Assembly: GCA_902525615.1 (NCBI GenBank)
Contig: CABZHT010000001.1
Span: forward strand, 413,282 to 477,281
Reading direction: 5' to 3'
Origin: an uncultured Fidelibacterota bacterium
GTDB taxonomy: Bacteria > Fidelibacterota > Marinisomatia > Marinisomatales > Marinisomataceae
DNA: 64,000 nucleotides
The notes below the pieces were generated by a model. It made no database searches. It worked only from the letters and a program-made list of their open reading frames with translations, and was not told the origin of the DNA. Shown here piece after piece: positions 1-64,000 of the stretch. The position numbers and the translations under genes were made by a program. The first letter of the stretch is position 1. Each line of letters begins with the position of its first letter.

Positions 1-198
1 CAAACAATTAAAACACCATATGGAAAGAAGCAAGGATATACTTTATCTCCGGTGAAAAATGGACAACCAGTTCTTAAAAATAAGGGTGATATGGAAGTGA
101 GTTACGTATCAATTGATGATACCTTAGTTCCAGCTAAGATATTGATAAAACTTGGTAGTGGGGTTATCAAATTAAGACTTAAAAAAATACGCGAATAA
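1..198 (+). CDS. C-terminal fragment of an unrecognised protein
   Basis: An open frame runs from the first base of the window to a TAA at 196-198, giving the last 65 residues of a protein whose start lies outside. The fragment is basic near its end (LRLKKIRE) and contains short alternating hydrophobic stretches such as AKILIKLGSGVIKL. I do not recognise the family and propose no function. Its last 20 bases overlap the 3' end of rseP on the other strand, the first of eight convergent overlaps in this window. The frame is supported only by its openness over 65 codons and by the way it ends on its neighbour, so it could be spurious. Confidence 0.5.
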   Translation, partial: QTIKTPYGKKQGYTLSPVKNGQPVLKNKGDMEVSYVSIDDTLVPAKILIKLGSGVIKLRLKKIRE

Positions 199-1351
199 TA
201 TCATTTAAAAGCAAAAAAACCATTAATGATAATAGTATAAACATTCCTACTGATTGAATTCTTATCCTAGCCTTTACAGAAAGCTTTCTGCCCATTAAAA
301 CTTCAATTAGTATTAAAGCAATATGTCCTCCATCTAATCCAGGTATAGGTAAAATATTTATGTATGCAAGATTAACGCTAATCAAAGCCATTAGAAAAAG
401 AAAGGGCACTAAGCCTGCTTGTGCTGCTTGACCTGCCATATCACCAATCATTATTACACTTCCAACCTCGTCTCGTGATACGTTCCCTTGAAAAATCATT
501 TTCAGTGATGAAGTCATTAAAGTCATTGCCCAAGTCGTTTCATTGAAACCGTATACAACTGACTCTTGAAAATTTAATTTAACTGGAACTTGAGACTTTG
601 ATACCCCCAATGTACCAACCTGTTGGTCAACTCTACCTGTGGATAAATTTGGTCTAGATCCTAAAGAAGCTTCCAAGAAAAATATTTCTCCACTTCGCTC
701 TATAACAATTGATATTGTTTCATTTGGGTGTTGTGAAATATTTGCAACAGCTTCATTCCAAGTTTCAACCTCAACATTATCAATGGATATTATTTTATCA
801 CCAGCTATAATCCCAGCAAGCTCAGCCGACTGTTCAGGTACCACATAGTCTATGACAGTGTCATTAGTTTCAACTTTTGTGTCACCTTGTAGATTACCAA
901 TTAAAACAAAGACAAAAAATGTTAATATCAGGTTCATAATGACACCAGCGCTCATCACCCATATTTTTTGTAAGGCATTTTTAGATTCAAGTTCATCATC
1001 AGCACCTTTAAAATCGCTGTCCATACTTTCATCTAAGATACCTTTCATTTTTACATACCCACCTAAAGGCAGTAATCCAATTGTATATACTGTTTCTGAT
1101 GGTGAATTAAATGAACTAAAAGTTGTGGAAAATACTTTTTTCCACTTAATTTTTTTATCCTGAAGACCAAAAAAGTATATATCTAACACTAAACCCTTTT
1201 CCGTTTTTGTAAAATCAATAAAATTTGGTGGCATACCAACGGAGAAGCGTTCTACTCCGACACCGACGCTTCTCGCAGCCCAAAAGTGTCCAAGCTCATG
1301 AACAAAAACAATTACGCCAATCAATACTATAAATGCTAATATATATATCAT
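179..1351 (-). CDS. rseP: RseP-type site-2 zinc metalloprotease
   Basis: Intramembrane protease (M50B) that cuts membrane-bound substrates such as anti-sigma factors and leftover signal peptides inside the bilayer. The zinc motif HELGH is at residues 18-22 within the first membrane segment, and the second catalytic motif (NILPIPGLDGGH) lies near residue 335. One PDZ domain is visible around residues 165-245; at 390 aa it is shorter than the E. coli protein, which has two PDZ domains. The C-terminus is a hydrophobic helix. It is the last gene of the leftward envelope block, 8 bases after dxr. The family is certain; substrates are unknown. Confidence 0.95.
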   Translation of the reverse strand: MIYILAFIVLIGVIVFVHELGHFWAARSVGVGVERFSVGMPPNFIDFTKTEKGLVLDIYFFGLQDKKIKWKKVFSTTFSSFNSPSETVYTIGLLPLGGYVKMKGILDESMDSDFKGADDELESKNALQKIWVMSAGVIMNLILTFFVFVLIGNLQGDTKVETNDTVIDYVVPEQSAELAGIIAGDKIISIDNVEVETWNEAVANISQHPNETISIVIERSGEIFFLEASLGSRPNLSTGRVDQQVGTLGVSKSQVPVKLNFQESVVYGFNETTWAMTLMTSSLKMIFQGNVSRDEVGSVIMIGDMAGQAAQAGLVPFLFLMALISVNLAYINILPIPGLDGGHIALILIEVLMGRKLSVKARIRIQSVGMFILLSLMVFLLLNDIIRVFF

Positions 1352-1359
1352 ATTATTTT

Positions 1360-2493
1360 TTAATTAGGGTTCAAATATAATTGAATATTTTCATCTAAAA
1401 TAAATAATTCTTCTAAAGAGGGTAAATCATTAGAAGCAAATTCATCAACAACCTCCTTAGTTAAAGAAAATATTTCATTAAAAGAAATTTTTTGATCAAG
1501 AAATTGTTGAACAATATAATCATTGGCCATGCTCATTGCAGCTACTCTATTCCCACCTAAGTTAATTAGCTCTTCAACAAGCGATAAAATTGGGTACCTT
1601 TCCAAGTCTGGTTTTTTAAAATCTAAATTTAAATTATCAAAATCTAAGCTTCCTACAGAGGCATTTTTTCTTTCAGGAAAAGTTAATGCATACTGAATAG
1701 GAACTTTCATATCAGGCAAACCTAGGTGAGCTTTGTAAGAACCATCAACAAACTCAACCATTGAATGTACAATAGACTGTGGATGAATAGTAATTTGTAT
1801 CTTATCAAGCTTTATATTGAATAGCCATAATGCTTCAACTAACTCTAAGGCTTTATTCATCATTGTCGCAGAATCAATTGATATTTTTGCTCCCATGTCC
1901 CAATTGGGGTGTTTTAGTGCTTCGTTAGGTGTAATAGTATCAAATTCATGAATTGGTTTCTTAAGAAAGGGCCCACCACTACCAGTAAGAATAATTTTTT
2001 TCAATTCTTTTTGATTTTCACCGTTCAAGCATTGAAAAATAGCTGAGTGCTCACTATCAACAGGAATTATATTTACATTTTTTTTGTTAGCCAACGGCAT
2101 AATAATATGACCTCCGAGCACTAATGACTCTTTATTACTTAAAGCGATATCAACACCGTTCTTGATTAATTCAATTGTAGGTCGCAAACCAGAAGTACCG
2201 ACGATAGCATTAATTGCTAAATCTAAATTGCTAAATGGTATATTGCTTGAAGCATCATTACCAGTTATAAGTTCAATATTATTTTTTTTACATAGATTAA
2301 AAAGATTATGAGAAGAATCAATCACATCAATTGCAACAAAATCAGGTGAGTATTTTTTAGTTTGTTTAAAAAGAAGATCAGCATTAGAGTGGCAAGTAAG
2401 ACCAATCACTTTGTGGGAATTATTTTTCGAAATTACATCTAGTGATTGAATCCCAATCGATCCTGTAGAGCCCATTACAACAATATTTTTCAT
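1360..2493 (-). CDS. dxr: 1-deoxy-D-xylulose 5-phosphate reductoisomerase
   Basis: Converts DXP to 2-C-methyl-D-erythritol 4-phosphate with NADPH, the committed step of the MEP isoprenoid pathway. The N-terminal NADPH-binding motif GSTGSIG is at residues 8-14. The metal and substrate region VDSEHSAIFQCL and the loop NWDMGAKISIDSATMMNKAL are intact. Length (377 aa) is close to normal. The gene sits between lpxA and rseP, 8 bases after lpxA. The later MEP enzymes IspD, IspF and IspE are encoded at 21.2-23.1 kb. Placement among lipid A genes follows the common envelope cluster, where dxr feeds undecaprenyl phosphate synthesis through UppS. Confidence 0.96.
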   Translation of the reverse strand: MKNIVVMGSTGSIGIQSLDVISKNNSHKVIGLTCHSNADLLFKQTKKYSPDFVAIDVIDSSHNLFNLCKKNNIELITGNDASSNIPFSNLDLAINAIVGTSGLRPTIELIKNGVDIALSNKESLVLGGHIIMPLANKKNVNIIPVDSEHSAIFQCLNGENQKELKKIILTGSGGPFLKKPIHEFDTITPNEALKHPNWDMGAKISIDSATMMNKALELVEALWLFNIKLDKIQITIHPQSIVHSMVEFVDGSYKAHLGLPDMKVPIQYALTFPERKNASVGSLDFDNLNLDFKKPDLERYPILSLVEELINLGGNRVAAMSMANDYIVQQFLDQKISFNEIFSLTKEVVDEFASNDLPSLEELFILDENIQLYLNPN

Positions 2494-2501
2494 CAGAACT
2501 A

Positions 2502-3272
2502 TTAAATGATGCCTCGCTTACTAGAATCATAAAAGTGAAGAATTTCATTGATATGCTTACTATCAGAAAACTCTTCTTTGACTCTAGCAAGAGCATCTGA
2601 TTGATTTAAATCAGATCTAAAAAGGTACCTGTAAGCTTTTTTAATATCAGATTTTTCATCATCTAAAAAACCTCTTCTGCTCAAACCTAAAGAGTTAATA
2701 CCAGAATATTGAACTGGATGTTTACCAGCAAGTATAAACGGAGGTACATCTTGTACAAGTTTTGAGTTTGCTGCCACCATAGCATGTTTTCCAATTTTAC
2801 AAAATTGGTGCGCATTGCTTGCTCCGCCCAAAATTGCCCAATCATCAATTTCTACATGACCACCTAATGCAACTAGGTTTACCAAAATAACATTATTACC
2901 AATAATGCAGTCATGTGCAACATGAACACCGGTCATGATTAATACATCTTCACCTATTCTAGTTTCTCCTGTTGCGTTTGTTCCCCTATTTAAAGTAACA
3001 AATTCTCTGATAATTGTTCTATCTCCAATAATTAATTTTGTATCCTCACCGCTAAATTTTTTATCTTGAGGAATCGCTCCAATGCTACTATTATTTACTA
3101 TGTGACAATCATTTCCGATCTCTGTAAACTGAGAAATGGTATTAAAGTTACCAATCTTTACATTGTCACCAATTATAACATTATCTTCAATAACGTTATA
3201 AGGTCCAATCACAACATTATTACCAATTTTGGCTGAGCTTGATATAATATTCGTTTTGTGTATCTTGCTAAT
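2502..3272 (-). CDS. lpxA: UDP-N-acetylglucosamine acyltransferase, probable ATT start
   Basis: First enzyme of lipid A synthesis: transfers a 3-hydroxyacyl chain from ACP to UDP-GlcNAc (or an amino analogue). Left-handed beta-helix hexapeptide repeats fill residues 10-190, and the catalytic His lies in HVAHDC (about residue 120). The first ATG/GTG/TTG-type start is a GTG at 3212 that would cut into the first helix coil. Reading further upstream in frame gives SKIHKTNIISSSAKIGNNVV, a typical LpxA N-terminus, beginning at an ATT codon (3272-3270). That ATT sits 6 bases after an AGGAG (3279-3283) and 9 bases after the fabZ stop. I therefore call 256 aa from ATT. The family is sure; the start is inference. 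Confidence 0.9.
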   Translation of the reverse strand: MSKIHKTNIISSSAKIGNNVVIGPYNVIEDNVIIGDNVKIGNFNTISQFTEIGNDCHIVNNSSIGAIPQDKKFSGEDTKLIIGDRTIIREFVTLNRGTNATGETRIGEDVLIMTGVHVAHDCIIGNNVILVNLVALGGHVEIDDWAILGGASNAHQFCKIGKHAMVAANSKLVQDVPPFILAGKHPVQYSGINSLGLSRRGFLDDEKSDIKKAYRYLFRSDLNQSDALARVKEEFSDSKHINEILHFYDSSKRGII

Positions 3273-3278
3273 TTTTAT

Positions 3279-3283
3279 CTCCT
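3279..3283 (-). promoter_or_regulatory. Shine-Dalgarno site deciding the lpxA start
   Basis: On the minus strand this reads AGGAG, overlapping the fabZ stop codon. It is followed by 6 bases and then the ATT at 3272. It is the only good ribosome-binding site near the lpxA start and supports the non-canonical initiation codon. Confidence 0.6.
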
Positions 3284-3713
3284 ATCTTTCAACCATTGAG
3301 GCTAAAAATTCTGCCTTGGCTACAAGCTTATCATTAACATGACAAGTAGATTCAAACTTAAATGAATTTAACTTTTCATGTACTATCTTTGCCTCTATAA
3401 TAATTTGGTCACCTGGTATAACATTTGAACGAATCCTAAAATTGTTCACTTTTGATAAATAAACTAAATGATTTTCTGGATTATCAATAAAATCCAGTAT
3501 AATTAAGCATGCTGATTGTGCCATTGACTCAAGAATTAGCACTCCAGGCATTATTGGTTTGCTAGGAAAGTGTCCTAAAAAAAATGGTTCATTAATAGTG
3601 ACATTTTTTAAAGTTTTAATTTCTTTTTTTTCCTTCTTATCAATAATCCTATCAACAAGTAAAAAAGGATAACGATGTGGAATCATTTCTAAAATGTAAT
3701 TTATATCTTTCAT
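3282..3713 (-). CDS. fabZ: 3-hydroxyacyl-ACP dehydratase
   Basis: Hot-dog fold dehydratase that converts 3-hydroxyacyl-ACP to trans-2-enoyl-ACP, competing with LpxA and LpxD for the same acyl-ACP pool. Catalytic His48 (LGHFPSKPIMPG) and Glu62 (LILESMAQ) are present; the 143-aa length is normal. Its ATG overlaps the lpxC stop by 4 bases, so the two are probably translationally coupled. In Bacteroidota lpxC and fabZ are fused into one gene; here they are separate but overlapping. Confidence 0.96.
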   Translation of the reverse strand: MKDINYILEMIPHRYPFLLVDRIIDKKEKKEIKTLKNVTINEPFFLGHFPSKPIMPGVLILESMAQSACLIILDFIDNPENHLVYLSKVNNFRIRSNVIPGDQIIIEAKIVHEKLNSFKFESTCHVNDKLVAKAEFLASMVER

Positions 3714-4630
3714 TTAAATTGATCTTTAAATTCATTTCTTAATATTCTTGCAAACTCAACATTGCCTTTATGTCCACTTTTAATAGCTGTTACGTGTCCT
3801 TTGATTGGTTTGCCAAGTAAAGCTAAATCTCCAATCAAATCTAATGTTTTATGTCTTACTGGCTCATTTTTAAACCTTAAATGCTGTGATTTATAAAGTC
3901 CTCTAGATCCTTGGTAAAATTTGATACCGAACTTATCCATAAAAAACTTTACTTCGTCTCCGTCTATATCTTTATCAACAATCACCACTGCATTTCCAAT
4001 GTTGCCTCCCCTAATTAATCCCTGCTTGGCTAATTCAGTAACTTCGCTCAATAAACAAAATGTTCTAGCTGGAGCTATTTGCTTTTCATAATTAGTATAT
4101 GCATTTTGAATTGAACTATATTGAACATCTAAATCTTCTAAATCATATTGAATTGTAAAAGTAGTTTTAAACCCATCAAAAGGAACTGCTAATACTTCAA
4201 CATCTTTTTCTTCATCATTATAAACTACAGGTTTTGTAATTTCTAAAAAATCAACTGGCTCATTTTGCTCAATAATTTCACCTTCTTTTAAAGCTGATAC
4301 AAAATCTTTAGAACTTCCATCCATTACTGGTGGTTCTTTACTATTTAATTCAATTAAAAGATTATTTACTCTCATACCGGCACAAGCTGACATTACATGT
4401 TCGGTGGTATGTACCCTTACACCATTCTCTTCAATTGTTGTACCACGAGTCAGATCAACAACATTATCTATATCTGGAGTTACAACTTTATCTCCTTTGT
4501 CATTTCTAATAAATTTGATGCCAGTATTTTCATCAGCAGGATGAAAAGTGATAGTGCTTTGTACTCCTGTATGAAGTCCTACCCCAGTACATGACACGGA
4601 ATATCTGATTGTTTGTTGTTTAGCTGGCAT
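3710..4630 (-). CDS. lpxC: UDP-3-O-acyl-GlcNAc deacetylase
   Basis: Zinc deacetylase that catalyses the committed step of lipid A synthesis. The N-terminal hallmark TGVGLHTG is present, one zinc ligand is His78 in HTTEHVMSA, and the other ligands lie in RHKTLDLIGDLA with the catalytic SGH loop (KGHVTAIKSGHKGN) after it. Length is 306 aa. It sits between lpxD and fabZ, an order reminiscent of Bacteroidota/Chlorobi and unlike the proteobacterial cluster, where lpxC is next to the fts genes. It overlaps lpxD by 11 bases and fabZ by 4. Confidence 0.96.
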   Translation of the reverse strand: MPAKQQTIRYSVSCTGVGLHTGVQSTITFHPADENTGIKFIRNDKGDKVVTPDIDNVVDLTRGTTIEENGVRVHTTEHVMSACAGMRVNNLLIELNSKEPPVMDGSSKDFVSALKEGEIIEQNEPVDFLEITKPVVYNDEEKDVEVLAVPFDGFKTTFTIQYDLEDLDVQYSSIQNAYTNYEKQIAPARTFCLLSEVTELAKQGLIRGGNIGNAVVIVDKDIDGDEVKFFMDKFGIKFYQGSRGLYKSQHLRFKNEPVRHKTLDLIGDLALLGKPIKGHVTAIKSGHKGNVEFARILRNEFKDQFK

Positions 4631-5615
4631 TTTTTTTTAATTTTTTTTCAAGTAATTCAAATCTTTTGTAAATAGCATCTCTTTTTTGTTTCTCTTTGAT
4701 AGGTCGTGCTGGATTACCGGCGTACATTTCAGAACCTGAGATAGATTTTAGTACGCACGATCTTGCTGCAATTATTGATTTAGCACCTAATATAATGTGG
4801 GGACCTATATCACTCTTACCAGCTATCGTTACATAATCTTCAATTTGAGTACTACCTCCAATAAAAACTCCCCCAGCTAATAAACATGCTTTTCCAATTG
4901 ATACATTGTGCGCAATGTGTACCTGGTTATCAAATTTACAAAAATCTCCTATTGTAGTATTTTGAACTGAACCTCTATCAATTGTACATGCTGATCCAAT
5001 TTCAACATCATTACCAATGATTACTGATTTTATATGAGGAATTTTATGATGTTCATTAGCAATTGTGTGGTATCCAAAACCATCACTTCCGATTACTGTT
5101 CCTGCATTTATAATACAATTTTTTCCAATAATTGTATTATCGTATATCACAACATTATCATATAGAACACTATTATCTCCTATAACACACCCAGGATTTA
5201 TTTTAACTCCATGTCCAATAAAAACGTTTTCACCAATGACAGTATCTTTATCAATAACAGAGAAAGAACCTATGTGAAAATTTTCGGGCTGATTAACTGA
5301 ATTGTGAATTTGAGAGTTGCTAGAAACATTTTTTTCAGGTAGGGGCCTATTGTCGAAATAATCTAAAATACTAATCATTGATAAATATGGATTCTCAACA
5401 ACAATACCACACTTACCATCTAAATCTCTTTCTGATAATACAATGAAAGCTGAAGCATTTGAATGTTGAATTTCTTTCTTATATTTTGGTAAGAAAGCAA
5501 ACGAAATAGACTCTTTTGTAGCTAATTTAATATCATCAACAGAAGAAATTATAATTGATTCATCCCCAATCAACTTTCCATCTACCTTTTCAGCTAGCTC
5601 TTTAAGAGTAATCAA
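4620..5615 (-). CDS. lpxD: UDP-3-O-(3-hydroxyacyl)glucosamine N-acyltransferase
   Basis: Third lipid A enzyme; adds the N-linked 3-hydroxyacyl chain from acyl-ACP. The N-terminal uridine-binding domain (residues 1-95) precedes a long left-handed beta-helix of hexapeptide repeats (about 105-300), ending in a charged helix (KRFELLEKKLKK). The catalytic His motif is in VHIAHNVSIG and the substrate loop in GSDGFGYH. The 331-aa length is normal. It lies 14 bases after ompH and overlaps lpxC by 11. Confidence 0.95.
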   Translation of the reverse strand: MITLKELAEKVDGKLIGDESIIISSVDDIKLATKESISFAFLPKYKKEIQHSNASAFIVLSERDLDGKCGIVVENPYLSMISILDYFDNRPLPEKNVSSNSQIHNSVNQPENFHIGSFSVIDKDTVIGENVFIGHGVKINPGCVIGDNSVLYDNVVIYDNTIIGKNCIINAGTVIGSDGFGYHTIANEHHKIPHIKSVIIGNDVEIGSACTIDRGSVQNTTIGDFCKFDNQVHIAHNVSIGKACLLAGGVFIGGSTQIEDYVTIAGKSDIGPHIILGAKSIIAARSCVLKSISGSEMYAGNPARPIKEKQKRDAIYKRFELLEKKLKKNAS

Positions 5616-5629
5616 GTGCCAACCTTTTT

Positions 5630-6139
5630 TTATTCAGTTGATTGTTTTTTCAGCTCTGTTAGGACATCATCAGTTAAGTCAATAGTAGGTTTGGTGTATA
5701 ATGATGCTTGAGTACCATCAATTATAAGATCTAAACCTTTTGCAGTAGCTACAGCATTTACTGCTGTTTTAAATTTTTCTACTAATAAAAATTCTAGTTG
5801 CTGTTGCTTCAAGGTTAGCTCACCATTAGGTCCAAGTTTTGCTAATTGATAGCTCTGCATTGAATTTTGCATATCAATAATGTCTTGTTCTTTTGCTTTT
5901 TTTAAATCTTCCGAAAGCATAAGGCTTTGTTGTTCATATTCTTTTGCCATGCTGTCAAGCTGGGTTGCCATTAATTGGTATTCTTTTTGAACGATTTCTA
6001 AATCTGCCTGAAGCTCTCGTTCAACATTTTGAAATTCTTCATAGTTTAGTCTTATTGTTTCAGAAAACACCACACCAATTTTTTGTTGTGCAAAAACAGT
6101 TGAGAAAAATAACATTATAAATAATATTTTTTTATACAC
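5630..6139 (-). CDS. OmpH/Skp-family periplasmic chaperone
   Basis: Periplasmic holdase for unfolded outer-membrane proteins. A signal peptide (residues 1-17, cleavage after VFA) is followed by a strongly charged coiled-coil region rich in Q, E and K (about 40-120) and a short C-terminal beta segment, the usual Skp layout in 169 aa. It lies between bamA and lpxD, the classic bamA-skp-lpxD order. The gaps are 15 bases to bamA and 14 to lpxD, so it is probably co-transcribed. The family call is confident. Confidence 0.9.
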   Translation of the reverse strand: MYKKILFIMLFFSTVFAQQKIGVVFSETIRLNYEEFQNVERELQADLEIVQKEYQLMATQLDSMAKEYEQQSLMLSEDLKKAKEQDIIDMQNSMQSYQLAKLGPNGELTLKQQQLEFLLVEKFKTAVNAVATAKGLDLIIDGTQASLYTKPTIDLTDDVLTELKKQSTE

Positions 6140-6154
6140 TTTATAGCTCCTTTA

Positions 6155-8533
6155 TTAAAAAGTTTGTCCAAAAGTAATAGTATATTCCCACCCTTGTGGA
6201 TTACCATTACCATCAATATCATCAAATCCATATCCCATATCGAATCCTAATTTACCAAGGCCAGGCATAAAAAACCTAACACCAATTCCAGCAGATTTTT
6301 TCATCGAAATAGAGCTAAATCTATCAATGTAAAACGGTTCTGTCAATCTTGATGTACTCCAAACGTTTCCTAGCTCGCCAAAGGCCATAACGTAAATTAC
6401 TGGATTTTCAGATAAAGGATAACGTAATTCAGTTACAAATTTACCCATTGAATTTCCACCTACCGCCTGTCCAGCTTCAGTTTGAGGACCAATAGCATTA
6501 TCGGGATAACCTCTCAAGGCATTTCCGTAAGGAATCCCATTTCCACCCATTATGAATCTTTCATCAAAAGGAATAAAAGATGGTTGATTATTACTTACAT
6601 TAATAGTCTTTATCACGCCTAATTTTGCTGAACTGTAGAGGATAAATTTTGAAAAAGTAGGAGTAAACCACTCAAGACTGATCATGTGTTTTTGAAAATT
6701 TTCATTACCTCCAAGAAACCCGCCAGATAGAGTATTATTTAAAACAAATGTAGATCCCATTGTTGGGAACTCAGCTCTGTTTCTACTATCTCTTGAAAGA
6801 GTTTGACTAATACTTATACCTCTGGTTTTTTGCAATCCACCAATATATTGGTCAATATCTTGTTGCGACCCCTCATATTCTTTCTGCATAAATTTTACTG
6901 ACCACATAACTCTAAAAAAATCATCAGGCCACTCCAATCTTCTTCCAAAACTAGTTACTACTCCTCCGACCGTAAAATCTAAAGGGAAATAGTAATTTGT
7001 TGAAGACCCTCTAAAAGAATAAAAGATAGAAGCGCCAACTAAATATGGACTATCATTTATCATTGGGTCTTGAAAGCTTATATTCAGCGATCTATATTTG
7101 GATGGTTCCTGATTAGAATACAATGAAAAATTGGTTCCAGTGCTTAAGCCCACATTCAGCTTTTGTCCCCTGCCTCTGAAATTATCAAATTCAACACCAG
7201 CTCCCCCTGTCATGCCATATTCACCCGTAAAGCCTAAATTCGCATTAATTCTTTGAGTGGATTGTTTCTCTTCAACAATAAAGTCAAGATTGACTTTATC
7301 ATCAGCAATAGGGGTTATGTCAGGTATAACATTATCAAAATAATTTAATATCCAGATGTCTCTTTGGCTTCTCATCAGCTTAGATCTATTAAAAACATCT
7401 CCAGGGTATATTTTAAGCTCTCTTCTAATGACATTCTCTCGAGTTCTATCATTTCCAGAAACATAAATTTGATTTATATATACTTTATTACCTTCGTCGA
7501 ATAAAAAAGATATATCTAAAGAATCTTTTCCTACAGGTGTAATAACAGCGTTAACATTACTAAAAATATATCCTTTGTCTTGATAAATGCTCATCATATT
7601 TTCATAGACAGCTTTGTCAAATTCTTCTTGTGAAAAAATATCCCCAGATTTCAAATTAAGCGCTCTTTCAAGCTCTTCCTTATCAGCAATTCTATTGTCT
7701 TCAAAAGAAAAATTATTATAATAATATTTTGGGCCCTCTTCTAAAAACAAGTTTAAAGATAGAGTAGATTTAGATTGATCAATATTCAACGTATCACTCA
7801 AAACTCTGAAATCTCTAAAGCCTTGGTTTTTATAAAAGTCAGTCAACGCTTCAATATCTTCTTCTAGATTTTCTTGATCAAAGCTTTTCACCCAAAAAGT
7901 CCACCACTTTCTTTCTTTGGTATTTGTAAGTTCTTTTCTCAATTTTCTCTGTGAAAAAGATTCATTTCCATGGAATTTTACGCTTGATAACCTAAATTTT
8001 TTGTTTTCCTCTATTTCAAATAGAATATCTTTAGCGTATGCTGTTCTGACAACTGTATCAACTGGAGCAACAATTGATGGAGAAACTTTAACATTGAAAT
8101 AACCATCTTCTAAAAAAAGTTTTCTTATCTCTTTTACAGATTCATCTAATGTATTGGCTTTGATGCGTTGCCCCTGCTTTATACTAATTTTGTCATTTAA
8201 CCTATTTTTACGAATGGAGGTACCACTAAATCTGATGTCGTTTAGCACTGGATTTTCAATAACCTTTATTGTGATTTCAACTCCTAATTGTGATTCATTT
8301 TTTAGAACAATATTAATATCTTCAAACAATCCTAAATCCCATAAACGTGTAATCGCAGTGGATATGTCTGACCTCTGAATTTTGGAACCATCTCTAAGGC
8401 CTGCAGAATATTTGATCATTTTATCCGAAGTAGTAGTATTACCTTCAACATTTACTCTATATAGAGTTACTTGCTGAGCAAATATCTGCGTGCAAAAACA
8501 TAAAAATATTATAAATATTTTTGCAAAATTCAT
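6155..8533 (-). CDS. bamA: Outer-membrane protein assembly factor BamA
   Basis: Omp85 protein that inserts beta-barrels into the outer membrane. A signal peptide (about 1-19) leads to an array of POTRA domains (about 22-415), with motifs such as YRVNVEGNTTTSD and IYVSGNDRTRENVIRREL. The C-terminal 16-strand barrel (about 430-792) contains FIMGGNGIPYGNALRGY and ends in the beta-signal TITFGQTF with a terminal Phe. Length 792 aa is typical. It is 3 bases from uppS and 15 from ompH. Confidence 0.97.
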   Translation of the reverse strand: MNFAKIFIIFLCFCTQIFAQQVTLYRVNVEGNTTTSDKMIKYSAGLRDGSKIQRSDISTAITRLWDLGLFEDINIVLKNESQLGVEITIKVIENPVLNDIRFSGTSIRKNRLNDKISIKQGQRIKANTLDESVKEIRKLFLEDGYFNVKVSPSIVAPVDTVVRTAYAKDILFEIEENKKFRLSSVKFHGNESFSQRKLRKELTNTKERKWWTFWVKSFDQENLEEDIEALTDFYKNQGFRDFRVLSDTLNIDQSKSTLSLNLFLEEGPKYYYNNFSFEDNRIADKEELERALNLKSGDIFSQEEFDKAVYENMMSIYQDKGYIFSNVNAVITPVGKDSLDISFLFDEGNKVYINQIYVSGNDRTRENVIRRELKIYPGDVFNRSKLMRSQRDIWILNYFDNVIPDITPIADDKVNLDFIVEEKQSTQRINANLGFTGEYGMTGGAGVEFDNFRGRGQKLNVGLSTGTNFSLYSNQEPSKYRSLNISFQDPMINDSPYLVGASIFYSFRGSSTNYYFPLDFTVGGVVTSFGRRLEWPDDFFRVMWSVKFMQKEYEGSQQDIDQYIGGLQKTRGISISQTLSRDSRNRAEFPTMGSTFVLNNTLSGGFLGGNENFQKHMISLEWFTPTFSKFILYSSAKLGVIKTINVSNNQPSFIPFDERFIMGGNGIPYGNALRGYPDNAIGPQTEAGQAVGGNSMGKFVTELRYPLSENPVIYVMAFGELGNVWSTSRLTEPFYIDRFSSISMKKSAGIGVRFFMPGLGKLGFDMGYGFDDIDGNGNPQGWEYTITFGQTF

Positions 8534-8536
8534 TTT

Positions 8537-9223
8537 CTAAACTTTCCCAAATGTTCTATTTCTGTTATCATACTCTTTTAAAGCTTTTTCAAGTTCTTCT
8601 ACATCAAAATCTGGCCAATTTTTATCACAAACATAAATTTCTGCATATGCTGATTGCCATAATAAAAAATTGCTCAGTCTGTATTCACCTCCAGTCCTAA
8701 TTATCATATCTGGATTTGGCAGTTCAGGGCAATATAAGTGATTTTTAAGAATTTCTTCATTAATAATTTTGACGTCTGATTTTATCAATGAATTGAATGC
8801 ATCAACAATCTCTTGACGTCCTCCGTAGCTGAGTGCTAAAGTTAAAACTAATCCTGTGTTATTTTTTGTTTTTTCTATTGTAGCTAATACCCAATCCCTT
8901 GTTTTGTCCGGTAAATCCTCTATTTTTCCTACGATATTAAACCTAATATTGTTCCTTAACATATTTTCAGTTTCTTTTTCAAGCATTGTCGAAAGTAAGA
9001 CCATTAACATATCTATTTCTTCTTTTGGTCTTGACCAATTTTCTTTTGAAAATGTATAGAGGGTTAGATGTGGTATTTCCTTTTTAACACAGTCGTTTAT
9101 GATTGTTTTTGCGGTTTGAGCGCCTCTTTCATGACCAAAAGCTCTTGGATGATTTTTTTGTTTAGCCCATCTGCCATTACCATCCATTATAATTGCAAGA
9201 TGATTAATGGAGTTTCTACTCAT
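8537..9223 (-). CDS. uppS: Undecaprenyl diphosphate synthase
   Basis: cis-Prenyltransferase that makes the C55 carrier for peptidoglycan and O-antigen. The catalytic motif IIMDGNGRWAKQ lies near the N-terminus; FSKENW, LALSYGGRQEI and the Arg-rich IIRTGGEYRLSNFL motifs are intact. I start at the ATG (9223) giving MSRNSINHLAI, one base after the mrp stop; an upstream in-frame start at 9247 would overlap mrp and add eight residues not usual in the family. cdsA, which normally follows uppS, is absent: bamA comes next. Confidence 0.95.
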   Translation of the reverse strand: MSRNSINHLAIIMDGNGRWAKQKNHPRAFGHERGAQTAKTIINDCVKKEIPHLTLYTFSKENWSRPKEEIDMLMVLLSTMLEKETENMLRNNIRFNIVGKIEDLPDKTRDWVLATIEKTKNNTGLVLTLALSYGGRQEIVDAFNSLIKSDVKIINEEILKNHLYCPELPNPDMIIRTGGEYRLSNFLLWQSAYAEIYVCDKNWPDFDVEELEKALKEYDNRNRTFGKV

Positions 9224-9224
9224 A

Positions 9225-10331
9225 TTATTCTTCAAGGCTCTTTGCAATTTTATTAAAAATTTCAGATACAGGGTGTTTATCGTTTGAGAAAACTAACGGT
9301 TCCCCTTTATCAATAGATAACATTAGGTCTTCGGAATATGGAATTTGTCCTAAAAGTGGAACATCAAGGCGCTGGCTTTCATTAAGCCCTCCTCCTTCTT
9401 TAAAGAGATGAAATTTGTAATTGAACGATTTATCATCTTCTAGAGATATTTTCTTTTCATTGATATACAGCTCAACATCAGATAAATCAGTATTTGAGGA
9501 TTGAAGTTTCCCACTTATTTGCATAAATGACATATTTTCTACTACTCCCAATAAAGGTGTTTTCACTTTACTAAACATATCTGCTCCTTTGCGAACATCA
9601 GTTAATGCAATATCATTTGGCGTTGTTACAATGATTGCTCCATCTAAGGGAATTTTTTGTGAAAGAGTTAGTTGAACATCCCCAGTGCCTGGTGGAAGAT
9701 CTAATATTAGATAATCTAATTCTCCCCATACGACATCTCTAAAAAACTGTTCTGTCATTTTAGCTACAAGAGGTCCCCTCCATACAACCGGAGCTTGATT
9801 CCCACTTATAAAACCAAAACTCATTAATTTTAAATTGTCTTTTAACACTGGTATAATTTTTTGCTGATCATTTACCTCTGGATTTTCAACAATCCCCATG
9901 GTAATTGGTAAAGAAGGGCCATAAATATCTAAATCTAATAGTCCTGTTTTATGTCCTGCTTTTGACAATGCTGCTGCTAAATTTAATGCAATAGTAGATT
10001 TTCCTACGCCGCCTTTTCCGCTTGCAACAGCGATGATATTTTTAATATTCCCTTGAACGTTTGCATCCTTGTTGCTTGTATCGACAGTTTTTCTAGGTGC
10101 TTGGTCCAGAATTTTAATTTTAGTCTCAAAACTATCTATTTTAATATTATCAGATATTTCCTGAACCAGTTGATTCTTTTTTTCTTCATTTGAGGAAGAA
10201 ATAGCAAGAATTATTGTGATGGTACTTTGATCAATAACAACATCTTTAACCATTCCAAAAGAAACAATATCTCTATTAAACCCTGGGTAGTTAATTTTTT
10301 TGAGTTGATCTAATATTTGATTTTTATCCAT
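9225..10331 (-). CDS. mrp: Mrp/NBP35-type iron-sulfur cluster carrier ATPase
   Basis: Scaffold or carrier that assembles Fe-S clusters and passes them to apoproteins. The N-terminal DUF59/MIP18 domain (about 1-85) is followed by a P-loop ATPase with the deviant Walker A GKGGVGKST near residue 110, LDLDIYGPSLP, and LILDLPPGTGD. The usual CxxC near the C-terminus is not obvious; the corresponding region (about 270-315) carries an insertion. It is the first gene of the envelope block; the link to the downstream genes is probably only transcriptional. Confidence 0.9.
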   Translation of the reverse strand: MDKNQILDQLKKINYPGFNRDIVSFGMVKDVVIDQSTITIILAISSSNEEKKNQLVQEISDNIKIDSFETKIKILDQAPRKTVDTSNKDANVQGNIKNIIAVASGKGGVGKSTIALNLAAALSKAGHKTGLLDLDIYGPSLPITMGIVENPEVNDQQKIIPVLKDNLKLMSFGFISGNQAPVVWRGPLVAKMTEQFFRDVVWGELDYLILDLPPGTGDVQLTLSQKIPLDGAIIVTTPNDIALTDVRKGADMFSKVKTPLLGVVENMSFMQISGKLQSSNTDLSDVELYINEKKISLEDDKSFNYKFHLFKEGGGLNESQRLDVPLLGQIPYSEDLMLSIDKGEPLVFSNDKHPVSEIFNKIAKSLEE

Positions 10332-10397
10332 TTACTATATTATTGTATGAATGTGAAAATAGATAACGAATGTGTAAAATGTTATAAAATTATCAAT

Positions 10398-10694
10398 TTA
10401 TCTTTCTTGACCAAAAAAAGAATAATTTTTATCGATTGATGGCTCATACTCATCAGGTACTTCGTCTTCATCGTAAATAGCATCAACAGGACATTCTGGC
10501 TCACAAGCACCACAATCTATACATTCTTCTGGATTAATATATAATTGTTTATTGGTAGCGTCGTAACCGTCCTCTTTCGCCTCTTCTCCTGATCCTTCAG
10601 GATCATCAGGACCATGAATGCAGTCAACAGGGCAAACCTCAACACATGCTGTGTCGCATGTTCCAACGCAAGGATCTGTTATAATGTATGTCAT
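10398..10694 (-). CDS. Dicluster ferredoxin (7Fe/8Fe type)
   Basis: Small electron carrier, 98 aa from the ATG giving [11 protein letters not shown]; a longer frame from 10733 adds residues not typical of the family. The first cluster region is [17 protein letters not shown] and the second is [16 protein letters not shown], with an acidic insert of roughly 25 residues between them, as in the common long ferredoxins of many bacteria. The acidic composition fits electron transfer. It lies 66 bases upstream of mrp and 31 bases from a divergent MFS gene. Its redox partner cannot be told from this window. Confidence 0.9.
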
Positions 10695-10725
10695 AATTAA
10701 GTTAATTATACGTAGTTTCAGTCCG

Positions 10726-11922
10726 ATGTTCAAACAAAAAAACTTAAATTTATTTTTACTGTCTGTGCCGTTAATGAATTCAATAGCCAGGGCTATTTAT
10801 GATGTAGCTTTTATATGGCTTGTCCTAGAATTAACTAACTCAGAAAGAATTACTGGTCTAGTTGCAATGACATCTTACTTACCAGCTATACTTTGTGGAC
10901 TGTTCATCGGAGCTATTGTTGATCTTTTTTCAAAAACTAGAATGATATCATTTGCAACCATAATGCAGGGATTGATTTTAACACTAATTCCAATACTATT
11001 TTTTTTCGATATAAAATCTGTTTGGGTCATTGTTTTAATTGCATTTTTTCATAATGCTTTTGGGTTACCGATGGTGCCCGCATTTAATGCGTACCTACCA
11101 ACACAAATTGAAAAAGATGGTCTTTTAAAAGCAAACTCAATTGTAAATATTTCTTGGCAAACAGCTGTATTAATAGGACCAATTATTGCTGCCCAACTAT
11201 TGACAGTTTATAACGTGGAAAATTTATTTCTGTTCTGTCTTGTTTTCTATTTCATAGCTGCTTTTATAACATCCCTTGCTCCTAATGATGAAGTTGAAAA
11301 AGAAGAAATCAATTTTAAGAAGATTTTCAATAAAACAAAGGAAGGTATACTATATCTTAAAAAACATACAACTTTCGCTTTCATAATCTTATTGACGTTG
11401 CTAAGTAACCTATTTGTCATGGGACCTGCCATTGTTGGTATACCTATTTTGGTTAAACTTTACTTAGGAGGCACAGCTTCAGATTTTGCACTTGTTGAAG
11501 CTTTTGTTGGTCTTGGTATGCTCATTGGAACTGCTACTGTTTATAAAATTGGCCACAAGTTCAATCATGGAACTTTGTTTCTACTAGGACTTTTTATCGA
11601 TGGTGCGAGTTTTTGCTTTTATTACTTTATTGAAACTATGACACAATTAAACTTTTGGTCATGTGTTCATGGCATAGGGATTCCTTTTTTAATTATTTCA
11701 AGGGTATCTATTATGCAAAAGAACATACCAGAAAAATTGCTGGGTAGAATCTTTGCAATCATTTCTGTTTCCATCTTAAGTATGACAGCAGTTTCAAGTG
11801 GTATTATAGGTTTTTTAGCTGAATTCATGAGTATTCACGAAATATTTTTATTGTTTGGTATACTAGCTGGATTATGTGGTATTGCAGGAGTGTTGCATCC
11901 TAAAGTTAGATACTTAAACTAG
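10726..11922 (+). CDS. MFS transporter
   Basis: Major facilitator superfamily permease, 398 aa, with about 12 hydrophobic segments. The typical loop 2-3 signature is present in degenerate form ([12 protein letters not shown]). I start at the ATG at 10726 ([10 protein letters not shown]); upstream frame would run into the divergent ferredoxin gene. It resembles the MFS_3 / enterobactin-exporter-like group, but the substrate is unknown. The 3' end overlaps the convergent acyltransferase gene by 9 bases. Confidence 0.88.
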
Positions 11923-12627
11923 AAGTTCTGATATTCTTTTCTTAGTTAAATCTCTCAACTCTTCAACTGACATATCTTTATAGTCTTGTGGAGTAATTGG
12001 TTCTCCAAATACTGTGGTAAGCTTACCTGGATTAACAATCCAGCTATTTCTTATATTTGCTCTGAAAGAGCCAATTAATCCAACAGGAACAATCGATGCT
12101 ACATTTGTACTTTTTGCAAAATGGAATACACCTTTTTTGAATTCACCTAATTCTCCGGTGAGTGTCCTTTGACCCTCTGGAGATAATATCATAGAATCCC
12201 CATCATCAACCAAAATTGTTTCTGCTGCTTTGAGGGTTTTAATAGCTTTATCTGTATTATCGTGTGTTACTGCATAGGCGCCATACCTTTTAGCAAAAAA
12301 ACCAAATAGGGGCCATTTGAATACTCCTTCCCAGCCAATTGCATTAACATAGTAAGGAATGGATCCCCCTAACATAAAAACATCAAACATGGATTCGTGG
12401 TTAAACATAAAAATGTATGGACCATTTTCTTTTTTAGGTGCTTGGCCTTTTACGCTAAACCGCTGAAAAGAAACTAACATTAATAACCTGCTTGAAAAAG
12501 GTATTAAGGGATAATATGCATTTCTCATATGCGTAAAGTATGAGCAGACAATACCAGTTATTAAAAACAAAGCAAATAATGGTAAAAATAAAATAAATAC
12601 AATTGCAGATAGTAATGTTTTTATCAT
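11914..12627 (-). CDS. plsC: 1-acyl-glycerol-3-phosphate acyltransferase (PlsC family)
   Basis: Membrane acyltransferase that makes phosphatidic acid from lysophosphatidic acid. The HX4D catalytic motif appears as NHESMFD, followed by a glycerol-phosphate-binding motif (SPEGQRT). An N-terminal membrane segment (about 5-30) anchors it. The 237-aa length is normal for PlsC. It lies 10 bases after mutY on the same strand and converges on the MFS gene. Another acyl acceptor is possible, since PlsC-family proteins vary. Confidence 0.85.
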   Translation of the reverse strand: MIKTLLSAIVFILFLPLFALFLITGIVCSYFTHMRNAYYPLIPFSSRLLMLVSFQRFSVKGQAPKKENGPYIFMFNHESMFDVFMLGGSIPYYVNAIGWEGVFKWPLFGFFAKRYGAYAVTHDNTDKAIKTLKAAETILVDDGDSMILSPEGQRTLTGELGEFKKGVFHFAKSTNVASIVPVGLIGSFRANIRNSWIVNPGKLTTVFGEPITPQDYKDMSVEELRDLTKKRISELLV

Positions 12628-12637
12628 TCCAGCTATT

Positions 12638-13672
12638 TTAATTTAACTTTTTAAGAATATCTAACATTTTATGATTTGCTTTTGGAAGTGGAAAATTGAA
12701 AATATCTTCCAATTTAATCCACCGATGCTCCCGATATGAATTGAGTGTTTTGATTGATTTAGGGAACGATTTAAATAAAGAAATATTAACTCCGAAATGT
12801 GAATATTTATGCGTTATGTTTCCTAAAAATACTGGGTTAGATATCGTAAGATTTGTCTCCTCTTTAACTTCACGAATAATTGCATCTACAGCTGTTTCAT
12901 TTTTTTCAATTTGTCCTCCTGGGAATTCCCACAAACCAGATAAAAACTTTGTATTCTGTCGTTTTGTAATTAAAACTTTATTTTGATATTCAATTACTGA
13001 AATGGCAACATTATGTATAGGTATTTTTTTGGAAGCTTTTGGTGTTGGGTATGATGTTGGGGATGAGTGTGTATATGCTTTGCATATATTTTTCAGAGGG
13101 CATTCATTACAATGTGTGATACTCGCTTTACATAAAGAACTTCCTAAGTCCATTAATGCCTCATTATAATCTCCAGGATTTTCGGTACATTGATTTTCTT
13201 CTAAAAATCCTATAACTCTTTTTTGATTCCTTTTTGTTTTTGTTTTCAAGCCTAAAATTCTATACCCAATTCTCTCAAGGTTTGTATCAATACCAACTAA
13301 GTTTTTTTTAAATGCAATTGCTAGAATAGTTTTTGCAGTATAATCACCAATGCCTGGTAATTGAATTAAGTCATCATAATTATTAGGAAAAGATGATTTG
13401 ATTAATTTTGCAGCATTGAACATATTTTTACATCTAGAATAATATCCAAGCCCTTCCCACATTTTAATTACATCATCAAATTTGGACTCTTTAAACGAAT
13501 TTAATGTGGGGTATTTTTTAATCCATTTTTTGTAGTACGGTATGACAGTTTTAACTTGGGTTTGTTGCAACATTATTTCTGAAACCCAGACACGGTATGG
13601 AGATCTCCCGCGTCTCCACGGAAGATCTCTTTTATTTTGATAAAACCAGTTTAGTAGCTCGTTGTGCATCAC
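12638..13672 (-). CDS. mutY: A/G-specific adenine glycosylase
   Basis: Removes adenine mispaired with 8-oxoguanine. The order is: catalytic HhH-GPD domain with EIMLQQTQVKTV, hairpin LPGIGDYTAKTI near residue 107, and the 4Fe-4S loop C-x6-C-x2-C-x5-C (CKASITHCNECPLKNIC, about 185-201). A C-terminal Nudix-like domain with a full Nudix box (GGQIEKNETAVDAIIREVKE) follows. The C-terminal domain normally recognises 8-oxoG; here the Nudix catalytic residues look complete, which is less usual for MutY and suggests it might retain hydrolase activity (inference). It is 18 bases after glnA. Confidence 0.94.
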   Translation of the reverse strand: MMHNELLNWFYQNKRDLPWRRGRSPYRVWVSEIMLQQTQVKTVIPYYKKWIKKYPTLNSFKESKFDDVIKMWEGLGYYSRCKNMFNAAKLIKSSFPNNYDDLIQLPGIGDYTAKTILAIAFKKNLVGIDTNLERIGYRILGLKTKTKRNQKRVIGFLEENQCTENPGDYNEALMDLGSSLCKASITHCNECPLKNICKAYTHSSPTSYPTPKASKKIPIHNVAISVIEYQNKVLITKRQNTKFLSGLWEFPGGQIEKNETAVDAIIREVKEETNLTISNPVFLGNITHKYSHFGVNISLFKSFPKSIKTLNSYREHRWIKLEDIFNFPLPKANHKMLDILKKLN

Positions 13673-13690
13673 AAGCTACAATTTAATAAT

Positions 13691-14701
13691 TTAACTACAA
13701 GTTGTGTCTATTAAAGCAGCGCATGCTTTATATGGGTCTACATTTGATGCGGGCCTTCTGTCTTCTAAATATCCCTTGCCATCATTTGCTACACCCATAG
13801 GAATTCTAATCGATGCTCCTCTATCGCTTACGCCATATTTAAACTCATTGATGCTACATGTTTCATGATCTCCAGTTAAACGCTCGTCATTAGCATCTCC
13901 ATAAACTGCTATATGTTTGTCAACGTTTTGTCCGAGTTTTTCACATGCTTCTTCAATTACTTTCAATCCTCCGTCCGCGCGCATAGATTCTGTACTATAG
14001 TTGATATGTGCTCCAGAACCATTCCAATCGCCTTTTATCGGTTTTGGATGTAGTTCTACTCTTAGGCCATATTCTTCACCAACTCTTTCGAGAAGCCATC
14101 TTGCTACCCACAATTGATCACCAACTTCTAAAGCAGGCAAAGGTCCTACTTGATATTCCCATTGTCCCAACATTACTTCAGCATTGATTCCAGACACTTC
14201 TAATCCTGCTTCTAGACATAAATCTAGATGATCTTCTACCATTGAGCGAGCAGCAACATCTTCAGATCCTACGCTGCAATAATAAGGTCCTTGAGACCTT
14301 TCAGGAAATCCTTCTTCTGGCCATCCCGCTGGTTGCTTACCGTCCATAAGTGTATACTCTTGTTCGATACCAAACCAAGGTTTATGTTCTTTAAATTTTT
14401 CTGCAATCTTTACTAAAGCAGCTCTCGAATTTGATCTATGAGGTGTACCATCAGGATTGCAAACTTCATTCATTACTAAAATATTTTCTCCACCACGAAT
14501 TGGGTCCGGACACATCCACACTGGTTTTAGTAAACAATCACTATCTCCTCCATCTGCTTGCAATGTGCTTGAACCGTCAAAACCCCAAGTTGGTAGTTCA
14601 GAAACTGAAGATACTGCTCCATCCAATACTTTAGTTTTTGATCTTAAATTGGCAGTAGGCTCATATCCGTCAATCCAAATATATTCTGCTTTTACCTTCA
14701 T
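13691..14701 (-). CDS. glnII: Glutamine synthetase, type II (eukaryote-like GSII)
   Basis: Makes glutamine from glutamate, ammonia and ATP. At 336 aa it is far shorter than bacterial GSI (about 470 aa) and carries GSII hallmarks: AEYIWIDGY at the start, LPTWGFDGSSTLQA, FGIEQEYTL, GINAEVMLGQWEYQVGP, NGSGAHINYST and SIRIP. The adenylylation loop of GSI is absent, so control by GlnE is not expected. It sits just downstream of an Lrp/AsnC regulator on the same strand, which suggests that regulator may control it (inference). GSII occurs in plants, animals, Streptomyces, rhizobia and some FCB bacteria. Confidence 0.93.
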   Translation of the reverse strand: MKVKAEYIWIDGYEPTANLRSKTKVLDGAVSSVSELPTWGFDGSSTLQADGGDSDCLLKPVWMCPDPIRGGENILVMNEVCNPDGTPHRSNSRAALVKIAEKFKEHKPWFGIEQEYTLMDGKQPAGWPEEGFPERSQGPYYCSVGSEDVAARSMVEDHLDLCLEAGLEVSGINAEVMLGQWEYQVGPLPALEVGDQLWVARWLLERVGEEYGLRVELHPKPIKGDWNGSGAHINYSTESMRADGGLKVIEEACEKLGQNVDKHIAVYGDANDERLTGDHETCSINEFKYGVSDRGASIRIPMGVANDGKGYLEDRRPASNVDPYKACAALIDTTCS

Positions 14702-14791
14702 TTTTACCCTTTCTTTAAAAAATTAAAATGTTAATAACCACAAAATATATTTATAAAAATAGAAAAAAAGAATTAATTATTTATCTATTAT
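14702..14791 (-). promoter_or_regulatory. Probable glnII leader/promoter region
   Basis: Ninety AT-rich bases separate lrp from glnII. A direct repeat of TATCTAT lies next to the lrp stop (around 14780-14797), and a GAAAGGG Shine-Dalgarno-like run stands just before the glnII ATG. No sigma-54 (-24/-12) signature is visible. I see no clear hairpin. A glnII-specific promoter here is plausible but not proven. Confidence 0.3.
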
Positions 14792-15256
14792 CTATTTTTT
14801 ACCTAATATATTAAGGTCAATTGATGTTTCTTCCTTATATGTAGAAAGAACTAAGTTAGATTGAGTTCTTGAAACTCCAGGCCAATTTTGTATTTCATAT
14901 AAAAGATCTTCTAGTGCCTGTGAATTTTCTACTCTTACTTTCAAAATATGTGAACCCCCTCCGGTAATTGAATGACACTCAAGGACAGCTTTACAGTTGT
15001 TAGCTTCTTCAACAAATTTTGAATAGTGATCAGATTGTTCACTGACAATAAAAACAAACGCTGTTAAATCTAATCCCGCTTTTTTATGATCTAAAATAGC
15101 AGCAAATTTCTTTAAAAGACCTTTTTCAGAAAGTTTCTTTATTCGTTCGCCAGCAGCGGGTATTGAGAGCTTTACTTTTTTTGCTATTTCACTTACGGAT
15201 GTTCTTCCATCCTCTTGCATGATCTTAAGTATCAATATGTCAGTTTTATCTATCAT
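14792..15256 (-). CDS. Lrp/AsnC-family transcriptional regulator
   Basis: Amino-acid-responsive regulator. The N-terminal winged HTH (residues 3-55: TDILILKIMQEDGRTSVSEI and the following helix) is followed by an alpha/beta RAM ligand domain (about 65-150) with the characteristic GGGSHILKVRVEN segment. Length 154 aa is standard. It lies 90 bases upstream of glnII and diverges from an unknown gene across a very AT-rich spacer. Autoregulation and control of glnII are likely by analogy but not shown. Confidence 0.92.
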   Translation of the reverse strand: MIDKTDILILKIMQEDGRTSVSEIAKKVKLSIPAAGERIKKLSEKGLLKKFAAILDHKKAGLDLTAFVFIVSEQSDHYSKFVEEANNCKAVLECHSITGGGSHILKVRVENSQALEDLLYEIQNWPGVSRTQSNLVLSTYKEETSIDLNILGKK

Positions 15257-15353
15257 AATTAAAATTTTTAACTGAAATTACAAATTAATTAATAAATTAT
15301 TGTTAATACATTAAATATAGTTAATGAATTAATGTTTTACAAAAAAACTAATT
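15257..15353. promoter_or_regulatory. Divergent, extremely AT-rich promoter/operator region
   Basis: Only about ten of these 97 bases are G or C. The segment is packed with overlapping ATTAAT/TTAAT elements at short intervals (around 15287-15333). Lrp-family proteins bind AT-rich degenerate sites, so this is a reasonable autoregulatory operator serving lrp (leftward) and the unknown gene at 15354 (rightward). No strong -35/-10 pair is clear on either strand. Confidence 0.35.
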
Positions 15354-15785
15354 ATGGCAAAAAAAATTGATATAGAAATTTTATTGGAAAGAATTGAAGC
15401 ATTAGAATCAAGGTTAGACAAACTTGATCCAGTAAGCAAAAGGAAGCTTCCTAGTAAAAAAGATCAAATTAGTGATATTAAAAATAATCTTGATGAATGG
15501 GCTCAGAAATTTCCGTCAGTTGATATTGAGTTTGAATTATTAAAAATGCTTGATTGGCTTCAAGCTAATCAAAAACGCAAAAAAGACTATAAGGCTTTTT
15601 TTAGAAACTGGCTCAGAAAAGCATCCAACTCTGTTGAAAAAGAAGTTCAAGATGTTTATCGCTATATTTATGGTTGTAGCACCGATAAGAACTGTAAACA
15701 TCAAGAGTCTGAATACAAAGATATGGTTATCTTTTGTAACAAGTGTAATTCTCAGAAAAAGATTATTAAGTCTGTAAGAGCTTAG
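15354..15785 (+). CDS. Unknown protein with coiled coil and C-terminal zinc ribbon
   Basis: A 143-aa basic protein I do not recognise. Residues 5-25 form a short heptad-like coil (LLERIEALESRLDKL). Residues 60-92 (ELLKMLDWLQANQKRKKDYK, then FRNWLRKA) recall a segment in phage and primosomal replication proteins. A possible zinc site has Cys108, Cys114, Cys128 and Cys131 (C-x5-C-x13-C-x2-C). There is no signal peptide, so it is cytoplasmic. It is the only rightward gene in this part of the window, and its stop codon interlocks with that of rplI over 4 bases. DNA or RNA binding is a guess from charge and fold. Confidence 0.7.
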   Translation: MAKKIDIEILLERIEALESRLDKLDPVSKRKLPSKKDQISDIKNNLDEWAQKFPSVDIEFELLKMLDWLQANQKRKKDYKAFFRNWLRKASNSVEKEVQDVYRYIYGCSTDKNCKHQESEYKDMVIFCNKCNSQKKIIKSVRA

Positions 15786-16228
15786 TCTTCTTTTTCAACT
15801 GTAAGAGTGAAGCTTGCAGACATTTCTTTTGTAAAAACAATATTAACTTTATGTTCTCCTAAAGTTTTAATTGGGGAAGATAAATCAACATATTTTTTAT
15901 CTAAAGTAATACCATTTTCCTCTAAAAGCTTTACAATATCAAGCTTAGTGACGGAACCAAAAAGCTTACTGTCTTCTTCAGATTGCATTTTAAGAGATAA
16001 GCTCAGGTCTTCAACCTGTTTCAATACTAATTCAAGTTGATCCTTTTCTCTTTCTAGTTTTCTTTCTTCAACTCTTTGAGCTTCTTCAATGCTCTTTTTC
16101 TGTTGCTTAGTAAACAGAATAGCAAGTTTTTGAGGCATTAAGTAGTTCCTAGCATATCCAGATTTTACTTCAACAACATCTCCTTGCTGTCCTAGATTTT
16201 GTACATCTTCTTTTAAAATAACTTTCAT
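15782..16228 (-). CDS. rplI: 50S ribosomal protein bL9
   Basis: Large-subunit protein near the L1 stalk. The N-terminal signature (VILKEDVQNLGQQGDVVEVK, then YARNYLMPQ) is followed by the long connecting helix (about 40-75) and the C-terminal rRNA-binding domain. Length 148 aa is standard. It is the last gene of the rpsF-rpsR-rplI group and of the long leftward run; the preceding rpsR stop is one base away. Confidence 0.97.
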   Translation of the reverse strand: MKVILKEDVQNLGQQGDVVEVKSGYARNYLMPQKLAILFTKQQKKSIEEAQRVEERKLEREKDQLELVLKQVEDLSLSLKMQSEEDSKLFGSVTKLDIVKLLEENGITLDKKYVDLSSPIKTLGEHKVNIVFTKEMSASFTLTVEKED

Positions 16229-16229
16229 T

Positions 16230-16454
16230 TTAATCCTTATCTACTGCAGTAAATGGAAGTAATGCAATATTCCTTGCTCTTTTAATTGCTAATACAAGCT
16301 TTCTATGCATTTTACTGCTTGTACCGGTAACTCTTCGTGGAGTTATTTTTCCTTGATCATTTATAAATTTTGTTAAGAGCTTAACATCTTTATAATCGAT
16401 TTCTTGAATGTTATTCCTTTTAAAATAACAGGATTTTTTTCTACTTGATAACAT
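16230..16454 (-). CDS. rpsR: 30S ribosomal protein bS18
   Basis: Small-subunit protein that pairs with bS6. The core signature is clear: [19 protein letters not shown] followed by [20 protein letters not shown]. Length 74 aa is normal. It overlaps the rpsF stop by one base. In many bacteria ssb lies between rpsF and rpsR; here it does not. Confidence 0.97.
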
Positions 16455-16810
16455 TAATTCTCCTCCTGTACCTTGCCTTCTTCTTCAGCACTTACCTCTT
16501 GTTGTGCTTCTTTAGAAGGCTTTTCATCTAATTTGATGATCATGTATTTCATAACCTCTTTATTTAGATTTAAAAATACTTTAAACTCGTTTACAAAGTT
16601 TGCATCTTTAAATTCTGTATTTAGCAATACAAAGTTTCCATATTTATGTTTTTTAACATTATATGCTAATTGTTTTTTGGCCCAAAAATCGTGATTAACG
16701 ATACCATGTTTCTTCTTTTCAACAAAGCTAGAAACTTCACTAATTACTCCAGCAATTTGTTCTTTGCTAAAGTTTGGGTTCAAAATATATAGTACTTCAT
16801 AATAATTCAT
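16454..16810 (-). CDS. rpsF: 30S ribosomal protein bS6
   Basis: Partner of bS18 on the platform of the small subunit. It begins with [15 protein letters not shown], the usual bS6 start, and has an acidic C-terminal tail ([18 protein letters not shown]). The first ATG of the frame (16822) overlaps the hppA stop. The second ATG at 16810 is preceded by GGAG with a 6-base spacer and matches the family, so I choose it (118 aa). Confidence 0.95.
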
Positions 16811-16821
16811 TATTTTCTCCA

Positions 16822-18861
16822 TTATATAAGTGGTGCGATTACAAGCGATACCACCGATATTAATTTGATTAAAATATTAAGTGAGGGTCCCGCAGTATCT
16901 TTAAAAGGGTCCCCAACTGTATCACCAACAACTGCAGCTTTATGTGCTGTACTACCTTTCCCACCATGATTACCAGATTCAATGTATTTTTTTGCATTGT
17001 CCCAAGATCCACCAGCATTTGACATAAAGATTGCTAGTAAAACACCAGTTACTGTAACTCCAGCTAAAATACCACCAAGCATTTCTTTTTGACCTAATAC
17101 CAAGCCAAATATAATTGGTGTGAATACTGCCAATGCTCCAGGTAGTACCATTTTATTGATTGCAGCTGTGGTAGCAATATCAACACATTTAGCATAATCT
17201 GCTTTTGCTTTTCCATCAAGCAAGCCTTTTATTTCTCTAAATTGTCTTCTAACCTCTTCAATCATTTCAAAAGCAGCATCTCCAACCGCCTGCATTGCAA
17301 GAGCTGAGAATACAAATGGTAATGATGATCCGATTAATAAACCTGCCATAACTTGAGGATTATTAATATCTAAGGTTAGGCCACCAACTGTTTCTCTAAA
17401 TGCTGCAAATAGCGCTAAAGATGTTAAAGCAGCAGAACCAATCGCAAAGCCTTTACCAATTGCTGCTGTAGTATTGCCTACTGCATCAAGCTTATCAGTT
17501 CTTTCACGAACTTCTTTTGGAAGTTCTGCCATTTCAGCGATACCGCCAGCATTGTCTGCAATTGGACCATAAGCATCGACTGCTAATTGAATTCCAATGG
17601 TTGATAGCATACCAAGTGCAGCTAAAGCAATACCATATAGATGAGCAAAGTGATATGCTCCAAGAATGGAAAGTGCAATTACTAATACTGGCAAGGCAGT
17701 TGAAAACATTCCATTAGCCAAGCCGGAAATAATATTCGTTGCTGACCCAGTTTCACTTGAAGCTGCGACATTTTGTGATGGTTTTTGATGATCAGAAGTA
17801 TAATATTCTGTTAATACTCCGATTAAAATTCCTGAAACTAAACCAACTACAGTAGCAAGAAATAAATCAAGCGCTTGTACATTTCGGTATCCATCAGCTA
17901 AAGCGACGGGATTTTCGATTAGTCTATCAATCAAAAAGTAACTAACCACGGTCATAACAGCCCCTGAGCCAAATACTCCAATATTTAACGCTGTTTGAGG
18001 ATTCCCACCCTCTTTTGTTTTTACAAAAAATGTACCAAAAATAGAAACTATAATTCCAGCTGCTGCTAAGAACAATGGAAGAAATACTAGACTTTTTTCT
18101 CCAGCTGTTGCTGCTAAAACCATAGCTCCAATCATTGAACCAACATAAGATTCAAAAAGATCTGCGCCCATTCCTGCAACATCTCCTACATTATCTCCTA
18201 CATTATCAGCAATGGTTGCCGGATTTCTTGGGTCATCTTCAGGAATACCTGCTTCTACTTTTCCAACTAAATCTGCACCAACATCAGCTGCCTTAGTATA
18301 AATTCCACCGCCTACACGGGCAAATAAAGCAATTGATGAAGCACCCATTGCAAAACCGGAGACTTTAGTCATTACTAATGAAAAGTCTGCTGAACCGTTT
18401 AAGCCCCCATATAAATAAAATAGTAGGGATAATCCTAAAATTCCTAAACCTACAACATTCATACCCATAACAGCACCACCGTTAAAAGCAACTGCAAGCG
18501 CTTTACTTAAACTGTTTCTTGCAGCTTCAGTTGTTCTGTGATTTGCTAATGTTGCAACTCTCATGCCTAAAGCACCAGCTAAACCACTACATATTGCACC
18601 TACTATAAAAGATAGTGCTACTTCCGTAGTCTCAGATGATATGTTTACCCAGTACAAAAGCGCTGCAACTGTTAAAACAAATATTGTTAAAACTTTATAC
18701 TCTCTTACAAGAAAAGCGGTGGCTCCTTCGCGAATTGCTAAGCCAATCTCTTGCATTTTTTCATTTCCTGGATTCTGATCAGATATCCATTTACTTCTAA
18801 TTAACCCGAATACAACTGCCAATAACCCTGACAGTGGTATTAAATAGAATAGATTTTCCAC
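16822..18861 (-). CDS. hppA: Membrane-bound ion-pumping pyrophosphatase (K+-dependent type)
   Basis: Integral membrane enzyme, 679 aa with about 16 helices, that couples hydrolysis of inorganic pyrophosphate to export of H+ or Na+. PPi/Mg-binding motifs are present: [30 protein letters not shown], and [15 protein letters not shown] near the C-terminus. In [18 protein letters not shown] the residue that is Lys in K+-independent enzymes is Ala, which marks the K+-dependent family. Whether it pumps H+ or Na+ cannot be decided by eye. It sits between pth and rpsF in a translation-related run, sharing one base with pth and ending where rpsF begins. Confidence 0.96.
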
Positions 18862-19430
18862 TATGCTACTCCTATAGTTTGATTATTATAATTATTCATT
18901 GTGAATTCTTCACCATTATCTAAAAGTGACTGCATTGCTTCATTAGTAAAAATTAAAACCTCATCAACCAATGTATTAAAACGCTTGTTAAATGGTTTTA
19001 AAACATATTTTTCAGAAGGTCTTTTGTAATCATAGGCTGCTATTCCAACTTTTAATCTTTTAACCTTATCGCTTGATAAATATTGTAAGACAGATTTCAT
19101 TCCATTATGGCATCCATCTCCGCCATCAGCTCGTAATCTTATTTCTCCGAGAGGTAGATCCACATCATCAAAAATAATTACCAGATCTTCTTTTTTTGCC
19201 TTATAAAAATTTAAGACTTCATTAATAATAGCTCCGCTATTATTCATACCAGTTGTTGGTTTGATGAGCATGAAACTGGATCCTTTTTTTGCAACAAAAT
19301 AATTTCCTTTCCCGGGCTTAAATTCTAAACCGTATCTTTTTGCAAAACTATCTAACACCCAATACCCAACATTATGTTTGGTATTATGGTATTTAGTTTC
19401 ATGATTACCAAGACCAACAAAAATTGTCAT
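18861..19430 (-). CDS. pth: Peptidyl-tRNA hydrolase
   Basis: Recycles tRNA from prematurely released peptidyl-tRNA. The start [20 protein letters not shown] contains the family residues Asn and His; the catalytic Asp region is [16 protein letters not shown], followed by [11 protein letters not shown]. Length 189 aa is normal. It overlaps rplY and hppA by one base each. The prs-rplY-pth order is widely conserved. Confidence 0.96.
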
Positions 19431-20116
19431 TATCCATCGTCTCCAGCATCATCTTTTGCTTCTTCAGATCTCTCTTCTTGCGCTTCCCCTGCTGCAGGCT
19501 GTTCGTCTGCGTCAGATGCTTCGTTTGCTTCTTCGCTTTCTGTTTCCTCAACAACTTCTTCTTTTTCTTCTTTAGGTTCCTGAACTGAAACTACCGCAAT
19601 ATCATCAGCTGTTAACATTTCAACATCTCCCGGAAGAGTGATATCCTTAACAAAAAGATTTGTGTTCATTTCCATATCTGTTACGTCAATTTCAAGGAAC
19701 TCAGGAATCTCTGCTGGTCTACATTTAATAGTTACTGAGTTTAGCATTTGAACCAACAGTCCGCCAAGTTTTACTCCCTGAGCTTCTCCAGAACTTCTGA
19801 CAGCTACTTCCAAAGAAATTTTCTCATCTTCTTTTACTTTTTGAAAGTCTATGTGAATAATTTCATCGGTTACTGGGTGATACTGGATTTCCTTTACTAA
19901 AACAAATTGATCTTTATCCTCAACATTTACTTCAAAGATCATTTGACCTGTTCTTAGCGCTTTATTTAAACTTATTTTATCTACAGAAAGAGGTGTAGCT
20001 TCTACTCCTGAATGATAGACAACTGCGGGTACCTTGTTTTGCAGTCTAGTTCTTCTTGCTGCTGATGTACCTTGTTCTTTTCTAATATCTACATTTAATT
20101 TTTCAAATTTACTCAT
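19430..20116 (-). CDS. rplY: 50S ribosomal protein bL25 (Ctc form)
   Basis: 5S rRNA-binding protein of the long Ctc type: N-terminal bL25 domain (residues 1-92; GTSAARRTRLQNKVPAVVYH) and a C-terminal TL5-like beta domain (about 93-180). The last 45 residues are a low-complexity acidic tail rich in E, A and D, which is common in this family. Length is 228 aa. The ATG overlaps the prs stop by 4 bases, suggesting coupling. Confidence 0.95.
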   Translation of the reverse strand: MSKFEKLNVDIRKEQGTSAARRTRLQNKVPAVVYHSGVEATPLSVDKISLNKALRTGQMIFEVNVEDKDQFVLVKEIQYHPVTDEIIHIDFQKVKEDEKISLEVAVRSSGEAQGVKLGGLLVQMLNSVTIKCRPAEIPEFLEIDVTDMEMNTNLFVKDITLPGDVEMLTADDIAVVSVQEPKEEKEEVVEETESEEANEASDADEQPAAGEAQEERSEEAKDDAGDDG

Positions 20117-21075
20117 GTTACTTTCCTAAATAGTTGACTGACCGATTCACCGCTATGAATCCTGTTAATTGTTTCTGCAAAAATTTTTGCAGATGAAATA
20201 GTTTTAAGCTTTTCAAAGTTATTAATATGGGACATATCTATTGTATCTGTAATAAAAATAGAATCAACAATATCCTCTGACAGCTTATCAATTGCATTGG
20301 AAGATAATATACCGTGCGTTGCAGCCACAGTTACTGATAGTGCTCCTTTTTCTTTTGCTACTTTAGCAGCATTTGATATAGTGCCAGCAGTATCAATCAT
20401 ATCATCAATAATTAATATATGTTGATTTTCTATTTCTCCAACAACAGACACAACTTCAGATTGATTATGTTTGCTTCTTCTTTTATCAATAAGAGCAAAA
20501 CTCATACCTAATCTTTTGGCATAAGATTGTCCTAACTTACTTGATCCCATATCTGGGATTAAAACTGTAAAATTGTCATCAGATGATAAATCTTTGAAAT
20601 GTTTTTCCAATTCAGGCATTAAAACAAGACTCCCATAGATATTGTCTATAGGTTTGGATGAAAAGCCTTGAATTTGAGTTGAATGAAGATCCATGGTCAC
20701 CACTCTATCTGCTCCTGCTTTAATAAAAATATCCATCATGACTTTGGCAGAAATTGGAACTCTTGGCTCATCTTTACGATCTTGTCTAGAATATCCAAAG
20801 TATGGCATTATCACATTAATTCTTTGAGCGCTAGCTCTTTTTGCAGCATCAATGAGTAACGCTAATTCTATAATATTGTCTGAGGGCGCGTTAGTGGACT
20901 GAACAAGATAAACGTCATTGCCTCTAAGGTTTTCCTCAAATTTTACCCAAATTTCTCCGTCACTAAAGCGTTTAATAGATAATTCACCAAGGGATACACC
21001 ACACTCTTCTGCAATTTTAGCTGCAAGCTGAGGATTGCTAGATCCCGCAAATATTTTTTTTATATATTTACCCAT
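20113..21075 (-). CDS. prs: Ribose-phosphate pyrophosphokinase (PRPP synthetase)
   Basis: Makes PRPP from ribose 5-phosphate and ATP for purine, pyrimidine, His, Trp and NAD synthesis. Present are the catalytic flexible loop YFGYSRQDRK, the metal/ATP motif MDLHSTQIQGF, and the PRPP-binding loop LIIDDMIDTAGT. Length 320 aa is standard. It starts 7 bases after the tRNA-Gln gene, so the mature mRNA end depends on tRNA processing. Confidence 0.97.
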   Translation of the reverse strand: MGKYIKKIFAGSSNPQLAAKIAEECGVSLGELSIKRFSDGEIWVKFEENLRGNDVYLVQSTNAPSDNIIELALLIDAAKRASAQRINVIMPYFGYSRQDRKDEPRVPISAKVMMDIFIKAGADRVVTMDLHSTQIQGFSSKPIDNIYGSLVLMPELEKHFKDLSSDDNFTVLIPDMGSSKLGQSYAKRLGMSFALIDKRRSKHNQSEVVSVVGEIENQHILIIDDMIDTAGTISNAAKVAKEKGALSVTVAATHGILSSNAIDKLSEDIVDSIFITDTIDMSHINNFEKLKTISSAKIFAETINRIHSGESVSQLFRKVT

Positions 21076-21082
21076 AATTTTG

Positions 21083-21154
21083 TTGGGGAGCAGGGACTCG
21101 AACCCCGACTGCCTGGACCAAAACCAGGTGTCCTGCCAATTAGACGACTCCCCA
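21083..21154 (-). tRNA. tRNA-Gln (anticodon TTG)
   Basis: A 72-base cloverleaf is readable on the minus strand. The acceptor TGGGGAG pairs with CTCCCCA; the D-arm, anticodon stem CCTGG/CCAGG with loop TTTTGGT (anticodon TTG), and T-arm with TTCGAGT are all present. CCA is not encoded. The first pair is U1-A72, a known identity element for the GatCAB amidotransferase route to Gln-tRNA. The gene is squeezed between ispE (4 bases) and prs (7 bases). The ispE-tRNA-Gln-prs-rplY-pth order also occurs in Pseudomonas, so the arrangement is old. Confidence 0.96.
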
Positions 21155-21158
21155 AAAA

Positions 21159-21995
21159 TTAAATTGGATTTACATAGTAAGTTGAGTATTGGGGACTGAA
21201 GAAAGATTGCGCTTTAAGCAAATCTTTTTTTGAGGAAAATATTCCAAACACAGTCGAACCCGTACCCGACAAACTGGCATATTTTGCACCGAAATCCAAA
21301 ATTTTTAATTTTATTGCGCCAATTTCTGGATGTGTTTCAAAAACGTACATCTCAAAATTATTTTTAAATAGCTTAGAATTAAAACTATAATTATTTAATT
21401 CTTTTAATAATTGCGACAAGTTAATGTCCATATTTTCATTTAACAAATGGTTTTTTAAATGACCAAAAGCCTCTTTTGTACTGATTTTAATACCTGGGTG
21501 AACTAATAAAATATGTTTGGGTATCTTTATATTTGGGATAATATCAAGCTCTTCTCCTCTCTGACTTCCAAATTGCAATCCTCCATTTACAAAAAAAGCT
21601 GAGTCGGAGCTAATCTCACTTGCCATTTCAGATAATTTTTGATTACTTAATTCAAGCTTGAAAAGATTGTTTAATCCCACTAATACTGCAGTTCCATTAC
21701 TAGAACCTCCACCAAGACCAGCATTTGTAGGTACTGTTTTTTTAATTGAAATACGTACATTGGGTATGTCCGGATAATGTGCTTTCATTATATTAAATGC
21801 TTTTGTTCCAAAATTGTCTTTCTCCATAATAGTACCACAGTCTGTGGTGCATGAAAATTTTTTGTCTTCAATAATTTTAATTGTATCACAAAGATCTATC
21901 TCTTGAAATAATGTTGAAATATTATGGAAGCCATCACTTCTTTTATGGTGAACGTGCAGCCCTATATTAATTTTTGAAGTTGCTTTTATTTCCAT
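21159..21995 (-). CDS. ispE: 4-diphosphocytidyl-2-C-methyl-D-erythritol kinase
   Basis: GHMP kinase that phosphorylates CDP-ME in the MEP pathway. The ATP-binding motif VPTNAGLGGGSSNGTAVLVG is intact, as are the N-terminal KINIGLHV and the C-terminal LSGTGSTVFG. I start at the ATG at 21995 (MEIKATSKINIG), which overlaps the ispDF stop by 10 bases; a start at 22028 would add 11 residues and a longer overlap. Length 278 aa. It ends 4 bases before the tRNA. Confidence 0.94.
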   Translation of the reverse strand: MEIKATSKINIGLHVHHKRSDGFHNISTLFQEIDLCDTIKIIEDKKFSCTTDCGTIMEKDNFGTKAFNIMKAHYPDIPNVRISIKKTVPTNAGLGGGSSNGTAVLVGLNNLFKLELSNQKLSEMASEISSDSAFFVNGGLQFGSQRGEELDIIPNIKIPKHILLVHPGIKISTKEAFGHLKNHLLNENMDINLSQLLKELNNYSFNSKLFKNNFEMYVFETHPEIGAIKLKILDFGAKYASLSGTGSTVFGIFSSKKDLLKAQSFFSPQYSTYYVNPI

Positions 21996-23128
21996 CGTTT
22001 TAGAGAAATAATTACTTCGGCTCCCCACCCATTTTTCATATCTATAAAGCTCAGCCCGTTACTTGTGATACCTTTGATAGATATTTGGCTCTCCGAAATT
22101 TTTAATATAGGGGCTAATGTTGAAGCTATTTTTGATTTGTATTTTGAAATTTTTGGACTATTCAATACAACTGAGGCATCGATATTTACAATACTAATAT
22201 TTTTGGGAATTAATGACATTATTTCTTTTAACAATTTAATGCTCGAAATATTTTTATTTTTTGGGGTATTAGGAAAATGTTGTCCTATGTCGCCCAAATT
22301 CAATGCCCCGCATAAAGCATCTATTATAGCATGCGTTAAAACATCTCCATCCGAGTGTGCAACAGATTTTAAGTTACATTTAATTTTATAACCCCCTATT
22401 ATAATACCAGTTCCTTTTTCTAACAAATGACAGTCTAGACCAAGACCAAAAAAAACATTATCTATCATATTTTTTGAAATCAAATCTATATCTTCTTTTG
22501 TGGTAATTTTTGTATTCAAACTTCTATTTTCATAAATTTTTACCTCATAACCACATTCTTCAACTAACGAAGCTTCATCTGAATATTCATCGATGTTATC
22601 TAACTTTCTGTCATAAGCATCATGAAGAATTTCTTGATTAAACACTTGTGGCGTTTCTGCTATCCATAAGGTTGATCTATCTACAGTAAACTTCGTTTGT
22701 CCTTCTTTCACAGATTTTACCGTTTCATTAATTTTTTTTGCTAGTACAACCGTATTTTCTTTTTTTGAGAAATTTACTAGACTGAGAATTCTTTCTGTTG
22801 AGATCAAAGGCCTTGCTGCGTCATGAATAAATATTTTATTTTTCTCATTTTCTGTAATTTTGGAAAATGCATTATAAACAGATTGTGCTCTTGTATTTCC
22901 TCCTTCGCAAACTATTATATCTTTGTACCTATCTTCGTTTAATTGATTAAGTATAACACTGAGCAATTTTTTTGGAACAGCTAATATTATTTGAGAAAAA
23001 CATTCTGAATCAAGGAAAGCATCAATAGAATATTTATATACAGGCTTATTGTTTATCGTTTCTACCTGCTTATAAGAACCGAATCTTTCTCCTGATCCTG
23101 CTCCAACTATAATTGCGATATTTTTCAT
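21986..23128 (-). CDS. ispDF: Bifunctional IspD-IspF (MEP pathway)
   Basis: One 380-aa protein carries two non-consecutive MEP steps. Residues 1-220 are IspD (cytidylyltransferase): IIVGAGSGERFGSYKQ, FIHDAARPLIS and WIAETPQVF. Residues 225-380 are IspF (cyclodiphosphate synthase): the zinc ligands GLDCHLL and HSDGDVLTHAIIDALCGAL. There is no stop or frame change at the junction. IspE, which acts between the two, overlaps the 3' end by 10 bases, so all three central MEP activities are coupled. Fusions of this kind are known in alpha- and epsilon-proteobacteria. Confidence 0.95.
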   Translation of the reverse strand: MKNIAIIVGAGSGERFGSYKQVETINNKPVYKYSIDAFLDSECFSQIILAVPKKLLSVILNQLNEDRYKDIIVCEGGNTRAQSVYNAFSKITENEKNKIFIHDAARPLISTERILSLVNFSKKENTVVLAKKINETVKSVKEGQTKFTVDRSTLWIAETPQVFNQEILHDAYDRKLDNIDEYSDEASLVEECGYEVKIYENRSLNTKITTKEDIDLISKNMIDNVFFGLGLDCHLLEKGTGIIIGGYKIKCNLKSVAHSDGDVLTHAIIDALCGALNLGDIGQHFPNTPKNKNISSIKLLKEIMSLIPKNISIVNIDASVVLNSPKISKYKSKIASTLAPILKISESQISIKGITSNGLSFIDMKNGWGAEVIISLKRWK

Positions 23129-23129
23129 T

Positions 23130-24182
23130 TTATGTGATCAGCATTGAGTCCCCATAGCTCAAAAATCTATAGTTTTTTTTCTTAGCTACTTTATATGCAT
23201 CCTTGATAAATTTATATCCTCCAAAGGATGAAGCGAGCATCAACAGGGTACTTTCTGGTTGATGAAAATTGGTAATTAGTCCATTCACTATTTTAAACTC
23301 ATGAGGTGGATGAATAAATTTATTTGTCCAGCCTTTTTTAGGAGATATTTGAAATCCAGAAACATTTACAGTCTCTAATGCTCTAACCGTAGAGGTACCA
23401 ACTGCAAATATTCTTCTTCTTTTTCTTTTTGCTTCGTTGATTGCTACAGCTGTGCTGGGAGAAACTTCAAAATATTCTGAGTCCATATGGTGCCTATTTA
23501 AATCCTCTACCTGCACTGGCTTAAATGTTCCAAGGCCTATATGTAAAGTTATGTAGTAAATATTCACACCCTTTTTTTCAAGTTTTTTAAGTATTTGAGG
23601 CGTAAAGTGTAGTCCAGCAATTGGGGCTGCAACTGCGCCTCTTTTTTCAGCATATACTGTTTGATATCTTTCTTTGTCGCTAGGCGTTACTGGTCTTTCA
23701 ATATATGGCGGCAAAGGAGGGTGGCCTATCTTATCTAAAATGTCTTCAAAATTACCTTTGTCAAACTCAAATCGTACCACCCTTCCACCTGAAACTGTAT
23801 TATCAATGACATCACAAAAAAGACTATCAGATAAAATCAATTTATTACCAATTCGCACCTTTCTTGCTGGCTTAACAAGAACTTCCCATAGATTGTCCCC
23901 TAGCTCTCTTAAAAGAAATATTTCAACTTTTGCATCCGTCCTGTCTTTGGTTGCATAAAGCTTTGCTGGAAATACTTTGGTGTTATTTAAAATTAATAAA
24001 TCATTTTTTTGAAAATAATCTGTAATATCAGAAAACTTTTTGTGCTTAATGGTTTGCCCTTCCCTATTCAAAACCATCATTTTTGAACTATCTCTTTTCT
24101 GTTTTGGTTTTTGGGCAATAAATTTTTTTGGTAATTGGTACCGAAAATCGCTCAATTTATACTTTTTCTTTTTTTCTATCAT
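23130..24182 (-). CDS. queA: S-adenosylmethionine:tRNA ribosyltransferase-isomerase
   Basis: Adds the ribosyl moiety of SAM to preQ1 at tRNA position 34 to form epoxyqueuosine. Family segments are clear: LSDFRYQLPKKFIAQKP, GRHRM-like region (NRHHMDSEYFEV), TLHIGLGTFKPV, VGTSTVRALE and the C-terminal FHQPESTLLML. Length 350 aa is normal. It is 18 bases after ruvB and one base from ispDF. Queuosine also modifies GUN-anticodon tRNAs, not the Gln tRNA here. Confidence 0.96.
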   Translation of the reverse strand: MIEKKKKYKLSDFRYQLPKKFIAQKPKQKRDSSKMMVLNREGQTIKHKKFSDITDYFQKNDLLILNNTKVFPAKLYATKDRTDAKVEIFLLRELGDNLWEVLVKPARKVRIGNKLILSDSLFCDVIDNTVSGGRVVRFEFDKGNFEDILDKIGHPPLPPYIERPVTPSDKERYQTVYAEKRGAVAAPIAGLHFTPQILKKLEKKGVNIYYITLHIGLGTFKPVQVEDLNRHHMDSEYFEVSPSTAVAINEAKRKRRRIFAVGTSTVRALETVNVSGFQISPKKGWTNKFIHPPHEFKIVNGLITNFHQPESTLLMLASSFGGYKFIKDAYKVAKKKNYRFLSYGDSMLIT

Positions 24183-24200
24183 ACAGCTTTGGTTTTCTCC

Positions 24201-25193
24201 TTATTTTTTTAAATCAAATAAAGCATAGGCTTTATCAGTTGCTATTCTTCCTCTTGAAGTTCTTTCAATGAAACCTTCTTTAACTAAATAAGGTTCATAT
24301 ACATCTTCAATTGTTTGGATATCTTCATTAATTGAAATTGCTAATGATTTTCCGCCGGTTGGACCTCCATTATAATTCACAATAAGATTTTTTAAAATTT
24401 TACGATCCATATTTTCCAATCCATTTTCATCAATTCCTATACTATTAAGTGAGCTCCTAGCATCTTCAAGCTTAATCTCTTTAACATTTTTCACCTGCGC
24501 AAAATCTCTAACTCTTTTTAGAACCCTATTGGCTATTCTTGGCGTGCCTCTGGACCTTCCTGCTATTTCTATCAACGCATCATCTTGTACTTTCATCTCT
24601 AAAATAGATGCTGTTCTTTTTAATATTTTGAAGATTTCGTTTTTTTGATAAAAATCCAATCTAAAAATTGCACCAAATCTATCTCGCATTGGTGTAGAAA
24701 TATTTCCTAATCTCGTTGTTGCGCCAACTAATGTAAACGGCTCCAAGTCAATTCTTACTGTTCTTGCATTGGGTCCTGAGTCTATTAAAATATCAATTTT
24801 AAAATCTTCCATTGCTGAATAGAGATATTCTTCAACTGTAGTATTAACTCTATGTATTTCATCTATGAAAAACACATCTCTATCTTGAAGATTTGTCAAC
24901 ATTCCCGAAAGATCTCCTGGTATTGATATAACTGGACCCGAAGTAGATAAAAACCCTTTTTCAAGCTCTGTGGCAATAATATTTGAAAGTGTAGTCTTCC
25001 CAAGTCCTGGAGGGCCATATAAAAGTATATGATCTAGTGCTTCCCCTCTTTGTTTTGCTGCAGTTATATAAGTTTTTAAAGATTTAACAATAGATGCTTG
25101 TCCAATAAAATCCTCGAAAAGATTTGGTCTGATTTGTTTATCAAAATTTTTTTCTTCGTTCGAAGATATCACTATTTTTTGTTCATCGGTCAC
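24201..25193 (-). CDS. ruvB: Holliday-junction branch migration ATPase RuvB
   Basis: AAA+ motor of the RuvAB complex. Walker A LLYGPPGLGKTTLSN (about residue 60), Walker B FIDEIHRV, sensor 1 VGATTRLGNIS and sensor 2 SRGTPRIANRVLKR are present; a C-terminal winged helix ends near EGFIERTSRGRIAT. Length 330 aa. ruvA is not adjacent, and queA follows, as in several other bacteria (ruvB-queA). Confidence 0.97.
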   Translation of the reverse strand: MTDEQKIVISSNEEKNFDKQIRPNLFEDFIGQASIVKSLKTYITAAKQRGEALDHILLYGPPGLGKTTLSNIIATELEKGFLSTSGPVISIPGDLSGMLTNLQDRDVFFIDEIHRVNTTVEEYLYSAMEDFKIDILIDSGPNARTVRIDLEPFTLVGATTRLGNISTPMRDRFGAIFRLDFYQKNEIFKILKRTASILEMKVQDDALIEIAGRSRGTPRIANRVLKRVRDFAQVKNVKEIKLEDARSSLNSIGIDENGLENMDRKILKNLIVNYNGGPTGGKSLAISINEDIQTIEDVYEPYLVKEGFIERTSRGRIATDKAYALFDLKK

Positions 25194-25234
25194 GATATAC
25201 TAAGATAAATAGGGAATGCCCGTTATCCAAAAAA

Positions 25235-28048
25235 TTATTTTAGAACTTTTTTAAGAAATTTTCCTGTAATTGAGCTTTTGTTTCTAGATAGTTCTTCCAC
25301 TGTTCCTTGAGCAACAACGGTTCCACCGCCTTCTCCGCCCTCTGGCCCAAGATCAATAACCCAGTCAGCGCATTTCACTACATCCAAATTATGTTCGATT
25401 ACAATAATAGTATTGCCTTGGTCTACAAGCTTTTGCAATACAGATAATAACATTTGAATATCATCAACATGCAATCCTGTTGTTGGCTCATCAAGAAAAT
25501 ATACGGTATTTTTTGTGCTTTTTTTTGATAGCTCAGTAGATAGCTTAATTCTTTGTGCCTCTCCGCCGGAAAGTGTTGTAGCCTGTTGTCCCAATTTTAT
25601 ATATCCCAAACCAACATCATGTAATGTGTCTAATCTTTTTTTAATAGGCTGTATGTTTTTAAAAAATACTCTAGCGTTTTCTACTGACATATTTAATATA
25701 TCATCAATGTTTTTGTTTTTATATTCAATTTGTAAGGTTTCTTTATTATACCTTTTACCATTACAATCATCGCAATTCACATAAACATCTGGCAAAAAAT
25801 TCATTTCAATTTTTATAATGCCTGCTCCTTGACAAGATTCACATCTACCACCCTTAACATTAAAAGAAAATCTTCCAATCTTATAGCCCCTAATTTTTGC
25901 TTCCCTGGTTTGTGCAAATAAATCTCTAATATGAGTAAAGATTCCAGTGTAAGTAGCCGGGTTGGACCTTGGGGTTTTGCCGATTGGTTTTTGATCTACA
26001 TTTATAACCCTTTCTATTTTATCTGTTCTTACAAGATTTTTAAATGGAAGCATGTCCTTTACACCAAAATTAACCATGTTAGATAACGCCGGATAGAGGG
26101 TTTGATTAATCAGAGAGCTTTTTCCGCTTCCTGATACACCCGTAATAGCAATGAGCCTTTCATATGGAAAGCTGACATCCACGTTTTTTAAATTATTTCC
26201 TGAAGCTCCAATAATTGAAAAATGATCAAAGGTAGTGGTCCTATAGTTTGGCAAAGAAATAAATTTTTTCCCTGATAGGTATTTACCTGTTAAGCTTTTT
26301 TTATGTTTTGTTATTTGTTCTAGCTTGCCTGAAAAAACAACTTCTCCACCTTGAAATCCAGCCTTTGGTCCCATATCAATAATTTGGTCAGCTGATTCTA
26401 TAGTGTCTAAATCGTGCTCAACCACTATTACTGTGTTACCGATTTCTTTCAGTGATTTTAAAGTATTTAGTAGTCTATCATTGTCTCTGGGGTGTAAACC
26501 AATGGATGGCTCATCCAAAACATACAACACGCCAGTCAACTGGGAACCAACCTGAGAGGCTAGTCTAATTCTTTGAGCCTCTCCACCTGAAAGTGTACGG
26601 GAAGCTCTATCAAGCGTTAAATAATTCAAGCCAACATTAATTAGAAAACTGAGTCTTTTTTTTGTCTCGTTTAAAATTCCTCCTGCTATTTCATTTTGGC
26701 TGTCTGTCAATTCAAGTTTTTCAAAAAAATCTAGTGTTTCAGAAATATTTTTTGAACACACCTCTCCAATGTTAATTGAGCCGACCCTTACATTCAATGA
26801 AGAGTCTTTAAGTCTTTTTCCTTTACAGCTATCACAAACCCTTGTGCTCATAAAGCTTTCAATCCATCTTCTTATTCCAAAGGACTGGGTTTGTTTATAC
26901 CTTCTTTGAAGCTCAGGAATAATTCCTTCCCATTTTCCTTTATATGTTCCAGAAAAGTTAGAACTATTATAGTCCACATTAATTTTTTTACCGCTTAAAC
27001 CATATAATAAAATTGTTCTTATTTCCTTTGAAAGCTTGTTCCAAGGTTTTGAGAACGATAAATCAAATTCACGTGCGAGTGCTCTTAGCTTGCTGCCATG
27101 AAATCCTTTAGGTTGACTTCCAATGGGCTTAATTGCTTCTTGGATTAAAGATTTTTTTGTGTCTGGGACTACAAGATTTGGATCAATCTCTGTAATATAG
27201 CCTAATCCATCACATTGTTGACAAGCACCATATGGAGAATTAAAGGAAAACATTCTTGGTGTTAAATCAGTCATCATAACATATGGGTGATAAGCACATG
27301 CAAAATGCTCACTAAACAAGTAGTCTTCTTTGCTGTCAATATTTATTATGCAAATTCCATTGCCCATATTTAACGCCAGCTCGACAGATTCTAAGAGTCT
27401 TGATTTAATATCTTTTTCAACTAGAACTCTATCAACCAGAACGTCTATGTTATGGTTTTTATTTTTTTCTAGTGATGGTATTTTTCTTATAGCAACAATT
27501 TCTTTATCTATTCTTGCCCTGAGGAATCCCTTCTTTTTTAATTCTTCAAGAGCCGTTTTATGTTCTCCTTTTCTGCCTTGAACTACTGGAGATAATATAT
27601 ATGCCTTTTCTCCTTTGTGAGATTTTAAAATTTGTTCTACTATTTGTTCTGGAGATTGTCTTGTAATTGGTCTTGAACATTCCCAACAATGCGGCTGTCC
27701 TATACTAGCATAAAGCAATCTTAAATAGTCGTGAATTTCTGTAATTGTGCCAACAGTAGATCTTGGATTGCGTGAACCTGTTTTTTGTTCAATTGATATT
27801 GCTGGAGATAGACCTTCGATTGTATCAACATCAGGTTTTTCCATTAGATCAAGAAATTGTCTTGCATATGCTGAAAGAGATTCGACGTATCTTCTCTGCC
27901 CTTCGGCATAAATTGTATCGAAAGCCAGTGATGACTTACCAGAGCCAGATGGCCCTGTGATAACTACTAATTTATTTTTTTCAATATCAACAGCAATGTC
28001 TTTCAAATTGTGTTGTCTAGCGCCACGTATTTTTAACTTATTTTTCAT
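25235..28048 (-). CDS. uvrA: Excinuclease ABC subunit A
   Basis: Damage-recognition ATPase of nucleotide excision repair. Two ABC modules are visible: Walker [15 protein letters not shown] near residue 35 and [14 protein letters not shown] near 640, each with a later signature LSGGEAQRI. Zinc-binding cysteine pairs occur at [23 protein letters not shown] and CESCQGAG. Length 937 aa is normal. It heads the 12-kb leftward run, separated from divergent yqgE by 81 bases. Confidence 0.97.
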
Positions 28049-28129
28049 ATTTATTTGTAAAAATTGACTTATAACTTACTTAACTCTGGATATGATTCAA
28101 AAAAGGATTTACTTTTTATTAAATAAAAA
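28049..28129. promoter_or_regulatory. Divergent uvrA/yqgE spacer
   Basis: Eighty-one bases between the two start codons must hold the promoters of both runs. On the plus strand TTGACT (about 28066) is followed by AT-rich sequence with TATGAT, but the spacing (about 21) is too long for a standard sigma-70 site. No LexA-like palindrome is visible, so SOS control of uvrA is not supported here. Confidence 0.25.
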
Positions 28130-28675
28130 ATGAAAAGTCTAAAAAATAAACTGTTGATTTCAATGCCTAACATGGTTGATCCTTATTTCGCAAAAAGCGT
28201 GATTTTCATTTGCGAAGATGACATAAGTGGTACAATGGGTATTATAGTAAATAAGCCAATTAGCCAAATGAAGATTGTTAGTTCTGGGATTAAAAATAAA
28301 ATATTTGAAGATATTATAAATGAATCCGAAAAAATTTTTTTCGGAGGTCCTGTCGGGTTGAATGAAGCCTGTATTGTTCAAAAAAATACAGGTAGATCTG
28401 ACGATTTTTCTGAAAAAATTGAATTATCCACAGACTTGGATCTTCTACAAGAAATATTGTTCAATGAGGAAACACCAAAGGATACAAAGCTTATTTTCGG
28501 TCACGCTGCTTGGGAGAAAAACCAGCTACAAGAAGAAATTGAAAGGGGAGATTGGTTAATTCAAGAATATAGTGACTCTATTTTTAAATCTTCTCCGAAA
28601 GATTTATGGAATGAACTAATTCATATGTTTGGTCTAGATAATTATGGATTTGTTGGAACAAGTGGAATATCATGA
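28130..28675 (+). CDS. YqgE/AlgH family protein
   Basis: DUF179 protein, 181 aa, of unknown biochemical function, widespread in Gram-negatives. Family marks are NKLLISMPNMVDPYFAKSVI, GIIVNKPI, FFGGPVG, and the C-terminal GHAAWEKNQLQEEIERGDW. It has no signal peptide. It overlaps a tiny downstream frame by ATGA. In Pseudomonas a homologue (AlgH) affects alginate control, but no common mechanism is known. Confidence 0.92.
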   Translation: MKSLKNKLLISMPNMVDPYFAKSVIFICEDDISGTMGIIVNKPISQMKIVSSGIKNKIFEDIINESEKIFFGGPVGLNEACIVQKNTGRSDDFSEKIELSTDLDLLQEILFNEETPKDTKLIFGHAAWEKNQLQEEIERGDWLIQEYSDSIFKSSPKDLWNELIHMFGLDNYGFVGTSGIS

Positions 28676-28821
28676 TAAAAAATATTAAAAAAATTCAACG
28701 TGATATTAAAAGCAGAAAAGCAACAAAAGCTACGAATGGTATGCAGTTAATAGCCAACGGCATAGCGCTATTAAAAAAGGGTTTTGGTCTTGTTTTCTCT
28801 GAAATCTTTAAAAAAAACTAA
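28672..28821 (+). CDS. Candidate 49-aa basic small protein
   Basis: An ATG overlapping the yqgE stop (ATGA) opens a 49-codon frame ending in TAA at 28819-28821. The product is very basic in its first half (MIKNIKKIQRDIKSRKATKA) and has one moderately hydrophobic stretch (MQLIANGIALLKKGFGLVFS). The stop interlocks over 4 bases with the stop of the convergent fabI-like gene, exactly like other genuine gene ends in this window. These two junctions, plus the lack of any other explanation for 140 bases, make it a plausible real gene. The function is unknown. Confidence 0.55.
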   Translation: MIKNIKKIQRDIKSRKATKATNGMQLIANGIALLKKGFGLVFSEIFKKN

Positions 28822-29597
28822 AGGGAACGGTGCTCTCCGCCATCACAAAAAATAGTAGAACAATTTACAAAGTCTGCTTTATCGTTTAATAATAATGAAA
28901 CTAATCCTGCTACGTCTTCAGGCGTAGTAACTCTTTTCATCGGGTTTCTTTCTTTCGTTCTTTCAACCCAATCTTCCCAATCTGTTGATATCTTTGTTAA
29001 TGCTCTGGTTGGTGTAATGCCAGCTTGAATAGTGTTTGCCGTAATTCCTTGGCTTCCAAGCTCCCACCCAATTTGTCGAACTATAGCCTCCAAAGAAGCT
29101 TTGGCAACCCCTACGGGACCGTACCCCTCCATAACTTTATAGCTTCCTTCACTGGTTAAGCCTAGGATTCTTGAACCTGATGTTAGAAGATTATTTTCCA
29201 ATAAAGCTTGTGTCCAATATATTAAACAATGAGCCATAACATGTTGGGTCATGTCCATTTGCCTTTGTCTGACTGGGGTTGGATAGAAGAAATTAGTTGT
29301 ACTTCCAAATGCAATGGAATGCATAAGTAGCTTTACTTTTCCGTTATCAAGGATAGTTTTGATTTCTTTCATTTTTGAAAACATAACCTCTTTATCAGCG
29401 GCATTTTCATTCCAAAACTTTACTCTGTTACTGTTCAAAGAGGCTATTTCTTCTTGTAGGCGGGCGGCGTCTTTTTTGATAGGCCCTCTATCTAAATGAA
29501 AGCCAATGATACCATACCCTTCTGTCGCTAACTGTTTAGCGATTGCTGCTCCATGTCCTGTTGAACATCCTAATATAATAGCCCATTTATTTTCCAT
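28818..29597 (-). CDS. Enoyl-ACP reductase-like short-chain dehydrogenase (FabI/FabL type)
   Basis: A 259-aa SDR. The active-site spacing Tyr-x6-Lys (GYGPVGVAKASLEA) and the downstream NTIQAGITPTRAL match enoyl-ACP reductases. The N-terminal nucleotide loop (LGCSTGHGAAIA) is the classical SDR GxxxGxG form, not the FabI form. That mixture resembles FabL of Bacillus. Probable role: last reduction of the fatty-acid elongation cycle, complementing fabZ at 3.3 kb. A different SDR substrate cannot be excluded. Confidence 0.75.
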   Translation of the reverse strand: MENKWAIILGCSTGHGAAIAKQLATEGYGIIGFHLDRGPIKKDAARLQEEIASLNSNRVKFWNENAADKEVMFSKMKEIKTILDNGKVKLLMHSIAFGSTTNFFYPTPVRQRQMDMTQHVMAHCLIYWTQALLENNLLTSGSRILGLTSEGSYKVMEGYGPVGVAKASLEAIVRQIGWELGSQGITANTIQAGITPTRALTKISTDWEDWVERTKERNPMKRVTTPEDVAGLVSLLLNDKADFVNCSTIFCDGGEHRSL

Positions 29598-29647
29598 AAG
29601 ATTTCAATTTAATAAATACTCATCCAATTAAGTATTATATTCTCACA
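29598..29647. promoter_or_regulatory. Divergent fabI-like/ychF spacer
   Basis: Fifty AT-rich bases. On the plus strand a TATTAT-like -10 (29633-29638) lies only about 10 bases before the ychF ATG, so ychF may be transcribed with a very short or absent leader. There is no clear -35 and no Shine-Dalgarno sequence. Low confidence. Confidence 0.25.
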
Positions 29648-30739
29648 ATGAATTTAAACTGTGGATTTGTAGGACTGCCAAATGTGGGTAAATCAACCCT
29701 ATTTAATGCATTAAGCAAAAATAATATTGCTGCCGAAAATTATCCATTTTGCACCATTGAACCAAATACTGGTATTGTGGAAGTTCCTGATGAAAGGCTT
29801 GAAAAGCTTACAAAAATATTCAATCCTGAAAAAACAATTCACAACACTGTTGAATTTATTGATATTGCTGGTTTAGTAAAAAACGCACACCAGGGTGAAG
29901 GTTTGGGGAATCAATTTCTATCCCAAATTAGATCTGTTAATGTAATTATTCAGGTTGTTCGTTTTTTTAATGATGACAATATTACGCACGTGGAAAGTAG
30001 AGTCGATCCTTTAGATGATATGGAAATTATCAATACTGAGCTCATACTAGCAGATATAAAAACAATTGAAAGAAGTCTTGAAAAAAATGTTAAACTTATT
30101 AAGGCTAACAAACCTGAGGGAAGGTTGGCAGAAGAGGTTTTAACAAACCTTTTAAATCATATGAATAATGGTCTCGCCGCTCGCTCTTTTGAAAGAAACT
30201 CAAAAGAAGACCCTGTAATAAAAAACCTTTTTCTTTTAACAGATAAGCCCATGATATATGTTGCCAACATTGATGACAATGCAGAAGGCTCTGACTTGTT
30301 TCAAAGCGCTGTCGAGATTGCAAACAAAAATAAATCTTCATTAATTAAAATTAATGGAAAACTAGAATCTGAAATGGCTGATTTTAATGAAGAAGAAAAA
30401 AAACTAATTCTTGAAGATTATGGAATTAAAGAAAGTGGGCTTGATGCACTCATAAAAGAAGCCTATAGCACTTTAGGTCTCGAGACTTTTTTCACTTGTG
30501 GTGAAAAAGAAGTACGTGCGTGGACAATGAAAAAGGGTTCTCAAGCTGTTGAAGCAGCTGGAGAAATTCATACAGATTTCGCAACCAAATTCATTAAAGC
30601 AGAAATTTATACATTCGATGATGCAATGAACAATAAGGAAAAAATTAACGAATTGAAGACAATGGGCTTGGTGAAAATGGTTGGAAGAGACTATATTATG
30701 CAAGAAGGAGATATTGCATACTTCATTAAAGGACAATGA
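29648..30739 (+). CDS. ychF: Redox-regulated ribosome-binding ATPase YchF/OLA1
   Basis: OBG-family P-loop protein that prefers ATP. P-loop GLPNVGKSTLFNAL starts near residue 8, FIDIAGLVKNAHQGEGLGNQ is the G2/G3 region, and YVANIDD takes the place of NKxD, as usual for the ATP-specific members. A coiled-coil domain (about 130-200) and C-terminal TGS domain (FFTCGEKEVRAWTM) complete it. Length 363 aa. In Pseudomonas ychF follows pth; here it has moved to head the lpxB group. Its stop overlaps the next ATG by 4 bases. Confidence 0.97.
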   Translation: MNLNCGFVGLPNVGKSTLFNALSKNNIAAENYPFCTIEPNTGIVEVPDERLEKLTKIFNPEKTIHNTVEFIDIAGLVKNAHQGEGLGNQFLSQIRSVNVIIQVVRFFNDDNITHVESRVDPLDDMEIINTELILADIKTIERSLEKNVKLIKANKPEGRLAEEVLTNLLNHMNNGLAARSFERNSKEDPVIKNLFLLTDKPMIYVANIDDNAEGSDLFQSAVEIANKNKSSLIKINGKLESEMADFNEEEKKLILEDYGIKESGLDALIKEAYSTLGLETFFTCGEKEVRAWTMKKGSQAVEAAGEIHTDFATKFIKAEIYTFDDAMNNKEKINELKTMGLVKMVGRDYIMQEGDIAYFIKGQ

Positions 30740-31719
30740 GCGATAAAAAACCTAAAATTGGTGTTGTTGGCGCAGGCCATCTTGGAAAACATCACATAAA
30801 ACACCTATCAAATCATAATGGTGTTGAATTTGTTGGCGTCTTTGATATCAACACTGAATCTCTAAAAAATATATGTAGTGAATTTTCTGTAAAAGCATTG
30901 CAAAGCATCGAAGAAATAATTTCCTCCTGTGATGCAGTACACATAGTTACGCCCACAAATACACATTTTGACATTGCCAAAAAATTTTTGGATCATAAAA
31001 AAGATGTATTTATTGAAAAACCTATAACAAACACAGTTGAAGAGGCTTCATCTCTAATTAACCTTGCAAAAGAAAATGAGTGCATTATTCAGGTTGGTCA
31101 TATTGAACGATTTAATCCAACAATTAATAAGCTCAAAGAGTTGGTTGATAATCCACACTATATCGAAATTGAAAGACTTGCGCCGTTTCAAGCAAGAGGA
31201 ACTGAGGTACCAGTTGTGCTAGATCTAATGGTGCACGATATAGATTTAATTTTAGAGATGGTTGATAGTCCACTAGAAAATGTTCAAGCAAGCGGAGCAA
31301 AAATGATGAGCAACACTATCGATTTAGCTCACGCACATATAAAATTTGAAAATGGTGTTGTTGCAAACTTAAAATCGAGTAGAATCTCTCAAAATTATGT
31401 TAGAAAAATACGAACCTATCAAAAAAATTTTTACAGCATTACAGACCTAATGATTCCTCAAATTGAATTATATGGCCTAGAGCATCATAATATGTTTTCT
31501 GAAAAGTTAAAGTCACAAGAAGTTGAGACCAACGCTGGTGTAAAAACACTTTATTATGAAAAATTTGTACCAGAAAATAAGGATGCTTTACTTGAAGAAA
31601 TCAATGACTTTGTTCATTGTATAAACACCAGATCTAAGCCAAATGTTGGTGGACAGGCTGGAGCAAAAGCATTAGAAATAGCACTGCAAATAGAAAGTAA
31701 AATATTTTTAAATGAGTAA
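30736..31719 (+). CDS. Gfo/Idh/MocA-family oxidoreductase, possibly a UDP-sugar dehydrogenase
   Basis: NAD(P)-dependent sugar oxidoreductase, 327 aa. The Rossmann motif GVVGAGHLGKHH is at residues 8-19, the catalytic EKPITNT about residue 95, and GHIERFNP about residue 122. Its end overlaps lpxB by 8 bases and its start overlaps ychF by 4. In Acidithiobacillus and Leptospira a family member (GnnA) oxidises UDP-GlcNAc at C3 to make diamino lipid A, and sits with lpx genes. Position and motifs fit that role, but the aminotransferase partner GnnB is not in this window, so this remains a hypothesis. Confidence 0.85.
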   Translation: MSDKKPKIGVVGAGHLGKHHIKHLSNHNGVEFVGVFDINTESLKNICSEFSVKALQSIEEIISSCDAVHIVTPTNTHFDIAKKFLDHKKDVFIEKPITNTVEEASSLINLAKENECIIQVGHIERFNPTINKLKELVDNPHYIEIERLAPFQARGTEVPVVLDLMVHDIDLILEMVDSPLENVQASGAKMMSNTIDLAHAHIKFENGVVANLKSSRISQNYVRKIRTYQKNFYSITDLMIPQIELYGLEHHNMFSEKLKSQEVETNAGVKTLYYEKFVPENKDALLEEINDFVHCINTRSKPNVGGQAGAKALEIALQIESKIFLNE

Positions 31720-32815
31720 AGAAAAAATTTTTATTATTTCTGGTGAAGACTCTGGTGATCTTCACGGCGCTAAACTCATAGCATCTATAAAACAGATTAA
31801 TCCAAAAGCCGAATTTTTTGGAATTGGTGGCAACAGAATGCAAAGAGAGGGGTTGCAGCTTTCAGAACACATTAAAAATTTAAATGTCATTGGTATTTTT
31901 GAGGTAGTAAAGCACTATTCAAGAATTAAAAAAATATTTAACAATACAATTAATGAAATAAAAAAAATAAACCCTGATAAAGTAATTCTAATTGATTATC
32001 CAGGGTTTAACTTAAGACTAGCAAAAAAACTTATTACCCTAAACATGAACATAACATATTTCATTTTACCTCAGGTGTGGGCGTGGAAAGAATCACGAAT
32101 CAAAACATTACAACGCTGCTGTAAAAAATTAATCAGTATTATCCCTTTTGAGCAAAAATGGTTTTCTGAAAAAAATATATCTGTACACTATTCAGGACAC
32201 CCTCTTTCGGAGTTAAGCAATCTAACTTTTAATAGGGGATCATTTTGCAAAAAACATGGCATTCCAGAAGAAAACAAAATCATTGTGCTAATGCCTGGAA
32301 GCAGATCAATTGAAGTCCGAAGACATTGGAGAATTTTTGAAAAAACAGTTCAAATACTTCAAAAACAACATCAAAATTTAAGTTTTGTTTTGCTTGAAGG
32401 AGATAATGTCAAGATAGACTCAGGTGGGGACATTATTAAAATTAAACAAAACCAATATGAAGCAATTGGTGTAGCAGATGCTGCTATTGTTTGCTCGGGC
32501 ACTGCTACTTTAGAAACAGCAATGTTAAAATGTCCTATGATAGTTTGTTATAAGCTGTCATTTCCAACATGGATTTTGACTCAAATGCTATCAAAAGTAA
32601 AATATCTTTCGCTAGCAAACTTAATTGCTGAAGAAAGGGTCGTAGATGAATACCTTCAAAATCAAATGTCTGCAAAAAACCTTGCAAGCGGGGTTAATAG
32701 TTTATTAAAAAATGAAAATCGTGATATTGTTGTTAAAAAGTATAACAGATTAATTGAGAAGTTAAAAACTAATGAAAACCCGTATGACTCTGCTGCGTGC
32801 TATATATATGACTAA
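31712..32815 (+). CDS. lpxB: Lipid A disaccharide synthase
   Basis: GT19 glycosyltransferase joining lipid X and UDP-2,3-diacylglucosamine. Family marks: SGEDSGDLHGAKLI at the start, FFGIGGNRMQREGL, ILPQVWAWKESRI, PGSRSIEVRRH, and CSGTATLETAMLKCPMIVCY. Length 367 aa is normal. It overlaps both neighbours by 8 bases, so translation is likely coupled. lpxA, lpxC and lpxD are encoded at 2.5-5.6 kb, so the pathway is split over two sites. Confidence 0.96.
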   Translation: MSKEKIFIISGEDSGDLHGAKLIASIKQINPKAEFFGIGGNRMQREGLQLSEHIKNLNVIGIFEVVKHYSRIKKIFNNTINEIKKINPDKVILIDYPGFNLRLAKKLITLNMNITYFILPQVWAWKESRIKTLQRCCKKLISIIPFEQKWFSEKNISVHYSGHPLSELSNLTFNRGSFCKKHGIPEENKIIVLMPGSRSIEVRRHWRIFEKTVQILQKQHQNLSFVLLEGDNVKIDSGGDIIKIKQNQYEAIGVADAAIVCSGTATLETAMLKCPMIVCYKLSFPTWILTQMLSKVKYLSLANLIAEERVVDEYLQNQMSAKNLASGVNSLLKNENRDIVVKKYNRLIEKLKTNENPYDSAACYIYD

Positions 32816-33428
32816 AACGTTCTTTAAAGCAAAAATTTTATATTTAATAATATTATTATCCTATCGATTTAATAAAACCAAAGTTATTGGGGAAAGCAAC
32901 ATAAAGAACTTGGATTCATTTATTTTAGTTTCTTGGCATGGCAAGGTATTAGGTTTGATGGAGTATATGAAACATAAAGAATATTTCGCACTAGTTAGTC
33001 AAAGCAGAGATGGTGATCTTATTACAAGAATAGCAAAAAGTTTTGGATATAAATTTTTTAGAGGGTCAAGTAAGAAAGGCGGTAAAGAGGCTATAAAAAA
33101 TATAAGTGATTTTTTTGAAGAAAATATTGATGCTAAAATTATCATTACCCCAGATGGTCCAACTGGGCCTGAACATAAAGTCAAACCTGGCGCTTTAATT
33201 TTATCTCAAAATTCTGGTAAGCCAATTATTCCATTGATTGTTGATGTTAAACATAGCTGGAAGTTTAAAAACTGGCACACGTTTTATCTCAGCAAACCAT
33301 TTTCCAAAATGCGTGTAGTTTATGGAGAGCCGTTACACTTTAATAAAAATGAAAGCATTGAAACAGGAACACAAAAAATTGAAGATGCTTTGAAGAAAGT
33401 AGATAAGGTTGCAAGTAGCCATGAATAA
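32808..33428 (+). CDS. DUF374 lysophospholipid-acyltransferase-like protein
   Basis: 206 aa of the LPLAT/DUF374 group. It carries SWHGKVLGLMEYM (HX-type motif), SQSRDGDLITRIAKSFGYKF, RGSSKKGG and ITPDGPTGPEHKVKPGALI, all typical. I choose the ATG at 32808, overlapping lpxB by 8 bases; an earlier start (32772) would overlap by 44. In FCB and epsilon-proteobacteria DUF374 proteins sit near lipid A genes and are thought to add acyl chains; the position between lpxB and lpxK fits a role as late acyltransferase (inference). A separate LpxL is not seen. Confidence 0.85.
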   Translation: MTKTFFKAKILYLIILLSYRFNKTKVIGESNIKNLDSFILVSWHGKVLGLMEYMKHKEYFALVSQSRDGDLITRIAKSFGYKFFRGSSKKGGKEAIKNISDFFEENIDAKIIITPDGPTGPEHKVKPGALILSQNSGKPIIPLIVDVKHSWKFKNWHTFYLSKPFSKMRVVYGEPLHFNKNESIETGTQKIEDALKKVDKVASSHE

Positions 33429-34446
33429 CATACACATAACAATGAACAATAGACTTTTTACCTATACCCTATCAGCTTTATTGTTTGTTTTCCCTGTTCA
33501 CTTAGTCTTTATCTTTTTAAAAAATCTTTTATATGATTTTGGAGTTTTTAAAGGGGAAAAAGTTGGGGCCAAAGTAATTAGCATAGGGAATATTGCTCTT
33601 GGTGGAACTGGAAAAACTCCTACCACTATTGCAATAACAAATTTTTTAGAAAAAAATGGTTATAGCGTTGGTATTGTATCAAGAGGCCATGGAAGAAAAA
33701 ATATTTCAAATAATTTTTTGCTTAAAAATCAAAATTGGAGAGAATGTGGTGATGAAGTGGTTCTTTTAAAAAATAATACTTCTTCAAATACTCGTATTTT
33801 TGTTTCTCTAAACAAGGTCTATGCTGCAAAAAAGTTGTCTAAAATGGGGTGTAATATAGTTATACTAGATGACGGGTTTCAACACAGAAAGATTGACAGA
33901 GATATTGATGTTGTTTTGCTTGGCCCTGAAAACCAAAACAAGAGGTGTCAGTTTATTTATCCGTATGGTCTATTAAGAGAGCCATTGTGTTATTTAAAAA
34001 GAGCCGATATTACAATTAATACCAAAAATAATTTAATTAAAGATACAGGCCTTAAATCTGATCACACACTAGACCTAAAGATTAAAGAAGAGATTCTGTC
34101 TTCAAGCTCTATAAAAAATATTCACGCCCTGGCTAATAAGTCGGGAATTGTTTCGGTTTGCTCTATAGGAGATCCTGGTAGTTTCTCAAAAACTCTAGAA
34201 GGTATAAATATTAATGTAGACAAAAAACTAGTGTTTCCTGATCACTGGCCTTTTTCTTTAAATGATGTAAAAGAGATTAACCGCCTTTCGATAAAAGAGG
34301 GTTTAAAACATATTGTTTGTACAGAAAAAGACTTTGTAAAGCTGGTAGAATTTAAACACCACCTCAAAATTGATATCAACGCTATACTTATGAAACATCA
34401 ATTATCAGAAGAAATTGAGCGAGATATTTTGGCTCGTTTAGTATAA
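33421..34446 (+). CDS. lpxK: Tetraacyldisaccharide 4'-kinase
   Basis: Phosphorylates the lipid A disaccharide at the 4' position. An N-terminal membrane helix (about 12-33) precedes the P-loop in ISIGNIALGGTGKTPTT. The second-site motif VSRGHGRK and the catalytic DDGFQHRKIDRDIDVVLLG region follow. I take the ATG at 33421, overlapping the previous gene by 8 bases (341 aa); an in-frame TTG at 33409 and an ATG at 33442 are alternatives. waaA, which would act next, is not in the window. Confidence 0.95.
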   Translation: MNNIHITMNNRLFTYTLSALLFVFPVHLVFIFLKNLLYDFGVFKGEKVGAKVISIGNIALGGTGKTPTTIAITNFLEKNGYSVGIVSRGHGRKNISNNFLLKNQNWRECGDEVVLLKNNTSSNTRIFVSLNKVYAAKKLSKMGCNIVILDDGFQHRKIDRDIDVVLLGPENQNKRCQFIYPYGLLREPLCYLKRADITINTKNNLIKDTGLKSDHTLDLKIKEEILSSSSIKNIHALANKSGIVSVCSIGDPGSFSKTLEGININVDKKLVFPDHWPFSLNDVKEINRLSIKEGLKHIVCTEKDFVKLVEFKHHLKIDINAILMKHQLSEEIERDILARLV

Positions 34447-34458
34447 AATTTTACACCA

Positions 34459-34487
34459 TTGACATTGGATTTGTAATAAGCTAAGTT
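34459..34487 (+). promoter_or_regulatory. Possible promoter for exbB-exbD-exbD-tonB
   Basis: A perfect -35 hexamer TTGACA stands at 34459-34464. Seventeen bases on is a poor -10 (TAAGTT, 34482-34487). It lies in one of the few real gaps (34447-34518), just where a new transcription unit is expected. Confidence 0.35.
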
Positions 34488-34507
34488 TTTGAACATTTAA
34501 CACATTT

Positions 34508-34512
34508 GGAGG
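34508..34512 (+). promoter_or_regulatory. Strong Shine-Dalgarno site of exbB
   Basis: GGAGG six bases before the exbB ATG. It is one of the few full-consensus ribosome-binding sites in the window and fixes the start. Confidence 0.7.
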
Positions 34513-34518
34513 ATTTAA

Positions 34519-35124
34519 ATGGTAGAATTATTTTTAGAGGGTGGACCTTTTATGTGGCCGATTTTACTCCTGCTTCTTGCAGGTCTTGGTCTTGTAGGAG
34601 AAAGGTTTTATTCACTCAATCAATCACAAGTAGATTCTGATGGTTTTATGGACTCTTTGAGAGGCGCTTTAAAATCAGGTGGATCTAAAAAGGCTATGGA
34701 TGTTTGTGCGGAACACGATGGTCCTGTTTCTAATATTTGCAAGGCCGGTTTATCTAAGGTAGGTAAGGGTCCTGAGCAAGTTGAAAAGGCAATTGAAAAT
34801 GCAGGTTCGCTAGAGATGGCTTTCCTAGAAAAAAATATGGGTTGGCTAACTGCAATTATCGCTATTGCACCTATGATGGGTTTTACGGGTACGGTTGCAG
34901 GTATGATTTTTGCGTTTGATGCAATTGCCGCTGCAAACGATATTTCACCAGCTGTTGTAGCTGTTGGTATTTCCCAAGCTCTTTTAACTACAGCTTTTGG
35001 ACTTATTGTTGCTATGATTATTCAAATTGCTCAAAACTTTTTCTCATCAATGATAGATGGTATGGTTTTGGACATGGAAGAAAGGTCTATAGAAATCACA
35101 GACCTATTAAGAGAATCAAAATAA
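34519..35124 (+). CDS. exbB: ExbB/TolQ/MotA-family proton channel
   Basis: Inner-membrane stator subunit that uses the proton motive force to energise TonB. Three membrane segments: residues about 12-30 (FMWPILLLLLAGLGLVGE), 110-132 (IAPMMGFTGTVAGMIFAF) and 145-170 (AVVAVGISQALLTTAFGLIV). The last two carry the family signature. Length 201 aa. It is followed at 3 bases by exbD; the cluster ends with tonB, so a TonB system is more likely than Tol-Pal. Confidence 0.93.
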   Translation: MVELFLEGGPFMWPILLLLLAGLGLVGERFYSLNQSQVDSDGFMDSLRGALKSGGSKKAMDVCAEHDGPVSNICKAGLSKVGKGPEQVEKAIENAGSLEMAFLEKNMGWLTAIIAIAPMMGFTGTVAGMIFAFDAIAAANDISPAVVAVGISQALLTTAFGLIVAMIIQIAQNFFSSMIDGMVLDMEERSIEITDLLRESK

Positions 35125-35127
35125 AAT

Positions 35128-35526
35128 ATGGCTCTTAGAGAACGAAAAGCCCGTGTTGGTGCTATTCCTGAAGGTGGAATGGCTGACATAGCATTTCTTT
35201 TACTGGTATTTTTCCTGGTTACCACAACCATTGATATGGACAAAGGTCTAGGAATAATTCTTCCTGCAGAAGGTCAAGAGCTAGAAATCAACAAAAAAAA
35301 TATTCTTAACTGCCTTATAAGCGCCTCAGGCAATGTATTACTTGGTGGCGAGCCTGTGGAAATGAAAGACTTAAGCAGAAGAGTTAAGGAAGAAATTCGT
35401 GCGAACGATAAGCTTATTGTTTCTGTTAAAGCTCATGAAAAAGCAGAGTACGATGTATATGTTGAGGTGCTAGATCAATTAAAACTTGCAAACGCTACTA
35501 GAATATCAATTGCGGAGACAGAATAA
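35128..35526 (+). CDS. exbD: ExbD-family biopolymer transporter (copy 1)
   Basis: Single-pass inner-membrane protein, 132 aa, with a periplasmic domain. Membrane segment about residues 18-36 (MADIAFLLLVFFLVTTT) contains the essential Asp20. The C-terminal domain has the usual VSVKAHEKAEYDVYVEVLDQ segment. It overlaps exbD copy 2 by one base. Confidence 0.92.
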   Translation: MALRERKARVGAIPEGGMADIAFLLLVFFLVTTTIDMDKGLGIILPAEGQELEINKKNILNCLISASGNVLLGGEPVEMKDLSRRVKEEIRANDKLIVSVKAHEKAEYDVYVEVLDQLKLANATRISIAETE

Positions 35527-35939
35527 TGAAGTTTAGAAGAAAATCTGGGGTAGAATCAAAAATATCAACATCTTCCATGCCCGATATTATCTTTATGCTT
35601 CTAATCTTTTTTATGGTTACCACCGTTCTAAGAGAATTTTCGGGTCTTCCTGTTTCACTGCCGAAAGCGGAAAGAATTGAAAAGCTTGAATCTAAAAGAC
35701 ATACATCAGACATTTGGGTGTCAAAAGATGGATTAATTTCAATTGAAGACAAGCTTTATAACAATCAAGATGTAAGACATGTAATGTATGAGAAAAGAGC
35801 ATCTGATCCTCAACTTACTGTTTCTTTAAAAGCTGACCAGGCTGCCAGAATGGAAATTATTTCTGACATTCATAATGAATTGAGAAAAGCAGATGCGTTA
35901 AAATTAAACTACTCTACAAAAGTTAAGGCTCCAAACTAG
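35526..35939 (+). CDS. exbD: ExbD-family biopolymer transporter (copy 2)
   Basis: A second, divergent ExbD of 137 aa. Membrane segment about 18-38 (MPDIIFMLLIFFMVTTV) with Asp20 again in place, then a periplasmic domain (TVSLKADQAARMEIISDIHN). Paired exbD genes are common in Bacteroidota-like TonB clusters and may form a heterodimer. It shares one base with tonB. Confidence 0.92.
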   Translation: MKFRRKSGVESKISTSSMPDIIFMLLIFFMVTTVLREFSGLPVSLPKAERIEKLESKRHTSDIWVSKDGLISIEDKLYNNQDVRHVMYEKRASDPQLTVSLKADQAARMEIISDIHNELRKADALKLNYSTKVKAPN

Positions 35940-36631
35940 TGGACGAATTAAAAAAAATATTAAACAAATTTAATCTATTCTCCAGGTTAGTCGATTTTTT
36001 TCTAAAAAGAGCCAAACTGCTTGAAGAATCATTAAAAGAAAAATATTCAACAGTACTTAGGGTTGGCTTATTGTTTGCATCCTTTCTTTTGTTGTTAGGG
36101 TTTTATTCGTTGCAGCGCTTTGAAAATGATATTGATATTGAATCAGAAAGCCAAATTATTATTGAAAATATTGAAATACCGGAAACCCAACAATTTGAAA
36201 CTCCTCCACCGCCAGCTAGACCTTCTGTTCCTGTGGAGTCAGAAGATGATGATCTTGCTGACGACCTTACAATTGAAGAAACGGATTTAGACAGTTTTGA
36301 TGCGTGGGATGCCCCACCTCCACCTCCGTCAGGTCCACAAGTAAGATTCATACCTTATGATGACCCACCAAGGCCACTATTCCCAATTAAGCCGGTGTAT
36401 CCTGATATTGCTCAAGAGGCTGGTATCGAAGGACAGGTTTTAGTACAGTGCTTCATTGATAAAACGGGTAGAGTTAAAGAAACAATTGTTTTAAAGGGAA
36501 TTCCAAATACAGGACTAGATGAAGCTGCTGTTGATGCTTTAAGAAAAACTAGGTTTAGACCAGCTAAACAACGTGAAACAAAGGTTGGTGTATGGATTAC
36601 AATCCCAATCAACTTTAAGCTCCAAAACTAG
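35939..36631 (+). CDS. tonB: TonB energy transducer
   Basis: Starts at GTG overlapping the exbD stop by one base. A charged N-terminus leads to a membrane helix (about 39-58), then an acidic, Pro-rich periplasmic stalk (PPPPARPSVPVESEDDD; PPPPSGPQVRFIPYDDPPRP). A C-terminal TonB domain (about 155-230) follows, with GIEGQVLVQCFIDKTGRVKE and the closing IPINFKL. Length 230 aa. It drives outer-membrane receptors; none is encoded in the window. Confidence 0.94.
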   Translation: MDELKKILNKFNLFSRLVDFFLKRAKLLEESLKEKYSTVLRVGLLFASFLLLLGFYSLQRFENDIDIESESQIIIENIEIPETQQFETPPPPARPSVPVESEDDDLADDLTIEETDLDSFDAWDAPPPPPSGPQVRFIPYDDPPRPLFPIKPVYPDIAQEAGIEGQVLVQCFIDKTGRVKETIVLKGIPNTGLDEAAVDALRKTRFRPAKQRETKVGVWITIPINFKLQN

Positions 36632-36632
36632 T

Positions 36633-36965
36633 TTGAATTCACTTATTCTTTTTGAAGTCCTTATTGTGGGTTTTGCAAATATTCCCATTCTGTTGATTGC
36701 CAAAGCTTTAAACACCTCAAATGCCAAATATGTCATAGCTGGCTATAACACAATGTCAGATTTTGACAGGAAAAAAATTGATGTTAAAAGATTGGTAAGC
36801 TCAACCAAAACATTTTTATATCTTCTGGCAACGGTTCCATTTTTAGCTTTTGTTGTCTTAATTATCACTAGCGAGCTTATGGTCGCTGTTAGAGGATATT
36901 GCTTGGTTGTCATTGTTTTGATTTGCTGGTTCTTTATATTTACAAAAAAAACAGGTCTTAGATAG
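36633..36965 (+). CDS. Small membrane protein, DUF3784-like
   Basis: About 110 aa with three hydrophobic helices. The first cytoplasmic loop reads AGYNTMSDFDRKKID, close to the DUF3784 signature. Function is unknown. The probable start is a TTG one base after the tonB stop; an ATG at 36573 lies 59 bases inside tonB and would add unlikely residues. Translation is probably coupled to tonB. The stop overlaps the convergent FAH gene by 8 bases. Confidence 0.65.
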   Translation: MNSLILFEVLIVGFANIPILLIAKALNTSNAKYVIAGYNTMSDFDRKKIDVKRLVSSTKTFLYLLATVPFLAFVVLIITSELMVAVRGYCLVVIVLICWFFIFTKKTGLR

Positions 36966-37569
36966 CAACAAGCTTTTTTGGTGGATGATTATAAAAGCCC
37001 ATTTCAATTTGATCGCCACTTTCAAGGGCTCCAACCCCTTCCGGTGTACCAGTAAAAATTATATCTCCTTTTTTAAAATCAACAATCTTTGAAAGGTGTA
37101 GAATAATGTCTTCAAAAGAAAATATCATATCTTTTAAATTTCCCTCTTGTCTTATTTTTTGATTTACCATTAAATAGAATTCGTGTGGACATTCGTGTCT
37201 AAAGTTTGTATCAATTACTGCTGATCCCCTAAATGATTTTGAAGCAAACCACGGTAATCCTTTTTTCTTAAGCTCTGCTTGTAGACTTCTGTCAGTTAAG
37301 TCTAGGCCAATTGAAAAACCGGCAATGAATGTTTGGGCCTCTTCTTGGTTTTTTGGTACTCCATCTTTTCCTATCAGAAGAACTATTTCGAGTTCGTATT
37401 CTATAGTTTTGTTTTTTGGAATCTCAATTGTCTCTTTAACACTTACAGCTGAATTTGATTTTTGAAAAATTAATGGTGATATTGGGGCCTTATTACCAAG
37501 CTCTTTTGCGTGCCTTTCAAAATTTCTTCCAACACAATAAATATTTTCAAATTTTAGGTGTTCACTCAT
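36958..37569 (-). CDS. Fumarylacetoacetate hydrolase (FAH) family protein, FAHD1-like
   Basis: 203 aa, the short FAHD1/YcgM form. Metal ligands: the [12 protein letters not shown] region (ExE) and the later [10 protein letters not shown] Asp; [13 protein letters not shown] and [15 protein letters not shown] are family motifs. FAH members act as acylpyruvases, oxaloacetate decarboxylases or oxaloacetate tautomerases. The start overlaps the sdhB stop by 8 bases, making it the last gene of sdhCAB-fah. Since oxaloacetate, especially its enol form, is a potent inhibitor of succinate dehydrogenase, a protective role is an attractive inference. Confidence 0.88.
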
Positions 37570-38326
37570 TTTTCTTCTTTAAAAAACCTGAAAGCGAGCT
37601 TGATATATACTCTTGATTCAACCTTGCTATATTTATCTGCCCTATTTCTTTTGGACACTCTGCTGAACACGCTCCCGTATTGGTGCATGCACCAAATCCT
37701 TCTTCATCCATTATTGCTACCATTTTGGCAACCCTATCTTTCCCTTCTTTTTGTCCTTGTGGTAATAAGGATAAGTGTGAAACCTTTGCTGAAGTGAACA
37801 GCATTGCTGAAGAATTTTTGCAGGCAGCAACGCAAGCACCACAACCGATGCAGGCAGACGAAAGGAATGCCTCGTCGGCATATTCTTTTTCTATAGAAAT
37901 AGAATTGGCCTCAGGAGCTTCCCCTGTGTTGGTCGACACGTACCCACCCGATGAAATAATTCTGTCAAAAGACTTTCTATCAACCGAAAGGTCTTTAATC
38001 ACCGGAAAAGACTCTGCCCTAAATGGCTCTAATAAAATATCGTCTTCATTATTAAATGCTCTCATATGAAGCTGACATACTGTTGTTGCTTTTTGTGGTC
38101 CATGAGGTCTTCCGTTAATCATAAAACCGCACGAACCACAAATTCCTTCTCTGCAGTCGTGATCAAATGCAACTGGATCTCTTTTTTCTTTTACCAGTTT
38201 AATATTTAAAATATCCAACATCTCTAAAAATGAAATGTTTGGATCTATATTTTCAAGCCGATAAGTCTTTAGTATTCCTTTCACAGAATCCGATCCTTGT
38301 CGCCAAATTTTTAGATTAACGTTCAT
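37562..38326 (-). CDS. sdhB: Succinate dehydrogenase iron-sulfur subunit
   Basis: Electron-transfer subunit, 254 aa. The 2Fe-2S site is [17 protein letters not shown] with a distant Cys in TVCQLH. The 4Fe-4S site is [13 protein letters not shown], and the 3Fe-4S site lies in [16 protein letters not shown]. It follows sdhA directly (the stop of sdhA abuts the ATG) and overlaps the FAH gene. Its sequence style is that of type-B Bacteroidota-like enzymes. Confidence 0.95.
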
Positions 38327-40249
38327 TTACTTGTAACTTCTAGTCTTTAGTTTAACATTATTATATTTTAACTCTTCTTTGAAAAGTTTTGGTTCTTCAT
38401 TTTTAGAATAGTCCCAAGCTGCTACGTATTTGTAGTCTTGATCATTTCTGTCTGCCTCATTTTCTTCTGTCTGATATTCTTCTCTAAAATGTGCCCCACA
38501 GGACTCTTTTCTATCTAAAGCGTCAAAAGCCATCAATTCTGCAAGCTCTATAAAGTCTTTTATTCTTAGTGCTTTTTCTAGTTCTTGGTTGACATCTTTT
38601 TCGCTTCCCGGTATTAAAATATTGTTCCAGAACTTTTCTTTAATTTTCGGAATTTCTGATAGCGCCTCTTTTAAACCTGCTTCGTTTCTTGCCATTCCTA
38701 TTTTATCCCACACAATTTTCCCCAACTCTCTATGAACCTCGTCTACTGCCAACTTCCCCTCAACGCTCATTAGTTTAGCAATTTCATTTTTTGTTTTCTC
38801 TTCTGCTTCTTTAAACTCGGGCCTATCTGTAATGTCTTGCATAAGAGGTATTTCTTTTGCTAGAAAGTCCATTGCTGTGTGTGGAACCACAAAGTATCCG
38901 TCTGCCAATCCCTGCATTAACGCGCTCGCCCCCAATCTGTTAGCTCCATGATCTGAGAAGTTGCTTTCGCCTATTGAAAATAGTCCTTTGACGGTAGTCA
39001 TTAAATTATAATCAACCCAAAGCCCACCCATTGTATAATGAACAGCAGGATAAATCTTCATCGGTGTTTTATAAGGATTTTCGTTAGTAATGTTTTGATA
39101 CATATCAAACAGATTACCATATTTTTCTCTTATAAAGTCTTCCCCTTTTTCTTCAATTGCTTTTTGAAAGTCAAGATAAACTGCAAAACCAGTTGGTCCA
39201 ATTCCTCTTCCCTCATCACAAACTTCTTTAGCTCTTCTACTAGCAACATCTCTTGGAACTAGATTACCAAAGGCGGGGTATATTCTTTCAAGATAATAAT
39301 CTCTTTCTTCTTCTGGAATTTCTGTAGGTTTTCTTTGATCATTTTTCTTTTTAGGCACCCACACCCTCCCGTCATTTCTAAGGCTTTCGCTCATTAGGGT
39401 CAATTTAGATTGAAAGTCATTCTTAACAGGAATACAGGTTGGGTGAATTTGTGTAAAACTTGGGTTTGCAAACAGGGCTCCCTTTCTGTGTGCTCTCCAA
39501 TTTGCTGTTACATTACTTGCCATAGCGTTTGTTGATAAATAATAAACATTTGAATAGCCTCCTGTTGCCAAAATAACAATGTCAGCACTGTGCGTTTCTA
39601 TCTTTCCATCTACAAGATTTCTAGTTACAATCCCCTTGGCCTTACCTTCAACCAACACAACGTCTAGCATGTCATGCCTTGGATAAAAAACCACTTTTTT
39701 CTTTTCCATCTGCCTACTCAAAGCTGAATATGCTCCAAGCAATAGCTGTTGACCGGTTTGTCCTCGTGCATAAAAAGTTCTTGAAACCTGTACGCCCCCA
39801 AAAGACCTGTTGTCTAATAGCCCGCCATACTCTCTTGCAAAGGGCACTCCTTGTGCAACACATTGATCTATAATATTTTTGCTTATTTCTGCCAACCTGT
39901 AAACGTTGTCCTCTCTTGACCTAAAATCTCCACCCTTTATAGTGTCATAAAAAAGTCTCATTACGCTATCTCCGTCGCTTTTATAGTTCTTTGCGGCATT
40001 TATTCCGCCTTGCGCTGCGATACTATGAGCTCTTCTTGGTGATTCATGAAAAGAAAAGGCATGAACATTAAATCCTCTTTCTGCCAACGTCGCAGAAGCA
40101 GAGGCTCCTGCTAATCCTGTGCCTATTACAATAACTTTATACTTGTTGGCCTCTTCCGGCGTGAGCTTTTTGAGGCTACTTTTGTATTTTTCCCACTTTG
40201 TATAAAGATCTCCTTCTGGTGCTTTTGAAAATAAATTAAATTGTGTCAT
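38327..40249 (-). CDS. sdhA: Succinate dehydrogenase flavoprotein subunit
   Basis: Oxidises succinate to fumarate. The FAD motif [19 protein letters not shown] is near residue 35; covalent FAD attaches at the His in [11 protein letters not shown]. Catalytic region [10 protein letters not shown] and capping motif [10 protein letters not shown] are intact. I start at [10 protein letters not shown] (40249), overlapping the sdhC stop as ATGA and preceded by GAGG at 5 bases; the longer frame from 40315 is not family-like. Length 640 aa. The product could run as fumarate reductase under anoxia, which sequence alone cannot settle. Confidence 0.95.
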
Positions 40250-40905
40250 ATTATCCTCACCAAAAATCCAAACCATACAGGAATTGAAATAAACCCTAAA
40301 GGAATCCAAAACCAAAAGATAGCTGTAAGGTTGTTATAAATGTTTTCGTATTTTGTTCCCACAATACCAAGCGTTTGGCCCGCTGATGCAATTCCATGCT
40401 TTAGATGGTATCCCAAAAGAGCAATTGCAACAATATAAAACACAGATACAGCAGGACTCCCAAACCCCACAGAGCTTTCCGTAACAACATAATAATAGCT
40501 CATTCCCTGAAGATCAAAATTAAACTTATACCAAAATGTTGACCAGTGGGTTGCAAGAAAAATAAATACAATACTTCCAGTGAAGGCCGCAGATCTTGCT
40601 GCGCTTGGGGTGTTTTCTTTGCTGTATGATGAAACTACTTTTTTTGCCTTTCTATTTTTTATCCAAAGCAATGTTCCGCTATATGCATGGCTTCCAACAA
40701 ACAAAACCAAAAAGAACTCTGCTATTCTAATTAAAAACCCTAATTGGTGCAGTTTGTTTACGTAGGCATTAAACGCTTCTTCCCCAACAAAAAGGAAAAG
40801 GTTTCCGAAAAGGTGAAAAGCCATAAAAAAGGCTAATAAAAGCCCAGTAATGGCCATCAAAATTTTTCTTCCTACAGAAGAGGTTAATAGTTTAATTATA
40901 GGCAT
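40246..40905 (-). CDS. sdhC: Succinate dehydrogenase cytochrome b subunit (type B)
   Basis: Single membrane anchor, 219 aa with five helices, as in type-B complexes (Bacillus, Bacteroidota) that carry two haems. Candidate axial His residues occur in [25 protein letters not shown] and LGYHLKHGI, one per helix. It binds quinone, probably menaquinone. The single-gene anchor explains the absence of sdhD. It is the first of the sdhCAB-fah unit. Confidence 0.93.
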
Positions 40906-40946
40906 ATTAAGGTGATATTAATTTTAAAACGCATTTACATAAATAT

Positions 40947-40973
40947 AAAGACAAATTGGTTTTTATTGTCTTT
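40947..40973 (-). terminator. Possible weak hairpin after the TMEM220-like gene
   Basis: An 8-bp inverted repeat, AAAGACAA and TTGTCTTT with an 11-base loop, overlaps the end of the TMEM220-like gene and the sdhC leader. It is AT-rich and followed by only a short T stretch, so it is at best a weak terminator or attenuator. Confidence 0.25.
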
Positions 40974-41283
40974 TGGATGTCCAATAAATCCAACCCATAG
41001 CCAAAAGCGCCCCAAACGCCTCTCTGTTTGGCTCTTTCATGTTGATCATTGTGTCTGAGTTTTTATCTAAAAACTCAATAAAACCAAAAAAGGAGAGGGT
41101 AAAAACAAAGAATAAATAAACCATAAAAATGTTCACTGCCTTTTTGTTGATTAGCTTTTTTTGATATGCAACTGTGCTGGCTGCAACTAAAAAGTAGGTG
41201 GGCACCCATAAAAACCAATCTGGATCATTAATATTTAAAACAGCAAAAAGTATAAAGAGGCTGTTAACAACCAAAAAAAGCAT
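40963..41283 (-). CDS. TMEM220-family membrane protein
   Basis: 106 aa with about four hydrophobic helices and a hallmark near the N-terminus, LNINDPDWFLWVPTYF, as in TMEM220 proteins of bacteria and animals. The function is unknown. The ATG overlaps the stop of the MORN-repeat lipoprotein by one base. The next gene on this strand, sdhC, is 57 bases away. A positively charged end (TSKRQ) suggests a cytoplasmic C-terminus. Confidence 0.75.
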   Translation of the reverse strand: MLFLVVNSLFILFAVLNINDPDWFLWVPTYFLVAASTVAYQKKLINKKAVNIFMVYLFFVFTLSFFGFIEFLDKNSDTMINMKEPNREAFGALLAMGWIYWTSKRQ

Positions 41284-42404
41284 TAAAAAGAAAACTCATT
41301 TAACTTTGTAACCTGCTTCTTAAGCTCTTCCAGGCTTCCTTTGTAGGTTTTTTTATTGTAAACAACTTTCCACTCGCCAGAAGGTTCGCCATTTGTGAAA
41401 AACCCTTCAATTGTTGGGTTTTGTCTTGGGGCAACGTAGCTCCAGCTTCCGTTTTTTTTATTGTTAGAGTATGTTCCTTTTCCAAAAAATCTTGAGCCAA
41501 AATCTATGTCCTGGCCCTCAGTCCATTCACCTTCTTTAATGTCGTCTTTATACGATCCTTCTGCAATTCTTCTTCCGTTTTTTGCATATAAAGACCATAT
41601 GCCAACCTTTTTCCCAAACTGGTATGCTCCTGATTGTGACCTTTCTAAAGAGCCGTCTGCACTGCTATAATACTCTTCCCACTCTCCTGTTTTTACGCCC
41701 TCGTTAAAAGACCCAACTCCTCTAATTTTAGCATATGGGGATATGTTATTAAACTTTCCATGCAAAACCCCATTATTATAGTTTTCTTCCCAGCCTTTAT
41801 CTTCTCCTTCTTTGTACCAAGTCCACTTTCCAGCCTTATTACCTTCAACATATTCTCCTTCGCTCACCAAAACTTCTTGGGGGTCCCAGCTTTTCCAAAG
41901 CCCGCTTCTCTCCCAGTTTTCATAGTCTCCCGCTCTTACCACAACAAGTGTGTTGGGGTCCCACTCTCTCCATCTTCCTGCCCCTTCTTCAAAAACAATC
42001 TCTCCGGTTTTTCTAAGTCTGTTTTCATTGTCTCTACTCCATTGTGTCCAAGTTCCTACGGGTTTGCCATTTTCATAATTAATATATTCTAGCCTTTTAT
42101 TGTTGTCCATTGGTCCGGGGAATACATATGTAATTTGTTCACCTTCCGGTGTTCCTTTGATATAGTTGGCTTTTCTCCTAGTGCCGTTTTTGTAGTCTAT
42201 TTCTGTCCATGCTCCATCCTTGATTCCTTTTTTATAGGTTCCCATTTTTTCTCCATACTTGTCGAGAACATCTCCGGAATAAAGCTTGTCTGTATCTCCA
42301 ACATAAGCAAGGTTGTCTTCTCCTACCCTTAGCTCGTCTTCATATATTTCTCCTGAACACGAAACCATAAATAATGCTACAAATAATATAAATGTTTTTT
42401 TCAC
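41283..42404 (-). CDS. MORN-repeat (YwqK-like) lipoprotein
   Basis: 373 aa. A lipoprotein signal (MKKTFILFVALFMVSC) puts the lipid Cys at residue 16. The rest is about ten short repeats of the GxWxxW/Y type (DGAWTEI, VGTWTQW, GRWREW, SGLWKSW, AGKWTWY, TGEWEEY, VGIWSLY, EGEWTE, NGSWSYV, SGEWKVV). I start at the GTG at 42404, which has AAGGAG with a 5-base spacer; the first GTG at 42410 overlaps that site. Proteins of this kind are common in FCB bacteria, and the binding partner is unknown. It is followed by the TMEM220-like gene. Confidence 0.88.
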   Translation of the reverse strand: MKKTFILFVALFMVSCSGEIYEDELRVGEDNLAYVGDTDKLYSGDVLDKYGEKMGTYKKGIKDGAWTEIDYKNGTRRKANYIKGTPEGEQITYVFPGPMDNNKRLEYINYENGKPVGTWTQWSRDNENRLRKTGEIVFEEGAGRWREWDPNTLVVVRAGDYENWERSGLWKSWDPQEVLVSEGEYVEGNKAGKWTWYKEGEDKGWEENYNNGVLHGKFNNISPYAKIRGVGSFNEGVKTGEWEEYYSSADGSLERSQSGAYQFGKKVGIWSLYAKNGRRIAEGSYKDDIKEGEWTEGQDIDFGSRFFGKGTYSNNKKNGSWSYVAPRQNPTIEGFFTNGEPSGEWKVVYNKKTYKGSLEELKKQVTKLNEFSF

Positions 42405-42469
42405 GGTCACTCCTTAAATTGTTTTGCCCGAAAAGGTTGTTTTTTTAATTCAATTAAAATGTATTCATA
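42405..42469. promoter_or_regulatory. Divergent MORN-lipoprotein/ppdK spacer
   Basis: Sixty-five bases. The leftward gene has a good AAGGAG site. The rightward ppdK has no Shine-Dalgarno sequence; TAAAAT lies within 20 bases of its ATG, which suggests a short or leaderless transcript. Low confidence. Confidence 0.25.
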
Positions 42470-45148
42470 ATGAACAATAAACAAAAAATATATTTTTTCT
42501 CGCAACTTCAAACTGACGGGGATCAAAACATGGTTGATATCCTTGGTGGTAAGGGGGCGAATATCGCAGAAATGTGTAAGCTTGGTCTTCCTGTTCCTCC
42601 AGGCTTTACCCTGGCTACAAGCCTTTGTTCTGATTACTTAAAAACCAAATCACTGTCAGCCTCCCTAAAGAAAAACATCAAAAAAAACATAACCAAAACG
42701 GAAGGTATTATTGAAAGAACATTTGGCGGATCAAACCCCCTACTTCTTTCTGTTAGATCTGGTGCTCCAGTGTCTATGCCAGGAATGATGGAAACAATAT
42801 TGAACATAGGGCTTACATCTAAAACAATACCCTTTATGATTGATGCCAGTGGAAACGAGTGTTTTGTTTATGACAGTTATCGAAGATTAATTATGATGTA
42901 TGCAGATGTGGTTATGGAGAAGGCGCTAAAGCTAAACAAATCATCGCGCCCAATCAGAGAGCTTATGGAAAAAGAGCTTGATTCAATTAAAAAAGTTAAT
43001 GGCTATAAAAACGACTCTAACATGAAAGCTAAAGACTGGAAGGTGTTGTCTGAAAAATATTTAAAAATAGTAAAAAAAGAATTTGGTGTTCCTTTTCCCG
43101 ACGATCACTACGAACAGCTTTATGGAGCTGTTGCCGCTGTCTTTGAAAGCTGGAACGGAAAAAGAGCAAAAGAATATAGGGGTTTTGAAAAAATTTCTTC
43201 TTCCATGGGAACGGCTGTAAATGTTCAAGCAATGGTTTTTGGAAACTTTGGAAAAGATTCTGGTACAGGCGTTGCCTTTACAAGAAATCCCTCTACTGGA
43301 GAAAACAATTTTTTTGGAGAGTGGTTGCCAAATGCTCAAGGTGAGGATGTTGTTGCGGGTGTCAGAACACCGCACCCTATAATTGATGAAAAAAACAGTA
43401 ATAAATCTTTGTCTGTTGTATTGCCAAAAGCCTTTGAAGATTTAAAAGATGTAAGAAAAAGATTGGAAAACCATTTTGACGACATGCAAGACATTGAATT
43501 CACCATCCAGGAAAATAAACTGTGGATGCTTCAAACAAGAAGGGGTAAAAGAACTGGTGTCGCTGCTATAAAAATTGCAACTGACATGGTAAAAGAAAAG
43601 CTTATAACTAAAGAGGTGGCTGTGGGTAGGGTTCGTCCAGTCCAAATTTATGAAAGCCTCCTAAAAAATATAGTAGCTGAAGACTTAAATAACAACACGC
43701 CGGTTTCTTCTGGTCTTCCTGCGGGTCCTGGTGCATCTTGTGGGTCAGCGGTTTTTACCGCTGAAAAAGCTGAAGCTCTTGGCAAAAAGGGTAAAAAAGT
43801 CATATTGATTCGAGAAGAAACATCGCCGGAAGACATCCATGGAATGCATTATTCTGAAGGAATTTTGACCTCAAGAGGCGGTCTAACTAGCCACGCAGCT
43901 TTAGTTGCTAGAGGTTGGGGTAAAAGCTGTGTTGTCGGATGCCAAGACCTAACTATTGATAAAAGCCATAAGTTTGCAAAAATAGCTGACAAAAAAATAA
44001 AAGAGGGTGACCAAATAACGCTCAATGGGTCCTCTGGAGATATTTACATTGGAGGGTTGAGGTTATTTCAAAATCCGCTGGACAACGTTGGTCCACTTAG
44101 CCAGTTATTGTCGTGGGCAGACAAAATAAGAAAATTAAAAATTAGAACAAATGCAGACACCCCTGAAGACTGTGAAAGGGCGCTTGAGTTTGGCGCGGAA
44201 GGCGTTGGTCTTTGTAGAACCGAACATATGTTTTTCGATGAAAAAAGAGTTCATGAGTTTAGAAAAATGATCTTAGCACAAGATAAAGAGAGTCGTACTT
44301 CCTACCTAAAAAACCTTCTCCCTTTTCAAACAAAAGATTTTTATAAAATATTTAAAAAAATGGACGGTTTGCCAGTAACGGTGCGTCTTTTAGACCCGCC
44401 ACTTCATGAGTTTATTAATATTCAACGCAAAGAAATGAAAAACTTGGCTAACGATATGGGCCTATCTTTAAAGCTGGTTGAAGAAAGGGTTGAGTCTTTG
44501 AAAGAAGCAAACCCTATGTTGGGTCATAGGGGCTGCAGGCTTGGCATTTCTTATCCAGAGGTAACCTCTATGCAGGCGCACGCAATAATTGGTGCTGCTG
44601 TAAGGCTAAAAAAAGAAGGAAAAAACCCTAAAGTAGAGCTGATGATACCACTGGTTTCGAACTTAAAAGAGTTTTTAAATCAAAAGAATATAGTTCTTGA
44701 AGCAAAAAATAAAATTATTGGCAAAAGTGGTTTAAAAATTAATTTAAAAATCGGAACAATGATTGAAGTTCCACGAGCTTGCCTTGTTGCTGAAGACGTT
44801 GCTAAAGAGGCTGACTTTTTTAGTTTTGGCACAAATGATCTTACGCAAACCACCTTTGGTTTTAGTAGAGATGATACGGGTACCTTCTTTCCGCACTATT
44901 TCAATGAGGAGATTTTGTTGGTAGACCCTTTTGAAGAAATTGATCGTAAAGGCGTCGGCAGGCTTATGAAGATGGCAGTAAAAGATGCAAGAGCTGTTAA
45001 AAATAATATCTCTATTGGTATATGTGGAGAACACGGCGGTGAGCCGAAAAGTATAGAGTTTTGTAAAATATTGGGCCTTGATTATGTCAGCTGTTCTCCT
45101 TATCGTGTACCTATTGCACGTCTTGCTGCGGCACAAGTTGAGATATGA
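42470..45148 (+). CDS. ppdK: Pyruvate, phosphate dikinase
   Basis: Interconverts pyruvate + ATP + Pi and PEP + AMP + PPi. Full length (892 aa): N-terminal nucleotide-binding part (LGGKGANIAEMCKLGLPVPP, SVRSGAPVSMPGMMET), the swivelling phospho-His domain (LTSRGGLTSHAALVARGWGK), and the PEP/pyruvate barrel (GAEGVGLCRTEHMFF, MIEVPRACLVAE, FSFGTNDLTQTTFGFSRDD, GICGEHGGEP). No truncation. It can serve gluconeogenesis or PPi-linked glycolysis; the membrane pyrophosphatase at 17-19 kb uses the same PPi pool. It overlaps the next gene by 4 bases. Confidence 0.97.
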   Translation: MNNKQKIYFFSQLQTDGDQNMVDILGGKGANIAEMCKLGLPVPPGFTLATSLCSDYLKTKSLSASLKKNIKKNITKTEGIIERTFGGSNPLLLSVRSGAPVSMPGMMETILNIGLTSKTIPFMIDASGNECFVYDSYRRLIMMYADVVMEKALKLNKSSRPIRELMEKELDSIKKVNGYKNDSNMKAKDWKVLSEKYLKIVKKEFGVPFPDDHYEQLYGAVAAVFESWNGKRAKEYRGFEKISSSMGTAVNVQAMVFGNFGKDSGTGVAFTRNPSTGENNFFGEWLPNAQGEDVVAGVRTPHPIIDEKNSNKSLSVVLPKAFEDLKDVRKRLENHFDDMQDIEFTIQENKLWMLQTRRGKRTGVAAIKIATDMVKEKLITKEVAVGRVRPVQIYESLLKNIVAEDLNNNTPVSSGLPAGPGASCGSAVFTAEKAEALGKKGKKVILIREETSPEDIHGMHYSEGILTSRGGLTSHAALVARGWGKSCVVGCQDLTIDKSHKFAKIADKKIKEGDQITLNGSSGDIYIGGLRLFQNPLDNVGPLSQLLSWADKIRKLKIRTNADTPEDCERALEFGAEGVGLCRTEHMFFDEKRVHEFRKMILAQDKESRTSYLKNLLPFQTKDFYKIFKKMDGLPVTVRLLDPPLHEFINIQRKEMKNLANDMGLSLKLVEERVESLKEANPMLGHRGCRLGISYPEVTSMQAHAIIGAAVRLKKEGKNPKVELMIPLVSNLKEFLNQKNIVLEAKNKIIGKSGLKINLKIGTMIEVPRACLVAEDVAKEADFFSFGTNDLTQTTFGFSRDDTGTFFPHYFNEEILLVDPFEEIDRKGVGRLMKMAVKDARAVKNNISIGICGEHGGEPKSIEFCKILGLDYVSCSPYRVPIARLAAAQVEI

Positions 45149-46341
45149 GTAGAAAATATAAAATAGTTATTTTTGGTGCTACCGGGTTCACTGGCGAGCT
45201 TTGTGCAAGGTTTATGTCTGAAAGATACTCTGACATTTCAATAGCAATTGCTGGAAGAAGTGCAGAAAAACTAAAGAAGATTAAAAAAACCAACAACCTT
45301 CCTTTTCCTGCTATTGTTGCGGAGGCCTTTGACGTTGATGCGCTTAATAAAATGTGTAAGGACGCTGAAGTTGTTCTTTCAACAGTTGGACCATATCATA
45401 AATATGGCTCTATTCTTTTAGAGGCTTGTATTAATAATGGATGTCACTATGTTGATATAACGGGAGAAGGTTTTTGGATAAAAGACATGATTGACAAACA
45501 CCATGAAGCTGCTGAGAAAAATGGGTTAAGAATAATTAACGCTTGTGGTTTTGATTCTGCCCCCTCTGACCTTGGGTCATTTTATGCTGTGAATCAGGTT
45601 GACGGAGAAGTTAAGAACATTCAGTGTTTTCAAGCCTGGAAGGGTGAGGCTTCTGGCGGAACAATGGAAACCATGTTTTCTTCAATGGATGCAAAGCTAG
45701 CTAAGGGTGGGCTTGGAAAATTTTCTTTAAACCCAAAAAACTCTGTTTCTGAAAATCAAAAAAAAAATACAAATGACAAAATTAAAATTCACAAAATACC
45801 TCATCTTGGTGGGTGGACGGGGCCCTTTGTGATGGCTCTACCAAACACCAGGGTTGTAAGAAGATCGGCAGCACTATCAAAGACTACTGGAAAGTATTAT
45901 GGAGATGATTTTGTTTATTCTGAAGGTGCATATTATTCAAAAAAGGGTGCTGCAAGAAAGGTGTCTTTTATGACACTGGCTCTTGGTCTGGTTATTATTT
46001 CTCCTTTGCGCAAACTATTAAGGGGGTTTTTTAGAAAGCCAGGTGAGGGTCCTTCACAAAAAGCAATGGATTCTGGCTTCTTTAAAAGTAGGTTTTTGGT
46101 TAAAACTCAAGACGATATTCGCGCTTTCTCTGTGTCATCAAGCGGCGACCCCGGCTATAAAATGACGTCAAGAATGGCGTGTGAAAGCGCTTTGTGTTTA
46201 GCCGTTGAAAACCCTGCAGATCTTCCTGGCGGCGAGGGGTTTGGTGGTCTTCTAACCCCATCTATTGGGCTTGGAAACGTACTTATAAAAAGACTAAAAA
46301 ATATTGGGGTAGTTTTTGAAGAAATACCCCTTAATAATTAA
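45145..46341 (+). CDS. Saccharopine dehydrogenase-like NAD(P)-binding reductase
   Basis: 398 aa with an N-terminal Rossmann fold (IVIFGATGFTGELCARFM) and SCCPDH-family segments GRSAEKLKKIK, VLSTVGPYHKYGS, VDITGEGFWIKDMI and NACGFDSAPSDLG. Related proteins include trans-acting enoyl reductases of lipid synthesis as well as uncharacterised SCCPDH proteins; it is unlikely to be a true lysine-pathway enzyme. It starts as ATGA inside ppdK and its stop interlocks with that of the Smr gene. Substrate unknown. Confidence 0.85.
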   Translation: MSRKYKIVIFGATGFTGELCARFMSERYSDISIAIAGRSAEKLKKIKKTNNLPFPAIVAEAFDVDALNKMCKDAEVVLSTVGPYHKYGSILLEACINNGCHYVDITGEGFWIKDMIDKHHEAAEKNGLRIINACGFDSAPSDLGSFYAVNQVDGEVKNIQCFQAWKGEASGGTMETMFSSMDAKLAKGGLGKFSLNPKNSVSENQKKNTNDKIKIHKIPHLGGWTGPFVMALPNTRVVRRSAALSKTTGKYYGDDFVYSEGAYYSKKGAARKVSFMTLALGLVIISPLRKLLRGFFRKPGEGPSQKAMDSGFFKSRFLVKTQDDIRAFSVSSSGDPGYKMTSRMACESALCLAVENPADLPGGEGFGGLLTPSIGLGNVLIKRLKNIGVVFEEIPLNN

Positions 46342-46655
46342 AGCCAAAAAATTGTTACGCCCGGATTTCTGTTGTTAAAATCCCTGTCGCTCTTGTTTGA
46401 AAGTTCTGACCTCATGCTTACGGCCTCTTTATTAAATGTATTATAGTCTTCTCCAGGAATTACAGCCCTAAACCTACCCTCTTGCTCTTTCGCCCACGAT
46501 CTGACTTTTTTTGCAATGCTTCCTGACCCTAAACCATGAATTATTTTAACAGCCACTACACCATCCTTTTTAGCGTTACTTATTGCGACCTCCAAAAGTA
46601 CAAGAGCCTCAGAGGAAGACTGTCTAGCGTGTGCAATGTCTACTGTTTTGATCAT
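46338..46655 (-). CDS. Smr-domain protein, small
   Basis: 105 aa. The segment VKIIHGLGSGSIAKKVRSWA matches the core of Smr domains found at the C-terminus of MutS2 and in free-standing nucleases. The preceding DIAHARQSSSEALVLLEVAI helix also fits. Upstream parts of MutS2 are absent, so it is a stand-alone Smr. Possible RNA or DNA nicking activity; function not established. Confidence 0.7.
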   Translation of the reverse strand: MIKTVDIAHARQSSSEALVLLEVAISNAKKDGVVAVKIIHGLGSGSIAKKVRSWAKEQEGRFRAVIPGEDYNTFNKEAVSMRSELSNKSDRDFNNRNPGVTIFWL

Positions 46656-46690
46656 GCTAAAAATTACATAAAAATTTATTCGTCATAACA

Positions 46691-46699
46691 TGGTATAAT
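46691..46699 (+). promoter_or_regulatory. Extended -10 promoter for the aldehyde dehydrogenase gene
   Basis: TGGTATAAT is a perfect extended -10 element (TGnTATAAT). Its position 22 bases before the ATG gives a leader of about 16 bases. No -35 is visible at 17 bases, which extended -10 promoters do not need. Confidence 0.5.
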
Positions 46700-46721
46700 A
46701 AAATTTCATATATTTCTTGTT

Positions 46722-48119
46722 ATGCAATCCATTGAGGCAATTTTTAAAACACAACAAGCAAGGAGCTTAGGCCTAAGGAACAGCTCAGCCAAAGAAAGAA
46801 GGTTAAAGCTACAACTTCTTCTTAAAAACTTTTTAGAAATGGAAGAAGAGGTCCTTTCTGCCCTATCAAGCGACCTTGGAAAATCTAAAACTGAGGCGTT
46901 GTTAGCAGAAGTTTATGGAGTCAAATCTGAGGCAGAATTTGCAATAAAAAACATTCACAGGTGGATGAAAATAAAAAGGGTTGCAAGCCCCTTGACTATA
47001 TCCTTTAGTAAAAGCTGGGTTAAGCCCGAGCCAAAAGGAAATATTTTAATAATATCTCCTTGGAATTATCCAATTATGCTTTGTTTGAATCCGCTTATTG
47101 CTGCAATTTCTTCCGGAAACACAGCAATAATTAAGCCGTCAGAACTTACACCGGCCTCCGGTGAGTTTATGAAAAAATTAATTGAGAAAACCTTTTCTTC
47201 AGATGAGGTTGCTGTTTTTTTAGGAGAAAAAGACGTGGCTGAAAAACTGCTAGACCTTCCTTTTAATCACATTATGTTTACTGGTAGCCCAAGGGTTGGC
47301 AAGCTTGTTATGAAGGCGGCTTCAAAACACCTCGCCGGCGTTACTCTTGAGCTGGGTGGTAAGTCCCCTGTTATTGTTGACAAGAGCGCAAATATAAGTG
47401 ATGCTGCTTGGAAAATTTCTTTTTACAAGTTTGCAAATGCGGGCCAAACATGTACAGCCCCAGATTATATTCTTTGCGATGAGGGCGTACACAACGATCT
47501 TGTTACTGCTTTACAAAAAAATATGGCACAATTTTTTCCTAAGGGAGTGGATGCGGCCACGAAAGACTATTGCTCTATTGCCAACGAACACCACTTCAAC
47601 AGGCTTAAGGATGCTTTGGAGGGCGCTGTTTCGGGTGGAGTAGAGGTTGTTTGTGGAGGAGAGATCTCTAAAAGTGGGCTATATTTTTCACCTGCTATTT
47701 TAACTGGAGTGGGTTATAATAATCCAATTATGCAGGAAGAAATTTTTGGTCCTATTCTGCCCATTATTAAGGTTAAAAACCTTGATGAATCTATTAGATA
47801 TATAAACAACAACGAAAAGCCGTTGGCTCTTTATCTTTTTAGCAACAAGTCTTCTGTGCACAAGAAGGTTTTAAAAAACACCTCAAGCGGCGGCATGGTG
47901 ATTAATGACTGTGTTTTACACCACATGAACCCCAATCTTCCTTTTGGTGGAATAAACAATAGTGGTGTTGGTAGCTATCACGGCAAGTTTGGCTTTGATG
48001 CTTTTTCACATCAAAAAGCTGTTTTGAAGAGCAGTTCGCTGTCTCCTTTTAAGATAATGCTACCACCGTACAACAACACTAAAGAGGCGTTGGCTAATCT
48101 GATAAAAAAATATTTCTAG
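46722..48119 (+). CDS. Aldehyde dehydrogenase (ALDH3-like)
   Basis: NAD(P)-dependent oxidation of aldehydes, probably medium- or long-chain. 465 aa without the extra N-terminal part of class 1/2 enzymes, as in ALDH3/fatty aldehyde dehydrogenases. NISPWNYP-like segment (IISPWNYPIML), GSPRVGKLVMKAAS, catalytic Glu LELGGKSPVIVD and catalytic Cys ANAGQTCTAPDY are all present. The 3' end overlaps the lytic transglycosylase gene by 26 bases, the longest convergent overlap here. It has its own promoter. Confidence 0.92.
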   Translation: MQSIEAIFKTQQARSLGLRNSSAKERRLKLQLLLKNFLEMEEEVLSALSSDLGKSKTEALLAEVYGVKSEAEFAIKNIHRWMKIKRVASPLTISFSKSWVKPEPKGNILIISPWNYPIMLCLNPLIAAISSGNTAIIKPSELTPASGEFMKKLIEKTFSSDEVAVFLGEKDVAEKLLDLPFNHIMFTGSPRVGKLVMKAASKHLAGVTLELGGKSPVIVDKSANISDAAWKISFYKFANAGQTCTAPDYILCDEGVHNDLVTALQKNMAQFFPKGVDAATKDYCSIANEHHFNRLKDALEGAVSGGVEVVCGGEISKSGLYFSPAILTGVGYNNPIMQEEIFGPILPIIKVKNLDESIRYINNNEKPLALYLFSNKSSVHKKVLKNTSSGGMVINDCVLHHMNPNLPFGGINNSGVGSYHGKFGFDAFSHQKAVLKSSSLSPFKIMLPPYNNTKEALANLIKKYF

Positions 48120-48906
48120 CTATTTCATTTCTTAGGTCAATTATGATGTTTGCATATTTATCTGACCTGTTATACGTTCTTATGGCTCTCCAGGCTTTTG
48201 ATTTGTAGGTAAAATTATAATCGTTCTTTGGGTAGCCGTTTTCTACAAGGTAAAATGCTACGCTCCCCATGACATCCTCCCAGCTAAATGGGTCTTTTTT
48301 CCCATCATTGTTATAGTCAATTGATAGCCTGTTAAAGCTGGAAGGTATAAATTGACCAAACCCAAACGCCCCGGCATAAGAGCCTTCAAGAGAAAAAGGG
48401 TCTATGTCGTTTTCTGAACAAAAAATTAAAAGCTCTGCTATCTCTCTGGTTGCCCAGCTAGACCTTTTGGGCATTTTCATTGCCTGTGTGTATAAAGAAT
48501 TAATTACTGAAAACTCTGAAACTTTTGAACCATAGTTTGTTTCAACGCCAATAATTGCAACCAAAACTATTGGATCTATTTCGAACTCTCTTGCCACCTT
48601 TGAAAGCAGGGTTTTGTTTTTTTTATAAAAACTTACTCCACCATCAATTCTTTGTTTGTTAAAAAATATCTTTTTGTACTGTTCATACGTTTTAATTTTT
48701 TCTGGTTTGTTGTTAAACCTTGTGAGGACGCCCTCATCCACCTTAAGCCTCTTGTCTTCGAACGTGTTAAGTACATACTCTGTAGATGGAGTTTTTTGTT
48801 CTTTGGTATAAGCGACAACCTTTTTAACTATTTGTTCTTTACCTGACCCTAGTAGGGTTGTTGTATAAAATATAATGCTTAGTATAACTATAAGGTTTAT
48901 TTTCAT
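48094..48906 (-). CDS. mltB: Lytic murein transglycosylase, MltB type
   Basis: Cleaves peptidoglycan glycan strands to 1,6-anhydro products. A signal peptide (about 1-20) is followed by an SLT_2 domain: catalytic Glu in IGVETNYGSKV, then GAFGFGQFIPSSFNRL, a Ca-loop-like DYNNDGKKDPFSW, and GSVAFYLVENGYPKN. Length 270 aa. No lipoprotein Cys is at the usual place, so it may be periplasmic. Its start codon is only 4 bases from that of the divergent EamA gene. Confidence 0.9.
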   Translation of the reverse strand: MKINLIVILSIIFYTTTLLGSGKEQIVKKVVAYTKEQKTPSTEYVLNTFEDKRLKVDEGVLTRFNNKPEKIKTYEQYKKIFFNKQRIDGGVSFYKKNKTLLSKVAREFEIDPIVLVAIIGVETNYGSKVSEFSVINSLYTQAMKMPKRSSWATREIAELLIFCSENDIDPFSLEGSYAGAFGFGQFIPSSFNRLSIDYNNDGKKDPFSWEDVMGSVAFYLVENGYPKNDYNFTYKSKAWRAIRTYNRSDKYANIIIDLRNEIARNIFLSD

Positions 48907-48910
48907 TTAT

Positions 48911-49762
48911 ATGGGCCTTCTTTTAAAAAATAAATATGTACTTTTATTTATTGCTCTTCTTGCTGTTAGCTCTTCAGCTTGGGTTGTAAGGTTTCTACCC
49001 GAGCTCTCTGCAACAACAATAGCTTTTTGGAGAATGTTTCTCGCAAGCCTTATGGCTTTTGCTATATCTTACAAAACTATTCTTACTTTTGTTCCAAATA
49101 AAAAGGTTTTACTTGCAGGAATATTTCTTGGTTTTCATTTTGCCTTGTTTTTTAGAAGTGTTCAACTAACCTCTATAGCTGAAGCTGCTCTGCTTGGGAC
49201 CATTGCTCCCGTTTTTACAGAGGTTTATTCTATTGTGTTTCAAAAAAAGAGTTTTTCTATTAAGGTCTTCTTTGGGCTGTCTCTTGCTCTTTTGGGTGCA
49301 TACACACTTATTAGCCAAAGCAGTTTTAGCGACACGAGTTCTCTTGGTAACCTACTGGCCGTTCTTTGTTCTATTGCAATGGCGGTTGTGCTTCTTGTTG
49401 GAAAGGATGTTAGGAAGAGCGTGGGCCTGTTTGAATATTCTCGTTGGTTGTTTTTATATGCTGCTGCCTGTCTTTTTGTAATATCTATTTATCAGGGGGT
49501 AAACGTATTATCTTTCAACAATCAGGACTTTGGGTGGTTTGTTTTTCTTGCAGCCATACCAACAATGGTTGGTCATAATATTTTTTATTTTTTAGTTAAA
49601 ACGCTTAGTGCTACCACTATTGCAGCTGTACCTCTTGGGGAACCTGTTATTTCTTCTGTAGGAGCCTTCTTTCTGTTCAACGAGCCTGTTGGTCTGTTTG
49701 TTTTTTTGGGTGGATCAATTACGCTTTTGGGTGTTTATATAATAATACGAAACGATGTTTAA
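48911..49762 (+). CDS. EamA/DMT-family permease
   Basis: 283 aa, about ten membrane helices in two EamA repeats (first about 5-130, second about 145-280). The repeat marks LSATTIAFWRMFLASLMAF and LSATTIAAVPLGEPVISSVG are visible. It exports or imports a small metabolite, identity unknown. I choose the ATG at 48911; the frame is open to 48875 inside mltB but that part is unlike the family. The stop forms TTAA with that of thyA. Confidence 0.88.
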   Translation: MGLLLKNKYVLLFIALLAVSSSAWVVRFLPELSATTIAFWRMFLASLMAFAISYKTILTFVPNKKVLLAGIFLGFHFALFFRSVQLTSIAEAALLGTIAPVFTEVYSIVFQKKSFSIKVFFGLSLALLGAYTLISQSSFSDTSSLGNLLAVLCSIAMAVVLLVGKDVRKSVGLFEYSRWLFLYAAACLFVISIYQGVNVLSFNNQDFGWFVFLAAIPTMVGHNIFYFLVKTLSATTIAAVPLGEPVISSVGAFFLFNEPVGLFVFLGGSITLLGVYIIIRNDV

Positions 49763-50625
49763 ACCGCCATTGGGGCCTTAATGCTTTCCATTGGACTGTA
49801 GTCAACCAGCCTGAAGTCTTTGGGGGTAGACCTTAAAACCTCTTCCATTGAATTAAATTTTGGAATTTGCAGGCTTGGTGGTTGCATGGGTTTGCGCTGA
49901 ATCTGTTCTTTTACTTGTTCGAAGTGGTTGTTATAAATATGGCAATCTCCTCCTGTCCAAATAAAATCTCCAGGTTTTAAGTTTAAAATTTCAGAAAAAA
50001 TACAAACCAAAAGACTATAAGAGGCAATGTTAAAAGGTACCCCTAAAAACATATCTGCACTTCTTTGATATAATTGACAGCTTAACTCTTTGTCTTGAAC
50101 ATGAAACTGAAAAAGCGTGTGACATGGCGGCAAAGCCATTTCATCAACCTTGTCTACATTCCATGCGCTTACTATATGCCTTCTGCTGTTGGGGTTGTTT
50201 TTTAAATCTAAGATTATTTTTCTTATTTGGTCTTCTCCGCCAACATCTCTCCCCCAAGACCTCCACTGTTTTCCATAAACAGGTCCTAGTTCTTTTTGTA
50301 TTTCGTTGTTTAAATATCCAAGCTCTACGCCCTGCTTGTTTGCGTTAGCCGTCCAAATAGTTTTTTTGTCTACTATCTCGTCTCTTTTTTTGCCGAAATG
50401 TATTTCTGCCAACCTTCTTTCATCTGTGCTGCCCTCTAAAAACCAAAGCAGTTCGCTAACAACGCTTTTCCATGCTAGCTTTTTTGTTGTCACAGCCGGA
50501 AAGCTGTTTCTAAGATCAAAGCGCATCTGATATCCAAAAACGCCTCTTGTTCCTACGCCTGTTCTGTCGTCTCTTTGTTTCCCGTTCTCAAGAATGTTTT
50601 CTAACGCTTTTATATATTGTTTCAT
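49759..50625 (-). CDS. thyA: Thymidylate synthase
   Basis: Makes dTMP from dUMP with methylene-THF, giving DHF. DRTGVGTRGVFGYQMRFDLR, catalytic Cys in LPPCHTLFQFHV, SCQLYQRSADMFLGVPFNIA and the C-terminal MAV are typical. Length 288 aa. I start at MKQYIKALEN (50625), overlapping the folA stop as ATGA; the frame from 50640 adds five residues. ThyA oxidises THF and thus depends on the coupled DHFR. Last gene of the dnaN run. Confidence 0.97.
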   Translation of the reverse strand: MKQYIKALENILENGKQRDDRTGVGTRGVFGYQMRFDLRNSFPAVTTKKLAWKSVVSELLWFLEGSTDERRLAEIHFGKKRDEIVDKKTIWTANANKQGVELGYLNNEIQKELGPVYGKQWRSWGRDVGGEDQIRKIILDLKNNPNSRRHIVSAWNVDKVDEMALPPCHTLFQFHVQDKELSCQLYQRSADMFLGVPFNIASYSLLVCIFSEILNLKPGDFIWTGGDCHIYNNHFEQVKEQIQRKPMQPPSLQIPKFNSMEEVLRSTPKDFRLVDYSPMESIKAPMAV

Positions 50626-51110
50626 TTTACCTTTTTCCAAATCTGGAATTCTACTTCTTCGTGTTTTTCAAACCAGGTTTTTTTAAAAAGCCTTTCTATA
50701 TTTTCCAGAGACAAAAAACCGTCGCAACTATATTCTCCCGGTATTCGGCTTAAATAAAACTCTTCAATTGTTTCAATTGTTTGCTCAATTATGTTTGGGC
50801 CACCAATTACCCAAATAGTTTTGTTGGAATTTTCTTTTTTAAGGGTTTTAAGTTCAACATTAAGGTCTCCGCAAATATATTTATCTGCTCCAGGAAACTC
50901 TTCTTTTCTTGAGGTTGCCAAAACGTTTATTCTGTTTGGCAGGGGCCATGGCATCAATGGATCAATCCATGTTTTTGAGCCCATTACAACCACGTTGTTT
51001 GTGGTGTTTTTTTTAAACCAACTAAGGTCTTTTGTGTTTTTTGGCCAAGGTATTGACCCCTTCTTACTTACGCCCCCTCTTTTGTCGCAGGCTAAAATTG
51101 CTTTAATCAT
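50622..51110 (-). CDS. folA: Dihydrofolate reductase
   Basis: Reduces DHF to THF with NADPH. Marks: ILACDKRGGVSKKGSIPWP at the start, the conserved Trp in LSWFKKNT, VVMGSKTW, and WVIGGPNI. Length 162 aa is standard. It is one base after the M16 protease stop and overlaps thyA by 4, the classic DHFR-TS pair in the order folA-thyA. Confidence 0.95.
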   Translation of the reverse strand: MIKAILACDKRGGVSKKGSIPWPKNTKDLSWFKKNTTNNVVVMGSKTWIDPLMPWPLPNRINVLATSRKEEFPGADKYICGDLNVELKTLKKENSNKTIWVIGGPNIIEQTIETIEEFYLSRIPGEYSCDGFLSLENIERLFKKTWFEKHEEVEFQIWKKVK

Positions 51111-51111
51111 T

Positions 51112-53814
51112 TTATTGTTCGCTTAAAGGGTTTCCGTTTTGATCTATTGATCCAGCTGCAACCTTATATAAAAGGTTAATTTTTATGTGTTTTTTAATAG
51201 CCCTATTAACCTCTTCTAGTGTTATGCTTTCTATTTTGTCTGAATATTCGTCAAGATATTTTACCCCTCCCCTGTTTACCACAGAAGATAATATTGCTGT
51301 AGAAATTCCGGCGGTTGTATCATATCCAACCTGTGTAGAGCCAACTATTGTTGACTTCATGTTTGAAAGTTCTTCTTTGGTTATTCCAGAGTCAATCCAT
51401 TTGGTTATAACCCCTTCCATTGAAGCTTCTCCCTTTTTCAAAAGATCTGGAGAGTATGTTCCATAAGCAATCCACGCTCCGGGGCTTTTGTTGGTTGTTC
51501 CTGTAATAGAAGAGTATACTCCATAGGTCAACCCATCTTCAACCCTTACTTTTCTCATTAGCCTTGCTGTGAAAGACCCTCCCAGGACCCTCGTTGCAAC
51601 AGAAAGGGGTAGAAAATCTGGGCTATCTTCGTTTATATCTAGAGCTATTCCATAAAGGAGGTCGCTGCTTGTTTTGTCTTTCATTGATATGTAGTTTATT
51701 TTTTTTGTTGGTGTTCCTGTTCTGCTTTCAGGCGCCTCCACTAAAGGAGACTTTTTCCACTTGCCAAATTCTTTGTTTATTTTTTTTGACAATCTTTCGT
51801 GAGAAACATCTCCTACGGCCACTATAACCATTGAACCTCTTCCATAATTCTTTTTATGAAAAGCCTTTAAATCTTCGACAACAATCTCATCTAGTTCTTT
51901 TATTGCTTTTTCTGGATCTGTTGGCGTGTTTTGGTGTTCTTCTCCATAGACGCCCAAAAGAAAGTCATTAAAAGCATTTCTAAAGGTGTTGTCTTTTGCT
52001 CTTTTAAGGCTAGCCTCTCTCCTTTTTTTAACCTTTTTAAATTCATCTTCGTTGAAAGATGGTGACAGAAGTTGTTCGGCCATTAAACCAAGCACCTTAT
52101 CTGTATCTTTCGACAAAAACTTAGCTGAAAAAGAAACTCTTGAGGGTCCTGAGCCAAAACCAAGCCTTGCACCAACGCTTTCGAGCTCATCACTAATTTG
52201 AAACTTTGTTTTGTTAGCTGTGCCCTGATCTAGCATTGAAACCACAAGGGATGGTACTTGTTGTTTTTGCTCTGCATAATTATATCCACCCAACATGCTT
52301 CCGTTTAAAGTAACAACACCTTTTCCTCTTTTTAGGGTATATAAGAAAACTCCCTCCGCTGGTTCAGAAAATTCTACACCTTTTTGAAAAAAACCACTTG
52401 TTTCTTTTGAGCTTTCTTCATTTTTAAAATAATATGGCCCGTTATGGTGTCTATATGCGCTTGCGCCTTTCAACGCCCCACCTCCCGCTGAGCCCTCTGG
52501 TATAAAATATCCCACAGTACTTTTTTGTTTAAGTAAATATTTATTTGCAACTCTTTTAACATCCTCTAAAGTAACCTTTTTTATTTTTTCTCCATAGTTT
52601 GTATAGAGAGTCCAGTCGCCACCTGCTATTGCCTCGTTTAAACCGCTTGCTATTGCATATGATCCGTCTTGGGAAAAAAGCCTTGATGTTACTAGCTTGG
52701 TTTTTGCTTTTTCTAATTCTTTCTCTTTTACGCCGTTATTTTTAACCTCTTCTAACCCTTCTAATATAAGCTCCTCCACTTTTTCGTGTTTGGTCCCCGG
52801 AGTCAGGCTCGCATATATTTCAAAAAGACCCTCGTATTTAAACTTGCTTGGGGACGCTGATATTGATGTCACAAGGCCTTTATCAGTTATTTGTTTATAA
52901 AACCTGCTGTTTTTTCCAGACCCCAATATTTGACCCAAAACAATCATTGGTGCCATATCCGCATCAGTTACCGAGGGGCTTTTAAACGCAACTCCCACAA
53001 CCCCTTGTTGTCCTGCCCTGTTTAGCATAACCCTTCTTTGTCCCTCCTGTTCGGGCTCTGTGGTATAAACTGTAGGTATTTCATGCTTGCTTCTTCTAAT
53101 CTTTCCAAAATATTTTTTAACTAACGCCAAACCTTCTTTTGTATCAACGTCGCCAACAATTGAGACTGTTGCGTTGTTAGGCCAATAATATATATCATAA
53201 AACTCTTTTAATTTTTCTATTGGCATATTTTCTATATCTGACTTCCAGCCTATTGTAGAATGATGATATGGGTGTGCCTGGAAGGCCATCGACCAAATGT
53301 GTTGGTCTAAAACTCTTTGAGGGTTGTTTTCTCCCCTTTCAAACTCGTTTCTAACAACTGTCATTTCTGATTGCCTGTCTTCTTCAACAATGATAGCGCC
53401 CCTCATTCTGTCTGCTTCAATTTTAATTATTGTTTCCAGGTACTTGCTTGGTAAAGTTCCAAAATAGTTTGTTCTGTCTGTCCATGTCGTCGCATTTGTT
53501 CTTGCACCAATTGAATCAAGGATGACGTCTGCTTTTCCGTTTCTATAATTTTTAGAACCCTTAAACATAAGATGTTCTAAAAGGTGTGTTGCTCCTGTGT
53601 GTCCCGTTGCTTCGTTAACAGATCCAACCCTATAAGTAACCATAAAGGTTACTACGGGCGCGGTTTTATCTTCCTTTATAAGGACTGTAAGGTCATTTGA
53701 GGTCATTGTAAATTCTTTGATGCCTCCGGCTTCTTTTACATACTCAAATCCATAAAATTTTTCTTGCGACATAACAGCTCCCATAAATAATAACGTTAAA
53801 ATTAGTTTCTTCAT
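51112..53814 (-). CDS. M16 zinc metallopeptidase, two-domain
   Basis: 900 aa with a signal peptide (MKKLILTLLFMGAVMS) and therefore exported. The N-terminal half has the inverted zinc motif HLLEH at residues 77-81 and the third ligand in VVRNEFERGEN. The C-terminal half is a second M16-like unit (FNEDEFKKVKKRREASLKRA; SFTARLMRKVRVEDGLTYG) without the zinc motif, as in pitrilysin-like clamshell enzymes. Probably degrades peptides in the periplasm. Substrate unknown. It sits between a methyltransferase and folA in the dnaN run. Confidence 0.93.
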   Translation of the reverse strand: MKKLILTLLFMGAVMSQEKFYGFEYVKEAGGIKEFTMTSNDLTVLIKEDKTAPVVTFMVTYRVGSVNEATGHTGATHLLEHLMFKGSKNYRNGKADVILDSIGARTNATTWTDRTNYFGTLPSKYLETIIKIEADRMRGAIIVEEDRQSEMTVVRNEFERGENNPQRVLDQHIWSMAFQAHPYHHSTIGWKSDIENMPIEKLKEFYDIYYWPNNATVSIVGDVDTKEGLALVKKYFGKIRRSKHEIPTVYTTEPEQEGQRRVMLNRAGQQGVVGVAFKSPSVTDADMAPMIVLGQILGSGKNSRFYKQITDKGLVTSISASPSKFKYEGLFEIYASLTPGTKHEKVEELILEGLEEVKNNGVKEKELEKAKTKLVTSRLFSQDGSYAIASGLNEAIAGGDWTLYTNYGEKIKKVTLEDVKRVANKYLLKQKSTVGYFIPEGSAGGGALKGASAYRHHNGPYYFKNEESSKETSGFFQKGVEFSEPAEGVFLYTLKRGKGVVTLNGSMLGGYNYAEQKQQVPSLVVSMLDQGTANKTKFQISDELESVGARLGFGSGPSRVSFSAKFLSKDTDKVLGLMAEQLLSPSFNEDEFKKVKKRREASLKRAKDNTFRNAFNDFLLGVYGEEHQNTPTDPEKAIKELDEIVVEDLKAFHKKNYGRGSMVIVAVGDVSHERLSKKINKEFGKWKKSPLVEAPESRTGTPTKKINYISMKDKTSSDLLYGIALDINEDSPDFLPLSVATRVLGGSFTARLMRKVRVEDGLTYGVYSSITGTTNKSPGAWIAYGTYSPDLLKKGEASMEGVITKWIDSGITKEELSNMKSTIVGSTQVGYDTTAGISTAILSSVVNRGGVKYLDEYSDKIESITLEEVNRAIKKHIKINLLYKVAAGSIDQNGNPLSEQ

Positions 53815-53835
53815 TTTTTCTCCTTTAAAGTTTAA

Positions 53836-54324
53836 CTATTTCCATGGAATAAACCGGGAAACGTTGGACATATAATCTATATATTCTTGCCCAAATATGC
53901 CAACAAGGTATTCTTCTTCTTTGATAACCGCTTTAGACCACAATAAATATTGCAGCGGCACTAAAAAGAGCAACAAATATGAACCTTCCCACAAAGATGC
54001 GAGTAGGTTTAAATGAAAAATAATAACTGTATATATAGGGTGACGAATAAAAGAGTATATTCCTCTTGTGGATAATTTTTTTCCTCTGTTTTTGGGTGGT
54101 AAACTAAACAAGGTCCAAATTAAAATAAAAAGCATTTCTAAAAGAATTAAAAAAAACAATATATCGGTCCACATATGTCCAGTTTCATATTTTTTAAGAT
54201 TAAATGCTGCTTCATATCTAAGCGTTAAATAAATTAATAAAAGCGAAGCTATTAAACCTGGGGGACCTATATTCCAAAGCCTTTTGTAGTGTTTTGGACT
54301 AAACCAGTTTTTTAAATCCAACAT
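53836..54324 (-). CDS. Membrane methyltransferase of the ICMT/PEMT type
   Basis: 162 aa with four or five helices. The C-terminal half carries the SAM-binding marks LSTRGIYSFIRHPIYT and EEEYLVGIFGQEYIDYM followed by SRFIP, which is the usual ending of isoprenylcysteine/phospholipid methyltransferase-like proteins. The substrate (isoprenoid, lipid or thiol) is unknown. It overlaps yggS by one base. Confidence 0.82.
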   Translation of the reverse strand: MLDLKNWFSPKHYKRLWNIGPPGLIASLLLIYLTLRYEAAFNLKKYETGHMWTDILFFLILLEMLFILIWTLFSLPPKNRGKKLSTRGIYSFIRHPIYTVIIFHLNLLASLWEGSYLLLFLVPLQYLLWSKAVIKEEEYLVGIFGQEYIDYMSNVSRFIPWK

Positions 54325-54986
54325 TAAACGCGTGGTCCAAAAATTGCTGTTCCAACCCTTATTGATGTTGATCCTTCGCGAACTGCTATTAGATAGTCTC
54401 CGCTCATTCCCATTGAGAGCGTATTCATTTTTACATTCTCCAACTCATTAAGCTCATCGAAGAGTTTTTTTGTTTTTTGAAAAGACGTAGTTATTAGATT
54501 GACTTCTTTTGTATTTGGACCCATTGTCATTAAACCCTCAACCTTTATGCCCGACATATTAATACATTCTAAAATCTCTTTTTTACTATTAAGACTAAAT
54601 CCCGCCTTTGTGTTTTCTCCACTACTGTTAATTTGCAATAAGACTCTTTGTGTTTTTCCTAAATCTTCTGCAGCTTTTGATATTTTTTTAGACAGTTTTA
54701 ATGAATCAACAGAATCTATTGTGTCAAAAATTTTAACAGCTTTTTTTGCCTTATTTGATTGTAGTCTGCCAATTAATCTTTTTTCTGTTTTTTCTATGTT
54801 TTGTATTTTAGGAAACTTTTGTTCTGCTTCTTGAACCCTGTTTTCGCCGATTGATGTTGCCCCCGCAGCTATAGCTTCTTGAATTTCTTCTGGTGATCTG
54901 GTTTTAGTTACAACAACTATATTGATTCGCGGCTTATCTTCTAAGCTACTCTTTAGGGTCTGTAGATTCTGTGTTATTGTTTTCAT
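54324..54986 (-). CDS. yggS: YggS-family pyridoxal phosphate homeostasis protein
   Basis: Non-catalytic PLP-binding TIM-barrel protein (PROSC family), 220 aa. PLP Lys region [62 protein letters not shown]. It begins at an ATG inside the last 41 bases of gyrA in another frame, the largest same-strand overlap in this run. An even earlier ATG (55028) adds 14 residues not seen in the family. Confidence 0.94.
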
Positions 54987-57420
54987 CTTCTTCTTCTTCA
55001 GACATAATTCTGGTGATTGACGAAACAAGCGTTCCTTCGCCTAGCTTAATTAATTTAACGCCCTGAGTTGCTCTCCCAATTGATCTTATTTGGGCAACCG
55101 GAAGTCTTATTAAAACGCCTTGATTTGTTATAATCATTAGGTCGTCTTTGTCTACAACCTCTTTTATGGTAACCATTTTTCCAACCTTGTCGGTTGTTTT
55201 CATGGTTAAAACACCTTTACCTCCTCTTTTTTGGGCGCGATATTGTGAAATTTCAGTTCTCTTTCCAAAGCCTTTTTCGGTTGCAACAAGCACGGTACCC
55301 TCTCTCTTGATTAACAACATTCCAACAAGCCTATCATCATCTGAGCTAAGCGTTATCCCCTTAACCCCCATTGTTTTCCTTCCGCTTGCTCTTATTTGTT
55401 CTTCTGAAAACCTGATTGATTTTCCGTTTCTTGTTCCAAGAAAAATATCGTTATCTCCCGTTGAAACTCTTGCCTCAATTAATTTATCTCCATCTCTGAT
55501 TTCGACAGCATATATACCTTTTTTTCTCGGGTTTGAATATGCAGAAAGTTTGGTTTTTTTAACCATACCCTTTTCAGTTGCCATCACAACATAATGATCT
55601 TCGTTAAATTCTTTAACGCTTATAAATGCACTAACCTTTTCATCGGGTTCACAACCAATAAGGTTAACAATTGCTCTTCCTTTAGCTGCTCTACCACCCT
55701 CTGGAATGTCATAAACTTTAACCCAGTAACACTTTCCCTTGTCTGTAAAAAATAAAATGTAGCTGTGTGTATTTGCTATAAATAGGTGTTCTACAAAATC
55801 CTCGTCTCTTGAAGAAGCTCCCTGCACACCCCTTCCCCCTCTTCTTTGACTTCTATAGGTGCTTAAGCTTGTTCTTTTTATATAGCCGTTGTGAGTGATG
55901 GTTAAAACCATTTCTTCTTCTGCTATCATATCTTCAATACTGAGACTGGTAAAGTCTTCTATAATCTCTGTTCGTCTTTCCTCTCCATATTTTTCTCTAA
56001 TTTCTAAAAGCTCTTCTTTAATTATCGACATCCTTTTTGATTCGCTCTCTAAGATGCCTTTAAGCTCTGCAATATGTTGTATTACATCTTTATACTCGCT
56101 AATAATTTTATCTGTTTCTAGTCCTGTTAACCTTTGAAGCCTCATGTCTAAAATAGCCTGCGCCTGTATTTCTGATAAACCAAAACCATCCATCAAAGAT
56201 TGCCTTGCTGTTAGGGGGTCTTTGCTTTTTTTAATTGTTTCAACAATCTTGTCTATGTTTTTTAAGGCAATTTTGAGACCTTCTAAAATGTGTGCTCTGG
56301 CCTCTGCTTTTTTTAGATCAAACTCTGTTCTTTTTACTACAACGTTTAGTCTAAAAGATATAAATACCTCTAAAAGTTCTTTTAATGACATTACCTTTGG
56401 TGTTCCGTCAACCAGGGCAAGTAAAATTATCCCAAAGGTGTCTTGGAGCTGAGTTTGTTTATAAAGTTGGTTTAATACCACTTCTGGTACTGCGTCTCTT
56501 TTGGTTTCAATTACCACTCTCATTCCATCTTTGTCTGACTCGTCTCTAAGCTCGGCAACACCTTCAATTTTTTTATCTCTTGCTAGCTCTGCAATTTTTT
56601 CTATTAGATTTGCTTTGTTAACTTGATATGGGAGCTCTGTTATTATTAAAGAGTCTCTTCCTCTGTTTGAGGGTTCTACGTGTGCCCTTCCCTGCATAAT
56701 AACCTTTCCTCTGCCTGTTTCATATGCGTCTTGAATTCCTTTAATTCCAAGTGCTTTTCCTGCGGTAGGAAAGTCTGGACCTTTAATATGTTTCATTAAA
56801 TCTTTTGTTTCACATTCAGGATTATCCATCAGTTCAACAAGGCCTCCCACCAACTCAGAAAGGTTGTGTGGCGGAATTTTTGTTGCCATACCAACGGCTA
56901 TACCCTCTGATCCATTTACTAGCAAGTTTGGATAAACAGCTGGTAAAACTGCTGGTTCTTTTAGGGTTTCATCAAAATTTGTTGTCCATGGTATTGTTTC
57001 TTTTTCAATATCTCTTAAAAGCTCACTTCCAATTCTAGACATTCTAGATTCTGTATATCTCATTGCAGCGGCTCTATCGCCATCAATAGACCCAAAGTTT
57101 CCTTGACCTTGCACTAGTTCGTGCCTCATAGAAAATTCTTGTGCCATTCTTACAAGAGCATCATATATAGAGCTATCTCCGTGTGGGTGATATTTACCCA
57201 AAACCTCTCCCACCACTCTGGCAGATTTTTTATAGGGCCTGTTCCACATAGCAGACATTTCGCTCATACTAAATAAAATTCTTCTGTGTACTGGTTTTAG
57301 TCCATCTCTAGCGTCGGGAAGCGCTCTCGACATAATAACGGACATTGAATAGTTTAAATAGCTTTCTTCAAGCTCTTTAACTAGCTGTTTGTCTAATATG
57401 TTGTCTCTACCTAAATCCAT
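54946..57420 (-). CDS. gyrA: DNA gyrase subunit A
   Basis: Breakage-reunion subunit, 824 aa. The active-site Tyr lies in AAAMRYTE; the quinolone region reads [17 protein letters not shown], i.e. an ordinary sensitive-type Ser/Asp arrangement. The GyrA box QRRGGRG (CTD) is present, so this is gyrase, not topoisomerase IV. The C-terminal tail is acidic ([13 protein letters not shown]). It lies one base after gyrB and overlaps yggS. Confidence 0.97.
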
Positions 57421-57421
57421 T

Positions 57422-59359
57422 TTATATATCTATGTTGGTTGCAAACTTTGCTCTTTCTGTTATAAACCTTCTTCTGTGTTCTACCTCTGAACCCATTAAT
57501 TCTCTAAACCTTACGTTTGTTTCCTCTTCCATAATATGATCAACGGTTACCTGAATTAGAGTTCTGGTTTCTGCATTCATCGTTGTTTCCCAGAGCTGAT
57601 CTGCGTTCATTTCTCCTAAACCTTTATATCTTTGAATATCGATTTTTGTTTTGTTTTCAGATTCAAGCCTTCTTAAAAGACTGTCTCTTTCTTCGTCAGT
57701 ATATGCATATCTTTCTTTTTTGCCTTGCTTTAACTTATAAAGAGGTGGCATTGCCATATATAAATAGCCGCCCTGAACAAGGCTCTTCATTTTTCTCCAA
57801 AAAAATGTTAATAATAGGGTTCTTATATGGCTACCATCAACGTCTGCATCTGTCATAATTACTATTTTATGATATCTTAATTTTTCCGGGTTAAAGCTGT
57901 TAGGGTCATCTTCATCTTCTCCAAAACCACATCCCAACGCTGTTATCATAGACTGAATTTCATTATTAGCTAAAAGTTTATCTTCTCTTGCTTTTTCTGA
58001 ATTAATTACCTTTCCACGTAAAGGTAAAATAGCCTGAGTTCTTCTGTCTCTTCCCTGTTTAGCTGTACCTCCAGCAGAATCCCCCTCAACAAGAAACAAT
58101 TCACACTGCATAGGATCTTTGTTTGAACAGTCTGCTAACTTTCCCGGAAGAGTTGTTGATCCTAATCCTGATTTTTTTCTTACTAATTCTCTTGCTTTCT
58201 TGGCAGCTATTCTTGCTCTTGCAGCTTCTGCTGCTTTTTCAATAATTCTTTTTCCTACTTTTGGATTTTGTTCTAAAAAGGCCTGTATTCCATCATAGAC
58301 AACATTATCTACTAATCCCTTTACCTCTCCATTTCCCAGTTTAGTTTTTGTTTGTCCTTCAAATTGTGGCTCTTGAACCTTAATAGAAATAACAACAGTC
58401 AAACCCTCTCTAAAATCATCTCCAGATAAAGAAAACTTTTCATTCTTTTTTGTTTTAATTAAATCATTTTTATTAGCATAACTATTTAATGCTCTAGTAA
58501 GCGCTGATCTAAAACCCGATAAGTGGGTACCACCCTCTATTGTATTAATATTGTTTACAAATGAAAAAATATTACTATTATAATTTGTGCTATATCTAAG
58601 GGCTAGGTCCACAGGAACTTCAATATCTTCCTTGTTTACTACAACAACCTCATCATGAATTAGGTCTTCATTCCCATCTAAGTATTTAACAAAATCTGAT
58701 AAACCTCCTGGAAAACAATATTCTGTTTCAGTTTCTTCGGGTTCATTAATTAATTTTATTGACAAGTTTTTATTTAAATATGCTAATTCTTTAAGTCTTC
58801 CTTTTATAACCTCTTCTTCAAAACCTCTATGTGAAAAAACAGACTCATCTGGTTTAAATGAAATAATGGTTCCAGTTTTGTCGCTTTTACCAATTTTTTC
58901 TACTTCAGTGGTAGGTTGTCCTATTTTATATTCCTGTTTATAATAAAAACCGTCTCTGTGAACCTCGGCAACTAAGCTCTCAGAAAGAGCGTTTACTACT
59001 GATACACCAACACCATGTAATCCACCAGAAACCTTATAAGTGTTTTTATCAAATTTACCACCCGCATGTAATACCGTCATTACTACTTCTAATGCTGGTT
59101 TTCCTTCTGTTTTATGAATTTCTACAGGAATACCCCTACCATCATCTTCAATAGAAATAAAACCATCATTTTTTATTGTTACAATTATAGAACTACAAAA
59201 ACCTGCCAGCGCCTCATCAATGCTGTTATCAACAACCTCGCTAACTAAATGATGATATCCTCTTTTACCAACATCACCTATATACATAGCAGGTCTTTTT
59301 CTAACAGCTTCTAATCCTTTTAAGACAGATATTTTATCTGCACCGTAATTATTACTCAT
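57422..59359 (-). CDS. gyrB: DNA gyrase subunit B
   Basis: ATPase subunit, 645 aa, short form without the enterobacterial insert. GHKL motifs [25 protein letters not shown] and [35 protein letters not shown] and [17 protein letters not shown]-terminal [15 protein letters not shown]. It overlaps dnaN by 8 bases. recF, which often sits between dnaN and gyrB, is absent. Confidence 0.97.
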
Positions 59360-60458
59360 TTATCCTCACTGGCATTAATAAAATGGTTGTTTTTTGATCA
59401 TCTACATTAGGTAAAAAAAGTGTAGCAGATAAAGAGTCTTTAAACGAAAAAACAATTTCTTCATTTGGGTATTTTGAAACTGCTTCTTTTAAATAAACAG
59501 CATTAAAACCTATTGATACTTCTTCTCCTGCATATTTTGCAGATTTTAAAGGAGCATGAACTGTTTTATTTTCAGGTTGATTAACACTTTTAAAATATAC
59601 TTTACCTTCAGTTAAATGTAATGATATCTGATTAGTATTTTTATTGGTAGCAATAGAAGCTGCTTTTATATTATTCAACATTTCTGTTTTATTAACAATG
59701 AGTGTTAAAGGATTTTCCTCCGGAATTACTGCGTTATAGTTGGGATATTTTTCATCAATTATTTTAGAATAAAAAACGTCCTTATTGCTATTAGTAAAAA
59801 TATAATTTCCACTTATTATTAAGTTTGTTTCTGATTGCCCCTCTAAAAAAGTACTCAATATTGATAAAAACTTTTTAGGTATAATAAAAGATCCGTTTAT
59901 ATTTGTTGTATTCTGTTTTGAAATCTTAACGAGACGATGACCATCTGTTGCAACAAAGTCTACAGTGCTTTCCAAAAAATTAAAACAAGCTCCATTTAAA
60001 GCCGGTTTAGTAGGTTCACTATTAATTGCATACATTAACGAATAAATAATATCCTTTAAGTTTAATGTTTCAATACAAAATAAATTATCATGCTTATTTT
60101 CAGGTACTTCAGGATAGTCCTGAAAAGGTACTGTCGAAATATCAAAAGAAACTCCTTTTTCAGATTTAATATTAATATGAGGACCTGAAACTTTAATATC
60201 TACCCTCCCTTCATCTAAAACACTAATGATATCATTCATTTCAGAAGTTGGAAATAAACATTCACCATCCGAATTAACGGAAGCATTAATCTGGGTTTTA
60301 ACACCAACCTCAAGATCTGTTGAGTGTAATATTACTCCAGCGGGAGATGATGATATATAAGTATAATTAACTAAGGGATTTTGAGATTTTAATTGGGTTG
60401 TTTTAGATAATTTTGAAAATGCCTGTTGAAGTTCTTTTTTTGTGGTTGAAATATTCAT
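59352..60458 (-). CDS. dnaN: DNA polymerase III beta clamp
   Basis: Sliding clamp, 368 aa, three beta-clamp domains. Marks: TDLEVGVKTQINASV, FVATDGHRLVKIS, and the C-terminal ending ATLFLPNVDDQKTTILLMPV followed by R. It lies directly left of the oriC candidate and is transcribed away from it. dnaA is not beside it. It heads the dnaN-gyrB-gyrA-yggS-methyltransferase-M16-folA-thyA run. Confidence 0.96.
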   Translation of the reverse strand: MNISTTKKELQQAFSKLSKTTQLKSQNPLVNYTYISSSPAGVILHSTDLEVGVKTQINASVNSDGECLFPTSEMNDIISVLDEGRVDIKVSGPHINIKSEKGVSFDISTVPFQDYPEVPENKHDNLFCIETLNLKDIIYSLMYAINSEPTKPALNGACFNFLESTVDFVATDGHRLVKISKQNTTNINGSFIIPKKFLSILSTFLEGQSETNLIISGNYIFTNSNKDVFYSKIIDEKYPNYNAVIPEENPLTLIVNKTEMLNNIKAASIATNKNTNQISLHLTEGKVYFKSVNQPENKTVHAPLKSAKYAGEEVSIGFNAVYLKEAVSKYPNEEIVFSFKDSLSATLFLPNVDDQKTTILLMPVRINE

Positions 60459-60570
60459 AATTAACCTTCTATTTTATAATAATAATGTGTTGAGTACAAG
60501 ATTAAATTGGTATATATATTTATAAAACATTTATATATAAAAATTAGTATTATTATTATAGGTGTGTGTT

Positions 60571-60579
60571 TGTGGATAA
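60571..60579 (-). promoter_or_regulatory. DnaA box 1 (perfect TTATCCACA)
   Basis: Plus strand TGTGGATAA, i.e. the consensus TTATCCACA on the minus strand. It lies within the candidate oriC next to the AT-rich stretch. Confidence 0.6.
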
Positions 60580-60648
60580 GTATATAAAATTTATAATTTA
60601 TCGTCGATAGAAATATGAAATTTAAAACAAATAAAAAGGTTAATAACT

Positions 60649-60657
60649 TGTGAAAAA
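60649..60657 (-). promoter_or_regulatory. DnaA box-like site (one mismatch)
   Basis: Minus strand TTTTTCACA, one mismatch to TTATNCACA, same orientation as the two perfect boxes flanking it. It sits between them. Confidence 0.35.
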
Positions 60658-60695
60658 TATGTTAACAAGATTTTTAGAAATAAATAACAAAATTA

Positions 60696-61988
60696 TTAAT
60701 CAATTTGTGGATAAGTCAGTGGATTCCTTTTTATATAAAACTGTAATTTAATTTTATTGATCCAGTTTTGATACCAGTCTGCCTTTTTTTTATTTAACGC
60801 AAGATTTTCAATATCTTGCCAATTATTATTAAGATTTATAAAACCACCTTCCTTTATATAATCAACCCACAATAAATGATACCCAAAATCTGTTAAAATA
60901 GGAGAACTAACTTCGTTAGGATTTATTTTTTTTAATGCGCTTGATATTTCAGAAATTTGGTAATTATTTATATCTATCATTCCTAAATAACCACCATTCA
61001 ACTTATTTGTATTATCATCAGAAAAATTTTTTGAATTTTCAAAAAAATCATCAATATTTTTAATATTTTTTTTGATATTTATTGCAATATTATATGCCTG
61101 TTTTTTATCATTATCTGATATATCGTTTTGAATTAATATATGTCTCGCATTAACTTTTTCTCCAGTCCTTTCTAAAACTTCAATTAAATGAAAACCGTAT
61201 TCTGTTTTGATTGGTTTACTCAATACATTTTTTTCTAATGTAAAAGCAATTTTCTCAAATTCTGGTACAAAAACACCCCTTGTAACAAAACCTAAATTTC
61301 CTCCACTACTTTTTGAATTTATATCATCAGAAAAAGTTTTTGCTGCTTCAGAAAAATCTAAACCATTAATTATTTTTTTTCTAATTTCATCTGCTTTATT
61401 ATATGTTTTTTCTAGTGTTTTTTCACCCGGTTTTATTTCAATTAATATATGCCTTGCTTTATAAGCCGTTGGTAAAGACGGCAAACTATCTTTATATGTT
61501 ATATAAAAATTTTCAACCTCCTTTCTAGTAATATTAATTGATGATGATAACTGACCAGTATATTTTTCAGCTAATAGTTTACCTTTCATATCATCTCTAT
61601 AAGATCTTTTAAAGTCTGAAATTTTTTTCCCTAGAGCAATCTCTGCTTGTTCTTTACTTCCTGTTTGTAATATAATATTTTCAATTTGTTGATCTAGTGC
61701 GCTGTCTATATCTTTCTCTAAAACCTCAACAGAGTCTTTTTCAGCCATTTCAATTATTAATAATTGTTCAATCATACTCTCTCTTGAGGATTCTAATATT
61801 TTTTGATATTTAAAAGAGTTGGTGTTTGGGTTTATATTTTCTTGTGCAGCAACTGCATTAGCAGCTAAAACAACATCGCTTAATAATACAATTTTATTTT
61901 CCACAATAGACGCCACCCTATCAAGCACAACTTCTTGTTGTGATTGTAAAAACGATAAAAACAATAATATATAAATAATATATTTCAT
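60696..61988 (-). CDS. surA: SurA-like periplasmic peptidyl-prolyl isomerase
   Basis: 430 aa with a signal peptide (about 1-17). N-terminal chaperone region (about 20-175; VLDRVASIVENKIVLLSDV) leads to two parvulin domains, about 180-275 (KARHILIEIKPGE, KTEYGFHLIEV) and 285-385 (VNARHILIQND, LTDFGYHLLWVD). Assists outer-membrane protein folding together with OmpH/Skp and BamA. Its ATG overlaps the mnmG stop. Its placement after mnmG, where rsmG-parA-parB would usually follow, is unusual. Confidence 0.9.
   Translation of the reverse strand: MKYIIYILLFLSFLQSQQEVVLDRVASIVENKIVLLSDVVLAANAVAAQENINPNTNSFKYQKILESSRESMIEQLLIIEMAEKDSVEVLEKDIDSALDQQIENIILQTGSKEQAEIALGKKISDFKRSYRDDMKGKLLAEKYTGQLSSSINITRKEVENFYITYKDSLPSLPTAYKARHILIEIKPGEKTLEKTYNKADEIRKKIINGLDFSEAAKTFSDDINSKSSGGNLGFVTRGVFVPEFEKIAFTLEKNVLSKPIKTEYGFHLIEVLERTGEKVNARHILIQNDISDNDKKQAYNIAINIKKNIKNIDDFFENSKNFSDDNTNKLNGGYLGMIDINNYQISEISSALKKINPNEVSSPILTDFGYHLLWVDYIKEGGFINLNNNWQDIENLALNKKKADWYQNWINKIKLQFYIKRNPLTYPQID
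60706..60714 (-). promoter_or_regulatory. DnaA box 2 (perfect TTATCCACA), inside surA 3' end
   Basis: Plus strand TGTGGATAA within the last codons of surA, same orientation as box 1 and 135 bases from it. The two perfect boxes are both preceded by TT and followed by GT (TTTGTGGATAAGT), a 13-base direct repeat. Confidence 0.55.
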
Positions 61989-63880
61989 TTTATTTGTTTC
62001 ACGTGAAACGGACGCTTTAAATATACTAATAAAATCGAAATATCCGATGGCCTAATACCGTTTATTCTTTGTGCTTGCCCAACAGTTTGTGGTTTTATAT
62101 TTATAAATTTTTCTCTGCTTTCATTTGAAAGGCTTTTAATATCATTATAATTAAATTTCTCAGGAATAATCATATTTTCATATACTTTAATTTTATCAAT
62201 TTCTTCCTTTTGCCTATTTATATAACCGCTGTATTTAATAATTGTTTCCGCTTCAAATAAAACTTCTTCTTTCATGTGGTTTGTGAAAATGTTTTTGGTT
62301 TCTTTATTATTTATTTTCATGTCTGATATAGAAACTTTAGGCCTTTTAAGAATATTAGACATACGCGCAGGTTCCTTTATTGGTTTTTCACCCAACTCTT
62401 CCAGCCTTTTATTAATTGTTTTTGGGTTTATGTTGTTATCTTCAAGAAACTTAACCGTGTTTGTAGTTTTTTCTATTTTTTCACTTAACAATTCTATGGT
62501 TTTATCGTCGAGAAGACAATATTCTTTTGCTTTTGTTAATAATCTCTGATCTGCATTAGAAGATCTTAGTTGTAACCTATATTCGGCTCTTGAGGTAAAC
62601 ATTCTATATGGTTCGTTGGTGTCTTTTAATATTAAATCATCAATTAACACTCCAACATAAGCATCACTTCTTTTTAAAACCAAAGGGCTTTCATTTAAAA
62701 TAAAACAAGAGGCATTTATGCCCGCTATAATACCTTGTGACGAGGCCTCTTCATATCCAGATGTTCCATTTATTTGTCCTGCCATAAACAATCCAGAGAC
62801 AGCCTTGCTTTCAAGGGTGTTTTTTAGTTGAGAAGGATAAAAAAAGTCATATTCAATCGCATATCCAGGCCTTATAAACTCTACGTTTTCTAAGCCACCA
62901 ACTGTTTTGAGTGATTTTAGCTGAATTTTTTCTTCAAGGCTGGTTGAAAAGCCGTTTACATATATTTGTTCAGACATAGTCCATTCTGGTTCTAGCTGTA
63001 AAATATGAGAAGGGTTTCGATTAAATTTATATACCTTATCCTCAATAGAGGGGCAATATCTGGGCCCAGTTGCCATATCTTTTCCAGAATACATAGCCGA
63101 AGAAGAAAGGTTGTCTAAAATAATATTATGTGTGTCGCTATTTGTTCTAAAAGAATAACAGGGCTCATTTTTTGGAGAAAAGTTTTTTGTTCTATAAGAC
63201 AGGGGGGAGGGTTTTTTGTCTCCATATCCAGCCTCGCCCTTACTCCAATCAACAGAAGACCTTTTTATTCTTGGTGGTGTTCCGGTTTTTAATCTTCCAT
63301 TTTTAAGACCTAGGCTGTTTAGGTTTTCTGTAATTCCTTCAGCTCTTTTCTCTCCATACCTTCCTGCATTAATTTGTTTAGATCCAATGTGAATTAACCC
63401 ACCTAAGAAGGTTCCACAAGTCAAAACCGCCGCCGAACAAGTAATTTCTGAACCATCTTTTAAAAAAACCCCACGAACAGAACCCTTTTTTACATTTAGA
63501 GATACAACCTCTCCCTCTAAAACCCCAAGACCTTGTTTTTTAATGTATTTTTGGACAATTTTTTCATAGAGATTTTTGTCAATTTGTGACCTGGGGGACC
63601 AAACAGATCTCCCTTTTGATTTGTTAAGTGTTTTGCTCTGTAGCGTAGACAAATCAGCAAAAAACCCCATAACTCCGCCTAAAACATCAACCTCCTTTAC
63701 CATTTGTCCTTTTGCAAGACCCCCCACAGCTGGATTGCAAGACGTTCGACCTATAGATTTTTTGTCCATCGAAACCAAAAGAGTATTAATGCCTTTTTTG
63801 TGAGCAATAAGAGCTGCTTCAATTCCAGCATGTCCACCACCAACAACAACCAAATCATATTTATTTTGTGTGCGTTTCAC
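61985..63880 (-). CDS. mnmG: tRNA uridine-5-carboxymethylaminomethyl modification enzyme MnmG
   Basis: FAD enzyme that with MnmE makes cmnm5U34 in tRNAs, including tRNA-Gln(TTG). FAD motif LVVVGGGHAGIEAALIA; SCNPAVGGLAKGQMVKEVD; GTFLGGLIHIG; MFTSRAEYRLQLRSSNADQR; C-terminal domain with GIRPSDISILLVYL. Length 631 aa. The start is a GTG (63880-63878) lying in a parS palindrome, and the codons for Phe-His-Val-Lys near the end form a second parS. Confidence 0.97.
   Translation of the reverse strand: MKRTQNKYDLVVVGGGHAGIEAALIAHKKGINTLLVSMDKKSIGRTSCNPAVGGLAKGQMVKEVDVLGGVMGFFADLSTLQSKTLNKSKGRSVWSPRSQIDKNLYEKIVQKYIKKQGLGVLEGEVVSLNVKKGSVRGVFLKDGSEITCSAAVLTCGTFLGGLIHIGSKQINAGRYGEKRAEGITENLNSLGLKNGRLKTGTPPRIKRSSVDWSKGEAGYGDKKPSPLSYRTKNFSPKNEPCYSFRTNSDTHNIILDNLSSSAMYSGKDMATGPRYCPSIEDKVYKFNRNPSHILQLEPEWTMSEQIYVNGFSTSLEEKIQLKSLKTVGGLENVEFIRPGYAIEYDFFYPSQLKNTLESKAVSGLFMAGQINGTSGYEEASSQGIIAGINASCFILNESPLVLKRSDAYVGVLIDDLILKDTNEPYRMFTSRAEYRLQLRSSNADQRLLTKAKEYCLLDDKTIELLSEKIEKTTNTVKFLEDNNINPKTINKRLEELGEKPIKEPARMSNILKRPKVSISDMKINNKETKNIFTNHMKEEVLFEAETIIKYSGYINRQKEEIDKIKVYENMIIPEKFNYNDIKSLSNESREKFINIKPQTVGQAQRINGIRPSDISILLVYLKRPFHVKQIK
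61996..62009. promoter_or_regulatory. parS centromere site 1
   Basis: GTTTCACGTGAAAC, a perfect 14-bp palindrome identical to the core of the bacterial ParB-binding consensus (TGTTTCACGTGAAACA); the left flanking T also fits. It is inside the 3' end of mnmG and encodes FHVK in the C-terminal RPFHVKQIK. About 1.3 kb from the oriC candidate. Confidence 0.85.
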
Positions 63881-63887
63881 GTGAAAC
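63874..63887. promoter_or_regulatory. parS centromere site 2
   Basis: A second perfect GTTTCACGTGAAAC. It bridges the mnmE stop (its last base is 63887) and the mnmG start: the GTG initiation codon is the minus-strand reading of CAC at 63878-63880. ParB bound here would sit on the mnmG translation-initiation DNA. 1878 bases from site 1. Confidence 0.85.
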
Positions 63888-64000
63888 TATTTCCCCACAC
63901 AAAAAGATGAAAAAACCGCATCAAGGACATCATCTTTTGTTGTTTTTTTTGTTATACTGTCAAGAAAGTTTATTGATCTGTTAATATCTTCCACCAAAAG
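63887..64000 (-). CDS. mnmE: tRNA modification GTPase MnmE, C-terminal fragment
   Basis: The last 37 codons of mnmE before a TAG stop (63889-63887), reading from LLVEDINRSINFLDSITKKT to the typical end FCVGK. The C-terminal Cys (CxGK) is the active-site cysteine conserved in MnmE. It continues beyond the window and is the partner of MnmG. Confidence 0.92.
   Translation of the reverse strand, partial: LLVEDINRSINFLDSITKKTTKDDVLDAVFSSFCVGK

Follow-up and report, generated by a model that had tools for sequence, protein, structure and literature searches.

The lpxA gene described here raises a basic question: at which codon does its translation begin? In the window, by which we mean the whole stretch of 64,000 nucleotides from an uncultured marine Fidelibacterota bacterium that was analysed, lpxC, fabZ, lpxA, and dxr form one tight run on the minus strand (Table 1), and the lpxA frame holds no ATG, GTG, or TTG before a GTG at 3212, which lies 20 codons into it. 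A sequence-only reading of this DNA had proposed an ATT start preceded by AGGAG, with in-frame upstream codons encoding a standard LpxA N-terminus, and had argued that LpxA would otherwise begin at GTG 3212 and lose its first coil. These observations were borne out. The fabZ stop TAG (3284-3282), the Shine-Dalgarno (SD) sequence AGGAG (3283-3279), the six-base spacing, and the in-frame ATT (3272-3270) are all present; the residues after the ATT, S-K-I-H-K-T-N-I-I, form a normal LpxA N-terminus; and the stop-to-stop frame matches NCBIfam TIGR01852 from residue 7 with 310 bits (curated cut-off, 231) and NF003657 with 326 bits (curated cut-off, 226), both near full length. Residues H117, H120, D121, and C122 of the AHDC region, a conserved histidine region with a catalytic role, are invariant in 13 aligned rows. 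The neighbouring lpxD gene (4620-5633) has TTG as its first canonical codon; two acyltransferase genes of the cluster, lpxA and lpxD, thus begin with codons other than ATG.

Table 1. Features of the lpxA start region and its neighbours in the window
Feature	Position	Strand	Basis or remark
lpxC, four-base overlap with fabZ	3710..4630	(-)	open reading frame and family match
fabZ, upstream cistron	3282..3713	(-)	open reading frame and family match
fabZ stop codon TAG, overlapping the SD, 9 bases before ATT	3282..3284	(-)	
SD AGGAG, 6 bases before ATT	3279..3283	(-)	duplex energy -7.3 kcal/mol
Predicted ATT start codon of lpxA	3270..3272	(-)	ATT/ATC/ATA kept in relatives
lpxA coding sequence, read from ATT	2502..3272	(-)	frame, TIGR01852 match, relatives
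GTG, first canonical codon of the lpxA frame, unconserved	3210..3212	(-)	would remove first coil
dxr	2493-1360	(-)	same tight run, after lpxA

Searches for LpxA gave matches in 57 of 61, 120 of 130, and 181 of 199 genomes at the cut-offs used, and the 5' ends of 117 loci, then of 30 more, were aligned; these covered 89 of the 120 matched genomes of the order, all 29 found elsewhere in the class, and 29 of the 60 found elsewhere in the phylum (L031, where the match was the paralogue lpxD, was left out). Alignment of the upstream sequence of relatives, which the sequence-only reading had put forward as a check, placed ATT, ATC, or ATA (hereafter AUH) at the same position in 15 of the 19 genomes of the genus with a full lpxA match, the genome of the window included, and ATG in the other four. 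Throughout the order, an AUH start was assigned at 79 of 89 loci, and such starts were seen in all 15 families; of the other ten, nine have a canonical codon, and GTC occurs at L076. Elsewhere in the class, AUH was assigned at 18 of 29 loci (9 of 15 in the first set and 9 of 14 in the second), and elsewhere in the phylum at none of 29 (13 plus 16 loci), all of which are canonical. Among 80 named lpxA loci, mostly from Bacteroidota, a canonical codon lies close to the start in 77; the three without one nearby (L171, L172, and L178) all belong to the lineage of the window (Candidatus Marinimicrobia/Neomarinimicrobiota), and lpxA of L238, also from Neomarinimicrobiota, starts with ATG. Judged from sequence, the AUH start of lpxA is old and tied to one lineage. 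It can also be lost, since 21 of the 118 loci of the whole class (10 of 89 in the order and 11 of 29 elsewhere) were not assigned AUH, a count in which L008 and L089 were assigned AUH by hand despite a GTG or TTG nearby and L104 and L105 were counted as AUH although a canonical codon lies just ahead of His5; at these four loci and at L007, where a canonical codon is likewise close by, the choice of start is a matter of judgement. On the tree, no fewer than 11 changes of state (AUH, canonical, or GTC) and 33 of codon are required, with L018 and L019 entered there and in the codon counts as ATC/ATT at -4, the main start assignment giving ATA at -5 for both.

A few departures deserve mention in their own right. 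L076 (genome G049) has GTC where its closest relative, L073, has ATC, with no other start codon at hand, and represents either an assembly error or an even rarer start. The frame is shifted at the lpxA start site of L023. In L047 and L071 (G103 and G102), a TTG start lies two codons before His5 and the GAGG/AGGA has moved accordingly, SD and start having shifted together when AUH was lost.

Several lines of evidence indicate that the AUH codon is where translation begins. Of 104 loci of the class, 73 have no ATG, GTG, or TTG in the interval that runs from codon -8 to codon +10 around the conserved His5, and in 42 the entire stretch that begins at the in-frame stop upstream and extends 20 codons beyond His5 is free of canonical codons; elsewhere in the phylum, none of 13 loci is without a canonical codon. 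In these class loci, an in-frame AUH codon gives the conserved N-terminus where no canonical codon does so. The notion that the sequence hides a misread ATG at 3272 is excluded, as AUH recurs at the same place in independent genomes. A shortened LpxA that begins at GTG 3212, or at another canonical codon farther downstream, is what a mechanical open reading frame call would deliver; we regard it as very improbable, since the nearest relatives have GAG in place of that GTG, and in the five closest (L002 to L006) the next canonical codon comes only 87 codons past His5. The IHPTA N-terminus is, moreover, kept across the phylum in the 5'-end alignments, and four members of the genus have ATG at the long position. 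A start at the unconserved GTG 3212 was therefore rejected.

The pattern of substitution at the site points the same way. Departures from AUH among the 104 loci are ATG (nine), TTG (four), GTG (two), and GTC (one), whereas the isoleucine codon one before His5 has changed to valine or leucine in 13 of 88 AUH loci. That internal codon uses ATA 22 times; ATA makes up 4 of the 88 starts versus 19.6 expected from internal isoleucine codons of the same genes. Because nearly all departures are to start codons and ATA is rare, the site behaves as a start and not as an isoleucine codon. ATG in place is about as frequent as ATA, so the third-base counts make a weak case for selection against AUG, and the depletion of ATA is the firmer result. 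Taken together, these findings make us nearly certain that the AUH start of lpxA is real, as far as sequence can tell; the ATT start first noticed in the sequence-only reading is confirmed and supported about as well as this kind of evidence allows.

The relation of lpxA to fabZ bears on two further explanations. In L013, L014, L018, and L019 (genomes G020, G021, G009, and G003), there is no fabZ between lpxC and lpxA, and AUH is kept; no fabZ match was found anywhere in these four genomes, which are 72%, 77%, 82%, and 95% complete, respectively, so that a missing contig could explain some of the absences. One might suppose that FabZ and LpxA are made as a fusion through stop-codon readthrough or a frameshift, with the ATT serving as an internal isoleucine codon, and the TAG of fabZ in the window is indeed in frame with lpxA. 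The stop-to-start distance, however, is spread over all three frames (modulo 3, it equals 1, 2, and 0 in 52, 39, and 19 of 110 loci), the AUH codon persists in the four loci lacking fabZ, an SD precedes it, and its third-base use is unlike that of internal isoleucine codons. We rejected this hardly credible arrangement, which is largely refuted by the varying frame relation and by the fact that fabZ can be missing. In the genus of the window, lpxC and fabZ are separate genes with a four-base overlap; in two other families of the order (G026 and G045; L284 and L285), the fabZ match lies inside an open frame of 451 to 471 codons that resembles a bifunctional LpxC-FabZ protein.

The second explanation concerns purpose. 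The sequence-only reading had suggested that weak initiation sets the ratio of LpxA to FabZ. This would fit the biochemistry as given in a review, in which LpxA uses a substrate shared with FabZ, the LpxA reaction is unfavourable, and LpxC is the committed step; a weak FabZ suppresses a temperature-sensitive lpxA mutant in E. coli, according to the same text (PMC12444477). In P. aeruginosa, the loss of fabZ was not made good when lpxA was deleted (PMC12152623). As a general purpose of the AUH start, the LpxA:FabZ ratio is weakened by the four members of the genus that keep AUH with no detectable fabZ, and it is unlikely to be the general reason for the codon. The interpretation offered in the sequence-only reading is, as a whole, partly supported.

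Within the window, lpxA stands apart. Start comparison was carried out for 61 genes with at least two aligned relatives (1 of 62 was dropped for too few rows); 52 share a canonical start, and nine were flagged. For eight of these, an uppS-like and a thyA-like gene among them, the flag traces to a first codon identical in every row, to a position at the window edge, or to a relative that is truncated or has diverged, which leaves lpxA as the only gene of the 61 with no shared canonical start; not one of the remaining 60 calls for AUH. The approach recovers such starts where they are known, infC serving as the positive control: an AUH start after a strong SD was found in 37 of 40 infC loci of the same genomes (L131 to L170, L161 among them), a count that, where a row offered several AUH codons, did not always rest on the likeliest one, and infC of the genus has ATT after AAAGGAGAG or a similar sequence. 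The presence of AUH at both lpxA and infC might suggest that these organisms, through a special initiator tRNA or a change in decoding, treat AUH like any other start codon. To this we give almost no weight. All three tRNA-Met genes found carry the anticodon CAT, and the one among them with initiator features (L274, anticodon CAU) looks standard, as does the 16S-like tail GGATCACCTCCTT, which occurs once. The 49 window gene starts comprise 41 ATG, 6 GTG, and 2 TTG, which, with the lack of AUH in the 60 other genes compared, also speaks against altered decoding. No odd initiator was present among the 30 of 32 tRNA matches read, and a special initiator tRNA was rejected on this account.

The surroundings of the codon differ between AUH and canonical loci. 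An SD as strong as that of lpxA in the window occurs in only 4 of the 49 other window genes. The mean predicted energy of pairing between the SD and the 16S tail is -6.4 kcal/mol at AUH loci (n = 88) versus -3.7 kcal/mol at canonical loci (n = 28; Mann-Whitney P = 2.6e-6, with loci taken without correction for relatedness). In the genus, the means are -6.15 kcal/mol for 15 AUH loci and -2.15 kcal/mol for the four with ATG, which form one clade in the tree and have weak SDs (-0.4 to -5.2). AUH loci of the genus mostly have strong SDs, L018 (-1.5) and L019 (-1.7) being exceptions, and some AUH loci outside the genus (e.g., L040, L054, L072, and L098) also have weak ones. The upstream stop lies 1 to 2 bases before the lpxA start in 57 of the 113 loci in which fabZ was found, and mostly 8 to 9 bases before it in the genus.

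These features also frame the main rival to any functional reading, namely, that the AUH start is real but purposeless: a permissive, coupled start, at which the SD is strong and ribosomes are passed on from the upstream stop, would make the codon itself unimportant and let it drift. The closeness of the upstream stop in half of the loci, the variation of the third base, and the loss of AUH in several clades are all in line with such drift. On the other hand, an upstream stop also lies near the start of 26 of the 49 other window genes, and these nevertheless begin with canonical codons, with lpxA alone among the 61 compared in needing AUH; ATA is depleted well below expectation; and AUH has lasted through the class, while the sister classes have none in 29 loci. 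Drift strikes us as possible but rather unlikely.

We consider it probable, instead, that lpxA has a real, old, weak start, driven by its SD and placed beside an upstream stop, that holds LpxA synthesis down. The gene would be translated from a near-cognate AUU, and across the class from AUU or AUC and rarely AUA, with the ordinary initiator tRNA (CAU) reading the codon with a third-base mismatch and the strong SD holding the ribosome in place; the stop of the upstream cistron probably delivers terminating ribosomes that start again at lpxA. Such a start should give less LpxA than AUG, both IF3 and the condition of the initiating ribosome should influence it, and it may have been kept because entry into lipid A synthesis is thereby held down. 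Whereas the start codon, its age, its SD, and its neighbourhood can be read from the aligned genes themselves, the low yield, re-initiation, IF3 sensitivity, and selection for a low set-point are what we infer. Measured cases lend substance to this. In E. coli, expression of infC and pcnB is limited by AUU (PMC1780047), and in S. aureus reporters, AUU and AUA starts with extended SDs gave about 10% of the AUG yield in poor medium, one gene reaching as much as 30% in rich medium (PMC13009471). By analogy with these AUU and AUA starts (PMC13009471 and PMC1780047), weak initiation and a low LpxA set-point are plausible, and LpxA would be made at a low, SD-dependent rate by ribosomes coming from the upstream cistron.

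The lpxA start resembles that of infC in its near-cognate AUH codon, its strong SD, its conservation over a large group, and its presence in the same genomes; infC, however, encodes a factor that acts on its own start, whereas LpxA is a metabolic enzyme for which any effect of IF3 would be one-way. Starts that are not AUG, GUG, or UUG are selected against by IF3, which reportedly acts on its own start codon, an autocontrol said to have been described by Butler et al. in 1987 (cited in PMC1780047). LpxA is not known to act in initiation, and infC-type autocontrol is not expected for lpxA; the AUH start of infC in the same genomes nevertheless lets IF3 control of lpxA gain a little ground. AUU, AUC, or AUA starts are known from few bacterial genes, infC being the most widely conserved, and a depth of conservation like that of lpxA is otherwise known only from infC. 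The product of E. coli pcnB, reportedly found by Binns and Masters in 2002 (cited in PMC1780047 and PMC13009471) to be limited by its AUU start, offers the likeness of a nonribosomal gene so limited, although gene and lineage are different. The S. aureus genes ccpN (AUA) and cvfC1 (AUU) also combine a conserved noncanonical start with an extended SD, and their reporters reach about 10% of the AUG yield in poor medium (PMC13009471). These Firmicutes genes code for a regulator and a small protein, whereas lpxA encodes an enzyme of outer-membrane synthesis and keeps its start over a class of another phylum. In PMC1780047, a start was likewise deduced from a conserved N-terminus with no canonical codon, but in a single species, whereas the present case extends over more than a hundred genomes. 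Searches of the literature, mostly outside subscription journals, found no paper joining lpxA with an AUU or other noncanonical start codon and no relevant paper on start codons in Marinimicrobia.

Two readings of purpose remain: LpxA may be set low with respect to LpxC, or its synthesis may be tied to the condition of the ribosome. Leaving its purpose at these, lpxA appears to join the known genes with near-cognate AUH starts. In E. coli, LpxC is controlled by proteolysis. A 2025 review points to LpxA as a second site of control now emerging alongside LpxC, acting via (p)ppGpp and the ribosome-assembly GTPase ObgE (PMC12444477). More tentatively still, and we think it rather doubtful, lpxA and infC in this class could form a small set of genes that sense the state of the initiating ribosome through AUH, with growth-linked changes in free IF3 or in the stringency of initiation shifting LpxA output.

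In practical terms, gene callers limited to ATG, GTG, and TTG will cut lpxA short or overlook it in this class, the loss amounting to some 90 to 110 codons in certain genomes. A metabolic gene that keeps an AUH start through a whole class represents a natural experiment on the purpose of near-cognate starts, and the lpxA start bears on the control of lipid A. If lpxA and infC do sense the initiating ribosome in this way, lipid A synthesis would track translation capacity at its first enzyme, and control through the AUH start of lpxA would stand in place of, or beside, LpxC proteolysis of the E. coli type.
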